A DNA stretch of 64,000 nucleotides, from NCBI RefSeq assembly GCF_019448255.1, contig NZ_CP080410.1:2666001-2730000 (forward strand), read 5' to 3'. The DNA is from Qipengyuania flava (GTDB lineage: Bacteria; Pseudomonadota; Alphaproteobacteria; Sphingomonadales; Sphingomonadaceae). A program made the position numbers and the translations under genes. The number at the start of each line of letters is the position of its first letter. Position 1 is the stretch's first letter. This document shows, in pieces, positions 1 to 64,000 of the stretch. Below the pieces are notes generated by a model. That model did no database searches and was not told the origin of the DNA. It saw only the letters and a list, made by a program, of their open reading frames with translations.

Positions 1-136
1 GAACGATCCTGTCTGCTGCGCGCACCACGTCGGGATCAGCGGTGACCTTGACCTGGGCACCGACCTTGCGCAGCGCGTTCTCGACCGAGTGGAGGTTACC
101 GGCCCCGTAGTCGATCAGGGCCACGACTTCACCCAC
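1..136 (-). CDS. hisH: HisH, glutamine amidotransferase subunit of imidazole glycerol phosphate synthase (N-terminal part only)
   Basis: Partial gene running off the left edge. HisH supplies ammonia to HisF in the fifth step of histidine biosynthesis. The visible 45 codons hold the class-I amidotransferase opening, [17 protein letters not shown], typical of HisH. I chose a GTG start at 136 because it overlaps the hisB stop, implying translational coupling; a second in-frame GTG at 124 would give the shorter start just before ALIDYG. The catalytic Cys-His-Glu triad lies beyond the window, so only the family call is supported. Confidence 0.85.
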
Positions 137-722
137 CGAGCTGCCCCTTGGTGCTGGGAATTGCCCCGCCCTTGCGCGGGTCGATCTCGCAGGCGATCCG
201 CATCGCGCGGGCGAAGCCCTTGTAGATGCTCTCGCAAATGTGGTGGTTGTTGGTGCCGTAGAGCAGCTCGATATGCAGCGTGAGGCCACAGGTCTGCGCG
301 ACCGAGTGGAACCAGTGCTCGATCAGCTCGGTGTCCCATTCGCCGAGCTTTTCCTGGCTGAAGCCCGCCTTCCATACGAAATAGGGGCGCCCCGAAATGT
401 CGAGCGCCACGCGTGCGAGCGTTTCGTCCATGGGCGAATAGGCGCTGCCGTAGCGCGCGATCCCGCCCTTGTCGCCGAGCGCCTGCGAAAGCGCCTGCCC
501 CAGCGCAAGCGCGCTGTCTTCGGTCGTGTGGTGCTGGTCGACATGCAGGTCGCCATCGACTTTCATCGTCACGTCGATCAGCGAATGCTTGGAGAACTGT
601 TCGACCATATGGTCGAGAAAGCCGATGCCGGTGGAGACATCATATGTGCCCGTCCCGTCGAGATTGACCTCGACCAGGATCTTGGTTTCCGCAGTGTTTC
701 GCTCGATACGGCCTGTACGCAT
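129..722 (-). CDS. hisB: Imidazoleglycerol-phosphate dehydratase HisB
   Basis: Monofunctional 197-aa dehydratase that converts imidazole glycerol phosphate to imidazole acetol phosphate in histidine synthesis. Manganese-binding signatures are present: FLDHM (35-39), DQHHTTED (62-69) and NNHHICES (158-165), the paired H-x-x-x-E/HH motifs of the family. An in-frame upstream Met would add 23 low-complexity residues; I start at Met722 because the conserved fold begins with RTGRIERNT. The stop overlaps the hisH start, so the two belong to one minus-strand his operon. It diverges from sspB across a 114-bp gap. Confidence 0.97.
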
Positions 723-836
723 GGCTGCCCCGCTAGAGGGCGAGCGCCGAGCGTGCAAGAAATTGCGCCTTCGTGCAGGGTAAAGCCGCACTTAAAGCGC
801 TTGACCCCGCAAGCCCGCACCGCCACCTAGCGGGGC

Positions 837-1340
837 ATGAGCGACGAGACGCCCGACAGCCTGATCCCTTACGATTCCATCGTGCAGGAAGCCCTGCGTG
901 CCGTGGTCGGCCGGGTATTGGGCGAAATCGAACAGGGCGGCGGCGAGCTGCCCGGCGCGCACCATTTCTACATCACTTTCAAGACCCACGCCCCGGGCGT
1001 GTCGATCCCGGCGAACCTGCGCGAGCGGTTCCCCGACGAGATGACGATCGTGCTGCAGAACAAGTTCTGGAACCTCAACGTGCGCGAGGACGGCTTTGCG
1101 GTCGGCCTGTCGTTCAACCAGGTCCCGGCAGAGCTCGACATTCCCTACGCCGCGATCACCCAGTTCGTCGATCCGGCGGTCGATTTCGGACTCCAGTTCC
1201 AGGCGACCGTGGCCGACATGGCCCCTGCCCCGACCGAACATCCCGACAACGACGGTTCGGAACAGGGCGATGAGGACGGCGTTAAAGGGGCAGACGACGG
1301 TTCGAACGTCGTGACGGTCGACTTCGGCCGCAAGAAGTAA
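837..1340 (+). CDS. sspB: ClpXP adaptor protein SspB (alphaproteobacterial type)
   Basis: A 167-aa stringent starvation protein B homologue. SspB binds ssrA-tagged proteins from stalled ribosomes and tethers them to ClpX for degradation. Residues 1-115 form the substrate-binding fold (for example HFYITFKTHAPGV and PDEMTIVLQ), followed by an acidic flexible linker and a C-terminal tail VVTVDFGRKK that fits the ClpX-docking motif. It diverges from hisB and is followed 33 bp later by a small unknown gene. Confidence 0.93.
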   Translation: MSDETPDSLIPYDSIVQEALRAVVGRVLGEIEQGGGELPGAHHFYITFKTHAPGVSIPANLRERFPDEMTIVLQNKFWNLNVREDGFAVGLSFNQVPAELDIPYAAITQFVDPAVDFGLQFQATVADMAPAPTEHPDNDGSEQGDEDGVKGADDGSNVVTVDFGRKK

Positions 1341-1373
1341 GCGCCGGGGCGTCCCGGCGAAACGGGGCAAGAC

Positions 1374-1823
1374 ATGGCAAAGCTCGGGCTGACCGACGAA
1401 GAGGCACCCAATCACCTGACCGACTGGGCCGGCGACAAGCTGGAACAGGTGACCGATGATGCCCCTGGCGAAGATGCACCGGTACCGGGTCCGAGCCCCA
1501 ATCCCGCGACCAACCTGCTCATCCACGACATTATGCTGCGCAGCGCTGGGCGCCTTTCGCGCATGGCCGTCGAAAAGGCTGTGCTCGGCCGGCAATACGG
1601 TAAGGACTTTGCAAAGGATGCGGTCGAGAACCGCTCGCTGATCCACGCGATCGCGGCCTACGGCGTCACCAAGGTAGCGACGAAATCGGTACCCGGCGCC
1701 CTGCTGGTGGGATCGGGTCTTGTGTTCAAGGTCCTGTTCGACCGCAGCCAGTCGCGCCGCAAGTCACGCGCGCAGGGCAACCGAACCCTGCGCAAGCAGG
1801 CCAAGCCCGACAGCGCAATCTGA
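1374..1823 (+). CDS. Conserved small protein of unknown function
   Basis: 149 aa, family not recognised. The N-terminal 45 residues are acidic and proline-rich; the middle (about 50-125) is helical with a hydrophobic stretch around SVPGALLVGSGLVFKVLF; the C-terminus is strongly basic (RSQSRRKSR...). This suggests a membrane-associated or nucleic-acid-contacting protein, but nothing decisive is visible. It lies between sspB and gmk on the same strand with short gaps, so co-transcription is plausible. The codon pattern matches its neighbours and supports a real gene. Confidence 0.7.
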   Translation: MAKLGLTDEEAPNHLTDWAGDKLEQVTDDAPGEDAPVPGPSPNPATNLLIHDIMLRSAGRLSRMAVEKAVLGRQYGKDFAKDAVENRSLIHAIAAYGVTKVATKSVPGALLVGSGLVFKVLFDRSQSRRKSRAQGNRTLRKQAKPDSAI

Positions 1824-1879
1824 CGGCAAGCGCGGCTGCGGGGGTTGATTTGGCCGCCCGCCTTGCGGCAACAGCGGTC

Positions 1880-2527
1880 ATGGCCGAATCCACGACCCAA
1901 TCCGACAAGCTTGCCCGCCGGGGCCTCATGTTCATCCTGTCCTCGCCCAGCGGCGCGGGCAAGACGACGATCTCGCGCATGCTGCTCGAGGCCGATGACG
2001 AGATCAAACTTTCCGTCAGCGTAACCACGCGCCCGCCGCGCGAGGGCGAGAAGGACGGCGTGCATTACTATTTCGCCGACGATGCCGAGTTCGACCGCAT
2101 GGTCGAGGAAGACGACTTCTACGAATGGGCACCGGTGTTCGGCCACCGCTACGGCACGCCCAAGGGCCGCATCCGCAACGCGCTGAAGGACGGGCAGGAC
2201 TTCCTGTTCGACATCGACTGGCAGGGCACGCAGCAGCTCTACCAGAAGGACCAGCAGGACGTGGTGCGCGTGTTCATCCTGCCGCCCAGCATCAAGGAAC
2301 TGGAGCGCCGGCTGCGCGGTCGCGGTACCGATAGCGACGAGGTGATCGCCGCCCGCATGGAGCGCGCCCGGGCCGAGATCAGCCACTGGGACGCCTATGA
2401 CTACGTGGTGATCAACGAGGACGTGAACGCCTGCTTCGCCAAGGTGCGCGAGATTTTGAACGCTGAACGCATGAAGCGCCAGCGCCAGACGGGGCTCATC
2501 CCCTTTGTGCGCGAGCTGATGAGCTAG
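1880..2527 (+). CDS. gmk: Guanylate kinase
   Basis: 215-aa cytosolic enzyme phosphorylating GMP to GDP with ATP, in purine salvage and (p)ppGpp metabolism. P-loop SSPSGAGKTT at 21-30; the GMP-binding signature SVTTRPPREGEKDGVHYYF follows; the lid and C-terminal parts are complete, at the usual family length. The ORF extends ten codons upstream, but the ATG at 1880 gives the usual short leader before the P-loop. Its stop overlaps by bases the stop of the convergent SMP-30 gene. Confidence 0.96.
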   Translation: MAESTTQSDKLARRGLMFILSSPSGAGKTTISRMLLEADDEIKLSVSVTTRPPREGEKDGVHYYFADDAEFDRMVEEDDFYEWAPVFGHRYGTPKGRIRNALKDGQDFLFDIDWQGTQQLYQKDQQDVVRVFILPPSIKELERRLRGRGTDSDEVIAARMERARAEISHWDAYDYVVINEDVNACFAKVREILNAERMKRQRQTGLIPFVRELMS

Positions 2528-3420
2528 GGCATTCCAGCGTGCGGGGCAGCGACCCTGCACGCGTATATCCGGCCGGCCTTGTCCTTCGCTGCCTGTTCAC
2601 GGTGCGAGCTTGGCGCGGTGAGCGTGAACAGTGTGCGTCCGTCTGCGCCGCCGAGCATGCAGGCGTAGCAATTGAGACCGTCCGTCTCGACTTGGTCGAG
2701 AACCTCGCCGCCCTCGGCAATGCGAACACAGCGCGGAGCGAGCGGGTCGGCAATCCAGATCGCGCCTTGCGCATCGAGACAGATGCCGTCGGGAACATGC
2801 GGGGCGGTCTCCGCCCAGAGCCGCCGCTTCAATAGCGATCCATCATCGGCAATATCGAAAGCGGTCAGGCGCGCTGCCAGCGTTTCGCCCACGATTAGCG
2901 TCTTGCCATCGGGCGTGATGACCGTTCCATTAGGAAAGCCGAACCGCTCTTCGCCCGCCGCCGAGCGGACGGAGCCATCGGTATCGACAAGCGCGATGGG
3001 CGTGGTCGGGTGATCAGCCAGGACGCTTTCAGGGCCGCGCGCCGTCAGCTCCGCGTCGAGATCGAAGCCGAAATTGCCGACATAGGCCCGGCCCTTGGCA
3101 TCGACGACCATGTCGTTGCACCAGAAGGTCGCTATTCCGGACAGATCGGCATGGCGCTCTAGCCGCCCATCGGGCCAGCGGCGCCAGACTTCCTGCGCCT
3201 GCATCTTGACGAACAGCAGCGAACCGTCGGGCATCCAGCCGAGACCGGAGGATTGCTCCTCGCCGTCGAGCTGGAGCTCGACGCGCATGTCGCCGCCGTC
3301 TTCGCTCACCGAATAGATCCGGTGCGCGTAGAAATCGGAAAACCACAACCGCCCCTCTCGCCATCGCGGGCCTTCGGCAAAATGGATACCGTCGGCAACG
3401 AGGCGCAAGGGGCGGGTCAT
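2524..3420 (-). CDS. SMP-30/gluconolactonase/LRE family protein
   Basis: 298-aa six-bladed beta-propeller lactonase. The divalent-metal ligands expected for SMP-30 are visible: Glu16 (AEGPRW), Asn102 (FWCNDMVVD), Asn164 (FPNGTV) and Asp211 (PDGICLDAQG). Members hydrolyse sugar lactones or other cyclic esters; the true substrate cannot be read from sequence. It is the last gene of a minus-strand operon with an SDR and two acyl-CoA dehydrogenases, 12 bp after the SDR stop, so it may open a lactone formed in that catabolic route. Confidence 0.88.
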   Translation of the reverse strand: MTRPLRLVADGIHFAEGPRWREGRLWFSDFYAHRIYSVSEDGGDMRVELQLDGEEQSSGLGWMPDGSLLFVKMQAQEVWRRWPDGRLERHADLSGIATFWCNDMVVDAKGRAYVGNFGFDLDAELTARGPESVLADHPTTPIALVDTDGSVRSAAGEERFGFPNGTVITPDGKTLIVGETLAARLTAFDIADDGSLLKRRLWAETAPHVPDGICLDAQGAIWIADPLAPRCVRIAEGGEVLDQVETDGLNCYACMLGGADGRTLFTLTAPSSHREQAAKDKAGRIYACRVAAPHAGMP

Positions 3421-3432
3421 GGCGTTACTCCA

Positions 3433-4227
3433 TTAGGGCTGGGCGAAGTGGCTCGGCAGCAGCGCGTTGACGATGCCGCCATCCACGGTGAGCGTCTCGC
3501 CGATCGTGTAGTCGCCGGCGCGGCTGGCGAGATAGACAGCGGTGCCGCCCATATCGAACTTGTCGCCCACGCGCTTGCTGGGGATGCCGGCAGCAGAGGC
3601 TTCCTCATGGTCGCGCGCGGCGCGGTTCATGCTCGAAGGGAAGGCGCCCGGCGCAAGGCTGGTCACGTAGATGTGATCCTTCACCAGGCGAGCCGCCATG
3701 CGGCGCGTCAGGTGGATCAGCGCGGCCTTCGAGGCCTGGTAGCTGTAGGTCTCCCACGGATTGACGCGCTGGCCGTCGATCGAGGTGATATTGATCACCT
3801 TGCCCGGCTGGTCCGCGCTGGCGGCAGCGGTCAGCAGCTTGTGCAGCTTCTGGGTCAGGAAGAACGGCGTCTTGACGTTCAGGTCCATCACCTTGTCCCA
3901 GCCGGCTTCGGGGAACTCGAGGTAGTCGACACCCCAGGCCGCGCCAGCGTTGTTGACGAGGATGTCGAGCTTGCTTTCGCGGCTCGACAGCTCTTCCACG
4001 AGGTTTTCGATCCCCTCGATGGTCGAAAGGTCGCCCTGGATGCCGATCACGCGGTCACCCAGCTCGGCGCAGGTTTCCTCGATCTCGTGGATCTTTCGCG
4101 CGCTGATGTAGACGCGCTCGATCCCGGCGGCGAGGAAGCCTTCGACGATCATCTTGCCGATGCCGCGGCTGCCGCCGGTCACCAGCGCTACCCGGCCCTT
4201 GAGGCTGAACAGGTCTTCAAGTGTCAT
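3433..4227 (-). CDS. SDR family oxidoreductase
   Basis: 264-aa classical short-chain dehydrogenase/reductase. Cofactor motif TGGSRGIG at 17-24, NNAG at 92-95, and an Asn117-Ser149-Tyr163-Lys167 catalytic tetrad (YQASK). The Arg at the end of beta-2 (ISARK) hints at NADP(H) preference. It lies third in an operon behind two acyl-CoA dehydrogenases, consistent with a 3-hydroxyacyl-CoA or hydroxy-lipid oxidation step; the substrate is inferred from context only. Confidence 0.92.
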   Translation of the reverse strand: MTLEDLFSLKGRVALVTGGSRGIGKMIVEGFLAAGIERVYISARKIHEIEETCAELGDRVIGIQGDLSTIEGIENLVEELSSRESKLDILVNNAGAAWGVDYLEFPEAGWDKVMDLNVKTPFFLTQKLHKLLTAAASADQPGKVINITSIDGQRVNPWETYSYQASKAALIHLTRRMAARLVKDHIYVTSLAPGAFPSSMNRAARDHEEASAAGIPSKRVGDKFDMGGTAVYLASRAGDYTIGETLTVDGGIVNALLPSHFAQP

Positions 4228-4243
4228 AATATAAATCTCCTGC

Positions 4244-5383
4244 TCAGTAGCCGCTCATTTCGGCGACGCGGCCGGCGTGGTAATATTGGTCGCCGAGGAA
4301 TTCCTGCAGCGCACGGTCGCGCTTCATGTAAAGTCCGATGTCGTATTCGTCGGTCATGCCGATGCCGCCATGCATCTGCACGCCTTCGCGCACGGCAAGG
4401 CCCGCCACCTTGGCGACCTTCGCCTTGGCGACCGATGCCATGAGGTCGGCCTTTTCGCTGCCGCCATCGACCAGCTGGGCCGCCTTCACGGTCACTGCAC
4501 GGGCGATCTCGACTTCGGAATAGAGGTGCGAGGCACGGTGCTGCAGCGCCTGGAATTCGCCGATGATCTTGCCGAACTGCTTGCGCTGCTTGATGTAGTC
4601 GACGGTCATGTCCATCGCGCCGCGGGCAACGCCCACGCCTTCCGCTGCCGAGCCGACCCGGCCCGCCACCAGCATGGCGTTGAGCACATCGCGCCCGCCA
4701 TCGACTTCGCCGATCACGGCGTCCCCGTCGAGCTCGACGCCATCGAAGGTGATGTGGCTGGCCATCGAGCTGTCGACCAGGCGCACACTGTCGTGGCTCA
4801 TGCCGCTTGCGTCCTGCGGAACGGCGAAAAGCGTCACACCGTCGGCATCGTCATCGCTGCCCGACGTGCGCGCAGCCACCACGATCATCTCGCTCGACGC
4901 GCCGTAGACCACGAAGTCCTTCTTGCCCGAAAGCTTGAAGCCGTTGCCCGACTTTTCGGCCTTGCAGGCTATGCGTTCGGGGCGGTGCTTGCGGCCTTCG
5001 TCGATGGCCACGCCATAGACCTTGTCGCCCGACAGGAGGTCCGGCAGCCAGCGGCCCTTCACGTCGTTGCTGCCGTGCTTCAACGCCGTGGCGGCGAGCA
5101 CGGAGGAGGACAGGAACGGCGAGGGTGTCAGGTTGCGCCCGATTTCCTCGAGCACGATGTTTGCCTCTACCTGGCCCATGCCGAGGCCGCCATCGTCTTC
5201 ATCGACCAGCATGCCGGTGAAGCCCATTTCGGCGAACTGCTTCCACAGGGCGTGGCCGAAACCGTCCTTGCAATTGCGGTCGCGCCAGTGGCGCAGCTGG
5301 TTCTTGATCGAGCCTTCCTCGGCCATGAAGGCAGAGGCGGTGTCGGCCAGCATCGTCTGGTCGTCGTCGTAATAGAGGGGCAT
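4244..5383 (-). CDS. Acyl-CoA dehydrogenase family protein (smaller subunit type)
   Basis: 379-aa FAD-dependent acyl-CoA dehydrogenase. The N-terminal helical domain, middle beta domain and C-terminal helices are complete, with RKQFGKIIGEFQALQHR and the late GGIGMTDEYDIG motif. In the classical catalytic-base region the glutamate is not obvious, as in heteromeric steroid/terpenoid-type ACADs where only one partner carries it. It starts 3 bp after the stop of a second ACAD, so the two may form a heteromeric enzyme; this is inference from pairing. Confidence 0.9.
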   Translation of the reverse strand: MPLYYDDDQTMLADTASAFMAEEGSIKNQLRHWRDRNCKDGFGHALWKQFAEMGFTGMLVDEDDGGLGMGQVEANIVLEEIGRNLTPSPFLSSSVLAATALKHGSNDVKGRWLPDLLSGDKVYGVAIDEGRKHRPERIACKAEKSGNGFKLSGKKDFVVYGASSEMIVVAARTSGSDDDADGVTLFAVPQDASGMSHDSVRLVDSSMASHITFDGVELDGDAVIGEVDGGRDVLNAMLVAGRVGSAAEGVGVARGAMDMTVDYIKQRKQFGKIIGEFQALQHRASHLYSEVEIARAVTVKAAQLVDGGSEKADLMASVAKAKVAKVAGLAVREGVQMHGGIGMTDEYDIGLYMKRDRALQEFLGDQYYHAGRVAEMSGY

Positions 5384-5386
5384 CGA

Positions 5387-6571
5387 TCAGGCTCCCGGCA
5401 GGTCAAGAATGCGTTTGGAAATGACGTTGAGCATGACTTCGGACGTGCCGCCTTCGATGCTGTTCGCCTTGGTGCGCAGCCAGTTGCGCGAGGGCTTGCC
5501 CCCGCTCGTTTCTTCGCTTTCCCACTCGAGCGCGTGGCTGCCGCCCGCCGCCATGATCAGCTCGTGGCGGCGCTTGTTCAGCTCGGTGCCGGCGTATTTC
5601 ATCATGTTCGGCTGCGCAGGATGCGCCTTGCCGACCTTGATCTCGTCGAGGAACTTCTCGCCCATTGCACCATAGGCGAGCGCGTCAACATCGAACTGCG
5701 CCAGTTCAGCGCGCAGCACGGGATCGATCTCGCCGTTGGCGCGTGTCAGCGCAGCACCGATCGTGCCGGTGTTGCCGCCGTCGGCGCCCGAGATCATCTC
5801 GCGTTCGTGGCCGAGCAGGTATTTCGCCACATCCCAGCCGCGGTTCACCTCGCCGACCTGTGCCGGGATGTCCTCGCCATAGCTCTTGGGCACCTTCACA
5901 TCGTCGAAGAAGGTTTCACAGAAGGGCGAACTGCCGCTGATCAGCAGGATCGGCTTGGTCGACACGCCTTCGCTCGCCATGTCGTACAGCATGAAGGTGA
6001 TGCCCTGGTACTTGTTGTCCTTGTCGGTGCGGACCAGGCAAAAGATCCAGTCGGCCTTGTCGGCGTAGGAGGTCCAGATCTTCTGGCCGTTGACGACCCA
6101 GTGGTCGCCCTTGTCTTCACCGAAGGTCTGCAGGCTCACGAGGTCCGAGCCGCTACCCGGCTCCGAGTAACCCTGGCACCAGCGGATTTCGCCGCGGGCG
6201 ATTTCGTTGAGGAAGCGCTGCTTCTGGCCTTCGGTGCCGAAGTGCAGCAGCGCCGGGCCGAGCATCCAGATGCCGAAGCTCGACAGCGGCGGGCGCGCTC
6301 CGATGGCAGCCATTTCCTGGCGCAGCACCTTGGCTTCGGCCGGCGAAAGGCCGGCGCCGCCGTATTCCTTGGGCCATGCGGGAACCGTGTAGCCCTTGTC
6401 GCGGCAGACCTCGAACCAGGCCTTCTGCGCATCGTTCTTGAACGTCGCCTTGCGGCCGCCCCAGTAAATGTCGTCCTCGTCGCGGACGGGCTCGCGCATT
6501 TCGGGCGGGCAATTGGCTTCGAGCCACGCGCGGGTTTCTGCGCGGAAGGCTTCCAGGTCGCTGTCGGACAT
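5387..6571 (-). CDS. Acyl-CoA dehydrogenase family protein (partner subunit)
   Basis: 394-aa acyl-CoA dehydrogenase, first gene of a four-gene minus-strand operon. It shows the FAD/substrate region WCQGYSEPGSGSDL, the VNGQKIWTSYA strand and the C-terminal SIEGGTSEVMLNVISKRIL signature. It catalyses alpha,beta-desaturation of an acyl-CoA; the chain or ring substrate is unknown. Adjacent paralogues of this kind often act together on branched or polycyclic acyl-CoAs. It diverges from an SDR gene over a 179-bp region with candidate operators. Confidence 0.92.
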   Translation of the reverse strand: MSDSDLEAFRAETRAWLEANCPPEMREPVRDEDDIYWGGRKATFKNDAQKAWFEVCRDKGYTVPAWPKEYGGAGLSPAEAKVLRQEMAAIGARPPLSSFGIWMLGPALLHFGTEGQKQRFLNEIARGEIRWCQGYSEPGSGSDLVSLQTFGEDKGDHWVVNGQKIWTSYADKADWIFCLVRTDKDNKYQGITFMLYDMASEGVSTKPILLISGSSPFCETFFDDVKVPKSYGEDIPAQVGEVNRGWDVAKYLLGHEREMISGADGGNTGTIGAALTRANGEIDPVLRAELAQFDVDALAYGAMGEKFLDEIKVGKAHPAQPNMMKYAGTELNKRRHELIMAAGGSHALEWESEETSGGKPSRNWLRTKANSIEGGTSEVMLNVISKRILDLPGA

Positions 6572-6606
6572 GATCCGAATCCTCTCTCTTTTGAAGCTGC
6601 GGTATG

Positions 6607-6680
6607 TTGACGCTTACGTTAGGGCGATTCGTGGGGGACGCGCAAGGCCGTCCGCGACGGCCCGCATTGCCGTAACGTCA
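6607..6680. promoter_or_regulatory. Pair of related candidate operator sites between divergent catabolic genes
   Basis: In the region between the acyl-CoA dehydrogenase operon and the SDR gene, TTGACGCTTACGTTA lies at 6607-6621, and CGTAACGTCA at 6671-6680 reads TGACGTTACG on the other strand. The shared TGACG..TTACG core resembles the partly palindromic GACG/ACGT sites bound by regulators of acyl-CoA or branched-chain catabolism (for example LiuR-type MerR proteins). No regulator gene is adjacent, so this is only a candidate. Confidence 0.35.
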
Positions 6681-6750
6681 GCCGGAATGCGTTGACGCCG
6701 CGGTACGCTCGCCTAAGCTTGCGGCGGAGAAATTCGGGGAGAGAGTAGGC

Positions 6751-7626
6751 ATGCGATTCTCGGGCAAGACCGTGGTCATCACGGGTGCGGCGTCGGGTAT
6801 TGGCGCAGCGGCAACCGCCTTGTTTGCAAGCGAAGGCGCGACCGTTTTTGCAAGCGATATCGACGCCGAAGGCGGCGCCAGGCTCGCGGCAGAAACCGAG
6901 GGCGACGTGCGCTTTGCCGAATGCAACGTGTGCTCGCCCGAAGCGATCAAGGCGCTGATGGACCGTGCCGCCGAAGAAACCGGCGGGATCGACACGGTCT
7001 TCAACAACGCGGGTGCAGGCGGTGCGCGGCCGGACATTTCCGAGATCGAGCCCGATGAGTGGGACCTTACCATGGACCTGCTGCTGCGCTCGGTAGCGAT
7101 GGGCATCCGCTACGCCGTGCCGCATATGAAGGGGCGGCCCAGCACGAAGAATGGGGGCGCGAGCATCGTCAACGTGTCGAGCGTTGCCGCCGTCGGCCCC
7201 GGCTATTCGCCGACCGCCTACGCCGTAGCCAAGGCGGGTGTCCTGCATCTGACCAAGTGCGCGGCGACCGACCTTGCACAGCACGGCATCCGTGTGAACG
7301 CTGTGCAGCCCGGCTTCATCAACACCAACATCTTCACCGCCACGCTCGAAATCCCCGAGGAGATCAAGGAGCAGGCCAAGGCGATGATCGCACAGATGTC
7401 GTCCAACGCGCAGCCGGTTGCGCGCGGCGGCCAGCCGATCGACATCGCCAACGCGGTTGCCTTCCTTGCCAGCGAAGCGGCCGGCTTTGTCACCGGAACC
7501 TCGATGATCGTCGACGGGGGCCTGACGCTCGGCCCCCGGCACAGCTGGGATCCGGAAGAAGGCGGCGCGTTCGAAGCGCTGCTCGCGCTTGAAGAACAGG
7601 TAAAAGCGGCGCAGCAAAACGCCTGA
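6751..7626 (+). CDS. SDR family oxidoreductase
   Basis: 291-aa classical SDR. TGAASGIG at 11-18, NNAG at 85-88, Ser143/144, Tyr157 and Lys161 (YAVAK) form the active site; Asp36 (FASDID) after beta-2 suggests NAD preference. The tail beyond about residue 250 is longer than usual. Its TGA overlaps the ATG of the downstream MFS transporter, so the two are translationally coupled. Likely oxidises a hydroxyl group in the same catabolic route; substrate unknown. Confidence 0.92.
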   Translation: MRFSGKTVVITGAASGIGAAATALFASEGATVFASDIDAEGGARLAAETEGDVRFAECNVCSPEAIKALMDRAAEETGGIDTVFNNAGAGGARPDISEIEPDEWDLTMDLLLRSVAMGIRYAVPHMKGRPSTKNGGASIVNVSSVAAVGPGYSPTAYAVAKAGVLHLTKCAATDLAQHGIRVNAVQPGFINTNIFTATLEIPEEIKEQAKAMIAQMSSNAQPVARGGQPIDIANAVAFLASEAAGFVTGTSMIVDGGLTLGPRHSWDPEEGGAFEALLALEEQVKAAQQNA

Positions 7627-9062
7627 TGCCTTTCGTCACCGGTCCCCTGCCGCAGCGCCTGAAGATCATCCACGGCTTTGGCGCCGTCGCTTTCGGCGTA
7701 AAGGATTCCGGCTTCAGCTTCTTCCTGCTGATTTTCTACAACCAGGCGCTCGGCATGGACGCCGGCGCGGTCAGCCTTGCGCTGGCCCTGGCGCTGCTCA
7801 TCGACGCCTTTGTCGACCCCCTGCTCGGCAATCTGTCCGACCGCACCTGGTCGCGCTGGGGGCGCCGCCTCCCGTGGCTCTACGCCGCACCCATTCCGCT
7901 GGCCTTTGCCTGGGTGCTGATGTGGCACCCGCCCGGCGGCGGCACGCCGAGCTTCTGGGAGCTGCTCGCGATTGCGGTCTCGGTGCGCGTGCTGCTTTCG
8001 GCCTGCGAAGTCCCCTCGGTCAGCCTGCTGCCGGAAATCACAGCCGATTACGACGATCGCACCACGCTGTTTCGCTACCGCTACCTGTTCGGCTGGTGCG
8101 GCGGGCTGGTGATGATGGTCCTTGCCTATTTCGTGTTCATGCCGGGGGCCGAAGGGCTTTTGCAGCCCGATGGGTACTTCTGGTTCGGGCTGGTCGGGGC
8201 GATCCTCATGGTCATCTCCGTGCTTGGGTCCGCGCTGGGCCAGCACAGCCTTGTCGCCGGCTATCCCGAGACCCGCCCGCCGCCCTTTAGCTGGCGCGGT
8301 GCCTTTGGCGAGATCTTCGACGCCTTTAGCGAACGCGCCTTCCTGATCTTCGCGGCCGGCGCATTGGCCGCCTACATCAGCCAGGGCCTGACCTTCTCGC
8401 TGACCAATTACGTCAACATCTTCGTATGGCAGTTCGATACGACCGAGCTGCGCATCTTCCCGGTGATCCTGTTCCTGTCGGTGATCGCGATGTTCTTCAT
8501 CGTCGGGCCGATGCACCGCCGCTGGGGCAAGCCGAAAAGCGCGGTCATCGGCGCGATCGGGTCCTTCGCAGTGGTCGGCACGCCCTTCATGCTGTTTCTT
8601 GCTGGCTTCTGGCCCGAAGTCGGCTCCCCCGCGAGCGCGGCCGCGTTCTACAGCTTCCTGTTCGTGTCCAACACGCTGGGCGTGGTCGTCATGATCTCGG
8701 CCAGTTCGATGATAGCCGAGATCGTCGAGGCCTATCAGGAGCGCACCGGGCGCCGGGCGGAAGGCAGTTTCTATTCCGGCAATTGGTTCGTCCAGAAATG
8801 CGCCACCGGCGGGGGTATCCTGCTGGGCGGCCAGGTGATTGCCCTGTCGAACCTGCCCGCCGGCGCCTCCCCCGAAACCGTGTCCCCCGATGTCGTGAGC
8901 ACGATCATCTGGCTCTATTGCGGATCGATCAGCGTGCTGGGCTGCATTGCCGCCTTCTGGCTTGGCCGTTTCCCGATCGACCGGGCCCAGCACGAAGCCC
9001 GCCTGGCCGCGCTCGATGCCGCCGCGCGCGCCGATGTCGACGCCGCCGTCACGCCGCCCTGA
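7626..9062 (+). CDS. MFS transporter, glycoside-pentoside-hexuronide (GPH)-like
   Basis: 478-aa polytopic inner-membrane protein with about twelve hydrophobic segments. The opening (FGAVAFGVKDSGF...) and the loop DAFVDPLLGNLSDRTWSRWGRRLPW match the GPH cation symporter group of the major facilitator superfamily. Relatives in sphingomonads are often beside lipid or steroid catabolism genes. It overlaps the SDR stop by one base, implying a shared function, probably substrate uptake; substrate not determinable. Confidence 0.88.
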   Translation: MPFVTGPLPQRLKIIHGFGAVAFGVKDSGFSFFLLIFYNQALGMDAGAVSLALALALLIDAFVDPLLGNLSDRTWSRWGRRLPWLYAAPIPLAFAWVLMWHPPGGGTPSFWELLAIAVSVRVLLSACEVPSVSLLPEITADYDDRTTLFRYRYLFGWCGGLVMMVLAYFVFMPGAEGLLQPDGYFWFGLVGAILMVISVLGSALGQHSLVAGYPETRPPPFSWRGAFGEIFDAFSERAFLIFAAGALAAYISQGLTFSLTNYVNIFVWQFDTTELRIFPVILFLSVIAMFFIVGPMHRRWGKPKSAVIGAIGSFAVVGTPFMLFLAGFWPEVGSPASAAAFYSFLFVSNTLGVVVMISASSMIAEIVEAYQERTGRRAEGSFYSGNWFVQKCATGGGILLGGQVIALSNLPAGASPETVSPDVVSTIIWLYCGSISVLGCIAAFWLGRFPIDRAQHEARLAALDAAARADVDAAVTPP

Positions 9063-9155
9063 TGGCGCGGCCCACCCGATTTACACTTGGCGCGAGCGCG
9101 CAGCCGTGCCAGTTTCCTGAAGCAACGGAATCAAAGAGAGAAGAGGACGAATACG

Positions 9156-10493
9156 ATGGATTTTGAACCGACAGAACGGCAAGCCTACTGGCGCGACCGG
9201 GTGAAGAACTTCATCGAGGAGCACATTCGTCCCGCGGTGCCGACCTACAAGCAGCAGGACGCCGAGGGCGACCGCTGGAAGGTCATTCCGGTCGTGGAGG
9301 AGCTCAAGGCCAAGGCCAAGAAGGAAGGTATCTGGAACCTCTTCATGCCGCCGCGCAACGACGGCCATCACCATGTCGACGAGACCTACGAATTCGAAGG
9401 CCCGGGCCTCACCAACCTCGAATACGCGCTCTGCGCGGAGGAAATGGGCCGCGTGGGCTTCGCCTCGGAAGTGTTCAACTGCTCCGCGCCCGACACCGGC
9501 AACATGGAAGTGTTCCACCGCTACGGCACGCGCGAACAGAAGGACAAGTGGCTGACCCCGATCATGAACGGCGAGATCCGCTCCGCCTTCCTCATGACCG
9601 AACCCTTCACCGCCTCCTCGGATGCCACCAACATCGAAACCCGCATCGACCGCGACGGTGACGAGTACGTCATCAACGGCCGCAAGTGGTGGTCCTCAGG
9701 GCTAGGCGATCCGCGCTGCAAGGTCGCGATCGTGATGGGCAAGACCGATTTCTCGGCCGGGCGCCACGCCGCCCAGTCGATGCTGCTCATGCCGCTCGAA
9801 GACACGCCGGGCGTCAACATCATCCGTCACCTGCCCGTGTTCGGCTATGACGATGCGCCGCACGGCCACATGGAAGTCGAGATGAAGGACGTTCGCGTCC
9901 CGGTCGACAACATGCTGCTGGGCGAAGGCCGCGGCTTCGAGATCGCGCAGGGCCGCCTCGGCCCGGGCCGTATCCACCACTGCATGCGCACCATCGGCGT
10001 CGCCGAAGAAGCGCTGCACAAGATGTGCAAGCGCCTCCAGGAGCGCGAAGCCTTCGGCAAGCCGATCTACAAGCATTCGGTCTGGGAAGAGCGCGTTGCG
10101 CGCGCCCGTATCGACATCGACATGACGCGCCTGCTCTGCCTCAAGGCGGCCGACATGATGGACAAGGTCGGCAACAAGTCGGCCAAGCAGGAAATCGCGA
10201 TGATCAAGGTCCAGGCGCCGAACATGGCCCTCAAGATCATCGACGATGCGATCCAGGCCCATGGCGGCGGCGGCGTTTCCGAGGACTACGGTCTCGCCAG
10301 CGCCTACGCGCACCAGCGCACGCTGCGCCTCGCCGACGGTCCCGACGAAGTCCACGCTCGCTCGATCGCGCGCATGGAGTTCGCCAAGCACCTGCCCGAA
10401 GCCGGCCCGACGGCCAACGCCCTGCGCGACGGCAAGGCACCGACTTCGAGCAACGACAGCCTGAGTTCGGGCGACATGGGAGTCGCACGCTAA
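9156..10493 (+). CDS. Acyl-CoA dehydrogenase, ACAD10/11-like
   Basis: 445-aa acyl-CoA dehydrogenase, longer than the usual 380. Typical motifs: [48 protein letters not shown] and [12 protein letters not shown]. These fit the ACAD10/11 branch, whose human members carry a fused phosphotransferase domain; here the equivalent kinase is a separate gene two positions downstream. I start at the ATG at 9156 since the 23 upstream codons are basic and unrelated to the fold, and AGAGAAGAGGA lies just upstream. Its TAA shares a base with the next ATG. Confidence 0.92.
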
Positions 10494-11578
10494 TGGCAAA
10501 GGCGGCAATCCTCGAGCAGGTCGGCGGGCTCACCATTGGTGATGTCGAGCTGGCCGATCCGGCCCCGCACGAAGTCCTGATCGACACCAAGGCCTGCGGC
10601 CTGTGCCATTCGGACCTCCACTTCATCGACGGCGCCTATCCGCACCCGCTTCCGGCCATTCCCGGCCACGAGGCAGCGGGCGTGGTGCGCGCGGTCGGCA
10701 GCGAAGTGAAGACGGTGAAGCCGGGAGACCACGTCGTCTCCTGTCTTTCCGCATTCTGCGGGCACTGCGAGTTCTGTGTCACGGGCCGCATGGCTCTGTG
10801 CATGGGCGCAGACACCCGGCGCGCTCAGGATGCCGCCCCGCGCATTACCCGCAACGGCGGCGAGACCGTGGCCCAGATGCTCAACCTGTCGGCTTTTGCC
10901 GAACAGATGCTGATCCACGAACATGCCTGCGTCGCCATCGACAAGGACATGCCGCTCGACCGTGCTGCCGTGATCGGCTGCGCGGTGACCACCGGGGCGG
11001 GCACGATCTTCAACGCCTGCTCCGTCGTGCCCGGTGAAACCGTGGCCGTCGTGGGCTGCGGCGGCGTCGGCCTTGCGGCGATCAACGCCGCCAAGATCGC
11101 CGGCGCGGGCAAGGTCATTGCGATCGACCCGATCAAGGAGAAGCGCCAACTCGCCGAAGTGCTCGGCGCGACGCACACGGTCGATGCCATGGCCGATAAC
11201 GCGGTCGAGGAGGTCATGAAGATCTCCGGTGGCGGCGTGCACCATGCGATCGAGGCCGTCGGGCGCCAAGCCAGCGCGGACCTGTGCGTCAAGATCCTGC
11301 GCCGCGGCGGCACCGCGACGATCCTCGGGATGATGCCGCTCGACTGCAAGGTCGGCCTTGGCGCAATGGACTTGCTCTCGGGCAAGAAGCTGCAGGGCGC
11401 GATCATGGGGATGAACCACTTCCCGGTCGACCTCCCGCGCCTCGTCGATTTCTACATGCGCGGCCTGCTCGATCTCGACACGATCATCGCCGAGCGGATC
11501 CCGCTGGAGAAGATCAACGAAGGCTTCGAGAAGATGAAACAGGGCACATCGGCCCGCAGCGTGATTGTGTTCGACTGA
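10493..11578 (+). CDS. Zinc-dependent alcohol dehydrogenase
   Basis: 361-aa medium-chain dehydrogenase. Catalytic zinc ligands Cys35 and His59-Glu60 (GHE); structural zinc site Cys89, Cys92, Cys95, Cys103; dinucleotide motif VVGCGGVGLAA. Resembles class-III/large-zinc alcohol dehydrogenases acting on hydroxy compounds or thiol adducts. The start overlaps the ACAD stop and its own TGA overlaps the kinase ATG, so three genes form a tightly coupled unit. Physiological substrate unknown. Confidence 0.92.
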   Translation: MAKAAILEQVGGLTIGDVELADPAPHEVLIDTKACGLCHSDLHFIDGAYPHPLPAIPGHEAAGVVRAVGSEVKTVKPGDHVVSCLSAFCGHCEFCVTGRMALCMGADTRRAQDAAPRITRNGGETVAQMLNLSAFAEQMLIHEHACVAIDKDMPLDRAAVIGCAVTTGAGTIFNACSVVPGETVAVVGCGGVGLAAINAAKIAGAGKVIAIDPIKEKRQLAEVLGATHTVDAMADNAVEEVMKISGGGVHHAIEAVGRQASADLCVKILRRGGTATILGMMPLDCKVGLGAMDLLSGKKLQGAIMGMNHFPVDLPRLVDFYMRGLLDLDTIIAERIPLEKINEGFEKMKQGTSARSVIVFD

Positions 11579-12657
11579 TGGCAGAAGAACAGGCGATCAA
11601 TTTCGACAAGGAGATGGTCGGCACCATCGAGGTGCCCGAGGCCGACCGCATGGACCTGGACGCGCTGACAGCGTGGTTCGAGGCCAATGTGGAAGGCTAC
11701 GAAGGGCCGATCAGCTATACCAAGTTCAAGGGCGGCCAGTCGAACCCGACCTACCGGATCGACACGCCCGGCCGCTCCTATGTCCTGCGCCGCCAGCCTT
11801 TCGGCAAGCTCTTGCCGAGCGCGCATGCGGTGGACCGCGAATACAAGGCCATGCACGCGCTGGGGCCCACGGGCTTTCCCGTGCCCAAGACCTATGGCCT
11901 GTGCGAGGACACGGAGGTCATCGGCTCGAAGTTCTTCGTCATGGGCCTCGCCGATGGACGGTCCCTGTGGAACGGCTCGCTGCCCAACAACACGCCGCAA
12001 GAACGCCGCGAAATCTACAACGCGATGATCGATACCTTTGCCGATCTCCACACCAAGAACCCCGAGGAGATCGGACTGGGCGATTACGGCAAGCCGACCG
12101 ACTATTGCGCGCGCCAGATCAGTCGCTGGTCGAAGCAGTACAAGCTCTCGGAGACCGAGCACATGCCGCAGATGGAGCGGCTGATCGAATGGCTGCCCGA
12201 AACGATCCCGCCGCAGCACGAAAGCAGTGTCGTCCATGGCGACTACCGCCTCGACAACATGATTTTCCACAAGACCGAGAACCGCGTGCTCGCGGTACTC
12301 GACTGGGAACTGTCGACGCTGGGCGATCCGATCGCGGACTTCAGCTACCTGATGCTCAACTGGCACAACCCGCATGATGGGCGCGCCGGCCTGCTCGGCC
12401 TCGACCTTGCAGAGCTCGGCATCCCGACGCAGGACGAGGCGGTCGAACGCTATGTCGCGCGCACGGGCTATCCGGTCCCGCCGATGGACTGGTACTTTGC
12501 CTATAACCTCTTCCGCCTGGCGGGCATCATGCAGGGCATCAAGAAGCGCGTGATCGACGGCACGGCCTCTTCGGCTCACGCCAAGTCGATGTCCGAACGC
12601 GTCGCGCCGCTGGTAGAGCGGGCCTATCAGTTCGCCAAGGCAGCAGGGATGGACTAG
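11578..12657 (+). CDS. APH-type phosphotransferase family protein
   Basis: 359-aa aminoglycoside-phosphotransferase-fold kinase. Catalytic loop HGDYRLDN at 220-227 and metal-binding LDWELSTLGD at 241-250; GGQSNPTY at 52-59 is the nucleotide loop typical of the ACAD10/11 kinase domain. In that family the kinase phosphorylates 4-hydroxyacyl-CoA, which the dehydrogenase partner then processes. Coupling to an ACAD10/11-like gene supports the same role here; antibiotic resistance is unlikely. Confidence 0.88.
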   Translation: MAEEQAINFDKEMVGTIEVPEADRMDLDALTAWFEANVEGYEGPISYTKFKGGQSNPTYRIDTPGRSYVLRRQPFGKLLPSAHAVDREYKAMHALGPTGFPVPKTYGLCEDTEVIGSKFFVMGLADGRSLWNGSLPNNTPQERREIYNAMIDTFADLHTKNPEEIGLGDYGKPTDYCARQISRWSKQYKLSETEHMPQMERLIEWLPETIPPQHESSVVHGDYRLDNMIFHKTENRVLAVLDWELSTLGDPIADFSYLMLNWHNPHDGRAGLLGLDLAELGIPTQDEAVERYVARTGYPVPPMDWYFAYNLFRLAGIMQGIKKRVIDGTASSAHAKSMSERVAPLVERAYQFAKAAGMD

Positions 12658-12710
12658 CGCGCCCACGCTGCTAACGAGCGCTCCGTAGACACTTGCGGAG
12701 ACCAGCCAGC

Positions 12711-13535
12711 ATGAGCGCCGACCTTGAAAGCCGTATCGAAGCCGCGTGGGATGACCGCGCCAATGTGACCCCTGCCAGCACCGATGTGCGCGAGGCGGTG
12801 GAAGCTGCGCTGGCCATGCTCGACAGCGGCACCGGCCGCGTGGCCGAGCCCGACGGCAAGGGTGGCTGGAGCGTCAACCAGTGGCTCAAGAAGGCGGTGC
12901 TCCTGTCGTTCCGCCTCAACGACAACCGCGTGATGGACGGCGGCAGCGCCGGCCATCCGGCCTTCGACAAGGTGCCGAGCAAGTTTGCCGGCTGGGACGA
13001 TGCCCGTTTCCGCGAAGCCGGTTTCCGCGTCGTGCCCGGCGCGGTGGCCCGCGAAGGCGCCTATATCGCGCCCGGCTGCGTGCTGATGCCGAGCTTCGTC
13101 AACATCGGCGCCTATGTCGGCAAGGGCACGATGGTCGACACATGGGCCAGCATCGGCAGCTGCGCGCAGATTGGCGAGAACTGCCATATCTCGGCAGGCG
13201 CCGGTATCGGCGGCGTCCTTGAACCCATGCAGGCCAATCCGACGATCATCGGCGACAACTGCTTCATCGGCGCGCGCTCTGAAATCGTCGAGGGCGTGAT
13301 CGTGGGCGAAGGCTGCGTCGTTTCGATGGGCGTCTTCATCACCCAGTCGACCAAGATCGTCTACCGCGACACCGGCGAAGTCATCCGCGGCCACCTGCCG
13401 CCCTTCTCTGTCGTCGTCCCCGGAACGCTGCCCGGCAAGGATGGAGGCCCCGGGCTCGCCTGCGCCGTGATCGTCAAGACGGTTGACGCCCAGACGCGCG
13501 AAAAGACGGGCATCAACGACCTCCTGCGCGACTAG
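12711..13535 (+). CDS. dapD: 2,3,4,5-tetrahydropyridine-2,6-dicarboxylate N-succinyltransferase
   Basis: 274-aa enzyme of the succinylase branch of lysine/diaminopimelate synthesis. A helical N-terminal domain is followed by a left-handed parallel beta-helix of hexapeptide repeats (for example [20 protein letters not shown] and [19 protein letters not shown]). The C-terminus matches family length. The ATG at 12711 follows GAGACCAGCC and removes a six-codon extension present in the open frame. It probably has its own promoter in the 53-bp gap after the kinase gene. Confidence 0.96.
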
Positions 13536-13615
13536 ACTTCCGGAACATTCGCCAAGCGCGAACGTAATTCCCCCTGAAACCCGCGGGATCGCGCACATTC
13601 AGGGAGTTTTCGAAC

Positions 13616-13954
13616 GTGCATAAAGAAGGCGAAGAAATCCATGTCACCGACACTGAAGCGAGCGGAGGCTCGAAAGAAGGTGTCGTGCGCTGGGTCCTGG
13701 CTGGCGGGCTCGTGCTCGCCGTTATTCTTATGTCGCTGGTGTGGATCATCCCCGCGCTGAGCACCGATGCCGTCGACGAAGAAGGCACGGTCAGCGGCCA
13801 GATCATGCAGGAGCAGGAAGGCGGCGACGGCACGGATAGCATTGTCGGGGTTCCGGACGAGGAAATCCTGACCGACGAATCGGCCACCATCCCGGAAAGC
13901 GCGCAGCCGCAAACCCCGGAAACCGAAGCCGAAATGGACGGGACCGAGAACTGA
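13616..13954 (+). CDS. Small single-pass membrane protein, unknown function
   Basis: 112 aa from a GTG start at 13616, preceded by AGGGAG at good spacing. A short charged N-terminus, one clear transmembrane segment at about 26-46 (WVLAGGLVLAVILMSLVWII) and an acidic, low-complexity periplasmic tail rich in Glu, Asp, Pro and Thr. No family recognised. Followed after 19 bp by a DUF2945 gene, so possibly co-transcribed. Confidence 0.65.
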   Translation: MHKEGEEIHVTDTEASGGSKEGVVRWVLAGGLVLAVILMSLVWIIPALSTDAVDEEGTVSGQIMQEQEGGDGTDSIVGVPDEEILTDESATIPESAQPQTPETEAEMDGTEN

Positions 13955-13973
13955 TTTTCAGGAGCAAGGTCGC

Positions 13974-14201
13974 ATGAGCAATTCGAACAGTTTCCAGACC
14001 AAGCAGTACGTCCAGTGGGACTGGGGTAACGGCAAGGGCAAGGGCCAGATTACCGATCGCTTCGAGCGCGAGGTCACCCGCACCCTTCAGGGCACCGAAG
14101 TCACCAAGGACGGCGACGAGGACAATCCTGCCTACCTGATCAAGCAGGACGACGGCGACGAAGTGCTCAAGCGCGGCAGCGAACTGGAAGCGCAGGACTA
14201 A
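13974..14201 (+). CDS. DUF2945 (hypervirulence-associated TUDOR-domain) protein
   Basis: 75-aa protein with the DUF2945 pattern: WDWGNGKGKGQITDRFEREVTRT, then a strand ending NPAYLIKQDDGDEVLKRGSEL. The fold is a small SH3/Tudor-like barrel; function in bacteria is unclear and it is usually linked to stress-type genes. AGGAG lies just upstream of the ATG. The next small gene starts 6 bp after its stop. Confidence 0.88.
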   Translation: MSNSNSFQTKQYVQWDWGNGKGKGQITDRFEREVTRTLQGTEVTKDGDEDNPAYLIKQDDGDEVLKRGSELEAQD

Positions 14202-14207
14202 CCCGCC

Positions 14208-14390
14208 ATGGCAGACGCCAAGAGCAAGGCCCAACAGCGGGCCGCCGGAGCCGCCCTTTCCGCCAAGCGCGGAGAGACGAAGGTCGGCGACCTGCAAGGC
14301 GCTTCGAAACAGATGTACGACAGCATGAGCGAAAGCGAGCTGGAGGACATGGCCTCCACCGATCGCTCGGACCTGCCCGAAACCGCCTGA
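14208..14390 (+). CDS. DUF3008 small protein
   Basis: 60-aa hydrophilic protein with the DUF3008 pattern: Ala/Lys-rich N-terminus (SKAQQRAAGAALSAKRGE) and a conserved LQGASKQMYDSMSESELEDMAST core. No enzymatic role known; members occur beside DUF2945 and other stress-induced small proteins. Six bp downstream of the DUF2945 gene, clearly co-transcribed. Confidence 0.85.
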   Translation: MADAKSKAQQRAAGAALSAKRGETKVGDLQGASKQMYDSMSESELEDMASTDRSDLPETA

Positions 14391-14400
14391 GCGGCCCGGA

Positions 14401-15675
14401 TCAGCCTTCCGCGTCGCGCGGTTCGCCGGCGGGGTACTCGATCGGCGCCATCGTAGCAGCGCTTTCCGCATAGGCTTCCGCATCGCGCATCACGCGCATC
14501 ATGTTGCGCGAGGCGATCTTCTCGAGGTCTTCCTGCGAATAGCCGCGCTTGGCGAGTTCCACGAACAGCGCCGGATAGCCGGTCACGTCTTCCATCCCGA
14601 TCGGGCCGGTCGGCATGCCATCGTAATCCCCGCCAATGCCGATCGCGTCGATCCCCGCAAGATCGCGGATGTGGTCGATATGGTCGGCCATGTCCGAAAT
14701 CGTCGAAACGGGCGGGCGGTTTTCCGCGTCCCACTTGGCAAGCTGCGCTTCGACCGTGTCGGGGAGCCCCGAGTAAAGCGCTTCGAGCCGCGCGCGTTCG
14801 GCGGAGCGGTTGGCGGCGTGCTGGCGCAGGTCTTCGGTAATGAACCAGGGCAGCGCCACCACCATGACGATACCGCCGTTGGCCGGCAGACGGCTGAGCA
14901 CGCTGTCGGGCACATTGCGAAGGTGGCCGGTCACCGCGCGGGCGCCAGAGTGGCTGAAGATCACCGGAGCGCGCGCTGCATCGAGGGCGTCGTGCATCGC
15001 CGCTTCGCTGACATGGCTGAGGTCGACCAGCATCCCGATCCGGTTCATTTCGCGCACCACGTCCATGCCGAACGCGTTTAGGCCGTCGTGCTTGGGCGCA
15101 TCGGTTGCGCTGTCGGCCCAGCTCAGCGTCTTGCCGTGGGTCAGCGTCATGTAGCGCGCGCCGAGATCGTACATCTGGCGCAGCACGGCGAGGCTGGAGC
15201 CGATCGAATGGCCACCCTCCATGCCCATGAGCGAGGCAATCCGTCCCGCCGCCATGGCCTCCTCGACATCGTCGGCGGTGAGCGCGAGCTGCAGGTCGTT
15301 GGGATAGCGCGCGATCAGGCGCTTGGTGACGTCGATCTGTTCCATCGTCGCCTGGACCGCTTCGGGCTCGGGCAGGCTGGCGCTGACATAGACCGACCAC
15401 CACTGCGCGCCGACCTTGCCCTGCCGCAGGCGCACCAGGTCCGAGTGCATCGCGCTGCGACCGTTAACTGCGGTGTCGAGCGTGTCGGTAAAATCGAACT
15501 CGTTGATGCGGTTCCCGAAGCGGCCGCGCAGCTGGATCGGCACGTCATTGTGGCCATCCCACACCGGCGCGGCTTCGAGAGCGGCAGCCGCGGTGCGCTC
15601 GGCGTCGCTCTGGGCGTGCGCGGGCGCGGCGAGCGCGAGGGCGGCAACGGCGGTCGAAAGCAGGAAATGGCGCAT
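14401..15675 (-). CDS. Exported membrane dipeptidase (peptidase M19)
   Basis: 424 aa. A 22-residue signal peptide ending AHAQ precedes a renal-dipeptidase-like TIM barrel. The dinuclear zinc motif DGHND is at 40-44; later HSGARAV and GIGGDYDG motifs of the family are present, with MEGGHSIG carrying the bridging Glu. Hydrolyses dipeptides, probably in the periplasm. It is convergent with the DUF3008 gene and divergent from the DUF427 gene. Confidence 0.93.
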   Translation of the reverse strand: MRHFLLSTAVAALALAAPAHAQSDAERTAAAALEAAPVWDGHNDVPIQLRGRFGNRINEFDFTDTLDTAVNGRSAMHSDLVRLRQGKVGAQWWSVYVSASLPEPEAVQATMEQIDVTKRLIARYPNDLQLALTADDVEEAMAAGRIASLMGMEGGHSIGSSLAVLRQMYDLGARYMTLTHGKTLSWADSATDAPKHDGLNAFGMDVVREMNRIGMLVDLSHVSEAAMHDALDAARAPVIFSHSGARAVTGHLRNVPDSVLSRLPANGGIVMVVALPWFITEDLRQHAANRSAERARLEALYSGLPDTVEAQLAKWDAENRPPVSTISDMADHIDHIRDLAGIDAIGIGGDYDGMPTGPIGMEDVTGYPALFVELAKRGYSQEDLEKIASRNMMRVMRDAEAYAESAATMAPIEYPAGEPRDAEG

Positions 15676-15743
15676 GACGAGGAACCCCTTGATGTTTCGC
15701 GGGCTGTCCTAGCAAAGAGGAACGGCAAGGAAAGGCCCCAATC

Positions 15744-16034
15744 ATGACCATGACCGCGCGCTGGAACGGCGAGACCCTGGCCCGGAGCGACGATACCGTC
15801 GTCGTCGAAGGCAACCACTACTTCCCCGCAGCCGATGTCGCACGGGGCGTCCTGGTGCCGAGCGAGAAAACCACATATTGCCCCTGGAAAGGCACTGCGA
15901 ATTACTATTCGATCAACGCAGGCGGCGCCATGAACCCCGATGCGGCCTGGTACTATCCCGAGCCCAAAGAAGCGGCCTCCGAGATTTCCGACCGGATCGC
16001 GTTCTGGAACGGCGTCGAGGTCTTCGAGGAGTGA
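15744..16034 (+). CDS. DUF427 domain protein
   Basis: 96-aa protein of the DUF427 family, a small beta fold of unknown biochemical role. Diagnostic core: VVEGNHYFPAADV, then TTYCPWKGTANYYS and the C-terminal AWYYPEPKEAA. Its TGA overlaps the GTG start of a cupin gene, forming the first member of a three-gene overlapping operon (DUF427, DUF985 cupin, DoxX-like). Confidence 0.9.
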   Translation: MTMTARWNGETLARSDDTVVVEGNHYFPAADVARGVLVPSEKTTYCPWKGTANYYSINAGGAMNPDAAWYYPEPKEAASEISDRIAFWNGVEVFEE

Positions 16035-16468
16035 GCGAAGCGCGCGCGCTGATCGATCGCCTCGGGCTCCAGCCCCATCCCGAAGGCGGCTGGTATCGCG
16101 AAACCTGGCGCGCCCCGGCAGGCGAAGGCGAGCGCGCCGGTGCCACCGCGATCCATTTCCTGATTGAGGCCGGACAGCGTTCGCACTGGCACCGGGTGGA
16201 CGCGGCCGAGATCTGGCTGTGGCACGCGGGCGATCCCCTCACCCTGTCGATGGCGGAAGAGGATAGCGGTCCTGTCGAAGCCATCACCTTGGGACCCGAT
16301 GTCCTTGGAGGCCAAGCGCTCCAGCACGTTATCCCGGAGGGCTGGTGGCAGGCCGCCGCGCCGGCCGCGAGCCTTGCAGGCTATACGCTCGTCTCCTGTG
16401 TGGTATCGCCCGGCTTCGAGTTTGCCGGTTTCGAGCTGGCACCGCCGCAATGGGAGCCCGGCGCATGA
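16031..16468 (+). CDS. DUF985-type cupin domain protein
   Basis: 145 aa from a GTG start that overlaps the DUF427 stop. Family motifs: LQPHPEGGWYRETW near the N-terminus, SHWHRVDAAEIWLWHAGDPL in the cupin core, and VSPGFEFAGFEL at the end. DUF985 proteins are single-domain cupins that may bind sugars or nucleotides; reaction unknown. Its TGA overlaps the ATG of the next gene. Confidence 0.88.
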   Translation: MSEARALIDRLGLQPHPEGGWYRETWRAPAGEGERAGATAIHFLIEAGQRSHWHRVDAAEIWLWHAGDPLTLSMAEEDSGPVEAITLGPDVLGGQALQHVIPEGWWQAAAPAASLAGYTLVSCVVSPGFEFAGFELAPPQWEPGA

Positions 16469-16866
16469 TCCGAACCGTTTTCCGCTGGCTGATCGCCGTG
16501 TTCTACGCCTTCGCCGGCTACGCGCATATCGCCGATCCGGCGCCATTCCTCCTCATCACACCGGGATGGGTGCCAATACCGGAAGCGGTGATTTTCTGGA
16601 CAGGGATTGCCGAACTGCTGGGTGCAGCGGCGCTGGTGCAATGGAAAAGCCTGCCGCTGCGGCGCGCGGGAGCCATCGGGCTCGCGCTCTACGCGGTCTG
16701 CGTGTTCCCCGCGAATATCCATCACTTCGCGCTCGACATGGCGCGCCCGGATGGCGGGATGGGACTCGGCTATCACATACCGAGGATGTTCGCGCAGCCG
16801 CTCATCATCTGGCTGACGCTGTGGTCCGGCGGCGTCACGGACTGGCCGTTCCGCCGCCGGTCCTGA
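16465..16866 (+). CDS. DoxX-like small membrane protein
   Basis: 133 aa with about four hydrophobic segments (5-20, 38-58, 67-88, 110-125). The arrangement FAGYAHIADP...FLLITPGWVP...FWTGIAELLGAAAL is typical of DoxX-like (DUF417-adjacent) inner-membrane proteins. Starts inside the cupin stop (ATGA). Function not established. Confidence 0.8.
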   Translation: MIRTVFRWLIAVFYAFAGYAHIADPAPFLLITPGWVPIPEAVIFWTGIAELLGAAALVQWKSLPLRRAGAIGLALYAVCVFPANIHHFALDMARPDGGMGLGYHIPRMFAQPLIIWLTLWSGGVTDWPFRRRS

Positions 16867-16872
16867 GCCAGA

Positions 16873-17124
16873 TCAGCTCATGTGCTTCGAGACGGCGCCC
16901 GTCATCTTGAACATGGAGATCTGTTCCTTGCCGATCACCGCTCCGAGCTTGTCGTCGGGGTTGATCATGCGCTTGTCCTGCGAATCCTGCAGGCCGTTCG
17001 CCTTGATGTGATCCCACACCTTGGAGGTGACCTGTGCGCGGGTCATCGGACCCTTGCCCACGACATTCTCCAGCTCCGGCGACAGGTTCACCGGCTTCTG
17101 CAGTGCGTTGTTCTTGCCAGCCAT
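16873..17124 (-). CDS. SWIB/MDM2 domain protein
   Basis: 83-aa stand-alone SWIB domain: LSPELENVVG, MTRAQVTSKVWDHIKANGLQD and the C-terminal MINPDDKLGAVIG...ISMFKM. Small bacterial SWIB proteins may bind nucleoid or DNA-associated partners; the function is not settled. AAGGAT precedes the ATG. Convergent with the DoxX-like gene, whose stop is 6 bp away. Confidence 0.92.
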   Translation of the reverse strand: MAGKNNALQKPVNLSPELENVVGKGPMTRAQVTSKVWDHIKANGLQDSQDKRMINPDDKLGAVIGKEQISMFKMTGAVSKHMS

Positions 17125-17152
17125 GACTAATCCTTTCCTTGGCTATGCTTCA

Positions 17153-17734
17153 TTATACGTCGTCGAAGCCCTCAGCGTCCCATTCTTCGACCTCATGGCC
17201 TTCGAAACGGGCGGTGAGGACCGCGGCGGCGGTCACGTGTCCGTCTAAATTGCGGACCAGTTCCTCATGCGTCGCTCCCGGCATCAGGGTGAGCGGGAGA
17301 TCGAGCGCAAACAGTTGAAAGACGTAGCGATGCTCTTCGCCGAGCGGCGGATCGGGCAGCAGCCATTCCGAATTGCCCTGGGCGTTCTTGCCGGTGCGCG
17401 GTGGCGTTTCGCCCTCCATCAGCTTGCCCTTTTGCGGCGCGAGACCCCAGACGGTCCAGTGGACATGCCCCTTGTCGGCATCCTCGGCCACCAGCACCAG
17501 TTCCTGCGAACCCGGAGGCGGCGCAGTCCATTCCAGCGGCGGCGCGACCGAATCTTCCTCGCACGCGGTGAAGGAGGGATCGAGCTCCCCGCCATGCTGG
17601 AAGGCCACGCTCGTCAAGGCGAAGCCCGAGCGGCCCAAAACCCGCTCGTCAGCCACCTTTTCCAGCGTGAGTGTGTGCCCGATGGCAGCTCCACCAACAG
17701 CCTTTTGAACCCAGGGCGCGACGCCGCTCGACAT
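17153..17734 (-). CDS. YbhB/YbcL-type phosphatidylethanolamine-binding (PEBP) protein
   Basis: 193-aa PEBP/Raf-kinase-inhibitor-like protein. Characteristic pieces: APPLEWTAPPPGSQELVLVAEDAD (ligand site with the Asp-Pro-like turn), HVHWTVWGL and GEEHRYVFQLFALD. Bacterial members are cytosolic or periplasmic ligand-binding proteins without a settled role. I take the ATG at 17734, preceded by AAAAAGAGGAG, rather than the longer basic extension. A 28-bp gap to the SWIB gene suggests co-transcription. Confidence 0.9.
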   Translation of the reverse strand: MSSGVAPWVQKAVGGAAIGHTLTLEKVADERVLGRSGFALTSVAFQHGGELDPSFTACEEDSVAPPLEWTAPPPGSQELVLVAEDADKGHVHWTVWGLAPQKGKLMEGETPPRTGKNAQGNSEWLLPDPPLGEEHRYVFQLFALDLPLTLMPGATHEELVRNLDGHVTAAAVLTARFEGHEVEEWDAEGFDDV

Positions 17735-17806
17735 GCAAACTCCTCTTTTTCGCCCCTGAGGGCGTCTCTCGGCCAACCTTTAAGGCATAGCTGGAGGCGA
17801 CAAACC

Positions 17807-17820
17807 ATCCCCACGGGGAT
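17807..17820. repeat. Short perfect inverted repeat in a divergent intergenic region
   Basis: ATCCCC-AC-GGGGAT (17807-17820) lies between the divergent PEBP and S41 protease genes (17735-17958). It could be a regulator-binding site or a chance hairpin; no neighbouring regulator suggests which. Confidence 0.3.
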
Positions 17821-17958
17821 AAGTTTGCACCGTTTTTACGGATAGAGCGCCCTTGCCAAACGCGGCTTGCGCGCCCTTGCCCTGCCGCTTGGAAGCCGTC
17901 ATGCTCGCCCAAGGACCGCCAATCGGCGGACTTGCGTGATAACTTGGGAGTGCAGGGA

Positions 17959-19398
17959 ATGAGGCTTGGTCGCGCCTTGTTGAGTGGAACGCTTGCCGTG
18001 GCGCTTGCCGCATGTGGCGGTGGCGGCGGTTCTGGCGGTGGGAACACCGCTGGAGGAGGCGGAGGAGGAAGCGCCGGAGGTGGCAACACCGGCGGCGACA
18101 CCTGTTCGCTGGCAAACAGGCAGAGCTGGGTGCTGGACGAGATGAACGAGTGGTACCTCTTCCCCAGCCTCCTCGACACCAGCGTCGCCCCGGCGAATTA
18201 TTCGACCGTGCAGGCCTATATCAACGCGCTGGTCGCCCCGGCCCGCGCGCAGGAGCGTGACCGCTTCTTCAGCTTCATCACCTCGATCGAGGAAGAAAAC
18301 GCGCTCATCAACTCCGGCTCCAACGCCGGTTTCGGCGTCCGGCTGAGCTATGACGAGACCGCGCGCACGGTCTTCGTGGTCGAAGCCTTCGAGAACGCAC
18401 CGGCCTTTGCAGAGGGGCTCGATCGCGGCACCCAGATCCTGGAAATTGGCGGCCAGAGCGTCGATGCGCTGATGCAGAGCGGCGGGACGCAGGCCGTTGT
18501 CGATGCGCTCGGCCCCGGCGATCCGGGCGTCACCCGCACCCTGCGCATCCGCCAGCCCGACGGTACCGAAATCACCGCCACGGTGACCAAGGCCGAATAT
18601 TCGCTGGACCCGGTCTCCGACCGCTACGGCGCGGTGGTCATGGACAATGGCGGCACGAAGGTCGGCTATATCAACCTGCGCACCTTCATCGTTGCCAACG
18701 CCAGCGACCAGCTGCGCGACGCCTTCCAGGCGTTCCGCGCCGAGGGCATCACCGAGATCATCCTCGATTTCCGTTACAATGGCGGCGGGCTGGTGTCGGT
18801 CGCCGAAGTGCTGGGCGACCTCCTGGCGGACGACAAGGCCGGGCAGATCTTCAGCAAGACCGTGTTCCGCGCCTCGAAGAGCAATTTCGACGAAACGCGC
18901 ACCTTTGCGAACGAAACCCAGGCGATCGCGGCCACCAAGATCGCGATTATCGGGACCAGCGGCACGGCTTCGGCCAGCGAGCTGGTGGCGAACGCCTTCA
19001 TCCCCTTCCTTGGCAACAACATCGCCCTGATCGGGGCAAACACCTTCGGCAAGCCCGTTGGCCAGATCGCCCGCGACCGTTCGGCCTGTGATGACCGCCT
19101 GCGGGTGGTCGCCTTCCAGTCGGTCAACGCGGACGATCAGGGCGAATATTACGGCGGCCTGGCCGATGTGATGCCGGTCACCTGCCGTGCCGACGACGAC
19201 ATCCTGACCCCGCTCGGCGATCCGACCGAAGCCTCGATTGCCACCGCGCTCGACTTCCTTGCCGGGCGCAGTTGCACCAGCATCAGCGGTTCGGGCGCGG
19301 GCAATGTGGCAAGCGCCGAGCAGCAACCCGGTCGCCGCGAGCTGCTGATGCCGCAGGCTCCTTCGCCGGCCCAGTTCGAGATTCCGGGACTGCAATGA
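17959..19398 (+). CDS. S41 family peptidase lipoprotein (C-terminal processing protease type)
   Basis: 479 aa. Lipoprotein signal with LAAC (Cys19) followed by a Gly/Ser/Asn-rich linker to about residue 52, then a PDZ-like domain ([11 protein letters not shown]...[14 protein letters not shown]) and the S41 catalytic core with the SASE serine near 338 and a Lys in NTFGKPVGQ. It probably cleaves protein C-termini in the periplasm, anchored to a membrane. I chose the ATG at 17959 because the lipobox spacing is then normal and GGGAG precedes it. Its TGA overlaps the next ATG. Confidence 0.9.
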
Positions 19399-19733
19399 CC
19401 GACGCCCGCTACACCAGCTTTGCCGAGTTCTGGCCGTTCTACCTGCGCGAGCATTCGCGCCCGGGCACACGCGCGCTGCACTATATCGGCACTTCGCTGG
19501 TGGTGGGACTGGCCCTGGCGATGATCGCCACGCAGGAGTGGTGGCTGCTCGCCGCGCTTCCGGTCGCGGGCTATTTCTTCGCCTGGGTTGCGCATTTTGG
19601 ACACGAGAAAAACCGCCCGGCCACCTTCACCTATCCCTTGTGGAGCCTGCGCGCCGATTTCCGCATGTGGTGGCTCTGGCTGACAGGGCGGCTTGGACCC
19701 CACCTCGAAGAGGCGGGCGTTCAGCGCGGCTAG
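19395..19733 (+). CDS. DUF962/Mpo1-like membrane protein
   Basis: 112 aa. [27 protein letters not shown] at the start and [22 protein letters not shown] carry the conserved His residues of the Mpo1/YGL010w family, whose yeast member is an iron-dependent dioxygenase in fatty-acid alpha-oxidation. Two hydrophobic segments around 32-60. Overlaps the protease stop by ATGA and ends convergently over the last bases of a DUF3429-like gene. Enzymatic function in bacteria is inferred. Confidence 0.88.
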
Positions 19734-20182
19734 GCCAGCGCGGTCCCCATCGTCAGCAGGCCAAGGCCCAGCGACAGCGGAACGCGCAATCCCATCCACC
19801 AGCGCGGCGCGAGCGCGCCCAGCTTGGCGTCCGCTCCCAGGCTGACCAGCAGCGCGCCGCCGAGCATGACGAGCGATGGCTCGGGCCAGGTCCAGCCGAG
19901 CGCCCAGGGAAGGAAGCACGCCAGCGCGACAAGGCTGGGCGTGACCGCTGCAATCCAGACCCAGCCGAGCGTCTGCCGCCGCTGGGCTGCGGGCGCGGCC
20001 GCCGCAATCCCCCACCAGGTCCCGCCGAGAAAGGAAAGGATCAGCGCCGCATAGCCAAAGGCAATCGCCTGCGCCGCTTCGCGCCACTCGGCAGGGCCGG
20101 CCAGCAGGACGGCGAGGCACGCCATCTGCGGCAGCAGCCCGGACAGGCCGAGCCAGCGGGGAAGAGCAGGAACATCACCCAT
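19730..20182 (-). CDS. DUF3429-like integral membrane protein
   Basis: 150 aa with four to five hydrophobic segments; [38 protein letters not shown] and the late [19 protein letters not shown] pattern fit the DUF3429 family. The ATG at 20182 overlaps the upstream membrane-protein gene by 8 bp, the last step in a five-gene overlapping operon. Function unknown. Confidence 0.8.
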
Positions 20183-20528
20183 GGCTGCGCCTTTGGAGCA
20201 GGAAGATCGCAAAGCCAATCGCGAACAGCAGGTCTCCGGCAACAATGGCGCCAAGCGCCGGATCGCCGCCTCCGAACCAGTGCGTGGGGCCCAGCATTGC
20301 GACCACCATCCCCTTGCCGAACAGTCCTGCAATCAGGGTCGCGCCGAAGCGGACCGGATCGCGCGCTACCAGCGCGTAGATGATGCCGAAGCCAATGATC
20401 AGGACCGCCCCGATCGACTGGTCCGAGCCCCATGTTGCCTCGAGGAAACTGCCAATCCCGATTAGGAAATTGAACGCGGCAGCCAACCAGAAGAAGATGC
20501 GCCAGCCGCGCGGGACCGTCGGTGCCAT
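20175..20528 (-). CDS. Small integral membrane protein of unknown function
   Basis: 117 aa with about four transmembrane segments (10-28, 38-52, 60-80, 92-112) and little else. Sequence features such as RIFFWLAAAFNFLIGIGSF are seen in small uncharacterised proteobacterial membrane proteins. It begins on the last base of the upstream lipoprotein gene and overlaps the DUF3429 start, so translation is probably coupled. Confidence 0.75.
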   Translation of the reverse strand: MAPTVPRGWRIFFWLAAAFNFLIGIGSFLEATWGSDQSIGAVLIIGFGIIYALVARDPVRFGATLIAGLFGKGMVVAMLGPTHWFGGGDPALGAIVAGDLLFAIGFAIFLLQRRSHG

Positions 20529-20962
20529 CAGGGCGCCTCGTCGCCGCTATAGGGCTGGCTGTCGGTCCAGGCGCAGCCCAGCCGCTGCTCACTGCCGAGC
20601 AGCAATGTGGCCGTGTAGGGATAGCTGCGGTCGCTCATCCCGTCCGAACATTCGCCCGGCGTGATGGTGAGATCGAAGGCCGAGCCATCGACCTCGCCAC
20701 TGATGCCAAGGCCGTTGTTGCCGGCAAAACGCTTGACGGCAAACTCGCTGCCGCCCGGGTTGTCGGGCGTGGAATAGGTCGCCATCCCGCCGCCCGCCGC
20801 GCCGCCCCAGAAAGGCTCGGTCCCGGTGTAGTGCACGACCTCACCATCGGCGATTGCATCGAAGGTGTCGCCTTGCAGCGACCCGGGATTGTCTTCGGGG
20901 GCATCGCCGCAAGCGGCCAGCAGGAAGGCCGGGAGAAGAAAGGCGGTCCGGAAGGGGGTCAT
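20528..20962 (-). CDS. Lipoprotein of unknown function
   Basis: 144 aa. Signal peptide with lipobox LLAAC at about 15-19, then a beta-rich domain: HYTGTEPFWGG, FAVKRFAGNNGLGISGEVDG, and a C-terminal pair of conserved cysteines in TPGECSDGMSDRSYPYTATL. This TEPFW / S-D-R-x-Y-P pattern is typical of small COG3650-like periplasmic lipoproteins. The ATG at 20962 overlaps the stop of the upstream hydrolase (ATGA). Confidence 0.8.
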   Translation of the reverse strand: MTPFRTAFLLPAFLLAACGDAPEDNPGSLQGDTFDAIADGEVVHYTGTEPFWGGAAGGGMATYSTPDNPGGSEFAVKRFAGNNGLGISGEVDGSAFDLTITPGECSDGMSDRSYPYTATLLLGSEQRLGCAWTDSQPYSGDEAP

Positions 20963-21876
20963 GCAGCGGTCCTGTGTTTGCGGATGAAGGCGACCGTTTC
21001 CTCGCGCGCGCGCTTGCCCTCGGGAACCGGCAGCAGCATCCACACGTGAAACATGTCTTCGTACTCACGGTAGATATGCCGCGGCATGCCATCATGCGCC
21101 AGCTTTTCGGCAAGGCGCCGGCCGTCGACCAGCAGGATATCTGAAGTGCCCGAGAAGATCGCCATGGGCGGCAGGCCCTCGAGCGGGCCGAACAGCGGGC
21201 TGACCCTGGGATCGTCAACCGGCAGGTCGCCGCGGTACATATCGCCGCAGGCTTCAAGGCCGCTGACCGCCAGCATGCGGTCCCGCTTCTCGATCGCGCG
21301 CTGGCCGTCGGCCGTCGCGGTCGCATCGAGCCAGGGCGAATAGAGCACCAGGCTACCGGGCAGCGGATCGCCGCCCGCCTTGAGCATCTGGGCCAGCGCA
21401 AGGCTCATCCCGCCCCCGGCGCTATCGCCCATCACCGTGAGGTTTTCCGCGCCGTATGTATCGGCCAGCTCCTTGTAGAGGGCCAGCATCGCCTCCAGCG
21501 TCGCGGCGGCCTTGGTTTCCGGCGCGAGCGGATAGATCGGGACCGTGGCCGAGGCGCCAAGCCGGTCGCACAGGTCCATCACCGTGTCCCAGTGAACCGC
21601 GGCGATATCCATCACATAGCCACCACCGTGGAGGTAGAGCAGGTGCGGCGCGCCGGTCTTCGCACCGCCATGCGGCGTGATGGTCACCACCGGATAGCCG
21701 CGTTCCGTGTCTTCGGTGATGGCGTAGCGTTTAGACCACTTGGCCTTGGGCCGGATCGGCGCTTCGGTGCGCAGCTTGGCAATCCGCTCGTCGAGCTTGT
21801 CGGGCTCGGAAAAGAACTTCTTGATGCCGAGCAGGGGCAAGGCAAGGTTGACGATGCGGGCGCGCAGGCTGGCCAT
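20959..21876 (-). CDS. Alpha/beta hydrolase, hormone-sensitive-lipase family
   Basis: 305-aa carboxylesterase. Oxyanion-hole motif HGGGY at 83-87 and nucleophile motif GDSAGG at 150-155 (Ser152) define the HSL/family-IV group; the Asp (near GTSDILL) and His (near EYEDMFHVW) complete the triad. Hydrolyses short acyl esters, probably in the cytoplasm since no signal peptide is evident. Twelve bp after the GFA-domain gene in the same operon. Confidence 0.92.
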   Translation of the reverse strand: MASLRARIVNLALPLLGIKKFFSEPDKLDERIAKLRTEAPIRPKAKWSKRYAITEDTERGYPVVTITPHGGAKTGAPHLLYLHGGGYVMDIAAVHWDTVMDLCDRLGASATVPIYPLAPETKAAATLEAMLALYKELADTYGAENLTVMGDSAGGGMSLALAQMLKAGGDPLPGSLVLYSPWLDATATADGQRAIEKRDRMLAVSGLEACGDMYRGDLPVDDPRVSPLFGPLEGLPPMAIFSGTSDILLVDGRRLAEKLAHDGMPRHIYREYEDMFHVWMLLPVPEGKRAREETVAFIRKHRTAA

Positions 21877-21888
21877 GGCTCCCTCCCC

Positions 21889-22293
21889 TCAGCTCGGATT
21901 GGTTTCGAAGGCCGGGACGTCGCCGGTGTCGACCCAGTCCTGCTTGCTGCGCGTCCACAGGTGCGCGGTCGGCGCAAAGGCGCTGGTGTCATCAAGCGTG
22001 CCCGCCTTGACCCACAAAAGGCCGGGCGAAACCTCCACCTTGGAGAAGAGCGGCGATCCGCAGGTACCGCAGAACTGGCGCTCCACGCTCTTCCCGCTTT
22101 CGCCGCTGTCCTTGTAGCGGCTCACCTCGCCCGTAATGGCGACCTGCCCTTCCGGAACACCGACAATCGTCGAGAAAGCGCTGCCCGATTGCTTCTGGCA
22201 GTGCGTGCAATGGCACACCATCGATGCGGCGGGTTCGCCTTCGATCGTGTAGCGGATCTGGCCGCAAAGGCAGCCACCTGTGTGCGTGGTCAA
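21889..22293 (-). CDS. GFA (CENP-V/glutathione-dependent formaldehyde-activating-like) family protein
   Basis: 134-aa zinc protein. Cysteine ligands C8-L-C10, Cys27-His-Cys29-x-x-Cys32 and a later CGTCGSP match the GFA/CENP-V fold, which binds two zinc ions. Most members are not proven glutathione-formaldehyde enzymes, so the biochemical role is open. First gene of the minus-strand operon ending at 19730. Confidence 0.9.
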   Translation of the reverse strand: MTTHTGGCLCGQIRYTIEGEPAASMVCHCTHCQKQSGSAFSTIVGVPEGQVAITGEVSRYKDSGESGKSVERQFCGTCGSPLFSKVEVSPGLLWVKAGTLDDTSAFAPTAHLWTRSKQDWVDTGDVPAFETNPS

Positions 22294-22365
22294 GCCGGTC
22301 TCTCCCCGTGTTCTCTCCGCAGGAGAGACTAGACGGGCGAGCGTAAGTGTCCAGAGCGCGCGAAG

Positions 22366-23262
22366 CTAGCGGCGCAACAGGCGGGCGAAGAAGCCGCGCT
22401 TTTCGTCAGGCTCGTCTTCCTGACCGGTTTCCACCACGCGCCGGCGCAGGTCGAGGCCGGTCAGCTCCTTCACCTCTTCCGCAGGGCGCAGCTGGATGAA
22501 ATCGGCGGCCAGCATCGGCGCAGCGGGTTTCACCTCGCTCGTGCGCTCGCGTTCGACCGTGCGGGCGCCGAGGCCGTGGACCATGACCACTTCGGGCCGC
22601 ATTTCGACCATGCCCGACACCACCGGGATGCCGCCCGGCAATCCGTGGATCGCACATTCGCTGGCAACCGCCTGCTGGAACAGCAGCGCGCGCCACCAGC
22701 AGCCAAGCACATACTCGACATAGCGCGCCGGCGCCTGCGCGGGCGCGTCGTCGCGGAAGAAATGGCGCTGCTTGTGGTGGAGCAGAGCGGTGTTGAGGCG
22801 GTCGAGCCCGTGAATGTCGAGATGGACCTCGATGTCCTCGTCCCAGCCAGCCCAGGCCGGTCCCTCTTCCTCGCGGGTTTGTGCGAGCAGCGCGTCCGCA
22901 TCGGCTTCGCTGAAACAGAACGGCTCGTCGCTGTAGAGGCCGAGCATCATGTAGGGGTGGTGCGTCTGTCCCTTTTCAAAGGCGCGGTCGGCCTCGTTGG
23001 CGACCGCCAGGGTCACGCCGGTTACCGGCTCGCCTTCGTGCATGGTGATGGCTTCGACCAGTTCGGCCCAGCCTTCGATCTCGACCGCTTCCGGCGCAAT
23101 CGCGAGGCATTCCTGGGCAAAGGGCGTGGCAAGAGCCTGCAGCGCGGTTTCGAGAACGCCGTGAACGGCATCGAGGTCGCCGGCTTCGAAATGGGCGCGC
23201 AGCCCGGCTTCCCATTCGGCCTCGCCCTCGGCCTTTGCAAACACCTGCTGTAGCTCGTGCAT
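22366..23262 (-). CDS. Hypothetical protein, possible enzyme-like or immunity-like acidic protein
   Basis: 298 aa, not confidently assigned. N-terminal half (1-120) is helical with an NTF2-like or helical feel; it then has an acidic middle (TREEEGPAWAGWDEDIEVHLD), a conserved core FFRDDAPAQAPARYVEYVLGCWWRALLFQQAV and a basic C-terminus FFARLLRR. The longer open frame includes 27 basic residues; I start at 23262, preceded by GGGGCAGGGA. Diverges from a small exported protein across 188 bp. Confidence 0.65.
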   Translation of the reverse strand: MHELQQVFAKAEGEAEWEAGLRAHFEAGDLDAVHGVLETALQALATPFAQECLAIAPEAVEIEGWAELVEAITMHEGEPVTGVTLAVANEADRAFEKGQTHHPYMMLGLYSDEPFCFSEADADALLAQTREEEGPAWAGWDEDIEVHLDIHGLDRLNTALLHHKQRHFFRDDAPAQAPARYVEYVLGCWWRALLFQQAVASECAIHGLPGGIPVVSGMVEMRPEVVMVHGLGARTVERERTSEVKPAAPMLAADFIQLRPAEEVKELTGLDLRRRVVETGQEDEPDEKRGFFARLLRR

Positions 23263-23450
23263 CGTAATCCCTGCCCCTTTGCGGATTCCCCTACCGCGCA
23301 ATCCTAACTCGCCGGTTAACCTAGGGCGTGAACCTTTGCGCACGGGTTTGCGGGCGGGGTTAAGGAGCGGTGAAAGCGCGGAGCCTAAACGCCTCGCGGG
23401 GAACGCTCAGATTTGCTTCCGCGTTCGGAACGTGAGAAAACAGGCCTACC

Positions 23451-23936
23451 GTGAAACGCGTAAACCCCCTTCCCTTGCTCGGAGCCGCTGTGATCACAGC
23501 GGGGGTTGTGCTTGCCGGTGCCGAGAGCGGCACGGCCATCGGTTCCATGCCGGTCATGAGCCACCAGGCCGGGTTCGCCTTCGAACGTCCCGCGGCGCGC
23601 GCACCCCAACCCGCGCCGCCGCCGGTGCGGCAGGACCTGCCCAACCACTATCCGCTGGTCACGCCCAACGGGACCATCCCGGTCGCCGCGCTGGCGCTTC
23701 ACGGAAGGCTGCGCGGGTCGCGCGATGCAATGTGGGACGAACCGGGCGCCGTCGCGCTTCGGGCCGACTATGGGGAAGAGCTGAGCGAGTTCGAGATCGA
23801 CCGGCTTGCCAACGGCAACGGCGCCGTGCGCAGCGTGGGCCGGGATCGAACGGTGCGCGTGCATACTGCGGACGATATCCGCATAGAGATAGTGGATATA
23901 GAGGACCGGCCTGGCTGGCCGGTCGCGCCCGACTAA
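23451..23936 (+). CDS. Exported protein of unknown function
   Basis: 161 aa. A hydrophobic N-terminus (PLLGAAVITAGVVLAGAESG) suggests a signal peptide or anchor; a Pro/Ala linker (about 48-62) leads to a small acidic C-terminal domain. No known motif. A perfect hairpin GACCGGCC-TGG-CTGGCCGGTC near 23904-23925 overlaps the last codons and may help termination. Convergent with the thioesterase gene. Confidence 0.6.
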   Translation: MKRVNPLPLLGAAVITAGVVLAGAESGTAIGSMPVMSHQAGFAFERPAARAPQPAPPPVRQDLPNHYPLVTPNGTIPVAALALHGRLRGSRDAMWDEPGAVALRADYGEELSEFEIDRLANGNGAVRSVGRDRTVRVHTADDIRIEIVDIEDRPGWPVAPD

Positions 23937-23963
23937 CCCGACATAAGACGCTCGCTTGAAGCC

Positions 23964-24413
23964 TTAGGATTTACCCTGCCAATTATGGCTGAGCAGTTTG
24001 ACCGTCACGCGCCCGGTCGCCACCAGCGCGCCATCGGCATCGTGCATCGGCACCTCGGCCATATAGCCCGCGCTGCCCTTGGTCTCGAGATCGGACAAGA
24101 GCTGCGCGATATTGTCCTCGCTCAGTGTATAGGCTCCCGTCACATCGCTTGCCGCCATGCGGTGGAAGTCGACCGCGATATCCTTGATGATCGGAAAGAA
24201 GCGCTCGGTGTCGAGGATCGAAATACCCGGACCCGCCGCGGCCGCCTCGGCCAGCACGCAGAAGGCGCCAAGATACATCACGTCGACATGATTGGCGTTC
24301 CCTTCCAGCGGCATCAGCAATTTCGAATGGCCGCGCCGTTCCTCGATCCGGCGCATACCCGTGCGCTCGACGAAAGGTACACGGTAGACGGGCTTTTCCT
24401 GCGCTTGCGCCAT
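23964..24413 (-). CDS. Hotdog-fold PaaI/DUF4442-like thioesterase
   Basis: 149 aa. A hotdog-fold pattern: GHSKLLMPLEGNANHVDVMYLGAFCVLAEAA (central helix region), FFPIIKDIAVDFHRMA and the C-terminal strand GALVATGRVTVKLL. Probably hydrolyses or binds an acyl-CoA. The ATG at 24413 (after GGGAGAGAGC) is preferred over the longer hydrophobic extension. A terminator separates it from the upstream fasciclin gene. Confidence 0.82.
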   Translation of the reverse strand: MAQAQEKPVYRVPFVERTGMRRIEERRGHSKLLMPLEGNANHVDVMYLGAFCVLAEAAAAGPGISILDTERFFPIIKDIAVDFHRMAASDVTGAYTLSEDNIAQLLSDLETKGSAGYMAEVPMHDADGALVATGRVTVKLLSHNWQGKS

Positions 24414-24473
24414 GCTCTCTCCCTCATGATGGCCGGCAAGCGCGCTCGCCAACCGGCAAAGCAGATAGACCAC

Positions 24474-24506
24474 GAAAAAGGGCGGCCCCGCAAGGAGCCG
24501 CCCTCT
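24474..24506 (-). terminator. Rho-independent terminator downstream of the fasciclin gene
   Basis: On the minus strand a stem AGGGCGGC / GCCGCCC is followed directly by TTTTTCG, 20-50 bases after the fasciclin stop. Stem and U-tract orientation fit termination of the minus-strand fasciclin transcript. Confidence 0.75.
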
Positions 24507-24529
24507 TCCTTAAGGCTTTGCGCCAAGTC

Positions 24530-25108
24530 TTACTGCGGCATCAGCACGGTATCGATGACGTGGATGACACCGTTTGAGGCGGCGACATCGGTGGCGGTAA
24601 CGGTCGAGGTGCCACCAGCCGCATCGGTCAGCACGACGTTGCCGTCGACGACATTGGCCGTCAGCGTGCCGCCGCCCACCGTCTCGATCGTGTAGCCGGC
24701 TTCACCTGCATCGGTAATCGCCTGCGTCAGGGTGGCGGCGTCCACATTGCCCGAGACGACATGGTACTGGAGGATCGCGCCAAGCGTTTCAGTGTCGTTG
24801 GTAGTGAGCTCGGTCAGCGTCGCTTCGTCGATCTTTGCGAAGGCGTCGTTGGTCGGCGCAAACACCGTGAAGGGGCCTTCGCCGGACAGCGTCTCGCCAA
24901 GACCGGCTGCAGTCACGGCGCTGACGAGGGTCGAGAAGGTCTCATCGCCCTGCGCGACTTCGACGAGGGTGCCCGGTGCGGCATCCGAATTGGTCATGGT
25001 GTCGGCGGCGATGGGCTCGTCATAGCCTTCGTTTTCGGCCGGTGCTTCAGCGCAAGCGGCAATGGCGAGCGATGCGGCGGAGGCGAGTGCGATCGTGATC
25101 TTGTTCAT
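24530..25108 (-). CDS. Fasciclin (FAS1) domain lipoprotein
   Basis: 192 aa. Lipoprotein signal ending AIAAC (Cys19), an acidic linker to about 55, then one FAS1 domain: FSTLVSAVTAAGL (H0), GPFTVFAPTNDAFAKI (H1) and the C-terminal SNGVIHVIDTVLMP (H2). FAS1 proteins mediate adhesion or surface contacts. It is anchored to a membrane, facing the periplasm or surface, and ends at a good terminator. Confidence 0.93.
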   Translation of the reverse strand: MNKITIALASAASLAIAACAEAPAENEGYDEPIAADTMTNSDAAPGTLVEVAQGDETFSTLVSAVTAAGLGETLSGEGPFTVFAPTNDAFAKIDEATLTELTTNDTETLGAILQYHVVSGNVDAATLTQAITDAGEAGYTIETVGGGTLTANVVDGNVVLTDAAGGTSTVTATDVAASNGVIHVIDTVLMPQ

Positions 25109-25247
25109 GGTTTTCCCTTTTTCGATAGAAAGTTAGCACTTTTCCAGGCAGCCAAGCGGCCCGGCTGGTGCTTCAAGATACGAACGGCGCAGGCCTCCGG
25201 ATGTTTCGGAGAATGGCTGGAATTTGCTCAAGCGAGCCAAACGCGCG

Positions 25248-25281
25248 ACGAGCCGCGCCAGATTGCTCCGGTGCGGCTCGT
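25248..25281. repeat. Inverted repeat downstream of a minus-strand gene
   Basis: ACGAGCCGC (25248-25256) and GCGGCTCGT (25273-25281) form a 9-bp perfect stem 30-60 bases beyond the stop of the exported coiled-coil gene. There is no U-tract, so it is a weak terminator candidate. Confidence 0.35.
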
Positions 25282-25309
25282 TACCAACGGTTCTGGTAGC
25301 TAGTTTCCG

Positions 25310-26275
25310 CTAGTCAGCGGCGGCCTTGGCTTCCTCAGCCGCCTTCTCTTCCGCCGCTTCCCGGTCGGTGGTCAGTTCGAACCCGCGGAAGCGCAGCGCG
25401 TCACGCGCCGGGCCGGTGATGGCGGCAATCTCCGCCACATCGCGGTTGGAATCCGACTGGAATTCGCGCGCATCGACGAGATTTTCACGCAGCTCCTCGA
25501 GCTTCTCCTCGCGGCGGGCGACTTTCTGTTTCTCGCGCTGCACGCGTTCGCGGAAGCTCGACCGGTTGGGCGAGCCGGCCAGCTTTTCCTGCGCTGCGGC
25601 GAGGCGCTCGCGTTCGCGCACCAGCTTCTCTTCGCTCTTGGCGATCTGTTCTTCGAAGAATTCGATCTGGTTGCCGGCGGCTTCGACCTTGTGCTCGGTC
25701 ACATCGCCCGGCTCCATGCAGTACTGCATGGCAGGAGCCACGGTCTCGTCGGCACCCAGCACCGTCAGCGCGTCGATCCGCCAGATACCCTTCTGGCGCT
25801 TGAATACGACGTCATAGACCCCGGCGACCGCGCCGCTGGCGTCCAGCACGCTCCACTGGCCCTGCGCGCTCTGGAAATTGCCTGCGCGAAAGAAGCGCAG
25901 TGGTTCGGGATCGAGCCGGTTTCCGGCTGCGACCAGAGGATCGCTCTGCTGGTCGATCTCGGCATAAAGGACCGTCCGCCCCGCATGGGTCCAACTTGCC
26001 TTCTTCTTGTCGCGGAAGGCGCCTGTCAGCTTGCCGCCGCTCTGGGCCGCGTCGAAATAGGACTGCACCAGCCGCGGGGCCGGATCGCGCGCTTCGGCGA
26101 TCTCATTCTCAGGCGGCGCGGTTCCGGTCATGCATGTGTTTGCCCCGCCCGCCATGTTCATGGTGGTGAGCATGTAAAGGTTCGGATCGAGATGCGGCAT
26201 GTACTGCGCCGATGCCGGCACGGCGACGAGCAGCGACGCGGCTGCAACGCCCGACGAAAGCGGTTTCCAAGTCAT
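25310..26275 (-). CDS. Exported protein with coiled-coil C-terminus, unknown function
   Basis: 321 aa. A signal peptide ends VPASAQ (about 23). The middle (about 75-195) looks like a nuclear-transport-factor-2-like or similar small domain (SYFDAAQSGGKLTGAFRDK, VLYAEIDQQ, VYDVVFKRQKGIWRIDALTV), with a lone Cys in MQYCMEPG. Residues 205-275 are a charged Glu/Arg/Lys coiled coil. The tail is Ala/Glu-rich. Function not recognised; probably periplasmic. The upstream 5-prime region holds a short inverted repeat. Confidence 0.7.
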   Translation of the reverse strand: MTWKPLSSGVAAASLLVAVPASAQYMPHLDPNLYMLTTMNMAGGANTCMTGTAPPENEIAEARDPAPRLVQSYFDAAQSGGKLTGAFRDKKKASWTHAGRTVLYAEIDQQSDPLVAAGNRLDPEPLRFFRAGNFQSAQGQWSVLDASGAVAGVYDVVFKRQKGIWRIDALTVLGADETVAPAMQYCMEPGDVTEHKVEAAGNQIEFFEEQIAKSEEKLVRERERLAAAQEKLAGSPNRSSFRERVQREKQKVARREEKLEELRENLVDAREFQSDSNRDVAEIAAITGPARDALRFRGFELTTDREAAEEKAAEEAKAAAD

Positions 26276-26282
26276 GGTGTGC

Positions 26283-26309
26283 GACCCCCCGTTGCACTGT
26301 GAGGGGGTC
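26283..26309. repeat. Inverted repeat just upstream of the exported coiled-coil gene
   Basis: GACCCCC (26283-26289) and GGGGGTC (26303-26309) form a 7-bp perfect stem between the membrane-protein gene stop (26348) and the next start (26275), both minus-strand. It may act as a terminator or 5-prime leader hairpin; no U-tract is present. Confidence 0.35.
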
Positions 26310-26347
26310 AGCATACCGCTCTGCCACCTGGGCTGCAATCCGCCGGC

Positions 26348-27052
26348 TCAGGAGGACGGTTCGGTCTCATCCGCGGCGCGCCACAACCACCAGCCGAGCG
26401 CAAGACGGACCCCGGTTTGCAAGGGGCCGTAAAGATAAGCATAGATCCAGCCAGTGACAGCCGTGACCCCCGCGGCCGGGGCCAGGTAATAGCCCGCAAA
26501 GGCAAGCAGTGAGACAACGCCAAGAAAGACCGTAACGCCGCCGATCGCCTTGCCAGCCAAGTCCGCACTGAAGAACGCCGCACCCAGCAGGACGGAGCCA
26601 GCCCCGAAGCCAAACAGCAGTACGAAGTACTGGCTGTCGCTAAGCGCCGGAAAGCCCGTCAGCAGGCTCTCGTACGCCTGCCGCGCTCCGGGATCGCTGG
26701 CGGCGAGGAGGCCCGGGCGCCAGTATTGGTTGAGCGCATTGATGATATAGGCCTGCTGGGTCATCTCGGTCATCGCCCACAGCGCGAGATAGAAAAGGCC
26801 AATTGCGACCAGGGCTGGCCGCGCGCGCCACAGCGCCGCCGCCGCACCTAGTGCAGCGACAAACGCGAATTGCGGGTGGAAGAACAAGACCCAGGGTTTG
26901 TAGAGGGCGCGCCCATCGGATGCGAGCTGCGCTTGAGCCTCAAGGCCCTCGGCGACCGGAGGGTTGGGCCCATAAATGAGGACCGCCGTAGTCAGCGCCG
27001 ACAGCGCCGAAGCGACGGCCGCGATCCGTAATAGGTTATGTATATGGGTCAT
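26348..27052 (-). CDS. Multi-pass membrane protein of unknown function
   Basis: 234 aa with about six hydrophobic segments, starting near 10-28 and including FHPQFAFVAALGAAAALW, GLFYLALWAM, YFVLLFGFGAGSVLLGAAFF and VTVFLGVVSLLAFAGYYLAP. No catalytic motif or transporter signature is visible. It resembles uncharacterised DUF4386-like proteins only loosely. Encoded with its own short leader; the HPF-like gene lies 56 bp upstream on the same strand. Confidence 0.7.
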   Translation of the reverse strand: MTHIHNLLRIAAVASALSALTTAVLIYGPNPPVAEGLEAQAQLASDGRALYKPWVLFFHPQFAFVAALGAAAALWRARPALVAIGLFYLALWAMTEMTQQAYIINALNQYWRPGLLAASDPGARQAYESLLTGFPALSDSQYFVLLFGFGAGSVLLGAAFFSADLAGKAIGGVTVFLGVVSLLAFAGYYLAPAAGVTAVTGWIYAYLYGPLQTGVRLALGWWLWRAADETEPSS

Positions 27053-27108
27053 ACGCCCCTCCTCCGATGACGCTTGTAGTCACAGAAGGAGGGGGATCAA
27101 GGCCTTTC

Positions 27109-27453
27109 TCAGAGCACCTTGTCGGGACGCTGGTCATGGCCGTGCCGGGCGCTCTTGCCCAGCACGCGTTCGAGCCGCTGGGCGAGTGTGCTGGCCGCCT
27201 TGCGCGCGGCATCGTCGACCTTCGACGCGTGTTCGGTCACCCCGATCGGCTTGCCGCCGCGCGGGCGCGCTTCGATCATGCAGGCCTTGTCATCGCCCCC
27301 GCCCTTGCGCCCGTTCTCGTCGCGCACATGCACTTCGATGCGGGTTAGCCGGTCCTCGAAACGGGCGAGCTTGCTGTGCAGCATAGCCTCGATCCGCTCG
27401 GCCACGTTTTCCGTGCCCATGACACTGCTGTCGGAGTTGAACTGGACCTGCAT
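27109..27453 (-). CDS. HPF/RaiA ribosome-associated (hibernation-like) protein
   Basis: 114 aa. It fits the short hibernation-promoting-factor fold: MQVQFNSDSSVMGTEN, KLARFEDRLTRIEVHVRDENG and CMIEARPRGGKPIGVTEHASKVDDAARKAASTLAQRLERVLG. Such proteins bind ribosomes to stabilise inactive 70S/100S particles. It lacks the long C-terminal dimerisation domain of long HPF. A purine-rich AAGAAGGAGAAG precedes the ATG. Confidence 0.85.
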   Translation of the reverse strand: MQVQFNSDSSVMGTENVAERIEAMLHSKLARFEDRLTRIEVHVRDENGRKGGGDDKACMIEARPRGGKPIGVTEHASKVDDAARKAASTLAQRLERVLGKSARHGHDQRPDKVL

Positions 27454-27558
27454 TGGGGCTTCTCCTTCTTATTGCTCTCTCTAATCCCGACATGGGAATT
27501 CCTGGACGGATTTCGAGCGAAATCGATCATATACTGGTCGAAAATCGGACGGAACCGG

Positions 27559-28803
27559 ATGGGCCGTGCGCCGGTTGAGGACGACATGCTGTTCGAACCG
27601 TCCCGATCTGCCGGCCTTGACCAATTGTCAGCGTTCCTGCCGCGCGCCGGGCGGCGCTACGCCGATGAGCGCAACCACGATAACGGGACCGGGCGGGAGA
27701 ATGTCTCGCAGCTCTCGCCCTGGCTCCACGCCGGCCTTCTTTCGGAAACCGAGGTTCTCGAAGCGGTGCTGCAAGAGCATTCGGCAAGCGCGGCGGACAA
27801 GTTCATCAGCGAGGTGTTCTGGCGGGTCTATTTCAAGGGCTATCTCGAGCAGCGTCCCACGATCTGGCCCGCCTATGTCGAGGGACGCGACGCGGCGCTT
27901 GCACGGCTCGACGCGAACGCGGGACTGCGCAAGGCCTATGAAGAAGCCACCCAAGGGCGCACCGGCATCGCGGCCTTCGACCACTGGGCGCGCGAGTTGA
28001 TCGAGACCGGCTACCTCCACAACCACGCCCGCATGTGGTTTGCGAGCATCTGGATCTTCACGCTGAAGCTCGACTGGCACCTTGGCGCCGACCACTTCCT
28101 GCGCCACCTCGTCGATGGCGATGCGGCGTCCAACACACTGAGCTGGCGCTGGGTTGCCGGGCTCCACACCAGGGGCAAGCACTATGTCGCCCGCGCCGGG
28201 AACATCGCCCGCTACACCGCGCAGCACCCGGTGGGACCGCTTGCCGCCGAAGGGCTGGCGGAGGAACCCGAACCGCTGAGCGAAGCGGTCGAACATTCGC
28301 GCGCCCTGCCCCAATTGCCTGCTCCGCTCGGCGCGGCGGACCTGGCCGAGCCCTTCGCGCTGCTGCTGCATGACGAGGCGGCGAGCCATGTCCCGCTCGC
28401 CCTTCCCGCAGCGCCCGCGCTGGTCACCGGCGCGGCGCGGCCCGAGGCGCGCTCACCGCTGCCCGTTGGCGATCACGCGGCGCGCTTTGCCCATGAGGCG
28501 GTGGCGGGTAGTATCGAGGAAGCTGGTGCGGCCTTCGGCTGCCCTACCGCATCTTGGGCGGCGGGCGAGCCGCTGGCCCCAATCCTCGCTGAGCACGGCA
28601 TTACGCACCTCGTCTGCCCTTACCTGCCGCAAGGGTGGACGCGGGATGCGCTGGCGCCGGAGCTGGGACGGGACGGCCTTACCGTCCACACCCACCTCGC
28701 CGAGCTGCAGCGGGCGACCTGGCCGCACGCCAAGGCCGGGTTCTTCGGGGTCAAGAAGCGCATGGCCGAGGCGATGCGCGCTGCGGGGATCGCGGGGGCC
28801 TAG
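27559..28803 (+). CDS. Photolyase/cryptochrome FAD-binding domain protein with reversed domain order
   Basis: 414 aa. Residues 1-235 are the photolyase FAD-binding helical domain: [56 protein letters not shown] and [17 protein letters not shown]. The N-terminal alpha/beta antenna domain usual in photolyases is missing. Residues about 265-414 instead look like a Rossmann-type alpha/beta domain placed at the C-terminus, ending [11 protein letters not shown], reminiscent of the YKVFTPFWKR end of the normal antenna domain. It may be a light-driven DNA repair enzyme or a cryptochrome-like sensor. The ATG at 27559 is preceded by GGACGGAA; the frame is open further upstream. Confidence 0.8.
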
Positions 28804-29039
28804 CCCTCGACGCGCACGCCTTCCTTGGCCCACTCGGCGTCAAGGTCGACGCCCTGCTGCTCCCACTCGGCGCGGGTCATGCACATCGTGCGCTCGACGC
28901 GGCTGCCGGTGAGCGGCTCCACCTTCATGCAATAGCGCGTGTCGGGGCCGCCGGCGGGTGCGGTGGCAAGCGCGGGGGTGGCCGCAAGCATCGGCGCGGC
29001 CAGCAGGCCTGCGGCGAGGAGGGGCTTCACAAAGGTCAT
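28800..29039 (-). CDS. Small exported protein of unknown function
   Basis: 79 aa. A signal peptide ([25 protein letters not shown]) precedes a 50-residue mature part with three Cys, including [11 protein letters not shown] and [17 protein letters not shown]. The Cys-Met-Thr-Arg-x-Glu-Trp pattern recurs in small periplasmic proteins of sphingomonads; no function is known. It is convergent with the photolyase-like gene, their stops overlapping. The longer open frame upstream is rejected because the signal peptide starts here. Confidence 0.72.
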
Positions 29040-29330
29040 GGCAGGGGTCCTCTCAGCTGTTGCGAGGCGCAGCATACCACGAAGCCCCCGCCCGCGCGAA
29101 GGGCCCGCCACGCGGTTCGTCGATCCCGTTGGACCGCTCGGCGGCTTCTCCCACAGGATGGAACACATGGAACACCCTCCTGCGGAATAAAACCGCGGCG
29201 GGCGCACGCGGTGCGGGAGGCCGGTGGGAGGGCAAGGAAAAGGCGCGAGAGGCATCGCTCCCATAGGCGCAGGTTTCGCGCGAGTAGGAAAGCTTACGCG
29301 CGCCCGCCGATTGCGCTAGGCGAGCGGGCC
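29040..29330. other. Intergenic region with a 9-bp tandem direct repeat
   Basis: About 290 bases between the small exported gene and yaiI. It contains TGGAACACA directly followed by TGGAACACC (29159-29176). The GAAC repeats are spaced 5 bases apart, unlike the GTTC-N7-GTTC box of alphaproteobacterial LexA. No gene is supported here; the region presumably holds the promoters of both divergent neighbours. Confidence 0.5.
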
Positions 29331-29929
29331 ATGGCCGATCCCGTCACCATCCTCGTCGACGCCGATGCCTGCCCGGTGAAGGAGGAGATCTACCGCGTGG
29401 CCGAGCGCCACAAGGCCCATGTCCGCGTGGTCAGCAACAGCCCTTTTCGCGTACCGGTGAGCGCGCGGGTGAAGCGCGTGGTGGTAGGAGGAGGTCACGG
29501 GTCGCACAGCGACCCGCAAGGGCGACCGCCCGCCGGCCGGTTAGGCCGGAGTCGGAGCCGCAGGCGGAGACGGCACGCAGTGCCAACCCAAGCTGGGCGG
29601 ATGCCCAGCGCCCGGCGCCTGAGGGACCAAAATACGACGCGGCGGACGACTGGATTGCGGAGAACGCGGGTCCGCGCACCGTGGTGATCACCGCCGACAT
29701 CCTGCTGGCCGAACGCTGCCTGAAGGCGGGCGCGGCGGTCCTCGCGCACAACGGCAAGCCCTTCGACGCCGCCAGCATCGGCAGCGCCATCGCCACCCGC
29801 GCGATCATGGAAGACCTGCGCGCCGGGATGGACGGAGTGGGCGGCGGCCCGCCGTCGTTCACCAAGGCGGACAGGTCGCGGTTCTTGCAGGCGTTGGATC
29901 GGGTGCTGGTGAGGATGGGGCGGGGGTGA
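29331..29929 (+). pseudogene. yaiI: YaiI/YqxD (DUF188) family protein, disrupted by an insertion
   Basis: Begins as an intact DUF188 protein: [21 protein letters not shown]...[10 protein letters not shown]...KRVVV, up to codon 52. The expected next strand, [14 protein letters not shown] with [19 protein letters not shown] and GGGPPSFTKADRSRFLQAL, is present but in a different frame, from about 29624 to the stop at 29929. Between them lies about 137 extra bases, a 3n+2 length that shifts the frame. DUF188 proteins have a PIN-like fold of unclear function. The two halves are otherwise undegraded, suggesting a recent insertion. Confidence 0.85.
29487..29623. repeat. Hairpin-rich 137-bp inserted element inside yaiI
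   Basis: Five perfect stem-loops occur in a row: CGGGTCGC-ACA-GCGACCCG (29498-29516), GGGC-GACC-GCCC (29520-29531), CCGGCC-GGTTA-GGCCGG (29533-29549), GGCAC-GCA-GTGCC (29572-29584) and GCTGGGC-GGAT-GCCCAGC (29592-29609), plus GGCGCC at 29614-29619. GGA occurs at both borders (29487-29489 and 29624-29626), which could be a short target duplication. No transposase is encoded. Boundaries are inferred from where the DUF188 reading resumes. Confidence 0.7.
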
Positions 29930-29962
29930 GGAAGGTTATTGCAGCGGCGGAAGTGGGTTTGG

Positions 29963-31681
29963 CTATTTGCCGTATACCGTTGCGAGCATGCCTTCGGCCA
30001 TTCTGTTATATTGACTAGAATGAAAATCATCGAAATTAAACTCGGGAAGTTTGGCCAGATTCTTCCTGTAAAGTTCGAAGTCCCCCAAACCGTATGTGTC
30101 AACGACTTTGCGGAACAATATTATTAGGGCATTCACAGAGGTCACAGAGAGAATACCCTCCGACTTTGCAGTCTTGATTGCCCACTTCTCATTGCCCAAA
30201 ACCGCCTTCGCAGCGCCAAGAAACTGGCGTAGCTCGGTCGAACAGAAATCAACGTATTCCGTCACTGCGCCAACGTTTTTCTTCGCCTTCAACTTCGATT
30301 TGAGTTCCTCTTTTGCGTGTTGGAACAAGGACTCGTCGCCTTCAATTCGCACAAGCCGCGAGAGAGCAAAAGACACCATGGAAGAAGTTTTCAAAACTCC
30401 GGTCTCAAAATAGTTTTTCTGAAGAAGTCCCTCCAGCGCGCCGTCTCGGGCCAATCTGCCGACCACACGTTTGCCAATCGACTCGTCTGAGAACGGCTTG
30501 GTAATTACGAGGATCGCCTGCTTGAGATCCGATTTGGCCGAGTTCTGATTTGAGTTTATCTCAAGGAATATCTCCGCCTCGAACTTCTGCCTCTCTTCTT
30601 CGGACGCATCTTCAGGATAGATTATTCCGGTAGCCAACATATTCTGCCGGTCGCGGAATACCGCAATGTCGGGGTCATCGCTTACTCCTTCGAAATACGA
30701 GAAGATCCGATGTTGCCCGTCTATTATCCCAATAGAGTTTGGTCGATTGCGTAGCTTAATTACAACCGGAGTCGTTTTCTCAATGTCCGAGGGATCGACA
30801 TCTTTCCCCTTTTGGTCATCGATCCTAGTGTCGGCAGGTAGGGTTACTACAACGTTGTTGACGAACACCCTTCGCCGATCCTTCAAATACGCTCGGATAG
30901 AACGGATTTTTTTCTTATCGATCATTCGCTGGTAAAGACCCTCAGAGTCCCGCCAGCCATCCCGCCTCAATACATACGCCCGTTTGAGCAATGCAGCTGG
31001 GGTTACGTAAAAGGAGACAAGCTTGTAGCCGTCCGGATACTCAGAATGAGCTTCCGGCAACAATGACCCGGGATAGGGTTCTTCACCCTCTATCTCGCTA
31101 ATAATTCCATTCTTGCCTACTTCAGCGAGGTCAAGTTTGAGGAAGTGGAAGAGTTCATGCCTTGACGACCTCTCCACTGTGTCCGCCAAACTTCGAAAGT
31201 ATTGCATCACGCCCCGCCATGCAGTGGCAACTTCCGGGGCCAAACTGGCATGAGCGGGCTTAACTTCGTGTTCCGAAAAGTAGACGATTCTCAACCGGAG
31301 CTGAGATGAATGGTACTTCGCAGAAATCTTTGGCTTTATCGCGGCGAAACGTTCGAACAGAAACCTCAAAAATGCATTCGGGTCGTCGAGTATCTTCTTG
31401 TAGATATGAGCTTTATTTTTGAAATGTTCTCCAGTGCCGGATTCATTGCTCAAGGTGTATTCAGCCAAGACAATTAAATTTTCCGATACAAATAGATCGT
31501 CAAAATCGCTGGTACTATCTTGATACTCGAACTCTTTGTCGGCAACCTCCGGCACTCTTTCGAAGCCTGACTTCGAGAAGATCGCCCGAGCTTGGCGCTT
31601 GAACGCCCTTTCCCTCGCCCGCTTCTTCCTCTCCTCTGCGGACAGCTTCTTTTTTGCTTTTTTCTTGCCCCCCGCCGGCAT
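29963..31681 (-). CDS. DGQHR-domain protein (DndB-related), partner of a DNA methyltransferase
   Basis: 572 aa. The signature DGQHR at 321-325 sits in GIIDGQHRIFSYFEG, followed by FLEINSNQ at 372-379, as in DndB and other DGQHR proteins (TIGR03187). The N-terminus is a Lys/Arg-rich tail (1-35), then a segment resembling a degenerate PD-(D/E)xK fold: Asp61-Asp62, Glu74 in VLAEYT with Thr where Lys is expected, and Lys88/Lys90. DndB represses or tunes the phosphorothioation cluster; related proteins occur in defence islands, function mostly unknown. Base composition is visibly AT-richer than neighbours. Its ATG abuts the methyltransferase stop (TAAATG). Confidence 0.82.
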   Translation of the reverse strand: MPAGGKKKAKKKLSAEERKKRARERAFKRQARAIFSKSGFERVPEVADKEFEYQDSTSDFDDLFVSENLIVLAEYTLSNESGTGEHFKNKAHIYKKILDDPNAFLRFLFERFAAIKPKISAKYHSSQLRLRIVYFSEHEVKPAHASLAPEVATAWRGVMQYFRSLADTVERSSRHELFHFLKLDLAEVGKNGIISEIEGEEPYPGSLLPEAHSEYPDGYKLVSFYVTPAALLKRAYVLRRDGWRDSEGLYQRMIDKKKIRSIRAYLKDRRRVFVNNVVVTLPADTRIDDQKGKDVDPSDIEKTTPVVIKLRNRPNSIGIIDGQHRIFSYFEGVSDDPDIAVFRDRQNMLATGIIYPEDASEEERQKFEAEIFLEINSNQNSAKSDLKQAILVITKPFSDESIGKRVVGRLARDGALEGLLQKNYFETGVLKTSSMVSFALSRLVRIEGDESLFQHAKEELKSKLKAKKNVGAVTEYVDFCSTELRQFLGAAKAVLGNEKWAIKTAKSEGILSVTSVNALIILFRKVVDTYGLGDFELYRKNLAKLPEFNFDDFHSSQYNRMAEGMLATVYGK

Positions 31682-32647
31682 TTAATTGCCCCCCTCATTA
31701 TGCCATTCCTCTGGCACCGTAGAGACCTTTTCTCCTTGGACGGGCCGCCTTACCGATTTTCCAGAGGGCCTAACCTTAAGATCCCCTTTTTGCGCCATAG
31801 CTATTCTCTCGATCGCGCGATCACGATATGATTGCTCAAGCTCGAACCCTATTCCAATGCGGTCACGGGCAGCGGCGCAAGCAAGCGTTGTCCCCACTCC
31901 AGCAAACGGATCACAGACGACATCACCCTTATTCGTAAGTGCCATGATACACCTATCGGCAATCTCGTTCGGAAATTGGCAGGGGTGGTCGGTTTTCTCA
32001 GGGTGATTGGCTTTAACGTTAGGGATGTCCCAAACTGCTTTCTCACCGAACGCCGCTTTCGCGTCAAACTCCCAAAAGTCGGATGGGTTTTTGCCTTTCG
32101 GATTCCCACTAGGGACGTAACCGCCCTCGCTCTTCTTTCGCTTCCCTGGATAAATCTGAGGGACCCTAACTGGGTCCAAATTAAAAGTATATGAGTCGCC
32201 CTTAGTAAACCAAAGTATTGTCTCATAGCGACCCGAGAAACGACGTTTGGCGTGAAGCCCGAAGTTAAAGCGCCAAATAATTCGATTACGTAACTTGAAC
32301 CCATTCCGAATAAAAAGCTCAAAGAAGAGATAATCGAGGGGGAAAACTGAGCCGTTTTTGACGTAATTGCCAACTTGCCAGCACACGCTGCCGCTTTCCG
32401 AGATTTTTCCAGCAAGCCCTTCAATAAGGCCGCTCATCACTTCCCGATAATCGTCGAGCGTTCCGAACATCCCCTTTTCATAGCTTTTCCCGATATTGTA
32501 AGGCGGCGAGCAAAGTACCAAGCCAAGGCTTGCGTCGGGGATGCGCTTTATGAGCTTGAACGCATCGCCCTGAAAGACTTCACTTTTTTCGAGGCATAGC
32601 GGGGGCTGCAAGGAGCTAATCAGGTTCATTCTGCCAGCATTTAACAA
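31682..32647 (-). CDS. Beta-class DNA methyltransferase (site-specific)
   Basis: 321 aa. The motif order IV then I is typical of beta-class adenine-N6 or cytosine-N4 methyltransferases: SPPYN at 47-51 and the AdoMet-binding DPFAGVGTT at 246-254, with HPCQFP at 221-226. SPPY (rather than DPPY) often marks N4-cytosine enzymes, but the base cannot be fixed from sequence. Start at 32647 is favoured by GGGGA nine bases upstream. It lies 26 bp after thiC on the same strand and directly precedes the DGQHR gene. AT-rich composition suggests horizontal transfer. Confidence 0.9.
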   Translation of the reverse strand: MLNAGRMNLISSLQPPLCLEKSEVFQGDAFKLIKRIPDASLGLVLCSPPYNIGKSYEKGMFGTLDDYREVMSGLIEGLAGKISESGSVCWQVGNYVKNGSVFPLDYLFFELFIRNGFKLRNRIIWRFNFGLHAKRRFSGRYETILWFTKGDSYTFNLDPVRVPQIYPGKRKKSEGGYVPSGNPKGKNPSDFWEFDAKAAFGEKAVWDIPNVKANHPEKTDHPCQFPNEIADRCIMALTNKGDVVCDPFAGVGTTLACAAARDRIGIGFELEQSYRDRAIERIAMAQKGDLKVRPSGKSVRRPVQGEKVSTVPEEWHNEGGN

Positions 32648-32673
32648 TTTCCCCGCGGAAGCAATATCTTCGA

Positions 32674-34712
<2,039 letters not shown>

Positions 34713-34748
34713 CGATGTAGGCCTTCGGCGCGGGCGCGTCCAGACCGA

Positions 34749-35360
34749 TCAGTCGGCAGCGGCGCTATCGGCCGGCAGCTTGAGCAGGCACACCGCCAGC
34801 AGCACGGTGGCGAGCACGCCCGAACCGCCCGCGAGCGGGATCTCGCCGAGGAAGTCGCGGCCCATGCCCATCGACAGCGCGTTGGCGACGAAGGCGACGG
34901 CGCCGACCAGCGCGGTCAGTCCGCCCAGGGCCTTTGCGCCCGCGCCCTTCAGCGCCAAGCCGAAAACCACCGCAGCCAGCGCCAGCAGCACCTTGGCCGC
35001 GTTGTAGACCATGAAGGAATAGGCGACGATGCCCATGGCGACGGGCTCCAGCCCCTCGACATTGCCGGCCGCTTCGAAAAACGGGCCGAACAGGGTGAGG
35101 CCGACGCCGACCTGGACCACGTTGAGAACGGCCGCAAATCCGATTGCCGCCCAGCCAAGATGCGCCTGCTTTGTCTGAAGCATGGCCGAGCCGGCGAAGG
35201 CGGCTAGCACGGTGAACAGGAAGCCTTCGAGCCCCCACAGGAACTGGCGCGGCACCTCGGCCTCGGACAGATAGAGCGTCGTGTAAACCACTTGCGTTGC
35301 GGCCGAAACGAGGAGGAGAGCCGCGACAATGCCCGCAGTCCGCTTGAGTGTGAATTCCAT
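34749..35360 (-). CDS. Multi-pass membrane protein of unknown function
   Basis: 203 aa with about six hydrophobic segments, beginning GIVAALLLVSAATQVVYTTLYL, then LWGLEGFLFTVLAAFAGSAML, LGWAAIGFAAVLNVVQVGVGL and so on to a short acidic tail. The ATG at 35360 follows AAAGGGG at good spacing; the earlier in-frame Met gives a cytosolic leader with no signal. No known family. Located upstream of the thiC leader on the same strand. Confidence 0.72.
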   Translation of the reverse strand: MEFTLKRTAGIVAALLLVSAATQVVYTTLYLSEAEVPRQFLWGLEGFLFTVLAAFAGSAMLQTKQAHLGWAAIGFAAVLNVVQVGVGLTLFGPFFEAAGNVEGLEPVAMGIVAYSFMVYNAAKVLLALAAVVFGLALKGAGAKALGGLTALVGAVAFVANALSMGMGRDFLGEIPLAGGSGVLATVLLAVCLLKLPADSAAAD

Positions 35361-35603
35361 GGTGAATAGCCCCTTTGATACGTGTCTTGCCCGCAGGTTC
35401 GCGCGTGCTTCGCGCAAGGTTACACATCCCGCCCCATCGGGATTCCCCGCAGACACCCGGCATGCGGATAGCACACATTAACGCCTACCGTTGGGATACC
35501 GAGACCCGGCTGTGGCAGCTTGGCTCCAGGACGGAGGCTGAGGACTCAACTTCTTCCGCGTTTCTGGTAGGATAGGCTTCGAAGGAACACGGAAAGGGAC
35601 AGC

Positions 35604-36524
35604 ATGGCGCGCGCAGGACTCATAACGGCAACGCTGCTCGCCCTTGCCGGCGGCACCTCCGTTTCAGCGCAAGACAGCCCCATCGTCGTCGAAGGCGAAC
35701 GCGAAAGCGACGCCTCGGCGCGCGAGGCTGCGCGCGCGGTGGTCCGCAACAGCGGCGCCATTCGCGGCGACCGTCCGATTGCCCGCTGGCGCGAACGGCT
35801 GTGCGTGGACGTGATCGGGATCGAGGAACCGGCGCGCGCCATGGTCGAACAGCGCATCCTCGACTTTGCCGAAGCGCTTGATCTCGATGCCCGAGGCAAA
35901 CCCGGCTGCCGCACCAATGTGAGCGTCGCCTTCACCTTCGATGCCGCGCAGCTCGTCGAAACCGCCCGCACGCGCAAGCCCCGAACCTTCCGCGAGGTGC
36001 CGTCCTATCACGAGGCAGCTCTGTTCGGCAGCGAAGCCCCGGTGCGCGCCTGGTACCGCACCGGCTGGCGCGACCGGATGGGCCGCGCGGCGGCAGGCCA
36101 GCAACTGGCGAGCGTATCGATGGATGAACCGAGCTGGAGCGGGATGCTGCCCAACAAGGACGATGCGCCGATCACCAGCGGCAGCTCGAAAAGCCGGGTG
36201 CAGACCGACGGGACCCGCGTGATCGAATCCGCCATGATCGTGATCGACCGCGACCTTGCAGCGGGATACCGGGTGGACGACGTGGCCGACCTCGTCGCGC
36301 TGCACGCACTGGCCGAACTCTATCCGCGCGACACGGCAAGCGATCCCAACAGCGTGCTCGCCCTGTTCGAAACCCCCGCGGGTGAGCCGCGCGGCGGCCT
36401 GTCCCAATGCGACTGGACGCTCCTCGAGCAGCTCTACGCCATGCCCGCTGCCCGCGCCGGCCGATTCCATCGCGGCGCGCTTGTCCGCGCCCTGGCACAG
36501 GCACCCGACTGCGCGGCCGGCTGA
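35604..36524 (+). CDS. Exported protein of unknown function
   Basis: 306 aa. Signal peptide MARAGLITATLLALAGGTSVSAQ, then a soluble domain with a conserved-looking core: WRERLCVDVIGIEEPARAMVEQRILDFA, PGCRTNVSVAFTFDAAQLV, and a C-terminal pair of Cys (SQCDWTLLEQLY, DCAAG). The layout fits uncharacterised periplasmic proteins of Sphingomonadales. GGAAAGGGACAGC precedes the ATG. Nothing catalytic is visible. Confidence 0.7.
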   Translation: MARAGLITATLLALAGGTSVSAQDSPIVVEGERESDASAREAARAVVRNSGAIRGDRPIARWRERLCVDVIGIEEPARAMVEQRILDFAEALDLDARGKPGCRTNVSVAFTFDAAQLVETARTRKPRTFREVPSYHEAALFGSEAPVRAWYRTGWRDRMGRAAAGQQLASVSMDEPSWSGMLPNKDDAPITSGSSKSRVQTDGTRVIESAMIVIDRDLAAGYRVDDVADLVALHALAELYPRDTASDPNSVLALFETPAGEPRGGLSQCDWTLLEQLYAMPAARAGRFHRGALVRALAQAPDCAAG

Positions 36525-36533
36525 GACGCTCGC

Positions 36534-36989
36534 CTACCCTTGCGCCGGAGTCACACGCGTGGTGAACTTGGTGTGGCTCCACACGACCGAGGTCGAGTAA
36601 CGCTTGAGCGCCGGGTTCGCCATCAGCACCCGCTCGCCCCATTGCTCGTAGGCCGCCGGCGAGACGGCGTGCACCATCAGGACGAAGTCGAACTCGCCGG
36701 AAACCGAATAGCATTGCGACACCGCCTCGTCGGCGATCATCTGGCGGCGGAACGCGTCGTAGATGCGCTGGCTCTCTTTCTCGAAAGAAACCAGCGTCAG
36801 GAAGGAAAGGCCGAGCTTGGCGGGATCGACGAGCGCCACCTCGCCCAGGATCACGCCGTCCTTGCGCAGCGCCTGCAACCGGCGCCGGACAGAGGAAGGC
36901 GAGAGATTGACCTCCTCACCTATGCTCTGATGGCTGCGGCTGGCATCCGCCTGCACGATGGCCAGTATGCGGCGATCGAACTCGTCCAT
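36534..36989 (-). CDS. Lrp/AsnC family transcriptional regulator
   Basis: 151 aa. N-terminal helix-turn-helix (FDRRILAIVQADASRSHQSIGEEVNLSPSSVRRR, abridged) and a C-terminal RAM ligand-binding domain with VSGEFDFVLMVHAVSPAAYEQW. Senses an amino acid or small effector and controls nearby genes. GGAG nine bases before the ATG at 36989 favours that start over in-frame Mets at 37004 and 37022. Diverges from the exported esterase gene, a likely target. Confidence 0.9.
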   Translation of the reverse strand: MDEFDRRILAIVQADASRSHQSIGEEVNLSPSSVRRRLQALRKDGVILGEVALVDPAKLGLSFLTLVSFEKESQRIYDAFRRQMIADEAVSQCYSVSGEFDFVLMVHAVSPAAYEQWGERVLMANPALKRYSTSVVWSHTKFTTRVTPAQG

Positions 36990-37151
36990 GGTCTGCAACT
37001 CCATCGCGGCGCAAATCGCCATCTAGGTGCATTTATGCGGTGTAATTAGCCGGATTGACAGCGAAATTCGCCGCAACACGGCGCAATCCGAATGCTAGGT
37101 GTGGCCCCAGAAGAACCCGCCTCCCACTTTTCCGAAAGCCCTTCGAGCATC

Positions 37152-39005
37152 ATGAAGAAACCCGTTGCCGCGGCGCTGATTGCCGCTTCGCTTGCCCTGC
37201 CCGCGCTCGCCATCGCCCAGGAGGAGACGCCGAGCGCAGCTCTGATGGACGAGGCCGCGCCGCGCGCCGACGGTGTCCTGTCGGAGCCGGAGGCCGCGCT
37301 TGCCCCGCGCCCCTTTCCCGTTCAGCTGCGTTTCGACAATCCGGATGTGAAAGCGCCGCGCATCGATTACCGCGTCGGCTACACGGCGACCCATCTTTAT
37401 GTCGCGATCACAACCAGCGCAGATAGTGTGACCTATCGCAACCGGGGCTGGCTGTGGGGCGACGGGTGGCGCATCATCCTCACCGATAGCGCGCTGGGCC
37501 CGCGTTCGGCCCGTTTCATCGAGCTTATCATTTCCCCGCGCGCCGAGGGGGATACCCGCCGCGAATTGGCCATGGCGGTGCAGGACGGCGAGCAGGTCTA
37601 CCGCGCGCTCTCGCCCGCCTCGACGGTTGCCGAGGCCCGGATCGCTGACGGTACGCTGTTCGAGGCCCGGATTGCCTGGGCTGATCTCGCGCCCTTCCAC
37701 CCGCTGTTCGATCCTGCGATCGGCCTCAACCTCTATTTCGCCAAAGCCTTCGAAACCGCGGAGACCGGCCCCTTTGCCTATGGCCACGCGCTGGTCGCGG
37801 ACGAGGCGATCTTCGATGAGGGCATCCTTTCACGCCGCGGCGTGCCCTTGCGGTTCGGCGATAGCGGCACCGCCGAGGGCGGCGGCGTCTGGCGCCTCGC
37901 CACGCGCACAGTCGTGGCGGGGCAGCCGCTGATGCTCGAAAGTCCGGTGTCCTTTCGGGATACCGCGGCTCCCCGCGCACGAATGGAAGGCGTGGGTGTG
38001 CTGGACGCGGCGCCGGCAGGAGGAAGCGCGCGGTGGACCATCGACACGGCGACCATGGCGCCCGGCATTCACGCGCTCACCCTTCCTGGGTCCGACACCG
38101 CGACCGAAGTCTTCGTACTGCCGCCCCTCGGCACGCAGGCACTGCGCGAACACGCGCAAGCGAACGCGGAAACCGTGGGCCCGGCGGGGATCGAGAGCAT
38201 CCACTTCCTCACGACCGATTTCGAGCAGCGCCTCGCGCGCCTGCAGCCCTATGCGGACGGCTCCGAGCTCGTGAAGGACGCGGTCCGGCTCACAGCTATC
38301 TCGGCGCGCCTCAATGCGGGCGAGGATCCCTTCCCGCCTTCGGACAGCCCCATGCGGCGGGGGTTCCGCTCACTACTCGACGGCAGCCACCAGCCCTACA
38401 GCCTGCGCCTGCCCGAAGGCTTCGATCCGGCGCGCACCTACCCCGCCATGGTCTTCCTGCACGGCAGCGGCACCGACGATCGCGGTCTGCTCGACCGCGC
38501 GCGCAGCAACGGTCGCTTCGTCGAGATCGCTCCCGGGGGGCGGGACAGCTACCTCGCCTACGCCTCGCCCGCCGCGCAGTGGGATATCCGCGAGGCGCTC
38601 GACAAGGCGGGCGAGGCCTATGCGATCGACCGCGAGAAGGTGGTGATCGGCGGCTTCTCCATGGGCGGATACGGCGCGCTGCGCGCCTTCTATGAGAACC
38701 CGGAACGCTACGCCGGGGTGGCGGTCTTCGCCGGGCATCCCAACCTCGCCAACGAATGGCTGGGCGGCGGCTTTCCCAACTTCCTCGAGCCCGAATTCCT
38801 CAAGCCCTTCGCCGGGGTCCCGGTGTTTATCTACCACGGCAAGAAGGACGCGGCCCTGCCCTTCGCGCTCGCCGAACAGCTTGCCGCCGCGCTGGAAGAG
38901 GCCGGTGCCGTGGTTACCTTCAGCCCCTCGGAAGAGAACGGCCACGTCTATCAGGACGCGGCAACGCAGGCGCGGTTCGACACGTGGCTGAAGCAATTCG
39001 AGTAA
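37152..39005 (+). CDS. Exported alpha/beta-hydrolase esterase with N-terminal beta domain
   Basis: 617 aa. Signal peptide (KKPVAAALIAASLALPALAIAQ). Residues about 55-245 form a beta-rich domain similar to CBM9/DOMON-like sugar-ligand modules (DGVLSEPEAALAPRPFPVQLRF... WLWGDGWRIIL). The C-terminal half is a PhoD/esterase-type alpha/beta hydrolase: nucleophile motif GGFSMGGYG, oxyanion MVFLHGSGTDDRG, and His in ENGHVYQD. Periplasmic or secreted ester hydrolysis of a polymer-linked substrate is likely. Divergent from an Lrp/AsnC regulator. Confidence 0.85.
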   Translation: MKKPVAAALIAASLALPALAIAQEETPSAALMDEAAPRADGVLSEPEAALAPRPFPVQLRFDNPDVKAPRIDYRVGYTATHLYVAITTSADSVTYRNRGWLWGDGWRIILTDSALGPRSARFIELIISPRAEGDTRRELAMAVQDGEQVYRALSPASTVAEARIADGTLFEARIAWADLAPFHPLFDPAIGLNLYFAKAFETAETGPFAYGHALVADEAIFDEGILSRRGVPLRFGDSGTAEGGGVWRLATRTVVAGQPLMLESPVSFRDTAAPRARMEGVGVLDAAPAGGSARWTIDTATMAPGIHALTLPGSDTATEVFVLPPLGTQALREHAQANAETVGPAGIESIHFLTTDFEQRLARLQPYADGSELVKDAVRLTAISARLNAGEDPFPPSDSPMRRGFRSLLDGSHQPYSLRLPEGFDPARTYPAMVFLHGSGTDDRGLLDRARSNGRFVEIAPGGRDSYLAYASPAAQWDIREALDKAGEAYAIDREKVVIGGFSMGGYGALRAFYENPERYAGVAVFAGHPNLANEWLGGGFPNFLEPEFLKPFAGVPVFIYHGKKDAALPFALAEQLAAALEEAGAVVTFSPSEENGHVYQDAATQARFDTWLKQFE

Positions 39006-39142
39006 GGGCAGTCACTTTTACCACACCAACTGTAAAATACGTCGAAAATACAGTTTCTCCTGTTTCAAGGGGCCGTCCGCCCAAGTATTCGAATCACGTT
39101 GTGCTTGGACCAACGTGTTTTTGAATTATCAGGGTTGAAATC

Positions 39143-41470
39143 ATGAAATCGACGTTCCTCGTGGCCGCGAGCCTCGTCTCGCTGGGCACTGCCATGCTCG
39201 CGCTCCCCACTCCGGCAAAGGCGGACAACACGCCGGAATGCAACACCACCGACGGCCCGAGCGGTCCCGGCGGCGAAGCCGGTGATGTTGACGACGGGCT
39301 CGAATGCGGGATCGACACCTCCGCTCCCGGCGAACGCGCCGTGGCGCTGGGCAACGGAGCGACAGCGGAGGCTTGGCGCTCCATCGCAATTGGTGAAGCT
39401 CGAGTTCTCTCGAACGCCCAACATGGCCTCGCAATCGGCGACGGCGCGTGGGTATCCGGAATAAGGGCAGTCGCGGTTGGAAGCGCGGCCACGGCTGAGG
39501 CGCTCAATTCCGTCGCATTGGGCTACGGCTCCTATGCGGATGAAGCCAATACGGTGTCGATCGGCAGCGCCGGCAACGAACGCCGCTTGGTGAATCTGGC
39601 AGCAGGCGTCAATGACACCGACGCTGTTACTGTTGCCCAGCTCAACGCTGCGACCGGCACTCCGACGCAGGCCTATTTCATCGCGAACAGCACAAGAAGC
39701 GGTGCCGTCGCGAGCGGGACCGACTCAATCGCAGTAGGCGGGGAAAGCCGCGCGACCGGTCAGAACAGTATCGCGATGGGCGTGTACGCCATTGCGGAGG
39801 GAACCAGCGCAATCGCGCTGGGCTTTGGCTCGCGCGCCACGGGTTTCCTGTCTAGCGCCTATGGAAATGGCTCTTTTGCTGCCGGCGAACGCACCGTGGC
39901 GTTCGGGGCGGGTGCGCAGGCGGACGGAGCGAGGACGGTCGCGATTGGGGTCGAGGCACGGTCCGGTTCCACCTATCAGCCAAGCGCCGAATCGGTGGCG
40001 ATTGGCTACAAAGCAGAGACCTCGTACGCGTACAGCATTGCCTTGGGTGCCAACGCAAAAGCAGTAGGCAACCGATCGATCGCCATCGGCGGCAACGCTC
40101 AAGAAGGCGGAATCTACGGCGCATTTGCATTGCGGGATGACTCGATCGCAATTGGGGTCGACGCCTCGGTGTATGCCGAAAACTCCATCGCGATCGGCAA
40201 CCTCTCGTTCGCCGACCAACCGAACACCGTTGCGTTCGGTCACTCGGGCAACGAACGACGGCTCGTCCATATTGCCGACGGCATCGCCGACACCGATGCG
40301 GCCACGGTCGGCCAGCTCAACAGCGCCATCTCGGGCATCCAGGCGGCTACCGGCGCCAATGCGGCCGAACTCGCCTACCTCGCGGTGAGCAGCACGCTCA
40401 ACCCGGCACAGGCGAACGGTTCCAACGCGACAGCATTGGGCGGAGCGGCGCGGGCCAACGGGACCAGCACGCTGGCGGTCGGTGCTCTGGCGAGCGCGCA
40501 GGCCGATCGCGCCACGGCCATCGGGTCGGGCGCAATGGCAAGCGGTACGGACAGTATCGCGCTGGGCCGCGGCGCCGCAGCGACCGATTTTTCGGCAGCA
40601 GCGCTCGGCACCGCCTCGCTGGCTGAGAACCTGAGCACGGCGGTCGGCTACACTGCCAAGGCCCAGGGCCTGCGCTCGACCGCCATCGGCAGCAAGGCCG
40701 AGGCCGACAAGCGCGAGGCAACCGCGGTCGGCGCCAACGCCAAGGCGCTGTTCAGCAACTCGACCGCGATCGGCGCGAACGCAATCACTACCGCTGGCAA
40801 CCAGGTGATGCTGGGCGGTGCGGGATCGAGCGTGGTCGTGGCGGACATGACCTCCTCCACCGCCGCGCAGTCGGGCACGCTCTACACCGTGACGGTCGAC
40901 GAAAACGGCGTTCTAGGCCGGGGCACCGCGATCAGCATGCAGACCGTCGCGCGCATGGCAGCGGACATCCTGCGCCCGGGCCTGTCGCGCGACGATGCGC
41001 ATTTCTTCGAGGACGCCAACGGCAACAATCGCGTTAGCGGACTGGCATCGGGCGCGATCGCCATGGCCACGCCGGAGTTCGACGCGCTGACCCAGCGGGT
41101 CGACAACCTCGTCGGCCGGGTCGACGGGATCGACACCCGCCTTGGCGCTGTCGAGACCCGCGTGGCCCAGATCGACAGCCGGCTCGGCACGGCCGAGGGC
41201 CAGATCACCGAGCTGTTCGACCTTGCCACGGCCGACCGGCGTGACTTCCGCCAAGGCCTTGCGGCCGTCGCCGCGATGGCGAACCCGCACTTCCCGAGCG
41301 AGGATGGCAAGACCAGCTACGCCTCGAACGTGGCGCTGCACCGCGGCTTCGTCGGCATCTCGGCCGGCCTCATGCACCGCGTAGACGAGACCTTCGCGCT
41401 GAGCGCCGGGATTACCTACGGCGGCGGTGACAGCACCACGGTCAAGGCAGGCATCGCCGGCGAGTTCTAG
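39143..41470 (+). CDS. YadA-like trimeric autotransporter adhesin
   Basis: 775 aa. Signal peptide (to about 27), then a head of left-handed beta-roll repeats with the SVAIG/IAIG signature (for example at 79-83 and around 190-330). Two neck motifs NERRLV...DTDA.TV.QLN at about 145-170 and 370-395. A coiled-coil stalk (about 655-690: QRVDNLVGRVDGIDTRLGAV) and the C-terminal YadA beta-barrel anchor (last about 75 residues: FRQGLAAVAAMANP...ITYGGGDSTTVKAGIAGEF) ending in Phe. Surface adhesin exported across the outer membrane as a trimer. AT-rich region just upstream suits its promoter. Confidence 0.93.
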   Translation: MKSTFLVAASLVSLGTAMLALPTPAKADNTPECNTTDGPSGPGGEAGDVDDGLECGIDTSAPGERAVALGNGATAEAWRSIAIGEARVLSNAQHGLAIGDGAWVSGIRAVAVGSAATAEALNSVALGYGSYADEANTVSIGSAGNERRLVNLAAGVNDTDAVTVAQLNAATGTPTQAYFIANSTRSGAVASGTDSIAVGGESRATGQNSIAMGVYAIAEGTSAIALGFGSRATGFLSSAYGNGSFAAGERTVAFGAGAQADGARTVAIGVEARSGSTYQPSAESVAIGYKAETSYAYSIALGANAKAVGNRSIAIGGNAQEGGIYGAFALRDDSIAIGVDASVYAENSIAIGNLSFADQPNTVAFGHSGNERRLVHIADGIADTDAATVGQLNSAISGIQAATGANAAELAYLAVSSTLNPAQANGSNATALGGAARANGTSTLAVGALASAQADRATAIGSGAMASGTDSIALGRGAAATDFSAAALGTASLAENLSTAVGYTAKAQGLRSTAIGSKAEADKREATAVGANAKALFSNSTAIGANAITTAGNQVMLGGAGSSVVVADMTSSTAAQSGTLYTVTVDENGVLGRGTAISMQTVARMAADILRPGLSRDDAHFFEDANGNNRVSGLASGAIAMATPEFDALTQRVDNLVGRVDGIDTRLGAVETRVAQIDSRLGTAEGQITELFDLATADRRDFRQGLAAVAAMANPHFPSEDGKTSYASNVALHRGFVGISAGLMHRVDETFALSAGITYGGGDSTTVKAGIAGEF

Positions 41471-41491
41471 TCCGCTCCCGCAAGCACCAGA

Positions 41492-41528
41492 GGGGCCCGC
41501 GCCGCATCACGCAGCGCGGGCCCCTTTT
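41492..41528 (+). terminator. Rho-independent terminator after the YadA-like gene
   Basis: GGGGCCCGCGC (41492-41502) and GCGCGGGCCCC (41514-41524) form an 11-bp GC stem with an 11-base loop, followed by TTTT. It lies 22 bases after the autotransporter stop. Confidence 0.85.
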
Positions 41529-41587
41529 GCGCGCGATTTGCCAAGCGCGCGCACCGGGGGCAGATTGCCTGCTGGGGGAGAGTCACA

Positions 41588-44500
41588 ATGGACCATCGCA
41601 CCGCGTTCGCGCGCCTCATGCTCGTACTTGCCGGACTGGTGAGCCTTGCAGGCGCGGCCACTCCTGCATCCGCCGGGCTCGATACCGGCAAGGTGATGCT
41701 CATCATGGAGGAGGCATTCCGGCCGACGCCCGATCAGGTGACCGAGTTGCAGCGCATACTCGGGATCGAACGCGCGGCCCTGGCGGCAGAGGAAGAGCAG
41801 GGCTGCCTTGCGGCCGAGCCGCTGCACCGGCAGGTCTTCGAAGCGAAAAGAGCGCTGATCGGCCTGCGCCATTCGATCACCCTGAACTCGCTGGTCAGCA
41901 TTGCCCGATGCCAGGCGACACGCGGCGATTTCGCCGCTGCGCTGAAAACGCGCGAGCGCGAATGGGACGAGCGCGGCTGGACCGTCGGAACACACGCAGA
42001 CGCCACGGTCGAGGCGCTACGCTGGATGAGGATGGTGGGCGAGCAGGCGCTCCGCCAAGGCCAGCCTACGGGCATCCTTGCCCCGCTTGGCCGAGCCTAT
42101 GCGCAGCTCTTCCTTGTCGATGCGCATGATCTCACCGGCATCCCCGGAGTTGCACGGCCAAGTACGGTCAGCGCGGCGATCGCGGCCTATGACCTCGGCC
42201 GATCGCGCGATGGCGGCGGCGATGTGCGCCCGGCCATGCTTCTGCTCGAGGCGGTGCTCCTCCAGCAGTGGACGCTTGGCAAAGACGCGCCGCTGACGCT
42301 TGCAGCCATGTCCCGCTATGCAGAGGGCCTTGCGGCCCGTGGCCGGACCATGGACGCCCGGTATATCGCCTTCACGCTCGCCGAGCGCGCGGACCGGGAG
42401 CTTGGCCCCGGCCATCCCGACAGCATCCGCTACCGCCTCCAGCTAGCCCGGCTTGCGCATGACACCGGCGATAGGGAAGCGGCGCTCTCCCATGCCGAGG
42501 ACGCCGACCGGCAGGCTGCGGCACACCTGCCCCCATCCCATCCGGTCGCCCTGCTTGCGCGCTTCCACCGCCTGGCGGCTGCCGGGGCGGGTTCGGGGGC
42601 ACAGGATACCGCCGCGATGGAAGCTGCGGCCGAAGCGCTGTTCGCCGAGCGCGGGCGCGCCGATCAGGACTCGCTTCAGGTCGCAAGCCTTCTGGCGCAA
42701 AGCCTTGTCGCCGCGGGCGAACCGGAACGGGCAGCGCAGGTGGCCAGCCGTACGGCCACGGCCGCGCGCGAGGATGGCAGCATCTACATTCTGGAGACCG
42801 CACGCTTCGAGGAGGCCGAAGGGCTTGCGCGCCTGCACATACCCGCCCAGCGGCACACGGCGCACGATTTCATCGACGGGTCGCAGGTCGGCTCACGCAT
42901 GGCGTTTGAAGTCGCCACTTATTCGCCCGGAACCGGCGATGAACTGGACGCCGCGCTGGCGGACCTTGGCCAGAGTTCGCGCCTCGCGCTCGATTCCCTG
43001 TGGTTCAAGCTGCGTCACGAAGGCGGCGCGCGCGACGGCTGGATCGACCAGCAGGTTTTTACCTACATGCAGGAAACCCTGCGCGGCGGCGCGGCTGGCG
43101 CGATCTCGGAAAAGGCGGCCATCCGCGCGATGGACGGGCTCGACCCACAGCTCGGGCGGCTGGCCCGCCAGCGGCGCGACCTGACCGAGCGCTGGCGCGC
43201 CCTGGACGAGCGCGTCATCGACGCGATTGCCAGCGAAGGCTCCACCTCCGAAGCAGGCGTAGCGCTGCTGCGCGAACGTGAGGCAATTCGCAAGCGCGTC
43301 GCCGAAATCGACGAGGCCTTCATGGCCCAGACGGAGGATTACTCCCTCATCCGCTTCCCGGCGCCGGCAGCGCTTTACACCGCGCAGGAACGGCTGGGGC
43401 CCGATGAGGCGATCCTGCTCATCGTGCCAACCGAGTTTGCATCGCATAGCCTCGTGGTGACACGCGACGGGGTTCACTGGCACCGTTCGGACTGGACCCG
43501 CCAACGGGTCGAACGGGCGGTGCGCGGGCTGCTCATGGATGTCGGCGCCAATGTCGAGATGGGCGATGCGGAATACGCGCAGTGGTCCGAAAGCCGGGCA
43601 AGCCCCAACGCCTTCGATCGCGGCACGGCTTACGCGCTCTACACGCAGCTTGTCGCCCCGCACGCCAACCTCCTTGCGGGCAAGACCCACCTGTTCTTCG
43701 CAGGCGACGGTATCCTGTCGAGCATGCCGCTCTCGCTGCTCGTCACCCAGCCGCCACGCGGCGACGACGGCGATCCGGAAAGCCTACGCGCCACATCCTG
43801 GTTCGCCGATGAGATAGCGAGCGTGCAGATCCCTTCCGTCAGCGCATGGGCTTATCTGCGAAGCCGCGGCGAACGCAGCGTCATTACAGGACCGGCGCGC
43901 TTTGCCGGATTTGGGGATCCGGTGCTCGAAGGCGCGGCCCAGACGCGCGGCGCAGCCATCCAGCGCCGCCAGCGCGGCGCTTCGGTCCCTCCCGCTAGCG
44001 CGGTCTTCAGCTCGGACCTCCGCACGCGCGGTGCTGGCGTTCGCGCAAGCGACCTGCGTGCCCTTGCGCGCCTGCCCGGGACCGCGGTCGAGCTTGAAGC
44101 CATGCGCGGAGCCCTCGGCGCGGCCCCTGTCAGCGTGCGATTGCGCGAAGCGGCGACCGAGACCGGGGTCAAGCAAGCGCAGCTCGCCGATATCGATGTG
44201 CTGGCCTTTGCGACGCACGGGCTGGTTGCGGGGGAGCTGCGCGGCGTGGCCGAGCCGGGCCTCGTCTTTACTCCGCCCGCCGAGGCGAGCGAGGCCGACG
44301 ATGGCCTGCTGACCGCAAGCGAAGTGGCGCAGCTCGATCTCGCAGCAGACTGGGTCATCCTCTCGGCCTGCAACACGGCGGCCGGGGACGGAAGCGAAGG
44401 CGCAGCCGGCCTTTCCGGCCTCGCCAGCGCCTTCTTCTACGCCGGCGCCGACACGCTGCTCGCCTCCCACTGGCCGGTGCGCGATGATGTGGCGGCGCGC

Positions 44501-44671
44501 CTCACGGTGCGCACCATCGAAATCGCGCGCGCGTCTCCCGGAATGTCGAAAGCGCAGGCCTTCAAGCAGGCCATGCGCGAAATCCGGCAGGACCCGGAAG
44601 CCGATGGTGCGCAGGACAGCTGGGCGCACCCCAACGCCTGGGCTCCCTTCACGCTTGTCGGGGACCGGTAG
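41588..44671 (+). CDS. Exported CHAT-domain protein with tetratricopeptide-like N-terminus
   Basis: 1027 aa. Signal peptide (RLMLVLAGLVSLAGAATPASAG). Residues about 30-590 are helical repeats of TPR type (for example SRYAEGLAARGRTMDARYIAF). The C-terminal CHAT (caspase-like) domain has the catalytic His877 in ATHGLVAGE and Cys928 in ILSACNTAAG, with the conserved WAPFTLVGD end. CHAT domains are caspase-superfamily peptidases; an exported TPR-CHAT form is unusual for a toxin or effector. It follows the autotransporter gene after a terminator, so separate transcription is likely. Confidence 0.9.
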   Translation: MDHRTAFARLMLVLAGLVSLAGAATPASAGLDTGKVMLIMEEAFRPTPDQVTELQRILGIERAALAAEEEQGCLAAEPLHRQVFEAKRALIGLRHSITLNSLVSIARCQATRGDFAAALKTREREWDERGWTVGTHADATVEALRWMRMVGEQALRQGQPTGILAPLGRAYAQLFLVDAHDLTGIPGVARPSTVSAAIAAYDLGRSRDGGGDVRPAMLLLEAVLLQQWTLGKDAPLTLAAMSRYAEGLAARGRTMDARYIAFTLAERADRELGPGHPDSIRYRLQLARLAHDTGDREAALSHAEDADRQAAAHLPPSHPVALLARFHRLAAAGAGSGAQDTAAMEAAAEALFAERGRADQDSLQVASLLAQSLVAAGEPERAAQVASRTATAAREDGSIYILETARFEEAEGLARLHIPAQRHTAHDFIDGSQVGSRMAFEVATYSPGTGDELDAALADLGQSSRLALDSLWFKLRHEGGARDGWIDQQVFTYMQETLRGGAAGAISEKAAIRAMDGLDPQLGRLARQRRDLTERWRALDERVIDAIASEGSTSEAGVALLREREAIRKRVAEIDEAFMAQTEDYSLIRFPAPAALYTAQERLGPDEAILLIVPTEFASHSLVVTRDGVHWHRSDWTRQRVERAVRGLLMDVGANVEMGDAEYAQWSESRASPNAFDRGTAYALYTQLVAPHANLLAGKTHLFFAGDGILSSMPLSLLVTQPPRGDDGDPESLRATSWFADEIASVQIPSVSAWAYLRSRGERSVITGPARFAGFGDPVLEGAAQTRGAAIQRRQRGASVPPASAVFSSDLRTRGAGVRASDLRALARLPGTAVELEAMRGALGAAPVSVRLREAATETGVKQAQLADIDVLAFATHGLVAGELRGVAEPGLVFTPPAEASEADDGLLTASEVAQLDLAADWVILSACNTAAGDGSEGAAGLSGLASAFFYAGADTLLASHWPVRDDVAARLTVRTIEIARASPGMSKAQAFKQAMREIRQDPEADGAQDSWAHPNAWAPFTLVGDR

Positions 44672-44772
44672 GAGCGCCGCCGGGAGCCCGCGCCCCAGCT
44701 TGCGGATTTGCCCTTGCGCGCACCATCGCTATAGCGACCTGCATCGCTTCCCCTGGAGAGGACCAGAACCTT

Positions 44773-46827
44773 ATGACCCTTCGCGCGCCGCTTACCGTCG
44801 CCGCCCTTCTCGCCTCCGCCTCGCTTGCCGCGCAGGCGCAGGCCCGCCCGATGACCCCTGAAGATGTCGCCAAGATCGAGGCCGTCGGCACGCTCGCCGT
44901 TTCGCCCGATGGCAGCCGCGTCGCCTACACGACCGCGCGCCTTCCCGACATCACCGACGGGGAAGAAAACGGCACCACCACGCAGCAGCTCTCGATGGCC
45001 TATGGCCCGGATAACGCACGCGAATTCCTGCCCGCGGACATGAACGTGCGCGCGCTCGACTTCTCGCCCGATGGCCGCATGGTCAGCTTCCTGTGGGCAG
45101 ACGGGGACGAGAAGACCGCCGTCTGGGGCATCCCCGTGGATGGCGGCGCGCAGCGCAAGCTCGCCCATGTCGATGGCGCCTCGGTGAGTTCCTACGCCTG
45201 GTCGCCCGATGGCAGCCACATGCACCTGCTGGTCGGCGCTGCCGAGGACAAGGCGCGTACCAAGGAGCGCAAGGCCGGCTTCAACTCGGTTGTCTACGAG
45301 GAAGAGCAGCAGCTGACCCGCCTGTTCCGCGCCCGTATCGGCATGGAGCCCGACGCCGAGCCGCAGCAGGTCGAGGTGCCGGGCTATGTCACCTCATTCC
45401 AGATTTCGGACGACGCCCGCATCGGCGTGATTGAAAGCGCACCGAGTACGCAGATCGATGATCAGTACACCTCGAAGAAGGTCCACATCCTCGATATGGC
45501 GAGCGGCGAGGTCGTGCGCGTGATCGACACGCCGGGCAAGATCGACGACGTCGAGATTTCGCCCGATGCGAGCCAGCTGGCGCTGATCGCGGCGGTCGAC
45601 ATGAACGATCCGGCGGCGACCACGATCCATTTCGTCGACACTGCAACCGGTGCCGTCACCCCGCACCGCGCGGGCGAACCGGAAGCCGTGGTCGATGTCG
45701 AATACATGGACGATGGCCGCCTTGTCGCCGCGGTCCATGTCGGCGCGCAGAGCGTGCTGCGGATCCACAACACGGATGGCTCGCTGGAACGCGAAGTCGA
45801 TCCCGGCGCGCTTATCATCACCAATGTCGAAACCGCCGGTTCGGTCATTGCCGTAGGCGCCAACGCGCCGCAGCACCCGACCGAGCTGTTCAGGCTCGAC
45901 GGTGACAGCTTCACCCGCTGGACCCGCCACAACCCCTGGCTGTCGGAGATCGACTTCGGCACGCAGCGCACCTTCCGCTACACCGCCCGCGACGGTCAGG
46001 AAGTCGAAGGCGTGCTGATCGAGCCGGTCGGCGGCGCTCCGGCTGGTGGTGCTCCGCTGATCCTCAACGTGCACGGCGGCCCCGAAGCGCATGACAGCAA
46101 CGGCTGGCAGACCGCCTATTCGAAGCCGGGTCATGTCGCAGCGGGCCAGGGCTATGCGGTCTTCCTGCCGAACTACCGCGGCTCGACCGGCTACGGCACG
46201 GCCTTCTCCAAGCAGCATCAGGGCAATTACACCGATCCGGAATTTACCGATCTGGTCGACGCCAAGCGCGCGCTGGTGGCCGAAGGCATCGCCGACGGTG
46301 ACCGCACCGGCGTGACGGGCGGCTCCTACGGCGGCTACGCCACCGCCTGGTCCTCGACCCGCTGGAGCGAGGAATTCGCCGCCGGTGTCATGTTCGTGGG
46401 CATTTCCAACCAGATCTCCAAGTTCGGCACGGGCGACATCCCTTACGAGATGTATAACGTCCACAGCCGCGCCTGGCCGTGGGACAACTGGCAGAAGATG
46501 CTGGAAGTCTCGCCGATCTACCATGTCGACAAGGCCGAAACGCCGATCCTGATCATGCACGGCGAGGAAGACACCCGCGTCGATCCGGGCCAGAGCCTCG
46601 AGCTTTACCGCGCGATCAAGATCCGCAAGCCGGATACGCCGGTGCGCATGGTTTTCTACCCGGGCGAAGGCCACGGCAACCGCAAGGCCGCCGCGCGCTA
46701 CGACTACAACCTGCGCATGATGCGTTGGTTCGACACCTATCTGAAGACGGGCGACCGCGACGCACCGCTGCCGCCGGAACGCCCCGAGCTGCCGGCCGGC
46801 ACGACCGGAGCCGCCAGCGAAGACTGA
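44773..46827 (+). CDS. Exported S9 family peptidase (prolyl-oligopeptidase/acylaminoacyl-peptidase type)
   Basis: 684 aa. Signal peptide to about residue 24 (LAAQAQA), seven-bladed beta-propeller (about 30-430), then the alpha/beta hydrolase domain with Ser518 in GGSYGG, Asp600 in GEEDTRVD and His634 in GEGHGN. Degrades or trims short peptides, probably in the periplasm. Ends at a bidirectional terminator shared with the convergent DUF885 gene. Confidence 0.95.
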   Translation: MTLRAPLTVAALLASASLAAQAQARPMTPEDVAKIEAVGTLAVSPDGSRVAYTTARLPDITDGEENGTTTQQLSMAYGPDNAREFLPADMNVRALDFSPDGRMVSFLWADGDEKTAVWGIPVDGGAQRKLAHVDGASVSSYAWSPDGSHMHLLVGAAEDKARTKERKAGFNSVVYEEEQQLTRLFRARIGMEPDAEPQQVEVPGYVTSFQISDDARIGVIESAPSTQIDDQYTSKKVHILDMASGEVVRVIDTPGKIDDVEISPDASQLALIAAVDMNDPAATTIHFVDTATGAVTPHRAGEPEAVVDVEYMDDGRLVAAVHVGAQSVLRIHNTDGSLEREVDPGALIITNVETAGSVIAVGANAPQHPTELFRLDGDSFTRWTRHNPWLSEIDFGTQRTFRYTARDGQEVEGVLIEPVGGAPAGGAPLILNVHGGPEAHDSNGWQTAYSKPGHVAAGQGYAVFLPNYRGSTGYGTAFSKQHQGNYTDPEFTDLVDAKRALVAEGIADGDRTGVTGGSYGGYATAWSSTRWSEEFAAGVMFVGISNQISKFGTGDIPYEMYNVHSRAWPWDNWQKMLEVSPIYHVDKAETPILIMHGEEDTRVDPGQSLELYRAIKIRKPDTPVRMVFYPGEGHGNRKAAARYDYNLRMMRWFDTYLKTGDRDAPLPPERPELPAGTTGAASED

Positions 46828-46846
46828 CCGCTTCGTCGACCAACAA

Positions 46847-46886
46847 AAAGGGGCCGCGTGGCATAGCGCCGCGCGGCCCCTATTCG
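46847..46886. terminator. Bidirectional Rho-independent terminator
   Basis: A-rich AAAAA then GGGGCCGCG (46850-46858) with CGCGGCCCC (46872-46880) forming a 9-bp stem and loop, serving the convergent S9 peptidase (plus) and DUF885 (minus) genes. The AAAAA on the plus strand reads as a U-tract for the minus strand. Confidence 0.8.
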
Positions 46887-46905
46887 TTTGGCCCTGACCG
46901 GCTGC

Positions 46906-48684
46906 CTATTGGCCGCCGGCAGCGATCCAGGCGTCGATCTTCGCTTCGAGCACGGCGAGCGGGATGTTGCCGCTGTTCAGCACCTGATCGTGGAACACGC
47001 GGATGTCGAAATCCTCGCCCAGCGCCTCTTCGGCCCGCGCGCGCAGTTCCTTGATCTTCAATTCGCCGATCTTGTAGCCCAGCGCCTGCGCCGGCATCGC
47101 GATGTAGCGGGCGACCTCGTTCTCCGAATAGTCGCGCGGATTGCCGTTCTCGACCATGTATTCGACCGCCTGTTCGCGGGTCCAGCCGAGCGCATGCATG
47201 CCGGTGTCGACCACCAGGCGTACCGCGCGCTTCAATTCGCCATCCTCCAGTGCCTGCAGGCGGTCCACCGGATCATCGTAGAGGCCCAGTTCGTAGCCCA
47301 GGCTTTCCGCATAGAGCGCCCAGCCTTCGCCATAGGCGGTGTACCAGCCGTGGCGCAGCAGGTCGGGCAGGCTCTCGTCCTCGATCGCGAACATCACCTG
47401 GAAATGGTGCCCGGGATTGCCCTCGTGAATGTAGAGCCGCACCGACGGGCTGAGCTCGCGCTCGGCCGCGTTCCAGCCGCTGAAATAGAAGGTCCCGGGG
47501 CGCGTCCCGTCGGGCTTCCCCGGCTGGTAGGATGCGGCAAGGAAGAACTCCTCGCGATAGGGTTCGTAGGGCTTGATCTCGAGCGGGGTTTCCGGCTGGC
47601 GCAGGAACAGCGGGCCGATCACCGCATCGACCTTCTCGCCGACCTCGTACCACGCCTCGGTCAGCGCCTCCTTGGTCTTGTAGACCGGCGGACGGCGATC
47701 GCCGCGCTCCTCGATGGCCTGACGGCGTGCGACATTGATCCGCTCGACCTCGGCGAGGCCAATCCGGTGCACTTCCTCGGCTGTCAGCGGCAGCGTCGTC
47801 ATCTCGGCGATGCGGTAGGAATAATAGGCATCGCCGCCCGGCGTCTCGGTCGCCCCGATGCTGGTGCGCGCGGCGGGCAGGTAGGTGTCGCTGAGATAGG
47901 TCCGCAGGCGCCGCATGGCGGGATAGAGCGTGCCTTCGATGGCCGCAGTCAGCGCAGCCGTCGCCTGGCCTTTCTCAGCGTCGGTGAAATCCTCCGGCAA
48001 GGCGCGCAGTGGGGCGTAATAGGGATTGTCCTCTTCAGGCGTCGCAAGCTGTGTGTCGAGCTGCTCGATCATCAGTTCGACCGTCAGGCGCGGCAGGGTG
48101 ATGCCCTGCTCGATACCCGTGTCGAAACGTGCGATCACATCCTCGACCATCTGCGCATAGGCTTCGTGCCGCGAGATGTTGTTGGCGTAATCCTCAACCG
48201 TTTCGAACGGCATGATACCGTCGGTGGCCGAAAGGCTCGGGTAAGAGCCCTGGATTCCGCGGAAATGGTCGATCGGGGTGGCAAGTATGACCTGCAGCAC
48301 CTCGCCCTCGGTGGCAGCAAGGGTGCGCTCGTTGGCGTAGCGGAAGGTATCGTATGCGATCTGCTCGCCGGCATCGAGCGCTGCGCGGTCGATCGTCGCA
48401 AGGCTTGCGATGTTGCACACCGCCGCCGCCCGTTCCGTCTCATAGTAGGCCGGAGAGAAATCGCCGAGCTTACCCGCTTGCGAGAACTCGCCGCGATAGA
48501 AGGCGCTGGTCGGATTGCGCTGGAGCGAGGCGGCATCGCTCTGAGCCATGAGCGCGCGCAGGCGTTCGCCCTCGTCCTGCGCGGCTTCGACGGTATCGCA
48601 GGCCTGGGCGGCGGGCGCAGCGAGCGTGGCGGAAGCAATGGCCAGCGCCGAGGCGAGGCGGAATGCTGTGCGAGCTCCGGTCAT
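46906..48684 (-). CDS. DUF885 family exported peptidase (copy 2)
   Basis: 592 aa. Signal peptide (LASALAIASATLAAPAAQA), then the DUF885 zinc-metallopeptidase-like fold with the HEGNPGHH metal motif and the typical GTFYFSGWNAAERELSPS and GMHALGWTREQAVEYM segments. The ATG at 48684 begins 1 bp after the upstream paralogue stop, so the pair is translationally linked. DUF885 proteins are probable exported dipeptidyl or carboxypeptidases. Confidence 0.9.
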   Translation of the reverse strand: MTGARTAFRLASALAIASATLAAPAAQACDTVEAAQDEGERLRALMAQSDAASLQRNPTSAFYRGEFSQAGKLGDFSPAYYETERAAAVCNIASLATIDRAALDAGEQIAYDTFRYANERTLAATEGEVLQVILATPIDHFRGIQGSYPSLSATDGIMPFETVEDYANNISRHEAYAQMVEDVIARFDTGIEQGITLPRLTVELMIEQLDTQLATPEEDNPYYAPLRALPEDFTDAEKGQATAALTAAIEGTLYPAMRRLRTYLSDTYLPAARTSIGATETPGGDAYYSYRIAEMTTLPLTAEEVHRIGLAEVERINVARRQAIEERGDRRPPVYKTKEALTEAWYEVGEKVDAVIGPLFLRQPETPLEIKPYEPYREEFFLAASYQPGKPDGTRPGTFYFSGWNAAERELSPSVRLYIHEGNPGHHFQVMFAIEDESLPDLLRHGWYTAYGEGWALYAESLGYELGLYDDPVDRLQALEDGELKRAVRLVVDTGMHALGWTREQAVEYMVENGNPRDYSENEVARYIAMPAQALGYKIGELKIKELRARAEEALGEDFDIRVFHDQVLNSGNIPLAVLEAKIDAWIAAGGQ

Positions 48685-48685
48685 C

Positions 48686-50473
48686 TTACTGGCCTCCATC
48701 CGCGATCCAGGCATCGATCTTGGCTTCAAGCACCGGCAGCGGGAGGTCGGCCGTGTTGAGCACCACCTCGTGGAACTTGCGCACGTCGAAATCATCGCCC
48801 AGCGCGTCTTCGGCCTTGGCGCGCAGCTGCTTGATCTTCAGCTCGCCGGTTTTGTAGGCGAGCGCCTGGGCGGGCATGACGATGTAACGCGCCGTTTCCG
48901 CCTCGGCGAAATCGCGCGCGGCGCCGTTTTCGACCATGTATTCGATGGCCTTCTCGCGGCTCCAGCCGAGAGCGTGCATGCCCGTGTCGACCACCAGGCG
49001 CACCGCGCGCAGCATCTCGCCGCCCTCGAGCGCTTTCAGTCGCTCGACCGGATCGTCGTAGAGGCCAAGCTCATAGCCCAAGCTCTCGGCGTAAAGGCCC
49101 CAGCCTTCGCTGAAGGCGGTGAACCCGCCGTAGCGCATGAACTCAGGCAGCTCCTCGTTCTCGATGGCGAACATCGACTGGAAGTGATGCCCCGGATTGC
49201 CCTCGTGCATGTAGAGCGAGATCGAGGTGCCGAGCTTCCGCTCGGCGACGTTGTAGCCGCTGAAATAGAAGGTCCCCGGACGCGAGCCGTCGGCCTTGCC
49301 CGACATGTAGCTGGCCGCGAGGCTGAACTTCTCGCGATAGGGCTCGTAGGGCTCGATACGCAGCTCGGCCTTGGGTTTGCGCAGGAAGACCTCGTCCATC
49401 AGCGGATCGACCTGTTCGGCCACCTCGTACCAGGCGGCCTGCAGCTCGGCCTTGGTGGTGTAGGTCGCGCCGATGTCGCCACCCGCTTCGGCCTTCGCCT
49501 CAGCGATGGCCGCGTTGATCCGGGCGACTTCGGCAAGACCGGTGTCGTGGATCTCCTGCGCGGTCAGCGGCAGGGTGGTCATTTCCTCGATGCGGTAGCC
49601 GTAATAGGCATCGCCGCCCGGATTGTCGGTGGCCGCGATGCTGGTGCGCGACTGGTCGCGGTATTCGCTGACGAGGTAGTCGCGCAGCTTGGTGAGCGCG
49701 GGCATCAGCGTTTCGGTCAGCACCGTGCGGTGTTCTTCGGTCAAACGCGCGCGTTCGCTTTCCGGCACCGTATCGGGGAAATTCGCAACCGGCGCCCAAT
49801 AGGGGCTTTGCTCAAGCGGCGCGTTGATCTGCAGGCCGAGCTGCTCGATCATCAAATCGACCGACATACGCGGCAGGGTGATGCCCTGCTCGGCCCCGGT
49901 GCGGAAACGGGCGATGGCCTGGTCGATACCCTCGGCAAAGGCGCGGTGGCGGCTGAAGTTGTTCTCGTAATCCTCGACCGTCGCATAGGGCATCAGCGCG
50001 CCGGGTGCGGAGAAGCGCGGGTAGAATACGTGGAAGCCGCGGAAGTGGTCGATCGGCAGCGCAAGGACGGTTGGCAGCACGTCGGGCGCGGTCATCGCCA
50101 GCGTGCGTTCCTGCCCGTATTTGAACACGTCGTAGGCAATCCGGTCGGTGTCGCCCAGCGCATCGCGGTCGATGGCCGCGAGTTCGGCAAGGTTCGCCTC
50201 GGCCGCGTCGCGCTCCGCCATCAGGCCGGCAGGGGAGAAATCGCCCAGCTTGTCGGCGTCGGAGAAATCGCCGCGGAAGAAGGCGCTGATCGGGTTGCGG
50301 TCGAGCGATTCCGCTTCGCTGCGCTCGAACAAGGCGTGGAGCTTGGCGCTCTCGTGCTCGGCCGCCGACATGGTAGCATGGTGACCGGCATGGTCCTGTG
50401 CGTAGGCGGGCAGGCTGACAGTGGCGCAGGCGATGGCCGTCGCCGAAGCGAGGCGCGTGAAGGTACGGGTCAT
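48686..50473 (-). CDS. DUF885 family exported peptidase (copy 1)
   Basis: 595 aa. Signal peptide (MTRTFTRLASATAIACATVSLPAYAQ), then the same fold as the downstream gene, sharing many long segments (HEGNPGHH, GTFYFSGYN, GMHALGWSREKAIEYM, PAQALAYKTGELKIKQLR). First of a tandem duplicate pair; each retains its own signal peptide, so they are separate exported enzymes. Presumably peptidase; substrate difference unknown. Confidence 0.92.
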   Translation of the reverse strand: MTRTFTRLASATAIACATVSLPAYAQDHAGHHATMSAAEHESAKLHALFERSEAESLDRNPISAFFRGDFSDADKLGDFSPAGLMAERDAAEANLAELAAIDRDALGDTDRIAYDVFKYGQERTLAMTAPDVLPTVLALPIDHFRGFHVFYPRFSAPGALMPYATVEDYENNFSRHRAFAEGIDQAIARFRTGAEQGITLPRMSVDLMIEQLGLQINAPLEQSPYWAPVANFPDTVPESERARLTEEHRTVLTETLMPALTKLRDYLVSEYRDQSRTSIAATDNPGGDAYYGYRIEEMTTLPLTAQEIHDTGLAEVARINAAIAEAKAEAGGDIGATYTTKAELQAAWYEVAEQVDPLMDEVFLRKPKAELRIEPYEPYREKFSLAASYMSGKADGSRPGTFYFSGYNVAERKLGTSISLYMHEGNPGHHFQSMFAIENEELPEFMRYGGFTAFSEGWGLYAESLGYELGLYDDPVERLKALEGGEMLRAVRLVVDTGMHALGWSREKAIEYMVENGAARDFAEAETARYIVMPAQALAYKTGELKIKQLRAKAEDALGDDFDVRKFHEVVLNTADLPLPVLEAKIDAWIADGGQ

Positions 50474-50573
50474 TCTGGTGTCTCCCCTGAGATCGTGCGC
50501 GCGAGGCTAGCCGTGCAGCACAGCGCCGCAAAGCCCCTTCGACCAACGGTTCGTTGCGCCCGGCGAAGAGCGC

Positions 50574-52376
50574 TTAGCGGAACTCCAGCCCCTCGAATTT
50601 GCCCGATTTGCGCCACTGGTCGATATGGGTGAAGAAGCCCTGCGCGCCTGCCGGATGGCCCAGCGCGAAACGCTCCTGCTCGCCGTAGCCCTGCCCTTCG
50701 TTGTTGTAATAGCCGGGGGTGCATTCGGTGTTCCCGATGCGGGCGCCGGGGCCGGTGAGGAGGAATTCGACCCATTTGGTCTCCGCTTCCTTGCTCGGCT
50801 CCACCGCCGCGTGCCCCTGCTCTTCGGCATGGCTCACCACGCACGCGACGGTATCGGCGTGGTCGACAAGGTTGTGGGGGTAATTGGCGATGAAAGCCGC
50901 CGCCTGGTTCTGCTGGACGAAGAACATGTTCGGGAAGCCGTGGACATGCAGCCCGTGGAAGCTGCGCATCCCGCCCGACCAGTAGTCCGACAGTTTCTGC
51001 CCGCCGCGCCCGGTCACATCGTAGCCGGAGCGTTCGACGAAATCGGTGCCGACCTCGAAGCCCGAGGCGTAGACGATGCAGTCGGTCTCGTACTCCTTGC
51101 CGTTCGCAACCACGCCCTTGGCCGTGATCCGCTCGACCCCCTGGCCGTCGGTGTCGACGAGGTGGGTGTTCTCGCGCGTGAAGGCCTGCAAATATTCGTC
51201 GTGGAAGCAGGGGCGCTTGCACAGCTGGCGGTACCAGGCCTTCAGCTTCTCGCCCGCTTCGCCGCCCACGATTTCCTCGGCGCGAGCGCGGATTTCGCTC
51301 ATCTTCTGGTTATCGGCATCTTCGAAGGCGGCCATGATGTTGGCCGGCGTGCGCTCTTCGGGCGGCATGTCGATGACCTGCGCGCGGATGCGCTTGCCAA
51401 GATCGGTCCAGCCATCGTCGACAAGGTCTTCGGGCGGGAAGCCGACGCCAAGGTTGGCGACGAAATTCTCTTGCCATTTCTTCTGCCAGCCGGGGCCGGT
51501 GACCGCGTCGAACCAGTCGCGCTCCAGCGGACGGTTGTTACGCTCATCCACCGAAGATGGCGTGCGCTGGAAGACGTAGAGCTCCTTCGCATCGCGCGAG
51601 ACATTGGGCACCACCTGCACCGCCGTCGCGCCTGTGCCAATGATCGCCACGCGCTTGTCGGCAAGGCCCGTCATGGGATCGCCCTCGGGCGTGCCACCGG
51701 TATAGGCGTAATCCCAGCGGCTCGTGTGGAAGCTCTTGCCCTCGAAGGTCTCGATTCCCTCGAGGCCTGGCAGCTTGGCGACGTGCAGCGGGCCAGTGCC
51801 CATGCCGACATATTTGGCGGTGAATGCGTCGCCGCGGTCGGTGCGGATGATCCACACACTGCGCCCCTCGTCCCATTCGAGGTCGGTCACCTGCGTGTGA
51901 AACAGCGCGTTGTCATAGAGGTCGTACTGCCTGCCGATGCGGCTGCAATGGTCGCGGATTTCGGGGGCGTGCGCGTATTTCTCGCTCGGCATGTGGCCGG
52001 TTTCCTCGAGCAGCGGCATGTAGATCATGCTCGCCGTATCGCACTGCGCGCCGGGATAGCGGTTCCAGTACCAGGTCCCCCCGAAATCGCCGCCCTTCTC
52101 GATGATCCGGTAGTCGGTGATGCCGGCTTCCTTGAGCCGTGCGCCGACGACAAGGCCGGCAAAGCCCCCGCCGATGAAGGCGAAGGTCACGTGGTCGGTG
52201 ACGGGCTCGCGTTCCGTGCGCGGGGTGTAGGGATCGGTCGCGAGGTCGGAGAATTCGCTTTCCAGCCGCTTGTACTGCGCCGCCCCATCGGCGCGCAGGC
52301 GCTTGTCGCGCTCCTCGGCGTATTTGCGCCGCAGCGCCTCCTTGTCGATCGCGCTGCCCTTGTGAGCGGTGGCCAT
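50574..52376 (-). CDS. Flavin monooxygenase of Baeyer-Villiger type
   Basis: 600 aa. First Rossmann motif GGGFAGLVVGARL near residue 53, second GTGATAVQV; the Baeyer-Villiger fingerprint FEGKSFHTSRWD (FxGxxxHxxxW/D) is intact. A long N-terminal extension (1-45) is charged. Inserts oxygen next to a ketone using FAD and NADPH to give esters or lactones. The lactone-opening SMP-30 gene far upstream is suggestive but not linked. Divergent from the oxidoreductase operon. Confidence 0.93.
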   Translation of the reverse strand: MATAHKGSAIDKEALRRKYAEERDKRLRADGAAQYKRLESEFSDLATDPYTPRTEREPVTDHVTFAFIGGGFAGLVVGARLKEAGITDYRIIEKGGDFGGTWYWNRYPGAQCDTASMIYMPLLEETGHMPSEKYAHAPEIRDHCSRIGRQYDLYDNALFHTQVTDLEWDEGRSVWIIRTDRGDAFTAKYVGMGTGPLHVAKLPGLEGIETFEGKSFHTSRWDYAYTGGTPEGDPMTGLADKRVAIIGTGATAVQVVPNVSRDAKELYVFQRTPSSVDERNNRPLERDWFDAVTGPGWQKKWQENFVANLGVGFPPEDLVDDGWTDLGKRIRAQVIDMPPEERTPANIMAAFEDADNQKMSEIRARAEEIVGGEAGEKLKAWYRQLCKRPCFHDEYLQAFTRENTHLVDTDGQGVERITAKGVVANGKEYETDCIVYASGFEVGTDFVERSGYDVTGRGGQKLSDYWSGGMRSFHGLHVHGFPNMFFVQQNQAAAFIANYPHNLVDHADTVACVVSHAEEQGHAAVEPSKEAETKWVEFLLTGPGARIGNTECTPGYYNNEGQGYGEQERFALGHPAGAQGFFTHIDQWRKSGKFEGLEFR

Positions 52377-52508
52377 GTCTCTCTCCCTGTCGCGCCAGTC
52401 TCGATTCGCAACTGAAGCATCATGCGGTCAGCTTCGCGCGGGGACAAGTGGCTGGTGAAGCGCACAAAGTGGCTTGCGACCGCCGCCCTCCACCCGCAAG
52501 GAGGCGGC

Positions 52509-53579
52509 ATGAGGGACACGAGGCGATACGCGATCATCGGATGCGGCATGATGGGCCGCGAACACATGCGCAATATCGCGCTGGTGCCGGGGGCTGAGTT
52601 GGTCGCGATTGCCGATCCCGACGAAGGATCGCGCGCAGCAGCGCAAGCATTGGGCAAGGAGCTGGGCCAGGATTTCGCCCTGTTCGAAGACACCGCCAGC
52701 CTGTTTGCGAGCGCGACAGTCGACGCGGTCATCATCGCATCGCCCAATTTCACGCATTTCGGCGCGCTCGGCGAGATCATGCCGCTTGGGCCCGCGATCC
52801 TAGTCGAAAAGCCGCTGTGCACCACGATCGAGGACGCCGCCGCCATCGCGAAGGCGGCCGAGGATTATCCGGCGCTGTTCTGGGTCGGGCTCGAATACCG
52901 CTACATGCCGCCCGTCACCCGCTTTATCGAGCGCGTGCAGGCGGGCGAAACGGGCGCGGTGCGGATGATGTCGATCCGCGAGCACCGTTTTCCCTTCCTG
53001 CCCAAGGTCGGCGACTGGAACCGCTTCAATCGCAACACCGGCGGGACGCTGGTCGAGAAATGCTGCCACTTCTTCGACCTCATGCGCCACACGCTGCAGG
53101 ACGAGCCGGTGCGCATTTTTGCGAGCGGCGGGCAGGACGTGAACCATCTCGACGAGGTCTATGACGGGGCGGTGCCCGACATCCTCGACAACGCCTTCGT
53201 CACGGTCGACTTCGCCGGCGGGGCGCGCGCGGTGCTGGACCTGTGCATGTTCGCCGAAGGGGCCGAGCAGCAGGAAGAGATCTACGCGCTCGGCGCCAAG
53301 GGCCGGCTCGACGTCGCCATTCCCGCCGCAGAAATCACCTGGTCGCCGCGCGACCGCAGCGGACCAGTGGTGGAACCGGTCGCCACCCCGGCCGAAGCGC
53401 TGGCGGCAGGCGACCATCATGGCGCGACCTTCTACCAGCTCACCCATTTCGACGCTGCGCTCGCCACGGGCGGCGCGGCGCAGGTGACCGCGCTCGACGG
53501 GCTGCGTTCGGTCCAGATGGGCGCCGCCGCGCAAAAAAGCATCGCCACCGGCCAGCCGGTCGCGCTCGATTTTACCTAA
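52509..53579 (+). CDS. Gfo/Idh/MocA family oxidoreductase
   Basis: 356 aa. N-terminal Rossmann fold (RYAIIGCGMMGREHMRN) with EKPLCTT (typical catalytic Lys region) and the C-terminal substrate domain with EHRFPFLPKVGDWNRFNRNTGG and EKCCHFFDLMRH. Oxidises a sugar, inositol or amino-sugar derivative with NAD(P). ATG at 52509 (after GGAGGCGGC) is chosen over the longer basic upstream frame. Starts a three-gene plus-strand operon with an AKR and a TauD-family dioxygenase. Confidence 0.92.
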   Translation: MRDTRRYAIIGCGMMGREHMRNIALVPGAELVAIADPDEGSRAAAQALGKELGQDFALFEDTASLFASATVDAVIIASPNFTHFGALGEIMPLGPAILVEKPLCTTIEDAAAIAKAAEDYPALFWVGLEYRYMPPVTRFIERVQAGETGAVRMMSIREHRFPFLPKVGDWNRFNRNTGGTLVEKCCHFFDLMRHTLQDEPVRIFASGGQDVNHLDEVYDGAVPDILDNAFVTVDFAGGARAVLDLCMFAEGAEQQEEIYALGAKGRLDVAIPAAEITWSPRDRSGPVVEPVATPAEALAAGDHHGATFYQLTHFDAALATGGAAQVTALDGLRSVQMGAAAQKSIATGQPVALDFT

Positions 53580-53592
53580 GGAGGACGCCTGC

Positions 53593-54546
53593 GTGCCTGA
53601 AACCATCCCTTCAATCGGCTTCGGCTTCTGGAAGGTCGCGCGCGAGGACGCCGCCGATGTCGCCTACCAGGCGATCGAGGCAGGCTACCGCCACCTCGAC
53701 TGCGCCGCCGACTATGGCAATGAAATCGAGGTCGGCCAGGGCATCGCGCGCGCGATTGCCGATGGGCTGGTGACCCGCGAGGAGTTGTGGGTCACGAGCA
53801 AGCTGTGGAACACCTTCCATGCCCCGGAGCATGTCGAGGAAGGCTGCCGCAAGTCGCTCGATGACCTCGGGCTCGACTACCTCGACCTCTACCTGGTCCA
53901 CTTCCCCATCGCGCTCGAATACGTGCCGATAGAAACGCGCTACCCGCCCGAATGGGTGCACGATCAGGAGGCCAATTCCGGCATGAAGCGCGCCAAGGTT
54001 CCGCTCCACGCGACCTGGGGCGCGATGGAGGCGCTGGTCGGCAAGGGCCTCACCCGGCGGATCGGCGTGTGCAATTACAACTCCGCCCTGATCCACGACC
54101 TGATGACCTATGCCACGGTCCAGCCCTACGCCCTGCAGGTAGAAGCGCATCCCTATCTCACGCAGGACAAGCTCGTGCGGATCGCGAAAGACTACGGGAT
54201 GGAAGTGACCGCTTTCTCCCCATTGGGCGCGCTCTCCTATGTCGAGCTCGACATGGCGGGACAGGGCGACAGCGTGCTCACCGAACCGGTCGTCACGGCG
54301 GCGGCGGCAGCGCATGGCAAGACACCGGCGCAGGTGGTGCTGCGCTGGGGCGTGCAGCGCGGGACTTCGATCATCCCCAAGACCAGCAAGCCCGAGCGCA
54401 TGCGCGAGAACCTCGACATCGAGGATTTCGCCCTCTCCGATGACGAGATGGCCGCCATAAGCGCGCTCAATGCGAACCGGCGCTTCAACGATCCGGGCGT
54501 CTTCGCCGAAGCCGCCTTCGGCACGTTCCACCCGATCTACGACTGA
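53593..54546 (+). CDS. Aldo/keto reductase
   Basis: 317 aa from a GTG start 13 bp after the Gfo/Idh gene, with GGAGG ahead. Catalytic residues of the AKR barrel are readable: Asp36 (RHLDCAADYG), Tyr41, Lys in TSKLWN, and His in LVHFPIALEY. Reduces an aldehyde or ketone with NAD(P)H. Paired with an oxidoreductase of the Gfo/Idh class, it suggests processing of a small polyol or sugar-like compound. Confidence 0.93.
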   Translation: MPETIPSIGFGFWKVAREDAADVAYQAIEAGYRHLDCAADYGNEIEVGQGIARAIADGLVTREELWVTSKLWNTFHAPEHVEEGCRKSLDDLGLDYLDLYLVHFPIALEYVPIETRYPPEWVHDQEANSGMKRAKVPLHATWGAMEALVGKGLTRRIGVCNYNSALIHDLMTYATVQPYALQVEAHPYLTQDKLVRIAKDYGMEVTAFSPLGALSYVELDMAGQGDSVLTEPVVTAAAAAHGKTPAQVVLRWGVQRGTSIIPKTSKPERMRENLDIEDFALSDDEMAAISALNANRRFNDPGVFAEAAFGTFHPIYD

Positions 54547-54554
54547 GGCCGACC

Positions 54555-55475
54555 ATGGCGACACGCGAAACCGAATTCCCGGCGATCATCGAAGGCAGCG
54601 GCGACCTGGCCGCCTTCCTGCAGGAAAACCGCGCACAGGTCGAAGCGCGCCTAGCCTCTGCCGGCACCGTGCTGTTTCGCGGGTTTGACGTGCCGGATGC
54701 CTTTGCCTTCGACGCGGCCATCGAAGCCTATGGCGCGCCGGGCTTCACTTACGAGGACTCGCTATCGAACGCGGTGCGCACCAATGTGACGCCGCGCGTC
54801 TTCACCGCCAACGAAGCCCCGCCTCAGACCGAGATCTACCTGCACCACGAAATGGCGCAGACACCGATCTACCCCTCGGCCCTGTTCTTCTATTGCGAGA
54901 TCGCGCCCGAAGCAGGCGGAGCGACGCCGCTGTGCCGTTCGGACTGGGTCTTTGCCCGGCTAGAGCAGGACGCACCGGCCTTCGCCGCGCGCGCCGAGGC
55001 CGAGGGCGTGCGCTACACCAACGTCATGCCCGGCGAAGACGATGCAGGCTCGGGCCAGGGGCGCAGCTGGCGCAGCACGCTGAGCGTTGCCGACAAGGCG
55101 GGCGCGGAGGCCCGGCTCTCCGATCTCGGCTACAGCTGGGAATGGCTGGAGGGCAGCGGCCTGCGCGTCACCACCCGCACGCTGCCGGCCGTCCGCAGCG
55201 TCGGCGACGGGCGCAAGAGCTTCTTCAACCAGCTGATCGCCGCCTTCCGCGGCTGGTCGGACAGCCGCAACGATCCCAACCGCGCGATCACCTTCGGCGA
55301 TGGCACGCCGATTGGCCCTGAGGACATGGCCGATGCGATCCGGATCGCCGACGAGCTGACCTACGACCTTGCCTGGCAGGCGGGCGACGTGGCGCTGGTC
55401 GACAATTACATGGTGATGCACGGCCGCCGGCCGTTCGAGGGCCGCCGCCGGGTACTGGCCTCGCTCGTCAGCTAG
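54555..55475 (+). CDS. TauD/TfdA (SyrP-like) Fe(II)/2-oxoglutarate dioxygenase
   Basis: 306 aa. Iron ligands His97-x-Glu99 (YLHHEMAQ) and the distal His289 in MVMHGRRP, with the 2-oxoglutarate Arg nearby in GRRRVLA. The overall layout (SRTVxxHEMx, GRSWRSTL) resembles SyrP-like hydroxylases. Hydroxylates an amino acid or acid substrate. Ends overlapping the convergent SSS symporter gene by 8 bp. Confidence 0.9.
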   Translation: MATRETEFPAIIEGSGDLAAFLQENRAQVEARLASAGTVLFRGFDVPDAFAFDAAIEAYGAPGFTYEDSLSNAVRTNVTPRVFTANEAPPQTEIYLHHEMAQTPIYPSALFFYCEIAPEAGGATPLCRSDWVFARLEQDAPAFAARAEAEGVRYTNVMPGEDDAGSGQGRSWRSTLSVADKAGAEARLSDLGYSWEWLEGSGLRVTTRTLPAVRSVGDGRKSFFNQLIAAFRGWSDSRNDPNRAITFGDGTPIGPEDMADAIRIADELTYDLAWQAGDVALVDNYMVMHGRRPFEGRRRVLASLVS

Positions 55476-57174
55476 ACGCGCGCACCGCCCTTGCCGAGGC
55501 GCCCCAGACAAGCGCGTTAAGGACTGCCAGCCCCGCCGCCAGCACGCCGAACAGCGCGCCCGGCCCGTCAGCGGCGGCAAGGCCAAGGGGCGAGAACACA
55601 AGGTAGAGCAGCACCACACCCGACAGCAGCGAGAAGGCGACCGGACGGGCGAAGCGCCAGGGCGTCATGTCGACCTTGTGGCTGTCGGTAGCCTGGTAGG
55701 GTTCGGCGCGCGGGTGCCAGTATCCGGCCGCCAGCATGATGCCGACCTCGATCACGAACAGGATCGCGTATTGGTGGATGAAGTGCAGCGTCACAGTATC
55801 GTCGAACACGAAACGCAGCAGGCCATAAGCGATCACGTGGAACACGATCACCAGCTTCGCGCCCAGTGCGGGCACGCGGCGGGTGAACAGGCCCATGATC
55901 ACAATCACGACCGTCGGGATGTTGTAGAAGCCGGTGAAGACCCTCACGATCTGCCACAGGCCTTCCTCGGCAAAATAGAGCAGCGGGGCGACGCCGAAGG
56001 AAAACAGCGCGATCACCACGCTGGCGATCTTGGCCACGCGCACCAGATGCGCGTCGCTCGTCGCGCCCTTGCGCGCAGGCGCGTAGATATCGAGCGTGAA
56101 GAGCGTCGCCGCACTGTTCAACAGCGAGTTGAACGAACTGAACACCGCGCCCAGCAGCACGGCGAGGAAAAAGCCGGCCATCCAGGCGGGCAGTACATCC
56201 TCGATCAGGCGCGGATAGGCTTGGTCGATCGTGCCGAGGCCGGGCCCGTAGAGGTGGAAGGCAATGACGCCGGGGACCATCATCATGAAGGGCACCATCA
56301 GTTTGAAGAAACCCGAGGCGAGCACGCCCTTTTGCCCCTCGGCCAGTGACTGCGCGCCAAGCGTGCGCTGGATCACATATTGGTTGGTGCACCAGTAAAA
56401 GAGGTTCGCAAAAATCATGCCGGTAAAGATCGTCCCGAAGGGCGTCGGGTCGCCGGCAGCGCCGATGGCGTTGAGCTTTTCCGGATGGTCGCCGACCAGC
56501 TTTGCGAAGCCGGCGGTAAAGCTACCCTCGCCCAGCGCGATCAGGCCGAGCACCGGGACCAGCGTGCCAATGATGAGCAGGCCGATCCCGTTGAGCGTAT
56601 CGGACACCGCAACCGCCTTCAGCCCGCCAAAGATCGCATAGGCCGCGCCGGTCAGGCCGATCACCACAACGGTCAGCACCAGCGCGGGGAAATAGGCAAG
56701 GCCCGATAGCTGCGGCACGTCGAAGAACTGCATCACCGCGATCGAGCCGGAATAGAGCACCGAGGGGATGGTCACGAGCCCGTAGCCCAGCATGAACAGC
56801 ACCACCGACATGCGCTGCACCGTCCCGTCGAACCGGTCGGCTAGGAATTCGGGCAGGGTCGTGAAGGCGCCCGCGAGGTAGCGGGGTAGGAAGAGGAACG
56901 CCATCGCCACCGTCGCGACCGCGGCGGTCACTTCCCAAGCCATGCTGGAGAGATTGTAGCCATAGGCCGAGCCGTTAAGGCCGATGAGCTGCTCCGCCGA
57001 CAGGTTCGTCAGCAGCAGCGACCCGGCGATGAACCCCGCCGTCAGCCCGCGCCCGCCGAGGAAATAGCCGTCCTTGGTCTCGACCGAGCCGCGCGTCTTG
57101 CGCCAGCTGATGCACGCGATCAGCGCCATTACCGCTGCGCAGGAAGCGATTGTGAAACCCAGGGACCCGTCCAT
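55468..57174 (-). CDS. SSS family sodium:solute symporter
   Basis: 568 aa, about 13 transmembrane segments. Sodium-symporter family motifs: SLLLTNLSAEQLIGLNGSAYG, WCTNQYVIQRTLGAQSLAEGQKG and GAVFSSFNSLLNSAATLFTLDI, typical of SLC5-type sugar, polyol or amino-acid carriers. Imports a solute with sodium. Convergent and slightly overlapping with the TauD-family gene; the D-threonine-aldolase-like gene lies 60 bp upstream on the same strand. Confidence 0.92.
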   Translation of the reverse strand: MDGSLGFTIASCAAVMALIACISWRKTRGSVETKDGYFLGGRGLTAGFIAGSLLLTNLSAEQLIGLNGSAYGYNLSSMAWEVTAAVATVAMAFLFLPRYLAGAFTTLPEFLADRFDGTVQRMSVVLFMLGYGLVTIPSVLYSGSIAVMQFFDVPQLSGLAYFPALVLTVVVIGLTGAAYAIFGGLKAVAVSDTLNGIGLLIIGTLVPVLGLIALGEGSFTAGFAKLVGDHPEKLNAIGAAGDPTPFGTIFTGMIFANLFYWCTNQYVIQRTLGAQSLAEGQKGVLASGFFKLMVPFMMMVPGVIAFHLYGPGLGTIDQAYPRLIEDVLPAWMAGFFLAVLLGAVFSSFNSLLNSAATLFTLDIYAPARKGATSDAHLVRVAKIASVVIALFSFGVAPLLYFAEEGLWQIVRVFTGFYNIPTVVIVIMGLFTRRVPALGAKLVIVFHVIAYGLLRFVFDDTVTLHFIHQYAILFVIEVGIMLAAGYWHPRAEPYQATDSHKVDMTPWRFARPVAFSLLSGVVLLYLVFSPLGLAAADGPGALFGVLAAGLAVLNALVWGASARAVRASS

Positions 57175-57234
57175 CGGCCAAGGGTTTAGCCCAAATGCCG
57201 CGCTTGGCTAGGGCCATGGCGGAAGGGTGGTGGC

Positions 57235-58377
57235 CTAGCGCGCTCGTCCGCGTGCGCTGACGGGCCAGATGTCCGCAAGAGTGCCATCGCGAACCACGTG
57301 GTAATGATCATAGAGGTTCACTGTCGGGTCGCAGTGCGGCACGACCAGGCTCACCGGGTCCCCGGGACGCAGGCGGTCGCCGATATCGCTTCCCACGAGC
57401 GCCCCGTGCTCGTCGCCCATGAAGGCAAAGACCGTTTCGGGAGGCGCACCGCTGGAAACCTGCGGGCTCCCTCCATCGGTCGAGAGCGACTTGAACCCCG
57501 CATCGACTGTGACGAGGCCCTTGTGGTTGGCACTGACGACACGCGCATCAACCGCGAGAGACGTCTCGAAGGGCGCTTCACCGCTCCCGTCGAGATCGCA
57601 GTCGAGATACTGCGCATCCATGAAGACGTACGAACCCGTCTGGAGTTCGGTAAATGCGCCCAGCTCGAGATCTATCGCATGGGTCCCGGTGCCGGAGCCG
57701 GTCACGATTTCGGGAGGGAAGCCGGCTTCGCGAAGCGCCCCGATGACATCTCGCAGGTATCGCGTGCGCTCCTCGATCGCTGCTCGGCGGGCCGCGTAAT
57801 CCTCGATGTGCTGCTGCGACCCGCAATAGAACTGGAGTCCGCGCAGGCGCAGCCTTGGACAATCGGCAATTGTCCTGGCCAAGTCGACCGCCGCCTCGGG
57901 CGATGCGACACCAGTGCGGCGAATACCGGGATCGACATCGATGACCACGTCGAGCGTGGCATCGATGCGGGCCAGCTGATCATCAATAACCGAAGCGACC
58001 TGCGGGTTGTCGACGACAGCCATGAGGCGCTCTGCACGCGGGGCAAGCTTCGCCAAGCGGTTGATTGCGGCAGGCGCTGCGACGGGCGATGTGATGAGCA
58101 CTCCCGCCACGCCTGCATCGACCATGACCTCGGCCTCGCCAATCTTGGCGCAGCAAATACCCACCGCGCCGGCAGCCAGCTGACGGTGAGCGATATCGAC
58201 GCTCTTGTGCGTCTTGGCGTGTGGACGCAGCGCTACTCCCTTCTCGTCCGCCTTTGCCTGCATCGCAGCGATGTTGCGGTCCAGCCGGTCGAGATCGAGC
58301 ACCAGCACGGGCGTGTTGAGCGCCGCACGCGATCCCTGCTGACCGATAAGGTGCGCATGGAGCTCCCGGTCGTCCAT
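57235..58377 (-). CDS. D-threonine aldolase / DSD1 family PLP enzyme
   Basis: 380 aa alanine-racemase-fold enzyme. PLP lysine in RPHAKTHKS (about 52-60), phosphate-binding GSGTGTHA, and the metal-binding C-terminal HCDPTVNLYDHYHV of the D-threonine/3-hydroxy-D-aspartate aldolase and D-serine dehydratase group. Cleaves a D-beta-hydroxy amino acid. Its ATG overlaps the stop of the upstream lactone oxidase (ATGA). Confidence 0.92.
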   Translation of the reverse strand: MDDRELHAHLIGQQGSRAALNTPVLVLDLDRLDRNIAAMQAKADEKGVALRPHAKTHKSVDIAHRQLAAGAVGICCAKIGEAEVMVDAGVAGVLITSPVAAPAAINRLAKLAPRAERLMAVVDNPQVASVIDDQLARIDATLDVVIDVDPGIRRTGVASPEAAVDLARTIADCPRLRLRGLQFYCGSQQHIEDYAARRAAIEERTRYLRDVIGALREAGFPPEIVTGSGTGTHAIDLELGAFTELQTGSYVFMDAQYLDCDLDGSGEAPFETSLAVDARVVSANHKGLVTVDAGFKSLSTDGGSPQVSSGAPPETVFAFMGDEHGALVGSDIGDRLRPGDPVSLVVPHCDPTVNLYDHYHVVRDGTLADIWPVSARGRAR

Positions 58378-59630
58378 CAGCTGAACAAGCCCTCGAGATG
58401 CGGGTTGAGAAACTTGCCGGCAGGATCAGCCTCCCGGCGCACGGCGCGATAGCGCTCTGCCATGGGATAGAGCGCGTTGACGTCGTCGCGCGTCAGCGTA
58501 TGGCGCTTTGCCCAATGGGGTCGTCCACCATGGGCGCGGAAGATTGCCTCCGCCTCCAGGAACAGGTCCCGCCACGGCATCTTCGCATACTGGTGCATCG
58601 AAATTGCGGCGACTGGCCCCGCGTTCATGGGACTCATCCAAATGTCGTCCGCAGCGACAAGGCGGAATTCGAACGGGAAGGAAACCGGCAGTCGCTTCTT
58701 GCGGATCCAGGTCACCAGCTCATCGAGCGTTTCCAGCCCGACCGACTGGGGCATTTCGTATTCCATCTCTTCGAAGGGAATGGTTCGATCCGACGGGAAG
58801 ATCGTGTGGGCAGGTCCCTTGCGCCGCCCGTGCATTTCCGACCGCATCATCAGTCGCTGAAGCGTGGGCACGAGCGGGGGGACCATCGCCCCGATGTTGA
58901 GCAGCCGGCGGAAGCTGGCCTCCTCCATGTCCGTCGTGGTGGGCGGCGGGTCGCAAGGATCGCAGGGTTCCAGCGTCTTCAAAATCACCGTGTCGGCATG
59001 GGGAAAGAACCAGAATTCGACGTGGCGCAGCTCGCGGGCCAATTCGAAGTATCGCTCGCGAATTTCGGCCCAGGGGCGCTTCTCGATCCGCTCGCGAAGG
59101 TGATAGGCCGGGACCACATCGCACTCGATCTCGGTCGCGATACCGAACATCCCCAGCGACAGGCGCTGCGCTTCGAACAGGTCCGCTTCGGTGCTCGCAT
59201 CGCACCAGGTCGCTTGCCCGTCCGGCCCGACGAGGCGGAAACCGCGAGCGAAGGTCGCGAGATTGCCGAGCTCGAGGCCCGTCCCATGCGTGCCGGTCGC
59301 CATCGCTCCTGCAAGCGACTGCGGGTTGACGTCGCCCTGGTTCGCCAGCGCGAGCCCGTGCTCCCAAAGCTCATGCGTCACGCGCTTGATGCTCCAGCCG
59401 GCCGGAACGCGTGCGGTTCGCCTGTCCGAGGCGATCGTCAGGCGGCCATCCAGCTCGGCCAGGCTGACGATGACGTCGTCATCGGCACATAGCGGCATGA
59501 ACGAGTGCCCTGCACCCGTCGGCCTGACCGTTGTCGCCCCGCGCACCAGCGCGCCGAGTTCGTCCTCGGTCCGCGGCAGGTGGACCACCCCCGCTGCGTT
59601 CACGCTGCCTGACCAGTTGGACCAGCTCAT
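58377..59630 (-). CDS. FAD-linked sugar-1,4-lactone oxidase (D-arabinono-lactone oxidase family)
   Basis: 417 aa. N-terminal FAD PCMH domain with RPTGAGHSFMPL and GTHGTGLELGN, C-terminal ALO domain with HWAKRHTLTRDDVNALYP and ADPAGKFLNPHLEGLF. Oxidises an aldonolactone or alditol at C2 with oxygen or another acceptor. Translationally coupled to the downstream aldolase-like gene. Confidence 0.9.
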   Translation of the reverse strand: MSWSNWSGSVNAAGVVHLPRTEDELGALVRGATTVRPTGAGHSFMPLCADDDVIVSLAELDGRLTIASDRRTARVPAGWSIKRVTHELWEHGLALANQGDVNPQSLAGAMATGTHGTGLELGNLATFARGFRLVGPDGQATWCDASTEADLFEAQRLSLGMFGIATEIECDVVPAYHLRERIEKRPWAEIRERYFELARELRHVEFWFFPHADTVILKTLEPCDPCDPPPTTTDMEEASFRRLLNIGAMVPPLVPTLQRLMMRSEMHGRRKGPAHTIFPSDRTIPFEEMEYEMPQSVGLETLDELVTWIRKKRLPVSFPFEFRLVAADDIWMSPMNAGPVAAISMHQYAKMPWRDLFLEAEAIFRAHGGRPHWAKRHTLTRDDVNALYPMAERYRAVRREADPAGKFLNPHLEGLFS

Positions 59631-59787
59631 TGCGCCGCAAGCCTAACACGCAGGCGTATCGAAGCCAGCCTTTTTGCGATGCCGCCGCCCTTCGAAAAGC
59701 AGGCCGTGGAAAGCGGGTCTGACCTGCACCTTCGATTGGCTACGCGCAGGCAAAGGGATCTCCGCGCCCAGGTACGTGCTCGCAATT

Positions 59788-62337
59788 TCAACGCGATCCG
59801 CTAACCCGGTAGAGGTCGTTGCGACGGCCTCCGATCGGTCCCACGCTGATCATCTTGCGGTGCAGGTCCAGCTGAACCTGGACGTTCCTCGACCGATCCT
59901 GAAGGTAGACAGACCAGTCGTCACGGCCGGTTTCGATGAAGGTGAACTTCAGCCGTCCAGCCGCATCGTATTCGGCCCAGCCCGGCCCGAGCTTCTTGCG
60001 GAACGACCCTCCGGGGAAATCGACGCGCTGAACGTTTCTGCCGTTCACACCCGTATTGCGGGCGCCCTGCGCCTGGCGAGACCGATCCGCCTGCGCGCGC
60101 GCGGCCTCGGCCTGCCGACGGCGTTGTTCGGCCAGTTGCGCCTCGCGTTGCTGCCGCTGGCGCTGGGCCTGCGCACGCTGTTGCTGCTGCCTTTCGGCCT
60201 GGCGGCGCCGCTCTTCCTGTTGCTGCCGGAGACGCTGGGCAGCGGCCTGCTGTTCGCGCCGCCGTTGCTCTGCCAGACGCTGCTGCTGCTGCCGCTGTCG
60301 ATTGGCTTCCGCCTGCCTGCGGCGTTGCTCGTCGGCGGCGCGCTGTTGGCGCTGGCGTTCGGCTTGCAATCGCCTCTGTTCTTCAGCGGCGCGTTGCTGG
60401 CGATTGCGCTCAGCCTGCACCTCGCGCGTCCGGTCAGGAAGCGTGGCAGCCTGTCTCGGCGAGCTGTCCATGGCGGATCCGCCCCCCTGCCCCTCCCTGT
60501 AGGAACGGGTGATGCGATAGGCATCGCCGCGGCGCCCGCTGATCGGACCGATCGAGATCATCTTGCGGTGCAGGTCGAGCTGCACAGATACGTTGCGGGA
60601 CCTGTCGACGAGATAGACCGACCATTCGTCGCGCTGCGTTTCGGCGAAGTTGTAGCGCGCGTTGCCGTTCTGCGCGATTTCCAGCCAACGCTTGGGCGCG
60701 GTCCGGACAAAGCGGCCACCATTGTAGTCGACCTGTCCGACGCTGTAGCCGTTGATGACGCCCCCCTGTCTCGGCTGGCTGGTCTGCGCAGGCGATGACG
60801 AAGAAGGAGATGACGGTTCCTGCCGAGGCCGCTGGGCAGCCGGCTCTCTGCCGATCCGGTAGGAGCGCGAGATGCGGTACAGGTCGCGCATGCCGGAGCC
60901 TGGCGGCGCGTAAAGCACCATCTTGCGGTAGAGATCGATCCTCATTCGGATGTCGCGCGTCCGGTCGATCACATAGACCGAATATTCGTCCCGTCCCGTC
61001 TCTTCGAAGGTGAAGATCGGGCGACCCGAACTGTTGTACTCGGTCCACTGCCGGGTCGCGGTCTGGCGGAAGACATTGCGACCGGCATCCACCTTCACGA
61101 GATTGCCGGCGTTCACGCCGGAGGTCGTGAAGGGGCCGTTGGGAAGCGGGCTGCCCGGCGGGCCGTTACGCCCCGGGGTATTGCGGCCCGACGTGTTGCT
61201 ACCCGAAGACGGCGGCACGTAATTCGTCGCGCTGCCATCGAAACGATCCTCAATCGGACCGGCTCCACCCGATTCGAACCCGCCGGCAGCTTCGAAGACC
61301 TTGAGCAATGTCGCCGGATCGCCTTGCGAACGTGCGGTCTTCGGCGAAAGCCTCATCATGTCGTTGCCGCAAGCGTTCTGCTTGGTCACCGTGAAATGCG
61401 ATCCGGGTGCAAGATAGTGTGCGCCGGTTTCGTCGCGGAGCACCTCAGGACCGCCGGTGATGTGGTATTCGGGCATGCGCCTGCACTGGAAAGGCCAGGC
61501 ATAGCCGGCATACTGCCCCGCCATCACCACCGACCCGTTTTCCATCAGGTATTCGCCGAATTTTCTCGCGCCGTAGGTCGCAAGGACCTGGACCGATTCC
61601 TTGGCCGCTTCCTTGATCAGCTTCTTGGCAACCTGCTTGGCAGCAACCCGGCCCGCCGTGGCGCCAAGCGACGTGCCGCCCGAAAGAACGCCAAGCGCCA
61701 CTTCGCCGACAATCTCGACGACCGGCTGGACGCAATCGGCATCGGTGAGGGGGCTTCTGCCGTCAGGCTGGATGTGCATGCGAAGCGTGAACCAGACCGC
61801 CCCGGTGTCTCGGGCGTAGGTCCCCGGATTGCCGTTGAACTTGGCCGGAATGACATCGTAGTAGAGGCACCCCGCCTGCTCGAGCGAGAAGGCGACCGGC
61901 CACTGGGTGTGGTTCACGAAGCGGAAGCCGGGGCTCGCACGGCGGTCCGAGTTGCTGACCTTGGCGAATTCCTGCCGCGAGAAGATGCGGTAGCTGTCGC
62001 CATAGGCCTCGATGCGGAATTCGGAATAGCCGGTCCCGCTGGATTCATACGGCGTTACGCTGAGGCGTTCGCCGTGCTGTGAGCGACTGCCCGGTGCAAC
62101 CCGCCCCCCGATCTTGTGGATCAGGCACAGGCCGCGTCTGTCGGTGGCGACCCATGTCCGGCCCGGCGCCACGGTGTACTTGTCGTTGCTGCAGCCGGTG
62201 TACCGAACCGTGCCGGTGATCGTGTAAGGCGTGTTATTGGTTATCCGCGCCTGGTCGTAAGCATGCGCCGCGGACGGAATCAATCCCAGCGCGCCCAGCG
62301 CAAGCAGGACCCTCAACAGCGCAACGCGAACATCCAT
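59788..62337 (-). CDS. Large exported protein with three copies of an ~80-residue module and a Gln/Arg-rich coiled linker
   Basis: 849 aa, no family recognised. Signal peptide (LLRVLLALGALGLIPSAAHA). An N-terminal beta domain (28-200, RITNNTPYTITGTVRYTGC), a hydrophobic helical part (205-265), then three modules at 412-493, 533-613 and 768-846. Each reads V..G..FR......W.E....GR..F.F.ET.RDEWSVY..DRSR...V.LDLHRKM....P..GRR.D.YR. Between modules 2 and 3 lies a Gln/Arg/Ala-rich coiled segment (636-756). The longer open frame upstream is rejected because the signal peptide starts at 62337. Divergent from an exported repeat-type protein. Confidence 0.8.
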   Translation of the reverse strand: MDVRVALLRVLLALGALGLIPSAAHAYDQARITNNTPYTITGTVRYTGCSNDKYTVAPGRTWVATDRRGLCLIHKIGGRVAPGSRSQHGERLSVTPYESSGTGYSEFRIEAYGDSYRIFSRQEFAKVSNSDRRASPGFRFVNHTQWPVAFSLEQAGCLYYDVIPAKFNGNPGTYARDTGAVWFTLRMHIQPDGRSPLTDADCVQPVVEIVGEVALGVLSGGTSLGATAGRVAAKQVAKKLIKEAAKESVQVLATYGARKFGEYLMENGSVVMAGQYAGYAWPFQCRRMPEYHITGGPEVLRDETGAHYLAPGSHFTVTKQNACGNDMMRLSPKTARSQGDPATLLKVFEAAGGFESGGAGPIEDRFDGSATNYVPPSSGSNTSGRNTPGRNGPPGSPLPNGPFTTSGVNAGNLVKVDAGRNVFRQTATRQWTEYNSSGRPIFTFEETGRDEYSVYVIDRTRDIRMRIDLYRKMVLYAPPGSGMRDLYRISRSYRIGREPAAQRPRQEPSSPSSSSPAQTSQPRQGGVINGYSVGQVDYNGGRFVRTAPKRWLEIAQNGNARYNFAETQRDEWSVYLVDRSRNVSVQLDLHRKMISIGPISGRRGDAYRITRSYREGQGGGSAMDSSPRQAATLPDRTREVQAERNRQQRAAEEQRRLQAERQRQQRAADEQRRRQAEANRQRQQQQRLAEQRRREQQAAAQRLRQQQEERRRQAERQQQQRAQAQRQRQQREAQLAEQRRRQAEAARAQADRSRQAQGARNTGVNGRNVQRVDFPGGSFRKKLGPGWAEYDAAGRLKFTFIETGRDDWSVYLQDRSRNVQVQLDLHRKMISVGPIGGRRNDLYRVSGSR

Positions 62338-62542
62338 CGACGCCTCCCCCAAAGCGTTTGATGACCATCGCGACCACTGATTTCCTTGAGCCTTAACGCT
62401 GACCTTCCAATTCTCCAAATCCAATCCGCCCGGGGTTCTGGTGCCCTCGTCCGGCACCTCAGTCGCGGGAGGCTTCCTTTGGCCACCCCTCCCGGTTACA
62501 CATTGCGTGGGGAGCGACAGCCTTTGGCTTGGGGGGACTGCA

Positions 62543-64000
62543 ATGCCGCGCCATGCACGCCGACATACCGTGCGGAGGATGATTTCCGGTTCGGCGATCT
62601 GCCTGTCGATGGGGGCACCGGCCATCTCCGCCATGGCGCAAAACGCGCCGGAGATGCCGACGAACTTCCCTTGCGAGAATTACACGATCGGTTCGTTCTA
62701 TAGCGGGCCCGAGTTTGGCGAGGTCATCACCGAAGCCTACGGCGCGCTGGTGAAGATCGAAGCCCCGATCCCGGAATGGGAGTGGGAACAAAGGCGCGAA
62801 CCGGCCTATCTCGCGAAGTCGTCTCGTCCCGAAATACTGTTTCAGTCCGGCGCCCATGCGGCGGCGCTCCTTGCCTATGAAATTCGCGCGGGCCAGCTTT
62901 GGACCCGGGGGCATAGGAATGCCGCCATCAGGGACCTGCGCACCGCGGTGCAGCAAGCTGAGGATGCCGGGATGCCGCGTGGTCCCGATTACCAGCGGGT
63001 TCGCAACACGCTCACCGAATACGAGGCTGCGCCGACCCGCAGCGACACGGGACGCACACCAGACCAGAGCGAGAAGAAAACCTACTGGACGATATCACCC
63101 TGCCAGAACGAGGACTGGTCGCGCTGGATCGAAAGGCAGGAAACAGCGCCCGTCCGCATCACGCCGCTGATCGAGCGAGCCATGGGCTATCACCTCGAAG
63201 ATACCGACGGCCTGCTCGGGGTTATCCGCGAAGGCCGGACCGCGGAGCTGGAGGCGGATCTCAAGGCCGCAGTTGCTGCCAATCGCGATATGGCGTTCAC
63301 CGACACCCTGTCAGCCGACCCCTACGCCCTCGTGCTGGCTGACCTCTACCGCGCGACCGACCGCCGCACCGAAGCCATCGGCTTGCTGCTGGACGAGCTG
63401 GCGCTGCGTGCCGGCAACCCGGTCGAAGCGGCCGACTTCAATCGCGACTATGGCGAACGCCTGGCGCGCCTCTATGTCGAGGCGGGCGAACTCGAACTGG
63501 CCGAACGCTACGCCCGGCTTGCAGAGGCTGGTGCGGTGCCGATCGAAACGGACCGCAGCTCGGCCGGGGTCAACGCCCGCCTCCCGCTTGAATTGACGCG
63601 AGGGGATTTTGCAGCCGCCGAAGAGGCTATCTACGACAATTTCGTAGAGGGCTTCGATGCCGGTCCCAACGGTTGGCTGGCGATTGCATCCTTGCAGCGC
63701 AGGCAGGGCCATCCGGACCTTGCCGACGCAGTGCTGTCCTGGCTGCGCGACGTTCGATTGGTCGATGAAACCGAGGGCCCCTATCAGCCAGATCTCGCGG
63801 CCCGTACACACTATGCCGGCGCGCTGGTCCGCCGCGACCAGCGCCGCAACGCGGAGGCGCTGGCCATCGTCCAGCGCCTTGCAGAAGCGCCTGATGCAGG
63901 GGAGCGCGACGCGAATTTTGCAGTCGCGCTGAACCAGCTGCTTGTCGAACTGCTGATCGCAGAGGGCAAGCACGGCGCAGAGCTCGCGGCCGCTACCCGC
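62543..64000 (+). CDS. Exported protein with helical repeats, truncated by the window end
   Basis: At least 486 codons, open to the right edge. Signal sequence follows an arginine-rich start (MPRHARRHTVRRMISGSAICLSMGAPAISAMAQ, in parts), then helical, TPR-like repeats such as EIRAGQLWTRGHRNAAIRDLRTAV and AERYARLAEAG. GGGGGGACTGCA precedes the ATG at 62543; a second in-frame ATG at 62579 has a less suitable leader. The helical layout and export resemble the earlier TPR-CHAT protein, so a C-terminal catalytic domain may lie beyond the window; not visible. Confidence 0.75.
   Translation, partial: MPRHARRHTVRRMISGSAICLSMGAPAISAMAQNAPEMPTNFPCENYTIGSFYSGPEFGEVITEAYGALVKIEAPIPEWEWEQRREPAYLAKSSRPEILFQSGAHAAALLAYEIRAGQLWTRGHRNAAIRDLRTAVQQAEDAGMPRGPDYQRVRNTLTEYEAAPTRSDTGRTPDQSEKKTYWTISPCQNEDWSRWIERQETAPVRITPLIERAMGYHLEDTDGLLGVIREGRTAELEADLKAAVAANRDMAFTDTLSADPYALVLADLYRATDRRTEAIGLLLDELALRAGNPVEAADFNRDYGERLARLYVEAGELELAERYARLAEAGAVPIETDRSSAGVNARLPLELTRGDFAAAEEAIYDNFVEGFDAGPNGWLAIASLQRRQGHPDLADAVLSWLRDVRLVDETEGPYQPDLAARTHYAGALVRRDQRRNAEALAIVQRLAEAPDAGERDANFAVALNQLLVELLIAEGKHGAELAAATR

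Follow-up and report, generated by a model that had tools for sequence, protein, structure and literature searches.

A DNA methyltransferase paired with a DGQHR protein carrying a PD-(D/E)XK-type domain: a candidate two-gene restriction-modification system

In the 64,000-nucleotide stretch of Qipengyuania flava DNA analysed here (the window), a DNA methyltransferase gene runs directly into the gene for a DGQHR protein, here called the effector, and the ORF list places no Dnd genes beside them. A sequence-only reading took the two genes for a candidate defence or modification unit, whose second protein might restrict DNA lacking the methyl mark or respond to that mark. This raises the question whether the two genes belong together, and what the second protein could do.

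The locus and its two proteins

Both ORFs, on the minus strand, and the abutting TAAATG between them were found where the sequence-only reading had placed them (Table 1), and by their sequence the two genes are likely carried on one transcript. The pair is also AT-richer than its neighbours, as had been noticed, with a GC content in 500-base windows of 0.47-0.53 versus 0.59-0.73 in those lying fully outside the pair between 24 and 40 kb. The flanking genes had been named as thiC and yaiI. The gene upstream encodes ThiC (NCBIfam NF006763 at 1038 bits, with a cut-off of 650), but yaiI did not hold up as a whole gene: what lies downstream is a YaiI/YqxD fragment (NF001095 at 68 bits, below the cut-off of 139). 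This yaiI (window 29331-29929) is interrupted by ~150 bases, inserted at about 29486-29634, and its two halves lie in different reading frames; all 12 relatives whose fetched stretch includes yaiI lack this insert. The DGQHR protein is single-copy in the genome.

Table 1. Features of the pair, with positions in the window
Feature	Position	Strand	Basis or remarks
Methyltransferase gene, beta class	31682..32647	-	ORF list; Pfam, PADLOC, motifs in sequence
DGQHR effector gene, 572 aa	29963..31681	-	ORF; TIGR03187; AlphaFold; PDB matches by domain
PD-(D/E)XK-type domain coding region, residues 13-186	31124..31645	-	D61, N68, E74-x-T76, H86, K90
ParB/Noc NTPase-like fold coding region, residues 205-381	30539..31069	-	DGQHR = residues 321-325
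TAA-ATG junction	31679..31684	-	Methyltransferase stop directly before effector start; read in sequence

The methyltransferase has 321 aa from a TTG start, or 315 aa from an in-frame ATG at 32629. Its motif IV (SPPYN) precedes motif I (DPFAGVGTT), which agrees with its earlier assignment to the beta class, and it matched Pfam N6_N4_Mtase (PF01555) at 8.7e-45; the catalytic motifs of a cognate methyltransferase are thus present. The best match among the PADLOC type II methyltransferases was MTase_II (1.2e-63), and the best PDB relatives were methyltransferases as well, e.g., 8urk (7.2e-25) and RsrI.

The effector passed the cut-off of the general DGQHR domain model TIGR03187 (71.5 bits, cut-off 58.85; residues 223-526). 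The DndB models PF14072 (21.5 bits, cut-off 29.1) and TIGR04172 (23.2 bits, cut-off 450) and the DpdB model NF041060 (31.9 bits, cut-off 300; DpdB models gave 32-34 bits) remained below theirs, as did the Dnd-specific models, and an identity as DndB or DpdB proper was rejected on these curated cut-offs. The description as a DGQHR protein of 572 aa stands, but the relationship to DndB that had been claimed along with it holds at the domain or superfamily level only. The first 200 residues form a separate domain, which the sequence-only reading had not described and which was matchless in the Pfam, PADLOC and NCBIfam/TIGR libraries scanned. At E up to 1, the effector had no match in PHROG and, as a profile, no relative of solved structure; the single sequence gave no such relative either. 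A Pfam scan of 81 family members returned no recurring nuclease family for the N-terminal domain (AbiJ_NTD4 in one member at 0.1, PF03235 in one member at 0.02); PF14072 was matched by 65 of the 81 at E up to 0.1.

Structure prediction, suggested earlier as a check, yielded an AlphaFold model (mean pLDDT 91.2, pTM 0.85) with a PD-(D/E)XK-type and a ParB/Noc NTPase-like domain. The first of these has the core fold of the PD-(D/E)XK superfamily and matched Nt.BspD6I, the small subunit of R.BspD6I, Cdn1, BstEII, MspJI and McrBC; the DGQHR domain matched ParB/Noc structures. Fold and profile together give a layout of an N-terminal PD-(D/E)XK nuclease-type domain, a ParB/Srx-type DGQHR domain and a helical C-terminal part, and they suggest that the methyltransferase has a partner with a predicted nuclease domain, as a restriction-modification system would. 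D61, N68, E74 and H86 were present in 87 of 87 effector sequences, as were the DGQHR motif and R343. The lysine of the E-x-K motif is replaced by a threonine (T76) in 86 of 87, and K90 was likewise found in 86 of 87. The 87 rows leave out four short effector ORFs (L030, L056, L068, L079) and include the near-duplicates L022/L098, L037/L099 and L004/L104, and the same prophages are present twice among L009-L013 and L098-L104.

A second group of longer DGQHR proteins (633-798 aa; L143, L145, L146, L147, L148) carries a PD-(D/E)XK-type N-terminal domain with a canonical E/QCK motif. They resemble the effector in domain order and in the profile of the N-terminal domain, which aligned with that of the effector in hhalign (96%, E 3.3e-9), D61 falling on a D and E74 on the E of the E/QCK motif. 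The N-terminal domains of the longer proteins weakly matched Card1, NERD, HsdR_N and Hjc (best 4.8e-5, below the curated cut-offs). Unlike the effector, these proteins have a longer C-terminus, with weak Swt1-HEPN-like matches in two of them (L146, L147), besides the canonical motif, and none of the five has a methyltransferase nearby. They are possibly stand-alone defence proteins.

Occurrence of the family and its pairing with methyltransferases

A search of genome contigs with a DGQHR alignment retrieved 85 relatives, of which the best 80 were kept. By their record titles they belong to Pseudomonadota, Bacteroidota, Bacillota, Planctomycetota, Nitrospirota, Thermodesulfobacteriota and candidate phyla, and one Nanoarchaeota MAG (again by record title) has the family as well. 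It is also carried by seven viral-contig loci, two rhizobial plasmids and one Akkermansia phage. Five of the seven viral-contig loci were found in both alignment searches; a search with the single effector sequence returned no close viral-contig relatives, but the alignment search did. Full-length members were sparse. The genus has one among 60 genomes. The order sample gave 2 in 296 genomes, the second of them truncated at the end of its contig, and the phylum sample 2 in 398, where the remaining matches were partial; in the class sample of 385, the window's own genome alone had a full-length member. In the temperate Akkermansia phage Chantilly (L004, 1519-4625), effector and methyltransferase are convergent with overlapping ends and lie beside an integrase. 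The DGQHR gene of a Phyllobacterium (L002, 7857-9683) is labelled as an lmrP efflux pump in the PLSDB resistance track, which looks like a mislabelling.

The loci were found from the DGQHR protein alone, and a neighbouring methyltransferase was not a selection criterion. An ORF matching a methyltransferase profile nevertheless lay within 100 nt in 76 of the 80 family loci (L018-L097). It was upstream on the same strand in 71 cases, downstream on the opposite strand in four and downstream on the same strand in one; the two genes overlap or abut in 36 and lie within 30 nt in 38 more (74 of 76). Further off, only five other such ORFs were present in 1.25 Mb of family loci. The seven viral-contig loci, the two plasmid records and the phage record have a methyltransferase too. 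The loci without a near methyltransferase are L040, L041, L080 and L087. Three Bacteroidota loci (L040 at 4423-9728, L042, L069) have two further proteins with the pair, one of 549 aa, by eye resembling a GHKL-type ATPase, and one of 300 aa; in L040 the genes for both separate the methyltransferase from the effector.

As controls, no methyltransferase-profile ORF was found in any of seven loci with DGQHR-only proteins (323-424 aa) or in any of the five loci with the longer proteins. Among the control loci, L139 and L148 end at a contig end and are one-sided controls, and L144 (G942) is probably the same record as L026. The control loci comprised 13 regions from the 15 matching genomes besides the window's own and G235, with G402 and G099 left out. 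The 76 of 80 loci and these controls speak against a chance neighbourhood, which was rejected. The pair is conserved together elsewhere, where its scattering would have spoken against the earlier reading; the pairing is obligate-looking, and the genes are inherited together as in restriction-modification systems. A third conserved component was also considered and rejected, as the commonest neighbour cluster occurred in only 5 of the 85 loci examined. A split effector beside an intact methyltransferase was seen in 3 of 80 loci and the reverse in one, L021 from a Sphingomonas, where the effector is intact and the methyltransferase is spread over two frames; restriction-modification predicts split effectors with an intact methyltransferase, but these numbers are too small to weigh.

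The methyltransferases were sorted by motif and length, in a scheme of our own, into four types with 38, 28, 10 and 3 of 79 members. The effector tree, built by a quick method with SH-aLRT support only, left out ten of 87 loci, namely the four short effectors, L021 and L052 (methyltransferase ORF split or cut) and the four loci with no near methyltransferase; the copies L098 and L099 were removed afterwards, and the Mantel test was also run without L038, L039 and L104. Methyltransferase type changed 10 times on this tree, compared with a possible minimum of 3 and a mean of 33.9 after shuffling (0 of 200 as low); counting well-supported branches only, the single types need a minimum of 7, 2, 4 and 3 changes. 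Within types, effector and methyltransferase distances were correlated (Mantel r 0.73, n=26, and r 0.86, n=37; 0 of 999 permutations as high). Because of these few type changes and the co-variation within types, we conclude that the effector stays with a methyltransferase of some type, in most cases the inherited one, and occasionally takes another kind.

The thiC-yaiI interval as a variable site

A query with the 3' end of thiC matched 57 of 60 genomes of the genus, and the downstream stretch was fetched in 20 of these 57, mostly the most similar ones. In 12 of the 20, yaiI lay 2.1-4.4 kb downstream, and in one more only part of yaiI was matched, where its stretch ends. The space corresponding to window 29930-32673 held different low-GC cargo genes among the 20 relatives (L105-L124), and the methyltransferase-DGQHR pair was present in none of these 20 sites. 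Twenty cargo proteins from 14 loci were scanned with Pfam, and 10 of them with PADLOC as well. Families linked to defence, toxin-antitoxin systems or modification were matched in 9 of the 14 loci: a dGTPase (L105), DarT with NADAR (L108), AIPR/AbiU (L109), GmrSD (L112), a methyltransferase (L113), Fic (L114, L117), PDC-S19 (L118) and PDC-M41 (L119). The cargo of L110 had a weak HATPase match and that of L121 matched DUF5343; for L111, L115 and L120, Pfam returned nothing. The L111 cargo (924-1862, minus strand) encodes a 312-aa protein with a GGQHR motif, which may also have a ParB fold; Pfam gave it no match at E up to 0.001.

Fragments of the flanking genes were repeated, the 3' end of thiC in 5 of 20 and yaiI in 4 of 20, as would be left by inserts that were gained and lost again. 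In G235, from another genus of the same family, thiC is followed by a 64.5% identical methyltransferase and then by the start of a 68.7% identical effector, up to the contig end; in L021 the pair adjoins yaiI. The idea of a horizontally acquired defence island gained from these comparisons, since other genomes of the genus have different cargo there, of low GC and often defence-like. The available text of PMC10121019 contains no whole-word match for thiC, DGQHR or DndB. If the reading of the pair given below is right, the thiC-yaiI interval would be a place to seek further defence genes in the genus.

A candidate restriction-modification design and its alternatives

The PD-(D/E)XK-type and ParB/DGQHR NTPase-type domains of the effector give a physical basis to the earlier proposal that the second protein may restrict unmarked DNA or respond to the mark. 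Judged from sequence and model, the pair is probably a compact two-gene restriction-modification system. The methyltransferase would mark a sequence on the host DNA, the methylation thereby protecting self, and the effector would bind DNA through its ParB-like and helical parts and cut or nick DNA without the mark by its N-terminal domain. NTP binding and hydrolysis probably take place at the DGQHR domain and would serve as the switch that releases or disarms the effector on marked self DNA, a logic like that of DndI; granted a restriction-modification system, we consider an NTP-gated step somewhat likely. In DndI, the phosphorothioate mark is reported to stimulate the DGQQR ATPase and to free the nuclease from self DNA (available text of PMC11662687, PMC4619093 and PMC12704722), and the arginine of the DGQHR-like motif is reported as required for ATP hydrolysis (PMC11662687). 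In its fullest form the proposal is tentative: a methyl mark, not phosphorothioate or deazaguanine, may control an NTPase switch of the ParB/Srx fold that is joined to a PD-(D/E)XK nuclease whose catalytic lysine has moved (E-x-T, H86-x3-K90), and such pairs may make up a widespread, undescribed restriction-modification class in which the effector owes its specificity partly to the paired beta-class methyltransferase, allowing partner swaps. Three observations count against the restriction-modification reading: the lysine is missing, four loci have no adjacent methyltransferase, and in L021 the methyltransferase is split.

The same two genes could form an ordinary Type II restriction-modification system, in which the ParB-like and helical parts serve just for site recognition and dimerisation, no NTP is used and the methyl group blocks binding. 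The separate beta-class methyltransferase, a PD-(D/E)XK domain like those of Nt/R.BspD6I and BstEII and the co-variation of the pair within methyltransferase types agree with this. It seems unlikely to us, as the strict conservation of DGQHR and R343 in all 87 effectors, together with the need for the corresponding arginine in DndI, suggests nucleotide use, and re-pairing with other methyltransferase types would be easier if the effector alone read no full site. The threonine in place of the E-x-K lysine in 86 of 87 effectors also fits a catalytically dead N-terminal domain. The effector would then limit or direct methylation, as a regulator similar to DndB or as a DNA-binding partner, and the unit would be a modification system or epigenetic switch rather than a nuclease system; DndB itself has been reported to regulate phosphorothioation (available text of PMC4507180 and PMC10853773). 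We consider this improbable: D61, N68, E74 and H86 are kept in 87 of 87 sequences across phyla, which would hardly be expected of a dead domain, and DGQHR-only proteins do not lie beside methyltransferases (0 of 7).

The presence of the family on viral contigs and in one Akkermansia phage would suit a modification-dependent (Type IV-like) or mark-activated effector, either switched on by the mark of its partner or attacking foreign marks, with prophage copies excluding other phages, and SspE is reported to be activated by its phosphorothioate mark (available text of PMC11662687). We nevertheless hold this reading to be doubtful, since cutting at the partner's mark would make the pair suicidal, and an attack on foreign marks only needs no partner, yet 76 of 80 loci have one.

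The closest known systems share some features with the pair and differ in others. DndI and SspE, phosphorothioate-sensing defence proteins that join a ParB-like DUF262 NTPase with DGQQR to an HNH nickase, likewise combine a ParB/Srx-type NTPase bearing DGQ[HQ]R with a nuclease and are paired with DNA-marking enzymes (available text of PMC11662687); in the present pair, the mark would be methylation by one enzyme, and the nuclease domain is of the PD-(D/E)XK type and N-terminal. GmrSD (Type IV restriction, DUF262 and HNH) also fuses a ParB/Srx NTPase to a nuclease, and its DGQQR motif has been compared with DGQHR (available text of PMC4619093), but it acts on modified DNA, whereas the effector has an adjacent cognate methyltransferase and another nuclease fold. 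The DUF262 (GmrSD_N, PF03235) and HNH (PF07510) domains of GmrSD, DndI and SspE had no match in the window effector at E up to 1. DndB (phosphorothioate) and DpdB (deazaguanine) share the DGQHR domain; the effector differs by its extra nuclease-type domain as well as by failing their cut-offs. Type II systems with a separate beta-class methyltransferase have the same two genes, a methyltransferase and a PD-(D/E)XK partner, to which the effector adds the ParB-fold NTPase-type domain and the threonine at the position of the catalytic lysine. The SF2 helicase motor of Type I, Type III and ISP restriction subunits is absent: at E up to 1, Pfam matched no helicase model to the window protein.

In their available text, the open-access papers covered on DGQHR, DndB and DpdB describe neither a methyltransferase-DGQHR pair nor such a fusion, and the two-gene restriction-modification design is apparently undescribed. 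If the proposal is true, it would join the mark-sensing NTPase nucleases, so far those of phosphorothioate (DndI, SspE), with methylation-based restriction, and the pair would offer a two-gene test case, of a size suited to biochemistry, for a ParB-type NTP switch that tells marked from unmarked DNA. It would also account for many genes that are annotated merely as 'DGQHR domain-containing protein'.
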